A program made the translations under genes and the position numbers. Shown piece after piece: positions 1-22,595 of a DNA stretch of 22,595 nucleotides. The stretch is from the IMG/VR virus record IMGVR_UViG_3300030107_000869, positions 1 to 22,595 of that record. One strand, written 5' to 3'. Each line of letters starts with the position of its first letter. Within the stretch, counting starts at the first letter, position 1. This stretch comes from a virus. The notes under the pieces were generated by a model that was not told where the DNA came from, searched no databases, and saw only the letters and a list, made by a program, of their open reading frames with translations.

Positions 1-192
1 ATGACCCTGAGAACGAAGAATTTTACGCTTTACTTTTAAGCACTCAGCCATGCCGCCACGCGGCGTATATTCTTTAAGCTGACCTGAAATAAACATATGA
101 AGTATCCAGCCAGCGAATACCTTTTCGTTAGCTACCGCAGCCTTGCCAAAACATATGGTAAAGCAGCAAGCCAATAATAATAATCTTGCCAT
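1..192 (-). CDS. Small secreted phage protein, 3' end cut by window edge
   Basis: The frame opens at ATG (192-190) and runs without a stop to base 1, giving 64 residues so far; the C terminus lies outside the window. It begins MARLLLLACCFTICFGKAAVA, which is basic, then hydrophobic, and ends in an A-V-A motif before NEK. That is a plausible signal peptidase I site after residue 21, so export to the periplasm is inferred. The mature part contains ECLKVKRKI; a similar Cys/Lys-rich motif is familiar from small uncharacterised proteins near the lysis end of environmental phage operons (remembered, not searched). An LLAC lipobox-like string exists at residues 6-9, but it is too close to the N terminus for a normal lipoprotein signal. 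The first 65 nt overlap the 43-aa gene in another frame. Function unknown. Confidence 0.6.
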   Translation of the reverse strand, partial: MARLLLLACCFTICFGKAAVANEKVFAGWILHMFISGQLKEYTPRGGMAECLKVKRKILRSQGH

Positions 193-259
193 AGTCCAGA
201 TTCCATATTGCGGAATTGCCGCCAAAGGTGTTTTCCCACCAGCGCAAAATCTTATCCAT
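128..259 (-). CDS. Tiny single-pass membrane protein (43 aa)
   Basis: ATG at 259-257 overlaps the last codons of the preceding 53-aa gene (AATGGATAA), an arrangement typical of translational coupling, and the frame ends at TAA (130-128). The protein has an amphipathic, Trp-rich N terminus (MDKILRWWENTFGGNS), the linker IWNLDYG and a membrane segment of about 14 residues (KIIIIGLLLYHMFW), then a short QGCGS tail. The layout suggests an inner-membrane peptide. By position after a holin-like protein it may take part in host lysis, but no family was recognised. Its 3' half overlaps the start of the secreted protein gene by 65 nt in a different frame, which recalls nested spanin genes, although 43 residues is too short for a typical i-spanin. 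Confidence 0.5.
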   Translation of the reverse strand: MDKILRWWENTFGGNSAIWNLDYGKIIIIGLLLYHMFWQGCGS

Positions 260-413
260 TTTTCTCTTTCACGGCCTGTCTCCAACGCCACGCTAAAAAA
301 CATAGCGAGGCAATTAACAGCAGAATTGATAGACTTGTCTCAACTAATCCCAGCCAGGACGCAGCTACAGCAACGCCCCCCGGCGCAACCGTCATAAGGT
401 CTTTAGCTTCCAT
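252..413 (-). CDS. Holin-like small membrane protein (53 aa)
   Basis: The chosen start is ATG 413-411, which overlaps the end of the 114-aa gene (ATGGAAGCTAA). A longer version from base 482 would overlap that gene much more. The 53-aa product has a short N-terminal region (MEAKDLMTVAPGG), a helix with small residues (VAVAASWLGLVETSL), one strong membrane segment (SILLLIASLCFLAWRW) and a charged tail (RQAVKEKNG). Size, hydrophobicity and the basic C terminus fit a small class II/III-type holin or a holin-like accessory protein in the inner membrane. No endolysin is visible in this window, so the lysis role rests on composition and position. It is coupled downstream to the 43-aa gene. Confidence 0.55.
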   Translation of the reverse strand: MEAKDLMTVAPGGVAVAASWLGLVETSLSILLLIASLCFLAWRWRQAVKEKNG

Positions 414-747
414 CGTCTTCTCCGTTGATTTTATGGTCGAGCATCCTGTCATCACCGACCACTCTGCGGAGATCATGCCCACTTATTTTTGACGAGGGTA
501 TGTATTGCCAAGTGCGTCCGTATTTTCCTTGGCGTTCAAATATTGTTTCTTTTAATCCTATGTGAATGATCGTGACTTTGTCGCCGTCTAAAATACAAGT
601 GTCCATCGGCTCAAAACCGGGCGTGAGCTTCCATTTAACAGACGCGATTAAATCAGATGCCCAATCGCGTATGGCAAGACCGACAATAACGGTAACAATA
701 AAACCCGCCCAGACTAGCCAGCTTTGAGGAAGTTCAATCTCTGGCAT
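403..747 (-). CDS. Small membrane protein with MscS-like beta domain (114 aa)
   Basis: The gene starts at ATG 747-745, sharing the A of the preceding TAA stop (TAATG). One transmembrane helix lies near residues 10-27 (LVWAGFIVTVIVGLAIRD). It is followed by an amphipathic stretch (WASDLIASVKWKL) and a small beta-rich region: DTCILDGDKVTIIHIGLKET (residues 49-68), then RTWQYIPSSKIS. The sequence D-G-D-x-V, then I-G-L-x-x-T, then Y-I-P-x-x-x-I resembles the beta domain of the mechanosensitive channel MscS, where GDxV, a TxI strand and IPN recur. I infer a one-helix, miniature MscS-like protein. Whether it forms a channel, assists lysis or alters the host membrane cannot be told. It sits in a run of small membrane genes after the tail genes. 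Confidence 0.6.
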   Translation of the reverse strand: MPEIELPQSWLVWAGFIVTVIVGLAIRDWASDLIASVKWKLTPGFEPMDTCILDGDKVTIIHIGLKETIFERQGKYGRTWQYIPSSKISGHDLRRVVGDDRMLDHKINGEDDGS

Positions 748-1298
748 TATCTGATTGGCCCCTGGTCATAAGCCGTCAGCAACATCCAACCTATGCCCAT
801 CGTAACGATAACTAAGAACCCAAATTTTAAAAATTCCTGTCCAAGTTTTTTCAAACGCTCTCGCTTTTCTTCATCGTCAATTTTTCTTTGCGCTTCACGC
901 TCTCGCCGCTGCTTAATTTTCAATGCCTGGATGCGCGACTGTTCGCGCTTAATCTGCTGCCACATGGGCGGTTCGCCCTCTGGCGTTGGAAACTTCTTAT
1001 TTAGTTCAAACTCCAAGTCCTTAATCATTTCCGACATTTCTCGCCGGTGAATCATTAAGTCTATAGCTTCTTGCAAACTTTCGTCTGGCTTGATCTCGCC
1101 CTTTTCAACACCTTCTTTATGGGTTTTCTGAGCCTGATAAGCTTTGTTTGCTTCTCTGGAATGATGAAACAGGTCAGCAATGTGATGGCTTATACTGCTT
1201 ATATCATCGGCAGTATCCAAAGCCTCACGGATCGCTGTTATGGAACTTTGAGCAGCCTTGAATGCGGCAACGCCAGCGGCAATGGTGAGGGGGTCAAT
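747..1298 (-). CDS. Coiled-coil, C-terminally membrane-anchored phage protein, probable ATT start
   Basis: With a standard start the frame begins at TTG 1220. However, 26 further in-frame codons upstream encode IDPLTIAAGVAAFKAAQSS and beyond, which matches the typical N terminus (M-x-DPLT-I-A-A-like) of this phage protein type as I remember it. The only sensible initiator there is ATT at 1298-1296, preceded 4 nt away by AGGTAGGTG that spans the stop of the upstream gene. From ATT the product is 183 aa. It is largely helical and charged, with a coiled-coil block rich in Arg, Lys, Glu and Gln (WQQIKREQSRIQALKIKQRR, then REREAQRKIDDEEKRERLKK), and ends in one membrane helix (FGFLVIVTMGIGWMLLTAY). 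It is probably an inner-membrane protein; function is unknown. It overlaps the next gene by TAATG. Confidence 0.65.
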   Translation of the reverse strand: MDPLTIAAGVAAFKAAQSSITAIREALDTADDISSISHHIADLFHHSREANKAYQAQKTHKEGVEKGEIKPDESLQEAIDLMIHRREMSEMIKDLEFELNKKFPTPEGEPPMWQQIKREQSRIQALKIKQRREREAQRKIDDEEKRERLKKLGQEFLKFGFLVIVTMGIGWMLLTAYDQGPIR

Positions 1299-1311
1299 AG
1301 TACACCTACCT
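1296..1311 (-). promoter_or_regulatory. Ribosome binding site and candidate ATT start codon
   Basis: AGGTAGGTG (1311-1303, minus strand) overlaps the TAG stop (1308-1306) of the large tail protein gene. It lies 4 nt before ATT (1298-1296). No ATG, GTG or TTG lies in frame between the upstream stop TGA (about 1323) and TTG 1220, so ATT (or less likely ATA or ATC nearby) is the only initiator that includes the conserved-looking IDPLTIAAG segment. Confidence 0.45.
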
Positions 1312-4300
1312 GGCCCGATTATTCAAGCCGTGAGGCGTTTCTGCCAGTGCCAAATAAATATAAGAGTTGTCGGTATTTGTTCCGGCGTTCAAGCTGCCAA
1401 TATCGAAAAATTTAAAGCCATTTCCCATTAGATGAACTTGATTGTCGGCACTCGTCCGCTCTACCGCATTACTTTGAGCCGCCAGAATATGTCCTGTCGG
1501 ATTATAAGTTGATCGCGTACTGTCAAAGATATACCAATCTTCCGCAGAGTCGATATTCTTGATAAGCAAAAAGGCTGGCTTGAACCCAAAACCCGTGTCA
1601 TCACAAACTACAAAACTGCCATCGGCATTGTTGGCTCCCTCGTACCGGCCTATCGCGCAAAAATTTTGAGTTCTAGCGAAACAGTATGCAATATATGTTT
1701 GATTAGCGTCATTGGTCCAGTTCGTTCCACTGCCGTCACCTACGCTAAATGTGGAAGTGTTAGTGTTTTGATGCCCGTCCCATGCTTTGCCGCCGCTGCT
1801 ACCATTCCATCCATCAGATGTTTCAGCGTGATTAGTATTTAGTTTAAGATATTCATCAACCCCACTTAAATCCTTATGCCAAAAGTGCCAACCGTCCGAT
1901 CCATCCGTGGTTGATTTTATTATGATGACTTCTGGTTTTTTCCCCATGCCGTGACCGACCCGCGCTCCGCTGGCTACAGACCCAGGCGCTGTCCACTTGA
2001 CTATGGAGAAACCGCTGTGGGATGCAACAGATACAGTTGAGTCGTATTCGCTTGTGCTACCCGCTGACCGACCATCCGTATTAGCTGAACCAGAACCATT
2101 CGCCTTGAGACACCAAGCTACAAATGTCCCGCCAGATTCTTTCACTGAAACTCCAGACCCACTCCCGTCCGATAACTCAAAACCGCCGTTATCAAAATCT
2201 GATAATTTACCGTGAGTCAGAGTGGAATCCTCAGCCGAAACATAACTTGGATGCAACGCCTTACCTTGACCCCGCACACTATCAAACACATAGTGATCTC
2301 TAGTGGAACTTGTCCGTTGTTTCAGCCAAACAAAATCAGGTGTCCATGTCGCACCACTGCTGTCTGAAACCCCAGTGACGGAATACGGGCTATCATTTGA
2401 GCCATTATATAAAATCGTCTTATAGAAAGCACTTGGATCGGTTACTGAAGACTCTGCAAGATTTTGTGTGGCTAGTGCTTTTGCCTCTGCATCAGGGAGC
2501 GAGTGAATAAATGGTTTCTGTCCAAAATTTACATCCCAAACAGTAGCTGCATTTGTATTTTGTGTTGTGGCAAAGCACTGAGTAGTAAATGCTGAACCAC
2601 AAGTACCCTGACTAGTACCATTTTTGTAAAACGTAACCTGACCAGCGTTTATATAAACACCGATAGTATGCCCAGAAGTATAAGTTGCACCATCATAACT
2701 TTCCCAATCACCTGGCCCATTACTACCTAAAAATTTCGTACCATCTGAGCCATACAACACTACAACTTTACTGCCATACTCACTTAGCTGATCTGCTTTT
2801 GCTTCTGCAACTCCAACAGCATCTTTTGAGGCCCCTGCTGTTGTTAATGTGGCTTCGAAATACCACTTTCCAGTGATGGGTATATTCATTGTAGAAAAAT
2901 TATCTTTGCCGTTTCCTGACGCTGTTAGATTTCCATTGCTTAAGCCGCCTTTTCGGTTTGACGAGGCAATGGGATTAAGTGTCGCGTAATTCCCAATTCC
3001 TGTAACGGTGGATGTAATGGCTGAATACCCACTTGTGACTGTGCCAGCCATATCAGCGGCGGCTGGAATCATTGTGCAAGTTGCTGAGCCGTTAGCCCTC
3101 GCAACTACAGGAGCAACAATTCCGGTTGGGTTCCAAGAGTAGAGTGCGCGATAAACTCCCCCCGTGTATAATTTCACGTTACTTGACGTTGCAGTAAAAT
3201 CAATTTCCCAACGAACTTCATCAGCACCTGTGACGGAACCAGAAACAGGTGTAGCCCCACTACCATTTATATTCACAGAGTCATTGTAGCCATTGTAAAT
3301 TAACTCATTACCTTTACTGCCAGGATCAGCACTTTGATCGCCAACAACCGACATTCCAAATTGTGCAGAATTAGTTGAGCCACGATTAATCGTTGCACAA
3401 ATTACCCATTTGCTTACACCGTCATCTGAATCTACAGAAACATTCCCCCAAGTATCGGCTCCACCAGAACCGCTATATGCCCAAGATAAGTTGTTATTCG
3501 TTAGAGTATGTCCGCTGTCAGTTCCTGACCATTTGCTGTCCCAACACTGATAAATAGTAATTTCTTTATCGGTGCTATTCGCCGGTCCGGCCACGGCAAT
3601 ATTATTTGCACCGATTCCACTTGATGGGGTGAAGTCATTGTTATTTCCGCTGACATCGTTGCCAATGTCTGATCCGTTGCTAAAATCCAGCCAAAAAGAA
3701 TTACCATTAAATGTTAGAGTGCTTGGGTCTTTGGGAACCCAGATGCCATTTGAATCCTCACCAAACTCACTTGCGTCAGATGAAGCCGTCCCATCTAAGG
3801 CAATACAATCGGCAAAATATCCTTCTCCATACGCCGATTGTTTACTACTATATCCCCACCAGCTTTGGTTTGTTGAACTAAATCCCGTATCGTAATTCTG
3901 AGATGGATATGTCTCAGTTCCAAAGGCTGTAACTTGAGAACCGTTGACAAACAGCTTCACTCGATTTGACGCACTCGCTTGTGTGGTGTCCACGGACACA
4001 CAAAAATGCATCCAGGCAGTAGTATCTCTGAAAACTTGTGTCGTCCTTAAATGACCGCTACTACCGCCATCAAAATAAATATCAAGCTGGTCTGTGGTAT
4101 GCCTTAGAATTGCAAAATCGTAGGTTCCCACAATCTGTGCAAAATACAGTATTTTCTCACCAACATTGACCGCTTTATGCCACCAGCTAATTGTGAACGT
4201 GCGCCGATTTCCTGCACCGCTTGGGGTTCGGGTGAGGTAATCTGCCGCTCCATCAAAAACACAAGCTGCTGATGGCTGATAGTCTGTGACGCCATAGTGC

Positions 4301-4338
4301 GCCCCAAATCCAACTTCGGACATCGGCATAATAAACAT
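1306..4338 (-). CDS. Large tail protein with LamG-like, SPRY-like and DUF7483-like regions
   Basis: The start ATG (4338-4336) shares its A with the TAA of the tail fibre gene, so the product is 1010 aa; a longer start at 4380 would run through that gene and is less likely. Residues about 20-230 look like a concanavalin/LamG jelly roll (CVFDGAADYLTRT, TFTISWWHKA, LFVNGSQV). Two SPRY-like beta sandwiches seem to follow, about 285-420 and 465-610; the second has GKWYFEATL and IGVYINAGQVTFYKNGTSQG. The C-terminal 350 residues resemble DUF7483 of environmental phage tail proteins (FVAWCLKANG, VGHGMGKKPEVIIIK, WYIFDSTR, FKFFDIG, YIYLALAE). The likely role is carbohydrate or surface binding as a receptor-binding or tail appendage protein. 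Domain names are from pattern recognition only. Confidence 0.75.
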   Translation of the reverse strand: MFIMPMSEVGFGAHYGVTDYQPSAACVFDGAADYLTRTPSGAGNRRTFTISWWHKAVNVGEKILYFAQIVGTYDFAILRHTTDQLDIYFDGGSSGHLRTTQVFRDTTAWMHFCVSVDTTQASASNRVKLFVNGSQVTAFGTETYPSQNYDTGFSSTNQSWWGYSSKQSAYGEGYFADCIALDGTASSDASEFGEDSNGIWVPKDPSTLTFNGNSFWLDFSNGSDIGNDVSGNNNDFTPSSGIGANNIAVAGPANSTDKEITIYQCWDSKWSGTDSGHTLTNNNLSWAYSGSGGADTWGNVSVDSDDGVSKWVICATINRGSTNSAQFGMSVVGDQSADPGSKGNELIYNGYNDSVNINGSGATPVSGSVTGADEVRWEIDFTATSSNVKLYTGGVYRALYSWNPTGIVAPVVARANGSATCTMIPAAADMAGTVTSGYSAITSTVTGIGNYATLNPIASSNRKGGLSNGNLTASGNGKDNFSTMNIPITGKWYFEATLTTAGASKDAVGVAEAKADQLSEYGSKVVVLYGSDGTKFLGSNGPGDWESYDGATYTSGHTIGVYINAGQVTFYKNGTSQGTCGSAFTTQCFATTQNTNAATVWDVNFGQKPFIHSLPDAEAKALATQNLAESSVTDPSAFYKTILYNGSNDSPYSVTGVSDSSGATWTPDFVWLKQRTSSTRDHYVFDSVRGQGKALHPSYVSAEDSTLTHGKLSDFDNGGFELSDGSGSGVSVKESGGTFVAWCLKANGSGSANTDGRSAGSTSEYDSTVSVASHSGFSIVKWTAPGSVASGARVGHGMGKKPEVIIIKSTTDGSDGWHFWHKDLSGVDEYLKLNTNHAETSDGWNGSSGGKAWDGHQNTNTSTFSVGDGSGTNWTNDANQTYIAYCFARTQNFCAIGRYEGANNADGSFVVCDDTGFGFKPAFLLIKNIDSAEDWYIFDSTRSTYNPTGHILAAQSNAVERTSADNQVHLMGNGFKFFDIGSLNAGTNTDNSYIYLALAETPHGLNNRAR

Positions 4339-6293
4339 TAAGAGTCGTCCTTTGCGTTGACGGTATAGAAAATCTTGCAACCAAGCAGACGGGCATCGCC
4401 TGCCATGTCATCATTGCCGTCTGAAACGTCTCTGAATATTCGGAAAAAACAAATATCACCAGCCGCCGGAGAATTGCCAATTGTGACCGCGCCACTCGTC
4501 GCTGTGACCAAGACTTCAGTGGCGTCGCCCTGGCTATCATCGGTAACAACAACAGCCGTTCCATACGCTTGATCTGCTTCCTCGTTGTCACCAACGGCAA
4601 CGCCTTGCAATCCCCAGGCAACGCCCGTAGTTGCAGCTAGTCCTACCCAATAACACGCAAATGTGACTGTGCCTTCGTTCCAAGATTTAGGCATGGAGAT
4701 TTGAAACTGCGCGTGTTCATCGGCATCTTTATCAAAGTCTAAAACTTGCAAATCAGGACGGCCTGCTGTGGTTTCAACATCCGTAATTGCTGCACATCCG
4801 TTAGATTTTGTTGGCCGCATGGCCGCTGCCGGAACCCATATGGTGTGCGTGCCTTGGGCGACATATGCACTGGCCGCAGCCGCAGGCGTGACTGCTCTTG
4901 TGCTGTCAGACCCCGTTGCCGTCTCCGCATTTGTCGCCAACTCAACAACGCCGCTTGATGTTGCTGTAGCTGAAGCAACCTGAGAGATAATTGTCGCCAG
5001 CCAGTTATCGGGTGTGGCATCGTCGGCAATGAAGTGAATGACCTGACCAACTGCGTTAAGACCGCTATAGTTTGCCGCATTGCTGTTAATTCTGTCTGTG
5101 CCGTCACGCACAATACTGATGGCATTATCTACGTTGTGAACCTGGAAGCCGTACAGCAGCCCATCGTTAGAGCCAATCGCAGGCAGATTTATTGTAACTG
5201 TGCCGCTGGTCGCATCTATTATATAATAAGTGCGTGCGTTGGTTGTCTCCAGGTTGTGCGTGCCGTTGGTCAGCGTTGTGACCGCGCTCCATCCTTGGGC
5301 TGCTGCATTTGCTGTGGTTGCACTGCTAGATGCTGATGTGGCCGATGATGCCGCTGCCGTGGCCGAAGCACTTGCCTTGGCAGCATAATGCAACGCTGAA
5401 TAATCTGATCCCGTTACGGCTGAATCTTCCGCTTTAGTCGCATAATCTTTTGCGTTGTTAGCAACGCCAGTGCCGCCAATAGCGTATGCCTTCGCAGAAT
5501 ACTCTGACCCGGTTACAGCGCCGTCAACTTTATTTGCATAGTTACCCGCTAATGTTGCACTGGTTGCGGCGGCTGTTGCGGAGCCTGCTACGGTGTCTAC
5601 ATAGGCTTTTGTGGCAGCTTTCAGGTCAGCATCTGGCGCACCATCAAGCACCAGGTCGCCCGTCATCGTTCCACCAGCCAGCGGCAATGCCCCCAATGTC
5701 GTAAGCTGGGCAGCAGCGTTGGCATCGTCCATCAAAGCTCGACCAGCCGCCGTAAAGTCAGCCACAGCAGCCGTGCCGCTGCCGGTAAAGTAAGGAACCT
5801 TATCTGCCGCACTCGTTAGGTTAGCAATGGCTTTAATGTCGGCATCAAGGCGATTGTTGTCTAGTGTCCCGCTATTAATCTTGCCTGCATCAACATGACC
5901 GTTGGCGTCGAGCTTGCTGACAGAGATCGCCAAAGTTTCTGAGGATAAACTGCCGCTGTCCCATACAACGGTTACAGTCGTATTAGTCGAGAACGCACTG
6001 GCACTTATTACGCCGTAGATCGTGCCTGTTGAGCTACCCACGGCCCTGATGCGTCGGCCTACGGTATAGATCGCCGTGACGTTAGTGCTGGCTACGGTGA
6101 ACGTGGTTCCCGATCCATAAACGGTTGTATGCCCGTAGTTGAACCAGCCGCCGTCTTCAAAGTCGGTTCTAAGGTCGGCAAGCACCTGACGCATAGAATT
6201 ATTAACGGTGCTGGGTAACTGATTTTCGGCAAAGTTTACCGATCCCGGCGCGGTGTTATTTGAGGCTGTGGTTGACCAATCTTTAACTGCCAT
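4338..6293 (-). CDS. Tail fibre / receptor-binding protein (651 aa)
   Basis: ATG 6293 is preceded by AAAGGA at 6 nt spacing and follows the upstream stop by 11 nt. The N terminus (MAVKDWSTTASNNTAPGSVN) is the sort that attaches fibres to the virion. Residues 200-234 carry the phage fibre motif L-G-A-L-P-L-A-G-G-T-M-T-G-D followed by ATKAYVDTV. Residues 240-335 are Ala/Ser-rich with repeated A-V-T-G-S-(D/E)-Y-S-A units and coiled-coil-like ATAAASSATSAS repeats, as in long trimeric fibre shafts. SGVVELATNAE (447-457) is another common fibre motif. The C-terminal 170 residues end in FFRIFRDVSDGNDDMAGDAR and IFYT, a tip domain I associate with environmental phage fibres. The role is host recognition at the cell surface. 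The gene is coupled by TAATG to the large tail protein. Confidence 0.85.
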   Translation of the reverse strand: MAVKDWSTTASNNTAPGSVNFAENQLPSTVNNSMRQVLADLRTDFEDGGWFNYGHTTVYGSGTTFTVASTNVTAIYTVGRRIRAVGSSTGTIYGVISASAFSTNTTVTVVWDSGSLSSETLAISVSKLDANGHVDAGKINSGTLDNNRLDADIKAIANLTSAADKVPYFTGSGTAAVADFTAAGRALMDDANAAAQLTTLGALPLAGGTMTGDLVLDGAPDADLKAATKAYVDTVAGSATAAATSATLAGNYANKVDGAVTGSEYSAKAYAIGGTGVANNAKDYATKAEDSAVTGSDYSALHYAAKASASATAAASSATSASSSATTANAAAQGWSAVTTLTNGTHNLETTNARTYYIIDATSGTVTINLPAIGSNDGLLYGFQVHNVDNAISIVRDGTDRINSNAANYSGLNAVGQVIHFIADDATPDNWLATIISQVASATATSSGVVELATNAETATGSDSTRAVTPAAAASAYVAQGTHTIWVPAAAMRPTKSNGCAAITDVETTAGRPDLQVLDFDKDADEHAQFQISMPKSWNEGTVTFACYWVGLAATTGVAWGLQGVAVGDNEEADQAYGTAVVVTDDSQGDATEVLVTATSGAVTIGNSPAAGDICFFRIFRDVSDGNDDMAGDARLLGCKIFYTVNAKDDS

Positions 6294-6304
6294 GATGTAT
6301 CCTT

Positions 6305-8032
6305 TTATTGACCGACATTTTGCAAACCGACTGCACCAAGCAATCCGGCACGGGGGGTAACTCTTGAGCGAGGCGCAATATCCTTACCGCCCGTTGCGGC
6401 CATTGCGCGTAAATAATCGGCGGTGTTTCTTGCAAGCCGATCAGCCAAGAATTTAGACCCTGTGCCAACGGCAGGCACAGCAAGAGCCGCTAATGGGTCA
6501 TACTGATACCCAGCCGCACCGCCAATACCAGCGCCTACAATATTTGGACTACCGCCTTTTAAGTTAAACCCAAACTTGCCAACAAGCCGCGCAAGATTAG
6601 TTCCGGCGTTACCTCGCACAATTTCGCGCATGATGTTTTGCTCATCTTGCGAAAAACCTTTAATACGCTTTTTATTTTTTAATAGCTGGCGAAACCCAAC
6701 TCGCAAGCCATTTTCAAATCCACTGGCCTGGTTCTCTGCATTTGTAACAATTTCCTCAATGGTTTCACTTTTGCGAAACTTAACATTTGCAGCGCGTGCG
6801 GCTTTTAAAGCTGTAGCTGCTGCGTTTTCAACAACAGGCCCGACAACCTCTTGCCCACGCACTGTAATATCTTTTGCAGCCAACCCCTCAAACCAATTAT
6901 CAAACTGGTCGCGCATGGTCATAGCAACCGCGTTATCCCCAGGCGTTGCCGCTGTGTCTTGTATCGCCTTGCCGATGCGTTTGCGTATGTTTTCGATTGT
7001 TTTGAGGTTGAGTGATTTACCCTCTGCAATCATTCGTTCAATACTTGCTAAAACCGCTCTAGGTTTGGCAGTCTCATCAAACTTATCAAACCCGACATTC
7101 TCCATAGCTGGCTCAAGCTCATCTCTAAACCTCTGCAAAGCGTCGGGCTTCACTTCGCCTTCAATGTCATCAACAACCCTATACGCTTCTTGTTTTTGTG
7201 CCTTTAATACTTGGCTGGTCGGAGCTGTTTCCTTTAACCCTGCACGCTGCATTGAAACAGCCGTTGCATTCCTAACAGTTGCTGGCACAAGCGAGAGAAA
7301 AGGCACGGCCATAGATGCCGCCATCCCCGCCATTGGGCTGTCCGTTCTTGCCTCAACAACGCCGCCCGTAACGCCAGCAGCCGTTTGCAGGAGCTTTTGC
7401 TTTGCCAGCTCACTTAGAACCCCTTGAGCCGCACTGCCCTGCCTAGCTGTCTGCGCAAGGGCGGCAGCGGGGGCAAATATAGAAGCGGCTGCACCCGCGC
7501 CCCTTCCTGTGCCATACGCTGTTTTGTCAGCGGCAGTCATCGGCCCGGCCATGATTGTTGGTGACATTTTAGGAAACGATTTAGGTCTCTTTAATTGATT
7601 AGGATTTATAAATCCGTATGTTTCGCCACTCATTTCATCAAGATTAGGGGCTACGCCCCGATTGCGATTAAAAATCTGTTCCATTGCACGGGATGGTCTA
7701 GTCAGACCTCTCCGCAATTGCTGTCCGTAGTATCCAGGCGGCGGAACGGGGATGTTTGGAATATTTGGAGAAATTAAGTCTGTTAGGTAGTTAACCCCCC
7801 TTGGAACCAAGGCTGCTATCTCAGGTATTGCCCCAACCGTATCGGTCACAGCATCAACAACGCCCCGCGCACCAAATTCGGCTTTCCGCAGAGCTTCACC
7901 GCCTATACCGCGTTCATCAGATAGAAACTCAAAAAACGCTTTCTCAATTTGAGCGTCAGTTGCATCATCGGGCGCAGTAATGTCGTATAGCTCACCACTG
8001 CCTTTTGGATACTCGATTTCGTACTCAGCCAT
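6305..8032 (-). CDS. Probable internal-virion or structural protein (575 aa)
   Basis: ATG 8032 follows the previous TAG directly, with AGGAAA just upstream. The N terminus, MAEYEIEYPKGSGELYDITA then PDDATDAQIEKAFFEFL, resembles the short N-terminal module often found on large phage internal or ejection proteins. It is followed by Pro-rich and Ala/Gly-rich stretches (residues about 70-110 and 160-230). A long helical region follows (about 255-450, including LQRFRDELEPAMENVG and ENIRKRIGKAIQD), then a Gly-rich C-terminal segment (GAGIGGAAGYQYDPLAALAV) that could insert in membrane. No catalytic motif was seen. Position between tail nozzle genes and tail fibre genes, where podoviruses often keep ejection proteins, suggests a protein packaged in the particle and delivered with the DNA. 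This is inference. Confidence 0.55.
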   Translation of the reverse strand: MAEYEIEYPKGSGELYDITAPDDATDAQIEKAFFEFLSDERGIGGEALRKAEFGARGVVDAVTDTVGAIPEIAALVPRGVNYLTDLISPNIPNIPVPPPGYYGQQLRRGLTRPSRAMEQIFNRNRGVAPNLDEMSGETYGFINPNQLKRPKSFPKMSPTIMAGPMTAADKTAYGTGRGAGAAASIFAPAAALAQTARQGSAAQGVLSELAKQKLLQTAAGVTGGVVEARTDSPMAGMAASMAVPFLSLVPATVRNATAVSMQRAGLKETAPTSQVLKAQKQEAYRVVDDIEGEVKPDALQRFRDELEPAMENVGFDKFDETAKPRAVLASIERMIAEGKSLNLKTIENIRKRIGKAIQDTAATPGDNAVAMTMRDQFDNWFEGLAAKDITVRGQEVVGPVVENAAATALKAARAANVKFRKSETIEEIVTNAENQASGFENGLRVGFRQLLKNKKRIKGFSQDEQNIMREIVRGNAGTNLARLVGKFGFNLKGGSPNIVGAGIGGAAGYQYDPLAALAVPAVGTGSKFLADRLARNTADYLRAMAATGGKDIAPRSRVTPRAGLLGAVGLQNVGQ

Positions 8033-9472
8033 CTACTTTTTCCTAATAGTAATGCGCGGCTCTGGTTCTGCCGCAATACGCTTTCCGAATCTGTCAAAAG
8101 ATAGTTTATTGCGCTGCATCAAAGGCGCAGCGTCGGTTGCTGAAATTTCTCCTTTGTCCACAAGTTTCTGTATTTCATCCGGCGTGCCATAAACAATATC
8201 CATATAAATATTGATGACGCGCTTTAGATTGTCCTCAACAACTTCGGTGCGCTGGCCGACATCAAGAGAGCCTAACACTTGCTCTAATCGTTTCTGTTGC
8301 TGTATTGGAACTTGGCCTAACGCTCCACCTGTCGGACTGTTTTCTCGCATCGTCTGCAATGTATCCAAACCAACATTTGAAAGAGCAGATTCAACTAACG
8401 CTTTTGCCTCACCCGCTGGCGTTTGCTTGCCGACAAGAGGAAGGTCCGCAGTAACTTCTGCAGGAACGCCCGTTGCCATTGGGCTAGACCTAACTATTTC
8501 CAGCGCACGGCGTAAATCTTGGATAACCGTTAAGCCTGCGCGTTCTTTTTGCGATTGTCGGCCTTTTTTCTTCGCTTTTAACGCCTCCGCCTCAATAGCC
8601 GCTGGCGAACCAGGGATAGGCGTAATTTTGCCTAATTGGCTCTCTTGGCGTCCGTCACCTTGTGATGCTGCTGGTACTGTGCTTGGCCTTATGCTTGGTG
8701 CAAGTTGCGGCACAACTCTGGAAGGGGGAGTCATAGTGCCTGCGCCAGATGGCGGCGTAAATATTTGCGGATTGGCGGCGCTAGCCATCGCTATTATTCT
8801 TTGATAGTCGGGGAATGACACGAAATTTTCTGGATTGCCGCCTCTATTCACGAAATCTTTCTTGGCAAAATTGTAGTTTTTAATATCCGTTGTCCGATTA
8901 CTGGCCCCTGCTTTTGCAGTCTCTAACTGTTGTGCGTATACACTCTTGATATACGCCTCTGGATTAGCGCGGATCATATCGGCTATTTCTGGTTTACCCG
9001 CAGTTTCGGCTTGCTTTGCCGCTGTCTCTGCAAACCCTAGCATTTGCTGGCGTTGCTTCAATGCTGCCTGATAAGCAGCCTTCTCCCTCGCCGCCTTCGC
9101 CTGTGCCATTTGCAAATTCATTTTCTGCACATTCTCTGCACGGGTACGGGCAAGGTCTTGCTGAAACGCTTGCGGCTGTGCGCCGAAAGCCATTGCCAAC
9201 CCCTTGCCTCGTTGGCCGGGGTCAGTGCTTGGCGCACCGGCCATTAATAAGCCTGGAGCCATTGCCCCAAGGCTGCGGAGAAAAGCATCGGCTCTTGCAC
9301 GGCTTGGGTCTGCGCCCAGCAAACCCATCTGGGTTGTAGGTACTGCCGTTGGCATTGGTGCGCTGGGAGGATTAAACGCGAAAGGCGGAATAGATGCGCT
9401 ACCAAACAAACGCCCATCACGACTACCTGTCTCAAACGCTTGTCCAGTACCTAGCATATGATAAATCGTCAT
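8033..9472 (-). CDS. Uncharacterised Ala/Gln/Pro-rich structural protein (479 aa)
   Basis: ATG 9472 has AAAGGT about 8 nt upstream, 16 nt after the previous gene. The N-terminal 110 residues are Pro/Gly/Ala-rich with little predicted structure. Residues about 105-150 form a helix rich in Ala, Gln and Lys (NLQMAQAKAAREKAAYQAAL). A second low-complexity Pro/Ser segment (about 235-285) precedes a more ordered helical C-terminal half (GLTVIQDLRRALEIVRSS, QVPIQQQKRLEQVLGSLDVG). Such alternation of long helices and disordered linkers is usual in podovirus ejection or internal-core proteins, and the neighbours fit that reading. No enzyme motif or signal peptide is visible. The product name is a positional inference. 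Confidence 0.5.
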   Translation of the reverse strand: MTIYHMLGTGQAFETGSRDGRLFGSASIPPFAFNPPSAPMPTAVPTTQMGLLGADPSRARADAFLRSLGAMAPGLLMAGAPSTDPGQRGKGLAMAFGAQPQAFQQDLARTRAENVQKMNLQMAQAKAAREKAAYQAALKQRQQMLGFAETAAKQAETAGKPEIADMIRANPEAYIKSVYAQQLETAKAGASNRTTDIKNYNFAKKDFVNRGGNPENFVSFPDYQRIIAMASAANPQIFTPPSGAGTMTPPSRVVPQLAPSIRPSTVPAASQGDGRQESQLGKITPIPGSPAAIEAEALKAKKKGRQSQKERAGLTVIQDLRRALEIVRSSPMATGVPAEVTADLPLVGKQTPAGEAKALVESALSNVGLDTLQTMRENSPTGGALGQVPIQQQKRLEQVLGSLDVGQRTEVVEDNLKRVINIYMDIVYGTPDEIQKLVDKGEISATDAAPLMQRNKLSFDRFGKRIAAEPEPRITIRKK

Positions 9473-9488
9473 TACAAATTACCTTTGA

Positions 9489-10346
9489 TTAAAATAAATC
9501 TAACAAACCTCGATAAGCAGAATCTCCCCCGCCGCCGAAAAGACTGCCTAAGATTCCAGCACCCGCCGCGCCATAGCCAAGGTATCGGCTAGTGTCATCG
9601 GCATAGATGGGCTGGTCGGTTGACGATGTTGACCAGCTTCCACCCGTAACAGCAGGCATATATTCGCCAAGCCGGATGCGTGCCTCGTCTTCGGTAAAAC
9701 GATGGCGGTCAATGTCCTCTTGCAGTTCTCGCCCTGCCATTCCCTCGTAAGCCCCGCCAATGTCAATCAGCCTGCTTGGGTCAAGGTAATCCAACTCAGC
9801 CATGCCGGGGGCAGCAGTAGAAGCATCCACTTGTCGTCCACGCTCATCCGCATAATTTGAGTATGCCATGCGTGATCCAACATCGCCTAATGCCTGCAAA
9901 TAATCTTCACTGGCACGCGCCTGCTGATTAGCCTGCAAGCCAGAACCGTATCGGCCAGCACTGGAGAATGCTGCGTTAATACCCGGCATCACGTCTTGCG
10001 TAAACGCCTCAGTCATCGGCCTGGTAGCAGCGTCCATTGCTGACTTGAGATAGGGGTTGGTATCGGGGCTAAGATAATCACCGCGCATCGTCGCCGCTGT
10101 CAGGTCTTGCGCTGCCGTTACTAGTGGCGACCCAGCTTCGGCCCGTGTCTGCATGGCATCCAGACCGGCCTGCGTCTGCGTTGAAAACGGCACAACGGTG
10201 CTGCCTTCGTAAAACGTGCGAGGCGTGTCAAACTGTGTCTCTGCCTCTTTAAACCCGCGCTCAATATACGGCTGCTGAAACGCTGGCGGGTTGTTACTGA
10301 CAACGGTGCGCGAAACGCCACTTGGTCTTGATGAACTGCCACCCAT
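9489..10346 (-). CDS. Tail or internal-virion associated protein (285 aa)
   Basis: ATG 10346 lies one base after the stop of the GNAT-like gene, with AGAGG about 7 nt upstream. The protein starts MGGSSSRPSG, is mostly helical and lacks a signal peptide. Residues about 95-160 contain NPYLKSAMDAATRPMTEAF and SSAGRYGSGLQANQQA, a pattern (R-Y-G-S-G-x-x-A) that I remember from conserved uncharacterised proteins in the tail region of environmental podoviruses. The C terminus has a short Gly/Ala-rich hydrophobic patch (YLGYGAAGAGILGSLFGGGG) that could interact with membrane during DNA entry. Function is not established; a virion protein involved in DNA transfer is the best guess. Confidence 0.5.
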   Translation of the reverse strand: MGGSSSRPSGVSRTVVSNNPPAFQQPYIERGFKEAETQFDTPRTFYEGSTVVPFSTQTQAGLDAMQTRAEAGSPLVTAAQDLTAATMRGDYLSPDTNPYLKSAMDAATRPMTEAFTQDVMPGINAAFSSAGRYGSGLQANQQARASEDYLQALGDVGSRMAYSNYADERGRQVDASTAAPGMAELDYLDPSRLIDIGGAYEGMAGRELQEDIDRHRFTEDEARIRLGEYMPAVTGGSWSTSSTDQPIYADDTSRYLGYGAAGAGILGSLFGGGGDSAYRGLLDLF

Positions 10347-10347
10347 C

Positions 10348-10812
10348 TTAAAGCCTCTTTTCTAAAATGATCTTTGTCTTATTAAAGTCGGTTAAAATTC
10401 TTTCCCAGCCTGCCCGACCCTCCAGGCTGATTGAGTCGCATCCCTGCGACTTCGCCCACTGTTCGATATTACCGATCAGCGGGGTATATTTCTCTCTGCT
10501 AATGCCTGCACACAGCCAGATTAGGCAAGTTGTTGTCTGCGGGTATTCAGTGATGCAAGTAACAGCAATGCCCTCAACCTCATCGTTGTCGGTTGCCAGC
10601 CAAAGCTGTGCGCGGCCTGCGCGTAAATCTGTTAAAACATCGTTGAGCGTATGCGTCTGATCGTACAGCAAAGCACGTTCAATCAGCGTCAGCGATTGAA
10701 AATCCAGCCTCTTGATTTCGGCTTGTGTGGCAAGCCTTAAATGGCGCGGAGGATGATGTCTACAACTGCTATTAAGATTTCCATTATCCAGATTTACACT
10801 AGCTAACATCAT
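10348..10812 (-). CDS. GNAT-like acetyltransferase-fold protein (154 aa)
   Basis: ATG 10812 starts 12 nt after the previous stop; a second ATG follows at once. The C-terminal two thirds resemble phage-encoded GNAT-like proteins: a strand-turn-strand block (QLWLATDNDEVEGIAVTCIT, residues 69-88), a hydrophobic strand (TTTCLIWLCAG), a helix (LIGNIEQWAKSQGC) and the ending SISLEGRAGWERILTDF, where G-R-x-G-W is a signature I associate with this phage group. A clear acetyl-CoA binding loop (R/Q-x-x-G-x-G/A) is not visible, so catalysis is doubtful. It may be a virion or assembly protein that keeps only the fold. It sits among structural genes and is co-transcribed with them. Confidence 0.6.
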   Translation of the reverse strand: MMLASVNLDNGNLNSSCRHHPPRHLRLATQAEIKRLDFQSLTLIERALLYDQTHTLNDVLTDLRAGRAQLWLATDNDEVEGIAVTCITEYPQTTTCLIWLCAGISREKYTPLIGNIEQWAKSQGCDSISLEGRAGWERILTDFNKTKIILEKRL

Positions 10813-10824
10813 GTGTCTATACGG

Positions 10825-11709
10825 TTATTCTTCCGCAGCCATGCCGCCAAAATTGTCATCATCGCCGCCAAATTGACTATCAGCAGAACCAAACATATCG
10901 CCAATTAAAGCGTCGGCAATATCACCAAATGGATCATTGCTTGCCGGATCAATGTCACCAATGTCGTCTTCATCAACATCCTCAAGCCCCGGATGACCCC
11001 CACCAGCACCAAACGGATCAACGCCCGGTTGATTAATGCCGTAGTAATCTTCCATCTGCTGATTAACGGACGGGCCTAGACCAAATCCATAACCAAGGCT
11101 GCTCCAGAACCCCCGCTGACCACGCTCTTGAAGCGCCAGAGCATCTTCCATATCTTTCATGTCGCCAATGCGACCACCAACAATGCCGCCAAGGAAGCCA
11201 AGCGGCCCTAATAATGCCGTTCCAAGCCCCGTGCCGACAATATCACCAGCAATACCTCGACCGCCTCGACCGCCTGCAAGACCACCGATGACACTGCCGC
11301 CCAATGCTCCCGCAGGCCCAAGCAAGCCACCAAGCCGACCGCCAACCCCCTGCATGACGGCAGGGTTTACTCCCGGCGCACCGCCAAACAAACCGCCGCT
11401 GTACGAAAGAGGTCCGTGCGAGGGAGCAGTTGTTGTGCTGACTGAAGATACGCTTGGCGTATTCCCAAGCTGTGATGGATCACCGCCAGCGGAATCCTGC
11501 GCCTGCTGCTGCTGTACGCTCGACGGCAAACGGTAGGGATTTGTCGGCTGCACCACAGGCTGCACAGGCTCAACCGCTGGCTGCACGGCGGCTGGCTGAT
11601 TGCCAAATTTAGGAAAAATAAACTTATTGCCCTGCCAGTAGCCTTGCGGCCTGCCATACGCATTGAGCGGAAATACGTTGCCACTGCTGTCGGTATAGGT
11701 ATTTGCCAT
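10825..11709 (-). CDS. Gly-rich hydrophobic protein with acidic tail (294 aa)
   Basis: ATG 11709 shares the A of the upstream TAA (TAATG). The first 45 residues are ordered-looking (MANTYTDSSGNVFPLNAYGR, GYWQGNKFIFPKFG) and are followed by a Pro/Val/Gln linker. Residues about 100-190 form a long Gly/Ala/Leu-rich tract with glycine-zipper character (GVGGRLGGLLGPAGALGG, GIVGGRIGDM), which suggests membrane insertion. The C-terminal 70 residues are strongly acidic (EDVDEDDIGDID, GGDDDNFGG). No family was recognised. A membrane-active virion protein that helps DNA cross the host envelope is a reasonable hypothesis given the flanking nozzle and internal-protein genes, but nothing in the sequence proves it. 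Confidence 0.5.
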   Translation of the reverse strand: MANTYTDSSGNVFPLNAYGRPQGYWQGNKFIFPKFGNQPAAVQPAVEPVQPVVQPTNPYRLPSSVQQQQAQDSAGGDPSQLGNTPSVSSVSTTTAPSHGPLSYSGGLFGGAPGVNPAVMQGVGGRLGGLLGPAGALGGSVIGGLAGGRGGRGIAGDIVGTGLGTALLGPLGFLGGIVGGRIGDMKDMEDALALQERGQRGFWSSLGYGFGLGPSVNQQMEDYYGINQPGVDPFGAGGGHPGLEDVDEDDIGDIDPASNDPFGDIADALIGDMFGSADSQFGGDDDNFGGMAAEE

Positions 11710-12050
11710 TATCCCACCAATACAACTTTAAAAGTTCGATCTGTCTGCGAATTATTTGCGTGCGTCACCGCAACGCTGCCATTCACCCTGCTTGCGCTGG
11801 CAACGTAGATTGTGCCTGCGCCAATCTCAGCCGATGCGTTGGCCGATGTCGGCGTGAATATCAATGCCGTGTTTACACCAATCCTTGCATCGGTAATCGT
11901 CGTTGACGCCGCGCTTGCCGTTGCCGTGAAGTCGATCACGTTATTGGTCTTGCCCGTCAACATCTGATTGACGCTCTGGCTGATCTGCTGCCTGTGGTAC
12001 TCCTCATCAGGCGAACCAATAGGCGGGGCAGGGAACTCTGAGACAGCCAT
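11709..12050 (-). CDS. Small tail/structural protein (113 aa)
   Basis: The start ATG (12050-12048) overlaps the TGA of the nozzle gene (TGATG) and the stop overlaps the next start (TAATG), so it is tightly coupled on both sides. The protein has a helical N terminus (DEEYHRQQISQSVNQMLTGK). A compact beta region follows: TTITDARIGVNTALIFTPTS, then ASAEIGAGTIYVASASRVNG, SVAVTHANN and RTFKVVLVG. This strand order recurs in small proteins beside the nozzle gene of environmental podoviruses as I remember them; they are thought to be minor tail or fibre-tip-like subunits. No enzyme or membrane features. The precise role is not known. Confidence 0.6.
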   Translation of the reverse strand: MAVSEFPAPPIGSPDEEYHRQQISQSVNQMLTGKTNNVIDFTATASAASTTITDARIGVNTALIFTPTSANASAEIGAGTIYVASASRVNGSVAVTHANNSQTDRTFKVVLVG

Positions 12051-13864
12051 CAGGCCGACCCGTCTGCCGCCGTTTCTGCATCAACGCCTTGTGCGTGCGT
12101 CCATGTGCCGCCAGCCGCAACATTCACTTGCGCTCTGACAAATCGGGTTGACACTGTAAAGTGCGCCTGACCATCGGCATCAATGCTATTCTCGCTCGTC
12201 TCCGTAACGCTGTCACCCGGCGCAACCCTGTGCTTGAGCTTTACCGTTACCGTCCCGCCGTCCACATAAGGCCGGATGGCATTGACATAGATGCGGCCTG
12301 TGCCGCCGATCTCTTGAGTCTCTAAAGTCGCTGCTAGATTAGCACCCGTAAAGCGGCACAGTTTATAGTCCGAATCAAAACTGTTTAGGCTGGTCAAACC
12401 GCCGATCCATGAGGGATCATCGAGCGAGACGCCAAGCGTTTCCATATTTCCAAAACTGTCCAAATCCTCAAGATTGAGGGAAACAGACAGGTTGCGGAAC
12501 ATATATTCCTGTGTGATGTCAGCCGTCGCCCATCGGTCAATGGCCCAATTATAAACGATGATTTTATTTGGCTGACCATCAGAATTGTTCGCTCCTGGGT
12601 AGGCCCAATACACCATCTTAGAGACGGGATCAGCCGCACCGTAAACGCGGTGAATGTAGTTCTGATCGAGGTCATTAAGAAAGAAACGATCAACCTTTTG
12701 GTCGCCTATCGCCTTTGAGCCTGCACCCGTAAACGACCAGAAACCTTCTTCACCCAAATAGAACCCAAACGTCCCGACGTTGACCACGCTGTTTCGCGCC
12801 ATCGGCCCACGATCACGCTCAATTTCCTGAATAGTGAAGATGGTCGGAGGCCCAACATACGACAGTCTATAGATGGCCTTTTTGCAGAAAACCACGCCAT
12901 CCATGCCACCAATAGCACCTGTGATCGCCATCACTTCACCGCCAACGGGCAAATCCTGTCTATCGGACTGCACCGCTGCTGCGGCGGCTGATCCAACTGT
13001 GAGCCAGCTAGTTGGATCATTAATTCCCGACCAGTGAATGCGGTTAGGCGTTGTGCCGTCGCCGTCGTAGATGTTGCCCAAGACAACGAAATCTTTAACA
13101 ACCGCTATTGCTTTAGCGCGGATGTCGTAACTCACGCCGTTGACAAAGTTGGTTGCCGTCATGCCAACGGGGCTTGAGTCTGTGACCGCTACCGTAGTCT
13201 GACCCTTGATCCCTGCCGTTGCCTGCGTGACCGTCACCACATTCGACGCAACCGTTGCACTAAATTTGGCATTTGCATGAATCTGATCTTTAAGGTTCGT
13301 TGCGGTTTGGTTGTTTGACGTTGCTGCAACAAATGTCCCGCTGCCGGGGGATGACCCAACTGTAAAATCATGGGTTGTCTGGTCGGTAGCCACAAGACGC
13401 ACCTTTTCGCCGTTGGCTAAATCTCCGTATGCAGTGATCGTAATCGTGCAAGTCGCCTGTGTTTTTAACAGGTCGGTAAAGGTCGAGTCCGTACCCATAA
13501 CAAAGGATTGAGGCGGGTCTGTATGACCGTTGACCGAAATGACACGGTTGCCAAAATTAATAAAATTTACATGGTCGGTTGTGGCTACCGTATAACTGCC
13601 GGATTGCCTGGAGACATTGGCAAAGGTCGCCGTGCCTAATTTAAATAAATCCTGATGGTCGGCAGAAAACGTGTTTACCGTACCGTCGCTCTGCACAAAA
13701 GACGCACCGCCCTTCGGCAAGTTGGAAAGCGCATTACTCACCGTCGATTGGGAAGGAAAGGGCGCATAGGTTGTAGTCGTTTTGGGCAGCACATTGGTTG
13801 CCACGGTTGCACCCGCGTTGCCCAGGTCAGCCTGGTCCGGCAGAAACGGCCCAAAGTTAAACAT
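12050..13864 (-). CDS. Tail nozzle / packaged-DNA stabilisation protein (P22 gp10-like)
   Basis: ATG 13864 overlaps the adaptor stop (TAATG), with AGAGGA just upstream. The 604-aa protein begins with the short pattern MFNFGPFLPDQADLGNAGAT followed by the phrase NVLPKTTTTYAPFPS, typical of the phage stabilisation proteins that close the portal channel (P22 gp10 family). Further typical phrases are RIHWSGINDPTSW, VFCKKAIYRLSYVGPPTIFT, FYLGEEGFWSFTG and MVYWAYPGANN, spread as beta-propeller blades. Residues about 132-245 look like an extra beta domain placed between FTDL and YDIRAKAIAVVKDFVVLG. The role is to bind under the adaptor ring, hold packaged DNA and connect to the tail tip. The gene order portal-scaffold-coat-adaptor-nozzle supports it. 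Confidence 0.85.
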   Translation of the reverse strand: MFNFGPFLPDQADLGNAGATVATNVLPKTTTTYAPFPSQSTVSNALSNLPKGGASFVQSDGTVNTFSADHQDLFKLGTATFANVSRQSGSYTVATTDHVNFINFGNRVISVNGHTDPPQSFVMGTDSTFTDLLKTQATCTITITAYGDLANGEKVRLVATDQTTHDFTVGSSPGSGTFVAATSNNQTATNLKDQIHANAKFSATVASNVVTVTQATAGIKGQTTVAVTDSSPVGMTATNFVNGVSYDIRAKAIAVVKDFVVLGNIYDGDGTTPNRIHWSGINDPTSWLTVGSAAAAAVQSDRQDLPVGGEVMAITGAIGGMDGVVFCKKAIYRLSYVGPPTIFTIQEIERDRGPMARNSVVNVGTFGFYLGEEGFWSFTGAGSKAIGDQKVDRFFLNDLDQNYIHRVYGAADPVSKMVYWAYPGANNSDGQPNKIIVYNWAIDRWATADITQEYMFRNLSVSLNLEDLDSFGNMETLGVSLDDPSWIGGLTSLNSFDSDYKLCRFTGANLAATLETQEIGGTGRIYVNAIRPYVDGGTVTVKLKHRVAPGDSVTETSENSIDADGQAHFTVSTRFVRAQVNVAAGGTWTHAQGVDAETAADGSA

Positions 13865-14493
13865 TAGAATCCTCTGTTAATATCAAAGGTTCTGGTTGGC
13901 GTAATACCCGCATCAACCGACAACCGCGCCTTGCCGCGTGATCGACTGTCAAGCGTGTTCAGTTCCGCAACCACGCCGTCTAAAAGATTGAGATTTGACT
14001 GCACGCTTTGCGGGTCTTTGGCACGCATATAGAAAGCCGCCAGCGTTGAATAGATGTAGGCATCGGGCGAACTGGTCAAAAGCGCATTGGTGTTATCGGT
14101 CGCCAAATCAAATTTCTTGTAGAACCGATGCGTCATGCCGTAGTCCTGATCCGCTGATCGCTCGAACTGGATCACAGACCCTATGGCAAAGTAATACGGT
14201 CGGCCTGTGCCGCTGCTGGCAACCTCTTGCAGAGAGAATAAGGATTGCTGCGTTGGCTGGTGATTGTCTGACGTATAGAACAAGTCAATATGCTCAATGA
14301 ACCCGGTCGGCAATGCTTGCGTGCTATCACCGCTGGACAGCGTAAAAGTCGTAGACGTTTCTTGCTGTAACAAACGCAGCCTGCGGTTTAGGCGTGCCTC
14401 ACCCCTTGTAATGTAATCCGACCAATCAATATCCGATCTGCTTGTTTCGGTATCCAAGGCCGTCTTTAATTCCGCAAGCGTTGTGATGCTCAT
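13864..14493 (-). CDS. Head-tail adaptor protein (SU10/P22 gp4-like)
   Basis: The start ATG overlaps the preceding stop as ATGA and the end overlaps the nozzle start as TAATG. The 209-aa product has the layout of podovirus adaptor proteins: an N-terminal helix with LAELKTALDTETSRSDIDWS and DYITRGEARLNRRLRLL, a beta part (STTFTLSSGDSTQALPTGFI, then EHIDLFYT), a middle beta hairpin (RPYYFAIGSVIQFERSADQD) and C-terminal helices (AYIYSTLAAFYMRAKDPQSV) ending in an extended tail. It is expected to form a 12-mer ring below the portal after DNA packaging. Position directly before the nozzle gene fits. Assignment rests on sequence pattern and synteny. Confidence 0.8.
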   Translation of the reverse strand: MSITTLAELKTALDTETSRSDIDWSDYITRGEARLNRRLRLLQQETSTTFTLSSGDSTQALPTGFIEHIDLFYTSDNHQPTQQSLFSLQEVASSGTGRPYYFAIGSVIQFERSADQDYGMTHRFYKKFDLATDNTNALLTSSPDAYIYSTLAAFYMRAKDPQSVQSNLNLLDGVVAELNTLDSRSRGKARLSVDAGITPTRTFDINRGF

Positions 14494-14726
14494 TGCTCAT
14501 AAGCCTCATTAACATCAGGCGTGCTGGGATCGTCGGCAACAAACTTGCCGCCCTTTCGCGCACGTTTCTTGGTCGTTGTTTTCTTTGCGGCTGCTTTCTT
14601 GGCAGCAGGCTTCTTTGCTCCCATCGCCGCTTTCGGGCTGTCGGAATAACCCGACTTGGGCAGATCGTCGGCGTCGAATATCTCGCCTTCGCCTGTTCCG
14701 TCTGCGTACATCCATACCTTTGGCAT
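14490..14726 (-). CDS. Small Lys/Ala-rich head-region protein (78 aa)
   Basis: ATG 14726 has TGAGGT 3 nt upstream and follows the capsid gene after 52 nt that hold a strong stem-loop. The N-terminal half (MPKVWMYADGTGEGEIFDAD, then DLPKSGYSDSP) is a small acidic module. The middle (KKPAAKKAAAKKTTTKKRAR, then KGGKF) is histone-H1-like and strongly basic. The C terminus is acidic (DDPSTPDVNEAYEQ). Similar small proteins with KKAA-type tails occur between coat and adaptor genes in environmental podoviruses (remembered). A DNA-contacting or head-completion role is plausible but unproven. It overlaps the adaptor start by 4 nt. Confidence 0.65.
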   Translation of the reverse strand: MPKVWMYADGTGEGEIFDADDLPKSGYSDSPKAAMGAKKPAAKKAAAKKTTTKKRARKGGKFVADDPSTPDVNEAYEQ

Positions 14727-14747
14727 TTTACCTCACTTTAAAGCATC

Positions 14748-14771
14748 GGGAGCCGCCTTGCGACGGCCCCC
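14748..14771 (-). terminator. Strong stem-loop after the capsid gene
   Basis: On the minus strand, a 10-bp stem (GGGGGCCGTC with GGCGGCTCCC, including two G-U pairs) closes a GCAA tetraloop, 7 nt after the capsid stop. The bases that follow (GATGCTTTAAAG) are not a U tract, so it is a weak intrinsic terminator at best. It may be a partial terminator or an RNA-stabilising 3' end that lets the capsid message accumulate. Confidence 0.5.
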
Positions 14772-14778
14772 ATCCGCT

Positions 14779-15051
14779 TTAGTTCATCTGGATACGACAA
14801 GCCAGTTCTGGTCGAACCGTCTTGTAACCGTAGAGAACATCAATACGAGTCGGGAACGTATCAGCACTGATGCTGTAGTCCCTGACAATCCGCATTGAGA
14901 TTCCATCCATGACCTCACGGGCTGAGAAATCAACGCCTTGAGGCATGACCAGATCAGCCGTCGCAAACACGAACGCATCTTTATGATACGCAAGCGACAC
15001 ACCATAATCGGCAGCGTTGCCAATGTCCGTGCTTTGGTCACTTTCGTTTTT
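14779..15051 (-). CDS. Major capsid gene exon 3
   Basis: 90 codons plus stop, predicted to start AAA AAC GAA (15051). An in-frame TAA at 15057-15055 shows that coding cannot extend further upstream. The exon encodes the conserved C-terminal part of the coat (NAADYGVSLAYHKDAFVFAT, then MDGISMRIVRDYSISADTFP and TRIDVLYGYKTVRPELACRI). An internal ATG at 15000 is a normal Met-less splice-frame position, not a likely start. Confidence 0.7.
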   Translation of the reverse strand, partial: KNESDQSTDIGNAADYGVSLAYHKDAFVFATADLVMPQGVDFSAREVMDGISMRIVRDYSISADTFPTRIDVLYGYKTVRPELACRIQMN

Positions 15052-16522
15052 CGTTTACCTTCATCTGAAATCGCTAGTTTCAGACCGCCTTTCGGCTGCT
15101 TACTGTTATCCAGTAAGACGAGACTATATCACCATCCCAAAGGGATGCCCTGCGCTTCGGATCGCTTGATCCTACTCCTTGCGGATAGTCGTTGAACCTT
15201 CCTCGTTAGAGGCTTGGCTGCTGATTGCCCTCGACTTTACGTTAGGGGTTCCCAGCAGTTCACAGGGTTATTCACTAATACTTTGCAGTATCAGGCCACT
15301 AAAACTTAATGGAGGGCTGCGTTGTTCGCAGGCATTGCGCTGACGTTCTGCTTTGCGCCGGAACTGTGAAGTGCCGGAGAAAAGCTGATCGACGTTGCTG
15401 AAGTGCCAGCGTCGGCGGTCACAACAAACTCCTTGAGTTTGGTCTGAGTCGCCTTGGTTTCTGGATGCACCGCGTAAACAGAAGCGAAATAGAATATATC
15501 GCCTTTTTTCCAGGTGCCTGCTCCAGTATCAACCGTAATGCTGGTCGATCCCTCGGCAATCGTACCTGAATCGTTGACAAGATAGTCGCCGGTTCCATCG
15601 TCAGTCAATTGTTACACAGCTTTTTTAATTACACTGTCTCCGACTTTCATCGGAGTATCGGACTATATCATCATCCGCTTGGGACGTTCTGCGCTCTTGG
15701 GCCTTTACCATCCTCTTGCGAGGACTCCTTGGCCTAGTCTCTGAACCTTCCTAACATTACTGCTAGGCTTGGCTGCTGATTGGCTTATTATTCCTAACTT
15801 AGCTTTCCAGCAATTCACAGAATTTGCACCTACCGCTTGCACGGCAGGGGGGCAATCTAATGGATAGTTTTACCCGTCGTATGCTGCGGCCACATGGAAT
15901 TTTCCATGATGTCGGAAAATCCAAACGTGTTACTTGCCACACGCCCTTCACGATAGTTTTTGCTGAGATTGCTCTGATCGTTGAACAGACCTTTCATAGC
16001 ATCAACCAAGTCAAGGTTGTCTTGCGTGTTCAAGTTGAGGCAACGCCCGTCATACGGAGCGAGGTTGTCTGTAAGCACTTTTGATGCCTGCAAAACATCG
16101 CCCGTGGTGATGGTCGCGCCCACGTCGGTCACATGGTTGTACACGTCCTTATACATGGACATCGCATCAGATTCGATGTTCGCCGCTAAGACGCTCATCG
16201 CAGGCTCAAGAATACGAGAGCCAAAGTCGTCAATGTCAAGTGTAAGGTCATCACTCGTCCAGGTTGTATCTACACCCTTTTGTGTAGCAACTTGCAAGCT
16301 GACGCTGCTTTCAACGACATCCTGCGAGGATAGGGACGCACCCGTTCTCACAGTGTACTGGTTAGGGAGCCTGATCTTTAAGGTATCACCAATCTTGGCT
16401 CCAGATCGACCAAAGCTGTCATCATAGGAACGGTTTACCGTGCCTACAAAATTCAACTTCTGGTGTAGAATGCGGAGAGCCTCACGGGTCACCGCAGTCG
16501 GTGTCAGAGTTGTGTTAGCCAT
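14779..16522 (-). CDS. Major capsid protein (P22 coat-like), gene split by two group I introns
   Basis: Predicted join on the minus strand: 16522-15872, 15605-15309, 15051-14779, giving 406 codons, close to the P22-type coat length. ATG 16522 has AGAGGA 4 nt upstream. Exon 1 carries typical HK97-fold coat phrases (GDTLKIRLPNQYTVRTGASL, TLDIDDFGSRILEPAMSVLA). Exon 2 carries a beta domain with GTWKKGDIFYFASVYAVHPE. Exon 3 carries AYHKDAFVFATADLVMPQGV and ends TRIDVLYGYKTVRPELACRI, the standard C terminus of this family. Each exon alone ends in an in-frame stop just inside the following intron (UAG 15859-15857, UAA 15308-15306), so splicing is needed for a full coat protein. It is flanked by scaffold and adaptor genes and should form the icosahedral shell. 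Exon 1 read through gives only 221 residues. Confidence 0.85.
15052..15308 (-). ncRNA. Group I intron 2 in the capsid gene (~257 nt, Twort-like, no ORF)
   Basis: P1 is clear: exon CCAU with intron UAA pairs with UUAGUGG (15302-15296) around a 3-nt loop. This is a 7-bp hairpin with the splice-site U opposite G. P10 can form between exon 3 AAAA and the UUUU just before the guide sequence, supporting the 3' end at G 15052. The core shows CTGCTGG (P4), CAATCAGCAGCCAAGCCT (15227-15210), a P6 hairpin CCTC/GAGG, R segment GGAAGGTTCAACGACTA (15202-15186) and S segment GATATAGTC (15130-15122). P7 forms by GACTA/TAGTC. The stretch between R and S (ATCCGCAAGGAGTAGG, then GATCAAGCGATCC) follows the Staphylococcus phage Twort intron closely, suggesting subgroup IA with P7.1/P7.2. 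Hairpins CTTACTG/CAGTAAG and TCTGAAA/TTTCAGA form P9 elements. No ORF. Confidence 0.87.
15309..15605 (-). CDS. Major capsid gene exon 2 (insertion-domain exon)
   Basis: 99 codons from ACT (15605) to CAT (15309), with both junctions in phase 0. An in-frame TAA (15614-15612) just upstream shows that this exon cannot be read from the intron. The content (GSTSITVDTG, KKGDIFYFASVYAVHPE, KLKEFVVTAD, TSISFSPALH) corresponds roughly to the beta-rich I-domain of P22-like coat proteins. Confidence 0.7.
15606..15871 (-). ncRNA. Group I intron 1 in the capsid gene (~266 nt, no ORF)
   Basis: On the minus strand the segment holds the group I core in order: P4 5' strand UUGCUGG (about 15815-15807), the Q-like CAATCAGCAGCCAAGCCT (15782-15765), a P6 hairpin CCTA/TAGG, R segment GGAAGGTTCAGAGACTA (15751-15735) and S segment GATATAGTC (15669-15661). 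P7 forms by GACTA (15739-15735) with TAGTC (15665-15661). P8-like TCCTC-GCAA-GAGGA and P9-like CTCCGA/TCGGAG hairpins are present. A stem of TGCCG with CGGTA near the 5' end is a P2 candidate. The predicted 3' end is ...GTAACAATTG (last G 15606), like the end of the phage Twort intron. It should self-splice with a guanosine cofactor. No homing endonuclease is encoded. Exact ends are predictions. Confidence 0.8.
15872..16522 (-). CDS. Major capsid gene exon 1
   Basis: 217 codons, ending ...HTTG (GGT, base 15872). The splice site is set by pairing GGGU/AA of the exon-intron boundary with UUGCCC (15855-15850), which places the exon's last U opposite G. The junction is phase 0. A fallback 5' site after CAT (15860), just before UAG, would add four codons but has no comparable P1 helix. 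Confidence 0.65.
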
Positions 16523-16549
16523 TTTATCCTCTTATAAAATGATGAAAGG

Positions 16550-17464
16550 TTACGCCCTCGAATTGCTTCGGGACGCGATTTGCTTTTCGCGCATAACCAA
16601 CCACTCTTTCATATCCATCTTATCGGGGTCTTTGACGGGGTTCGCTCGTTTGCCTTTCACCTTCACCGCCGCTTTTGGTGGTTCAGCTTGGGCTTTTGGC
16701 TTGGCTGCTTTTTGCTTCGCCACAAGCTCATCGTACCGTCTGGCCTTGTCGATAAGTTTGACATGAACAGGGTCGGCAATGCTTGCCACAGCTTCAGCAC
16801 TCAGACCCTGGCTTACGCCGTAATCTGCGATTTGCTTGCCTAGCTCTGGCGACCATCCATCGATCTCTTTTTTAAGGACTTGCTGGCCTTGTTCTAAAGC
16901 CTTGGCGTGCTGTTCCGCACGTTGACTCTGGAATTGCGCTTGCCTCTGGTCGAGTCGATTGATTGCTTGCTGCCGCTGGTTCTCCAACTCCCGCTTTTGA
17001 CGGTCGAGGGCTGAAGCCTGTCCGACATCGTTTTGATAAAGCTCATCCCAGTTCAGAGCGTTGTATTGCTCGATTTGCTGTTCAAGAGCCTTAACTGCTG
17101 CAACATCCGAAATTGTCTCTTGTTGGAAAGTTGCCTGCTGTTCCAAAGCTGCCTGCTGCTGCTCTACAGCTTTACGCTGTACAGAAACATCCTGCATCTT
17201 TTTGGTATAATCGCTCTGCCGTAGCAAAGCGTCTTTGAGTTGTGGCGGCACTTCAAATTCTTCGCCGTCATACTCGACTGAAACAAATTCGGGAGCCGCT
17301 GGCTCCCCCTCTGTTTCTTCTGTAGCCTCAACCTCAAGGGTTTCAGCTTCTGTGTCGGACACTTCCTCGACCGTCTGCGTATCCTCTGCCTGAGTGGCTT
17401 CGGGTGCTGGGCTTTCGGCTTCTAAAGCAAGTTCCGCTGCCGGAGTATTTGCCTCGTCTGACAT
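16550..17464 (-). CDS. Capsid scaffolding protein (304 aa)
   Basis: ATG 17464 has AGGAG about 10 nt upstream and follows the portal by 13 nt. The first 75 residues are very acidic and low in complexity (Glu/Ala/Pro/Thr). They are followed by a short ordered motif, FVSVEYDGEEFEVPPQLKDA. Residues about 90-215 are a long Gln/Glu/Arg/Lys coiled coil (RKAVEQQQAALEQQATFQQE, RELENQRQQAINRLDQRQAQ). The C-terminal part has a helix (LSAEAVASIADPVHVKLIDK) and a basic Lys/Ala/Pro tail ending KEWLVMREKQIASRSNSRA. Acidic N terminus, central coiled coil and basic C terminus between portal and coat genes are the hallmark of podovirus scaffolds, which guide procapsid assembly and then leave. No protease motif is visible. 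Confidence 0.85.
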   Translation of the reverse strand: MSDEANTPAAELALEAESPAPEATQAEDTQTVEEVSDTEAETLEVEATEETEGEPAAPEFVSVEYDGEEFEVPPQLKDALLRQSDYTKKMQDVSVQRKAVEQQQAALEQQATFQQETISDVAAVKALEQQIEQYNALNWDELYQNDVGQASALDRQKRELENQRQQAINRLDQRQAQFQSQRAEQHAKALEQGQQVLKKEIDGWSPELGKQIADYGVSQGLSAEAVASIADPVHVKLIDKARRYDELVAKQKAAKPKAQAEPPKAAVKVKGKRANPVKDPDKMDMKEWLVMREKQIASRSNSRA

Positions 17465-17477
17465 TTTTAAAAATCTC

Positions 17478-19442
17478 CTAAATTAAATTGTGGGGTTGAA
17501 ACTCCTCCATGAGAGGAGCGGTGGATTGCTCCTTTTGCGCCTTGGCGATACCTTCCATGCGGTCGGTTTCGGCGCGATATTTATCAACGACGATCTTCTC
17601 TGCCTTGAGAGCAAGTTCGTTGGCATCGATCTGGTTTTTCTGTTCATAAATACTGCGGTCAGCTTGCAACTGCTGGATGATTGCAGTCGCTTCGGTTAGC
17701 TGCGCCTTCATTTGTTCTTTTTCGGGGTCTGCACCCTGGAGAGCAGATGGCAGCATTTTTTGTAAACGCTCTGCCATTTCTTCTGCACCCGGCCAATCCA
17801 GATTTTTAGCAATCAAATCTCCTATTATCGGTGCGGCTTGCGGGAACTGCTGCACCAGCAGCATCATCTGCTCTGCCGCTTCCTGCCGCTGCGTAGTGAA
17901 CGATGGGCCAAGCTTAACCACAACGTCATACTTGCCCGTGGTGAGGTCGTATATCCTTGGCTCTGCCTCACCCTCACCCTGCACCGGCTGATTGACAGGC
18001 ACGCTGCTGGCCTCGTTGTCCTCGCCTAAAACGCGCAGCACTCTGGCCTCTGTGTACACGCTGGGGATTAGATCAACGATAATGCGGCCTGTGTGCCGGA
18101 TAGCGCGGCTGAGATTGTCGATGAAATGATAAGTGCCAATATCGCCTTCTTTCTGGCGTGCAGAGATGGCCTTGCCGCTGACCTCCTTGCCCATGTTGCC
18201 AAGGCTGGCATCGAACATACCGATGACCGACTTCATATCGTCGCTGGAGTTAAGAGCTTCCTGAATCGCCCCCGCCGGGACGCCTGCAAAGGGTTGGCGA
18301 ATAGGAGCCTGACCGCCGTCAAATTCAATAAATGCATGATTAGTGGAGTTGGCAGTCGCCCATTTGTCCTGATCCGTATTGAAAGCACCAACGGGGCCGA
18401 TCCAGGGAGCCTTCGGAGCCAGTGCGACTAACTCAGCCGCAGCCGTTCTCCAGAAGTTGTACATCTGCTGGCTGTCTTTAGCGAAATGGATCAGGCTGTG
18501 AAAATGCCGCTCCTCACCGACAACCACTTCCTCGCCGTAACAAGGGACAATCGGAATATACTTACCCGCCCATTCAATCTCGCTCAGTATCTCACTGCCT
18601 GTCACAACGCACTGCTTGACCTTCATCGTTTTGGTCATACGGCTCTGAATGGGCATGATGCCCTGGACTTCCATAAACTCGCGCTGACCCTCAAAAACAT
18701 CAACGTCAAGAATCTGGCCGTCGGTCATCAGGACGATTTCTTTATCGACTTCCTCACGGCTCCAGTATTCGGCAACCCGTACCGTGTCTGCTCCGTACCA
18801 AAGCTCGTCACGCCATCCGCTGTGGCTGGGGCTGGTGAAATCCGTCTTTTCCGCGTCGGGATAATTCTGCTCAAATTCATCGTGCGTCAACAGTTCCGTT
18901 ACAAAACACATATTCCAGTCGCTGCTGTCCACCGCCGTTGAACGCGGATCACGGTAGACGCTAAACGGGTTCATAATGCGGTCAATTTTGATGTCACGCT
19001 CAAACGTGTCATCGCGTGCGAAATCAATATCAACGCGGAAATAGCCAAAACCCATGCTCACCGCATTATCAATCGCCGTCGCATACGCCGCATCCGCAGA
19101 ACTGCTGGTTTCAATCTGCCGGATTAATCCATTTAAAACCTTCGCCGTTTCAACATCCGCGTTGCTGTCAACGGGATGCACTTTAATTGCAGGCTTGTTC
19201 ATACGGGCGTCATTCACGATCTGGCGTATAAAGGTCGGCATACGGTTGACCGTTAAACACGGGCGGCGGTCACGCTCACGCTGCCGTTTGACCTCCTCCG
19301 GCCACTGAACGCCCTGGCGTGCAAACTCAAGATCGTCCTTCGCCTGATGGCGATTATCCGCTTCCGCTTCCTCGCAGAGCTTAAACGCTTCACGGATGTC
19401 TTGCAGTTTCTCGTCGGGCTTCATTTCAGAATACGATGCCAT
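17478..19442 (-). CDS. Portal protein (P22-like)
   Basis: ATG 19442 is preceded by AAGAAATGGATAAAAT, a weak AG-rich ribosome site; an ATG 11 nt earlier is out of frame. The 654-aa length is near that of P22-type portals (about 700). Typical phrases are FARQGVQWPEEVKRQRERDR (residues 40-59) and RPCLTVNRMPTFIRQIVNDA (60-79). Further on come NKPAIKVHPVD, AVSMGFGYFRVDIDFA, MNPFSVYRDPRSTAVD and, in the C-terminal half, YNFWRTAAAELVALAPKAPW and GKAISARQKEGDIGTYHFID. Together these define the P22-like portal family. A Gln/Lys-rich C-terminal helix (about 580-640) would form the barrel. The dodecameric ring at one vertex is the DNA gateway and docks with terminase outside and adaptor below. Confidence 0.92.
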   Translation of the reverse strand: MASYSEMKPDEKLQDIREAFKLCEEAEADNRHQAKDDLEFARQGVQWPEEVKRQRERDRRPCLTVNRMPTFIRQIVNDARMNKPAIKVHPVDSNADVETAKVLNGLIRQIETSSSADAAYATAIDNAVSMGFGYFRVDIDFARDDTFERDIKIDRIMNPFSVYRDPRSTAVDSSDWNMCFVTELLTHDEFEQNYPDAEKTDFTSPSHSGWRDELWYGADTVRVAEYWSREEVDKEIVLMTDGQILDVDVFEGQREFMEVQGIMPIQSRMTKTMKVKQCVVTGSEILSEIEWAGKYIPIVPCYGEEVVVGEERHFHSLIHFAKDSQQMYNFWRTAAAELVALAPKAPWIGPVGAFNTDQDKWATANSTNHAFIEFDGGQAPIRQPFAGVPAGAIQEALNSSDDMKSVIGMFDASLGNMGKEVSGKAISARQKEGDIGTYHFIDNLSRAIRHTGRIIVDLIPSVYTEARVLRVLGEDNEASSVPVNQPVQGEGEAEPRIYDLTTGKYDVVVKLGPSFTTQRQEAAEQMMLLVQQFPQAAPIIGDLIAKNLDWPGAEEMAERLQKMLPSALQGADPEKEQMKAQLTEATAIIQQLQADRSIYEQKNQIDANELALKAEKIVVDKYRAETDRMEGIAKAQKEQSTAPLMEEFQPHNLI

Positions 19443-19579
19443 ATTTTATCCATTTCTTGCTGTTATTAATCCAGCAATCTGATATACTTTTGATGACGGT
19501 AGCTGTCCGGCGCGGGGATAATTAAGCTAGGGCAGTTAATAGATAGATTGGTGTACCTCGCTAAAGGCTTGTCTAGCCG
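19443..19579 (-). other. Longest intergenic gap in the operon (137 nt)
   Basis: The gap between the 490-aa gene and the portal gene holds no ORF with a normal start. On the minus strand a small hairpin (GGCT-AGACA-AGCC) lies just after the upstream stop and is followed by UUUAG, too weak to call a terminator. No convincing sigma70-type -35/-10 pair was found, although an A/T-rich stretch (TATATCAGATTGCTGGATTAA) precedes the portal gene. Confidence 0.4.
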
Positions 19580-21052
19580 TCACATTTCCTCATTGCCCAT
19601 TAATAAGCCGCCTGTGCCAGCCGCTGCTATCGGTACAGCAAGCAACCCTTTATTTTTAATAAAATCTTGTAAAACCCCAGCCCTAGTACTTCCAATTTCT
19701 GCCGCACGTTTGTCGGCGCGGTTTCGCAAAATTTCCATAAATGTGCCTAGTGAGGAATCATCTACACCAGTTTTTGCCGCACCGCCCATCCACAGGTTTG
19801 CCTGCACCTGTGGGCCTGTCATGCCCAACTCTTGGCCTATTTCGTTCATAAATTCTTCAAACGCCTTATACTCATTGTCATTAGGCATTTCGGCATACAT
19901 TGCAGGCTCATTCTTGTAATCGTCCATTTTGGTCACGCCGTCATCAAGCGCAGTTTTTGCATCAAAACGTGTTACAGGACTGCCCGTCGTATCAGTCGTC
20001 TTTTTGATGTATTTGTCTATTTTCTTGCCGTACTTGGATCGCAATTCTTTCTCAAACTTTTGGGACAAATCGCTGCTGTTTGTGATCCATGCAGGGTCGC
20101 CGGAGGCCATTGCCATATACCGTGTAAAATGCAAATCAGCGGCTATGTTAGTCGGATTACCAATAAGGCTTTGCTTAAATCCTTTAGGCTTTGGATTGAC
20201 CGCAGATGTATCGTCCAACGCTCTCACCTTGCCTTGAGGCTCTGGAACCCATTCACCCCGCTGCTGCCGTGCGACCGCCATTTCCTGACCGCCAGCCGCA
20301 TAATGACCATACCCCGCTGGACGGCTTTTTGCCATTTTTCTAGCATCGCCTAACGTCTTCGATGCTAAAGTGCCAGACGCATATGCGGGATCATTGGCAA
20401 GTAACTGCCTAACCGCAGACGCAGCCTTAATATTTTGCTCAACCTTCGATGCCGGTGATGTTGCACCGACTAGCTCCATAAATTCCTTCCACTCTGCATG
20501 ACCCTTTTCCGGCCCAAGTTCACGCATAAACCAATCACGCAGTTCCTCAGTATTATACCAATCACTGCCGCCAACCTCTTCACCGCGCCGGATGTCAGCA
20601 ATCATTTCTGACTTTAATCCACCCTTGTCAGCACGCAGATTTTCAATCGCACTTGCCGTTCTGTCACTAACACCGCGTGCCGGAGTTTGCCTAAGATATG
20701 TATACTCTGAACGATCTGGAGCCGCGCCTAAATACCGTGGGTTACTTCCAGCCGCAGATGTATAATCTGAAACCGGCAACAAACCTTTAACGCCACTTTT
20801 TATAGCCTTGCGTGCCGTTGAGCCTAGTATCCCCGGCAACAATTCAGAGCCTGCCATACCAGCAGCACCAAGGCCATACAACGCGGCGTTGCCGTAATTA
20901 CCAGCAGAACGCTGCTGTGCCATTTGCCTGCCCATTTGCTGGCTGTCCGACATCCCCGCACCGGGCAATAACCCGGCAAGGTCTTGCATGGTAACGTCAG
21001 GCACGTTCAAACCAAGCCTGCGTGCAATCACAAAAGGATTATAATCAACCAT
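19580..21052 (-). CDS. Uncharacterised protein between terminase and portal (490 aa)
   Basis: The start ATG (21052-21050) shares the A of the terminase TAA (TAATG); a start 4 codons earlier would overlap more. The N-terminal 110 residues are Gly/Ala-rich with a hydrophobic tract (NAALYGLGAAGMAGSELLPG, then ILG). A helical domain follows (about 160-330) with GSDWYNTEELRDWFMRELGP, FMELVGATSPASKVEQNIKA and later SLIGNPTNIAADLHFTRYMA. The spacing of W-Y, G-A-T-S-P and a D-x-H-x-x-R (D306, H308) recalls phage proteins with a helix-hairpin-helix, DNA-glycosylase-like domain (DUF7178-like), but this is weak. The C terminus has a hydrophobic stretch (GLLAVPIAAAGTGGLLMG). A large protein inserted between terL and portal is not part of the minimal P22-like order. 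It may be a virion-carried effector. Confidence 0.55.
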   Translation of the reverse strand: MVDYNPFVIARRLGLNVPDVTMQDLAGLLPGAGMSDSQQMGRQMAQQRSAGNYGNAALYGLGAAGMAGSELLPGILGSTARKAIKSGVKGLLPVSDYTSAAGSNPRYLGAAPDRSEYTYLRQTPARGVSDRTASAIENLRADKGGLKSEMIADIRRGEEVGGSDWYNTEELRDWFMRELGPEKGHAEWKEFMELVGATSPASKVEQNIKAASAVRQLLANDPAYASGTLASKTLGDARKMAKSRPAGYGHYAAGGQEMAVARQQRGEWVPEPQGKVRALDDTSAVNPKPKGFKQSLIGNPTNIAADLHFTRYMAMASGDPAWITNSSDLSQKFEKELRSKYGKKIDKYIKKTTDTTGSPVTRFDAKTALDDGVTKMDDYKNEPAMYAEMPNDNEYKAFEEFMNEIGQELGMTGPQVQANLWMGGAAKTGVDDSSLGTFMEILRNRADKRAAEIGSTRAGVLQDFIKNKGLLAVPIAAAGTGGLLMGNEEM

Positions 21053-22371
21053 TATCCCATCCAACTGCCCGTAGCCGCTCCCCGGCGGCTGTAATTACTC
21101 TCTATCGGCGGTGCAGCCTGACGGATCGAGGTCGCCAGGGTACGCATTGCTGCCTCCGCATGACTGCTCCAGTCATGGGCAGGGCGTGAGCGGAATATCT
21201 GGTTTTTCGGGTCATAAACCCTGTGGTAAAACCGCATACTTTCCAAAAGCCTGGAACAACGCTCACGGTCAATAAAACAGCGCGGCAACGTCATTTTGAC
21301 AGCGTTTATGCCTTCCTCAAGGGGTAGCTTCGGTGCTGCCTTGAAGTTAATGCCTAAACTCAACGCCGTTTCCTGACGGGTCTTTCCTGTGCCTAATTCC
21401 CTTACATTTATATCATGTGGGGCATGATGCGCCGAATAAGACCACTTGTGCTGCTTGGCCTTCTGATCCAGTAAATCCGCATAAAACGGCAAGCCCTCTC
21501 CGCTCATCTCAACATAATCAATAATGTTAATCGATCTGTTCCCGTGGGCTAACTGGGCGAAAACAATCGACGTTGAATCCGATATGCCAAGATCGAAAAA
21601 CGTCTGAACCTTCAAGGCCGGATCAAACGGTATTTTACCAATCTGGTCGTTGTCTTCCATGCTTTGAAGCTCTTTGGCGTAAACCGCGCCGGGGACGTTG
21701 CTTTCAAAGCTGCATTCCATCTCAGCTTCGTAAATACCCTCCGGCATAGTGCTTTTTGCCGCCTGTAGCTCCTCTGCCGGTAAGATGCCGGTCTCCGATG
21801 CTTTGTAGACGGCGCAGTGCCAGTTCGGGTCTTCTTTGGCCCTTACATAAAGATTCCATAGGGCATTGTGGCCCATTGGGGTTCCTACAAAGACGCAATA
21901 GGTTTGTTCGCCGTTGAGGCCGTTGCGGTCGGCCAGGGCGGGTCTGACAATTTCCGGGAAGATGGTGTCGTGCATCAATCCCGCCTCGTCAATCACAAAG
22001 CCGTCACTCCCGATGCCTCTCAGATTTTGACCGCCGTTCTCCCCGCTGAGTAACGCAATGCGTGCGCCGTTGGGGTAGTCGGCCCTTAACTCAGATTCAT
22101 TAAACTTTACGTTAGGGATTTTGGCAGAAAATTGCTTGAGATAGTCCCAGAGGGTTGTCTTGGCTTGCCGGTAGGTGGGGCATAGCATGTGGAAGCGGGG
22201 GTTAGGTTTTTTGCTGGTTAGGGCGTCTCGCAGCAGATGGTTGATGGCGCAGACCGATTTGCCGAAACGTCTGTGCGTTATGGCTACACTAAACCTATGC
22301 TGTGACCACGCCCGGTGCAGCTCCCGCTGAAGGGTACGGGGGGCATACGGAATCTCTATGTTTTGAGCCAT
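21052..22371 (-). CDS. terL: Terminase large subunit
   Basis: ATG 22371 begins a 439-aa protein with the two-domain layout of packaging motors. The ATPase domain has an adenine/Walker A region HRRFGKS (residues 33-39; the K-S form with preceding Arg is common in phages), Walker B FVIDEA (125-130) with catalytic Glu129, and coupling motif VFVGTP (160-165). The RNase H-like nuclease domain has FFDLGISDST (D260, D265), HHAPHDINVREL (D320) and HDWSSHAEAAMR (D400, H404), which fit the metal-binding acidic triad. The enzyme cuts concatemeric DNA and pumps it through the portal. No small subunit is recognisable upstream in the window. Its stop overlaps the next gene. Confidence 0.93.
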   Translation of the reverse strand: MAQNIEIPYAPRTLQRELHRAWSQHRFSVAITHRRFGKSVCAINHLLRDALTSKKPNPRFHMLCPTYRQAKTTLWDYLKQFSAKIPNVKFNESELRADYPNGARIALLSGENGGQNLRGIGSDGFVIDEAGLMHDTIFPEIVRPALADRNGLNGEQTYCVFVGTPMGHNALWNLYVRAKEDPNWHCAVYKASETGILPAEELQAAKSTMPEGIYEAEMECSFESNVPGAVYAKELQSMEDNDQIGKIPFDPALKVQTFFDLGISDSTSIVFAQLAHGNRSINIIDYVEMSGEGLPFYADLLDQKAKQHKWSYSAHHAPHDINVRELGTGKTRQETALSLGINFKAAPKLPLEEGINAVKMTLPRCFIDRERCSRLLESMRFYHRVYDPKNQIFRSRPAHDWSSHAEAAMRTLATSIRQAAPPIESNYSRRGAATGSWMG

Positions 22372-22405
22372 TTTTTGCCTGACCCTAGGATTGGTAATCT
22401 TGAGG

Positions 22406-22507
22406 TCAGCCCTTTGTTTTCAATAACTTACGCGCTCGATTAACAAATCGCTTGCAAATGCGCTGCTGATCGAGCCGCCAGATCGGCCAAATTGTTAGGG
22501 AAATCAT
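22406..22507 (-). CDS. Possible 33-aa basic peptide upstream of terL
   Basis: An ATG at 22507-22505 opens 33 codons ending in TGA at 22408-22406, 34 nt before the terminase start. The peptide starts MISLTIWPIWRLDQQRICKR and ends in a Lys/Arg-rich helix (FVNRARKLLKTKG). No clear Shine-Dalgarno precedes it, and such a short frame can occur by chance. It is listed because it is the only reasonable minus-strand frame in this gap. It is too short to be a small terminase. Confidence 0.25.
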   Translation of the reverse strand: MISLTIWPIWRLDQQRICKRFVNRARKLLKTKG

Positions 22508-22595
22508 CGAATCTCGCGCGTATTGCTATGCCCGAAGAATACCGATTTCGGATCAACTTACCTCATCAACGAGGCTAATCACAGTACCAGTTTCG
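22508..22595 (-). other. Right edge: no firm gene
   Basis: The last 88 bases hold only a 13-codon open stretch reading in from the right edge on the minus strand (ETGTVISLVDEVS, stop TGA 22555-22553), which could be the tail of an upstream gene. A short inverted repeat CCTC/GAGG lies inside it. No promoter or tRNA was recognised. Confidence 0.3.

Follow-up and report, generated by a model that had tools for sequence, protein, structure and literature searches.

Two group I introns interrupt a P22-type phage coat gene and belong to lineages found at several sites of that gene

Results

The coat gene of a P22-like late operon is divided into three exons

The stretch of DNA analysed here, referred to as the window, comprises 22,595 bases of an IMG/VR virus record from an uncultured phage and carries a P22-like late operon on its minus strand. 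The operon includes genes for the terminase large subunit, portal, scaffold, coat, adaptor and other virion proteins; the portal gene matches the PF16510 profile (E 1.8e-195), and the scaffolding protein gene (16550-17464, minus strand; PHROG 3927, E 7.1e-35) lies directly upstream of the coat gene. The P22-type coat gene spans 16522-14779 on the minus strand and is interrupted by two group I introns. Its reading frame, followed from 16522, halts at 15859-15857, reopens, halts again at 15308-15306 and reopens to 14779. On the same strand, exon 1 (15872-16522, codons 1-217), for which L081 and other uninterrupted relatives give a 1:1 alignment, is followed by intron 1 (15606-15871, 266 nt, lineage A), exon 2 (15309-15605, codons 218-316, roughly the insertion or I domain), intron 2 (15052-15308, 257 nt, lineage B) and exon 3 (14779-15051, codons 317-406 and the stop), which was delimited by alignment with relatives. 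The ends of both introns were set by relatives with empty sites. The initial annotation placed a stop just past each 5' splice site, and these are indeed present: an in-frame TAG (15857-15859, minus strand) lies 13 nt into intron 1, and TAA (15308-15306, minus strand) is the first codon of intron 2.

Junctions were fixed by tblastn of the joined protein against the fetched relatives. In this comparison, the window breaks only at 217|218, with 266 nt extra, and at 316|317, with 257 nt extra. Empty-site relatives place the junctions at GGT|ACT and CAT|AAA, respectively, both in phase 0, and L081 (IMGVR_UViG_3300030107_001518), which has neither insert, reads HTTG|TDDG and AALH|KNES without interruption. 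Removal of both introns leaves 406 codons encoding a 406-aa protein that matches intron-less relatives residue for residue and matches Pfam P22_CoatProtein (PF11651) over residues 1-403 (E 6.7e-37). The intron lengths, coordinates, phase-0 junctions and 406-codon P22-type product described in the initial annotation are all confirmed by these comparisons, and alignment with uninterrupted coats, which it had proposed as a check, revealed no extra residues at either junction in close relatives. An AlphaFold model of the intron-less L081 coat (pLDDT 84 from 110 sequences; 32 from 9 sequences) matches the coats of P22, Sf6 and CUS-3 with E values to 1.7e-21. The fetched loci, a partly redundant set, contain 246 full-length uninterrupted coat ORFs, and 59 relatives of the coat in bacterial genome records (57 approximately full-length, 2 incomplete) were free of introns.

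Of the substitutions that separate the joined exons of the window from those of L081, its nearest intron-less relative, 113 are synonymous and 23 nonsynonymous (dN/dS 0.043), with dN/dS values of 0.017, 0.052 and 0.071 for exons 1, 2 and 3. Judged by these ratios, all three exons are under strong purifying selection, and a conserved, functional coat protein would require splicing. Readthrough or frameshifting in place of splicing was ruled out, since relatives lack the inserts, and an assembly artefact is unlikely given that the same introns were found again in many separate records.

The limits of exon 2 (residues 218-316) are close to those of the coat insertion domain, as judged from a weak match (E 0.0039) of residues 211-315 to the solved chain 6mnt. 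We did not retain this as a meaningful correspondence: the agreement is approximate, and no such relation to the domain is seen at the other intron sites, so that the overlap is probably a coincidence.

Both segments have the core of a group I ribozyme

The proposal that two group I introns lie in the coat gene was borne out by a search with the Rfam covariance model Intron_gpI (RF00028, gathering score 50), the run suggested in the initial annotation. Intron 1 scored 105.2 bits (15882-15638, minus strand; E 1e-26) and intron 2 scored 81.2 bits (15318-15099, minus strand; E 1.6e-19), both matches spanning the full model (1-253).

The group I core that had been described for each segment was further substantiated by covariation among eight intron variants of this coat family, drawn from lineages A and B and 49-57% identical to each other. 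Changes were counted on a fixed structure with named helices P2-P9, including the P7 pseudoknot. In these helices, 96.3% of cells are paired across the eight variants, including the core with P7 pseudoknotted with P3. Two-sided changes occur in 29 of 49 pairs, as against 12.2 ± 2.2 in shuffles (0 of 500 reached the observed count), and when the partner was slid by 1-3 columns as a control, at most 6 such pairs remained. P7 itself is invariant across the eight variants and is therefore uninformative for or against the structure; its 5' strand, GACUA, lies at 15735-15739 in intron 1 (3' strand at 15665-15661) and at 15186-15190 in intron 2 (3' strand at 15126-15122), all on the minus strand.

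Each intron also has an internal guide sequence that pairs with the end of its 5' exon, GCCC in intron 1 (15850-15853, minus strand) with GGGU and GUGG in intron 2 (15296-15299, minus strand) with CCAU, leaving a U.G pair at the splice site. In all introns P1 consists of 6 bp, to which the exon contributes 4 or 5. The exon U is paired with an intron G at the 5' splice site in 10 of the 10 introns checked, a terminal G is present in all introns, and P1 of the intron after codon 83 in a relative shows a compensated AA/UU to GA/UC change. Two hairpins were identified between P7 and the P3 3' strand, by eye and by single-sequence folding. Hairpins P7.1 and P7.2 between P7 and P3 are a mark of subgroup IA2, and both introns probably belong to an IA2-like subgroup. 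Neither contains an endonuclease ORF, the longest stop-to-stop frames being 54 aa in intron 1 and 47 aa in intron 2.

On this sequence evidence, we consider it about 95% probable that both segments are group I introns that self-splice. We infer both splicing activity, which is highly likely, and its efficiency. In the pathway envisaged, the intron RNA would fold into the group I core, and the end of the 5' exon (GGGU or CCAU) would form P1 with the guide sequence, placing the U.G wobble at the 5' splice site. An attack by guanosine there would be followed by one of the freed exon behind the terminal G of the intron, and loss of both introns would restore the 406-aa P22-type coat protein. The early stops would end translation of unspliced RNA ahead of the ribozyme core.

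Two intron lineages occupy five sites in coat genes of related phages

We searched 49 related IMG/VR records in their whole length with RF00028. Matches were obtained in 10 of them, every one inside the coat gene, and L011 begins inside an eleventh; introns thus recur in 11 records besides the window. Five sites are occupied in the coat gene, after codons 61, 83, 217 and 316 and within codon 109 (phase 2). Lineage A is found after codon 61 in L007, after codon 83 in L012, and after codon 217 in the window, L005, L006, L008, L013, L014, L092, L170 and, in part, L011. Lineage B is found within codon 109 in L007 and after codon 316 in the window, L007 and L084.

All lineage A sites (61, 83, 217) are preceded by GGGT and all lineage B sites (109, 316) by CCAT, exon tetramers that pair with the guide sequence of each intron. 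The three lineage A sites of the clade, at codons 61, 83 and 217, are also the only places where GGGT is present in the coat reading frame of the window. L007, which carries three introns together, has GGA instead of GGT in the exon at 217 and no intron there. At site 316, CTCCAT is present in 3 of 3 intron-bearing alleles, and CCAT is absent from all 15 empty alleles compared. Because the match to GGGT or CCAT is needed for splicing at all, it is by itself no proof of guide-directed insertion.

A scan of IMG/VR for the end signatures of lineage A returned Rfam-confirmed introns only in this coat family; matches in L164, L166, L168, L254, L256 and L257 were set aside as due to chance. The corresponding scan for lineage B gave two chance matches, in L171 and L173, that lie outside the coat gene and have no Rfam intron match.

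A P22-type coat annotated in two pieces is also present in the Manatee Spring podovirus MW202674.1 (L330 1756-2022, about 16824-17090). The split lies near residue 85, measures about 270 nt and contains a group I-like GACUA...UAGUC by eye; it gave no Rfam match even at E 1.

The introns appear to have spread between phages and to new sites

Intron 1 of the window shares 94.7% identity with its counterparts at site 217 in L005 and L014, whereas the fourfold-degenerate sites of the respective coat genes are only 35.5% and 43.5% identical. For intron 2, the corresponding values are 93.8% against 54.8% with L084 and 99.6% against 82.8% with L007. The presence of introns that are ~95% identical in genes whose fourfold sites are 36-44% identical indicates horizontal spread. 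Structural constraint alone is unlikely to explain the intron identity, since the site-83 intron has the same fold and is 72% identical. Relocation to a new site is implied by the 89.5% identity between introns at two different positions of one gene, 61 and 217. The window sequence that directly follows site 217 on its 3' side shares 75% identity with L081 and 92-96% with L005, L014, L092 and L012, before it becomes L081-like again. A short tract may have been exchanged here; this is suggestive only, because L012 and L084 are empty at 217 yet share the flank. In the intron tree, deep branches are poorly supported.

No endonuclease is encoded by any introns of this coat family, in which no frame exceeds 54 aa. 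Searches of the window and 14 relatives (15 records, all fragments) yielded no match to HNH_3 or GIY-YIG, and a reverse transcriptase domain (RVT_1, PF00078) was not found in the same records. A free-standing HNH nuclease gene of 209 aa (L329 1087-1716) is present in the record of the intron-less L081 and is the only HNH among the 15 records.

The route by which the introns moved is much less certain than their identity as splicing group I introns. Spread between phages at the same site could proceed by DNA recombination or gene conversion, and movement to new sites within the coat gene is plausibly explained by reverse splicing with subsequent cDNA recombination. That endonuclease-free introns transpose in this way among the guide-matching sites of one late gene is our tentative proposal, guide-directed reverse splicing being plausible but unproven. 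Homing by a trans-acting endonuclease with relaxed specificity is also plausible. The introns would then still self-splice, and the several sites would result from ectopic homing at the DNA level by a free-standing or lost endonuclease, a possibility we hold just as tentatively. The site-217 exon flank and the CTCCAT of site 316 seem to have been exchanged together with the intron, as in gene conversion, an HNH gene exists in the record of an intron-less relative, and all records are partial. However, that record is the only one of the 15 with an HNH, HNH_3 and GIY-YIG are missing from all of them, and sites of the same lineage have only about 4-6 nt in common. Homing endonucleases usually recognise longer sites.

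An alternative in which related introns of other phages served as an outside pool that supplied each site independently, with no movement inside the gene, is unlikely. The intron core does resemble that of many phage introns, as 638 GenBank phage records match at the DNA level, with DNA polymerase and terminase genes among the best matches. However, the confinement of Rfam-confirmed introns to this coat family in the lineage A scan argues against such a pool, as does the similarity of the introns at 61 and 217, which is far closer than anything found outside the coat gene. We regard it as highly improbable that the segments are dead or fail to splice, with the coat fragments used as separate proteins or the phage defective, given the strong purifying selection on all three exons, the preservation of structure by compensatory changes, the recurrence in 11 other records and the existence of one-piece, uninterrupted homologues.

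Discussion

The initial annotation regarded two introns in a capsid gene as unusual, a claim that is weakened by published examples. The mycobacteriophage LittleE has a group I-type intron in its major capsid gene, with splicing demonstrated by RT-PCR and N-terminal sequencing (PMC3706429), and the same paper refers to a capsid-gene intron in the lactococcal phage Tuc2009. LittleE resembles the window in this respect, but its single intron of 819 bp carries a LAGLIDADG-like gene and resides in an unrelated siphovirus, in contrast to the two ORF-less introns of ~260 nt in a P22-type coat gene described here. CrAss-like Delta and Zeta phages have group I-type introns, including a major capsid protein (MCP) gene in five pieces (PMC7886860). 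The Zeta case shares with the window several group I-type interruptions in one major capsid gene; there, however, the phages are large gut phages and the introns were identified through the endonuclease-type domains that they encode, whereas the window introns have no endonuclease. Faustovirus likewise has many group I introns in its capsid gene, but is a eukaryotic giant virus with 13-18 MCP introns, some with endonucleases (PMC9116030), compared to a phage with two introns and no endonucleases. In Jug phages, a genome contains 18.5 group I introns on average (PMC12363816). Since introns in capsid genes, even several per gene, are already published, two in one coat gene are not new in kind.

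The interesting part is the dispersal over several sites within one phage gene. In the literature searched, which covers few subscription journals, we found no paper describing multi-site intron dispersal within a phage protein gene. BAKA and Optimus provide a parallel in a 265-bp group I intron without an endonuclease gene, located in a virion gene and related to an intron elsewhere (PMC3706429). In that case, the gene encodes a tail protein and the related element occupies two sites in different genes, whereas the clade of the window has several sites in one gene. In fungal rDNA, as in this clade, related endonuclease-free introns occupy different guide-matching sites; their spread by reverse splicing was inferred for nuclear rRNA genes (PMC1299323), whereas the window concerns a phage protein gene. 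Such a distribution is the accepted circumstantial sign of reverse splicing and has been documented for rDNA (PMC1299323, PMC3984707), and a 2014 review noted that direct experimental evidence for the route through reverse splicing and cDNA recombination was lacking (PMC3984707).

The spread of group I introns that lack endonucleases, both within a gene and from gene to gene, is a long-standing question. With 0, 1, 2 or 3 introns per gene, drawn from two lineages and distributed over five sites, the closely related phages studied here make their coat gene a compact natural test bed for this process. As predicted from sequence, the gene of a heavily made phage protein would depend on two ribozymes in the window and on three in a relative. 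Furthermore, coat genes may appear broken in metagenomic annotation though intact.

Coat relatives also occur in bacterial genome contigs (L270-L328); their identity is 48-70% over the full length and reaches 72% in one partial match of 122 residues. The coat match in Phenylobacterium sp. J367 (L326 3001-3366) covers the first 122 residues only and comes without an Rfam intron match, so the gene is possibly a frameshifted or truncated prophage gene. The contigs are mostly from Phenylobacterium and other Caulobacteraceae MAGs, hinting that these hold related prophages.
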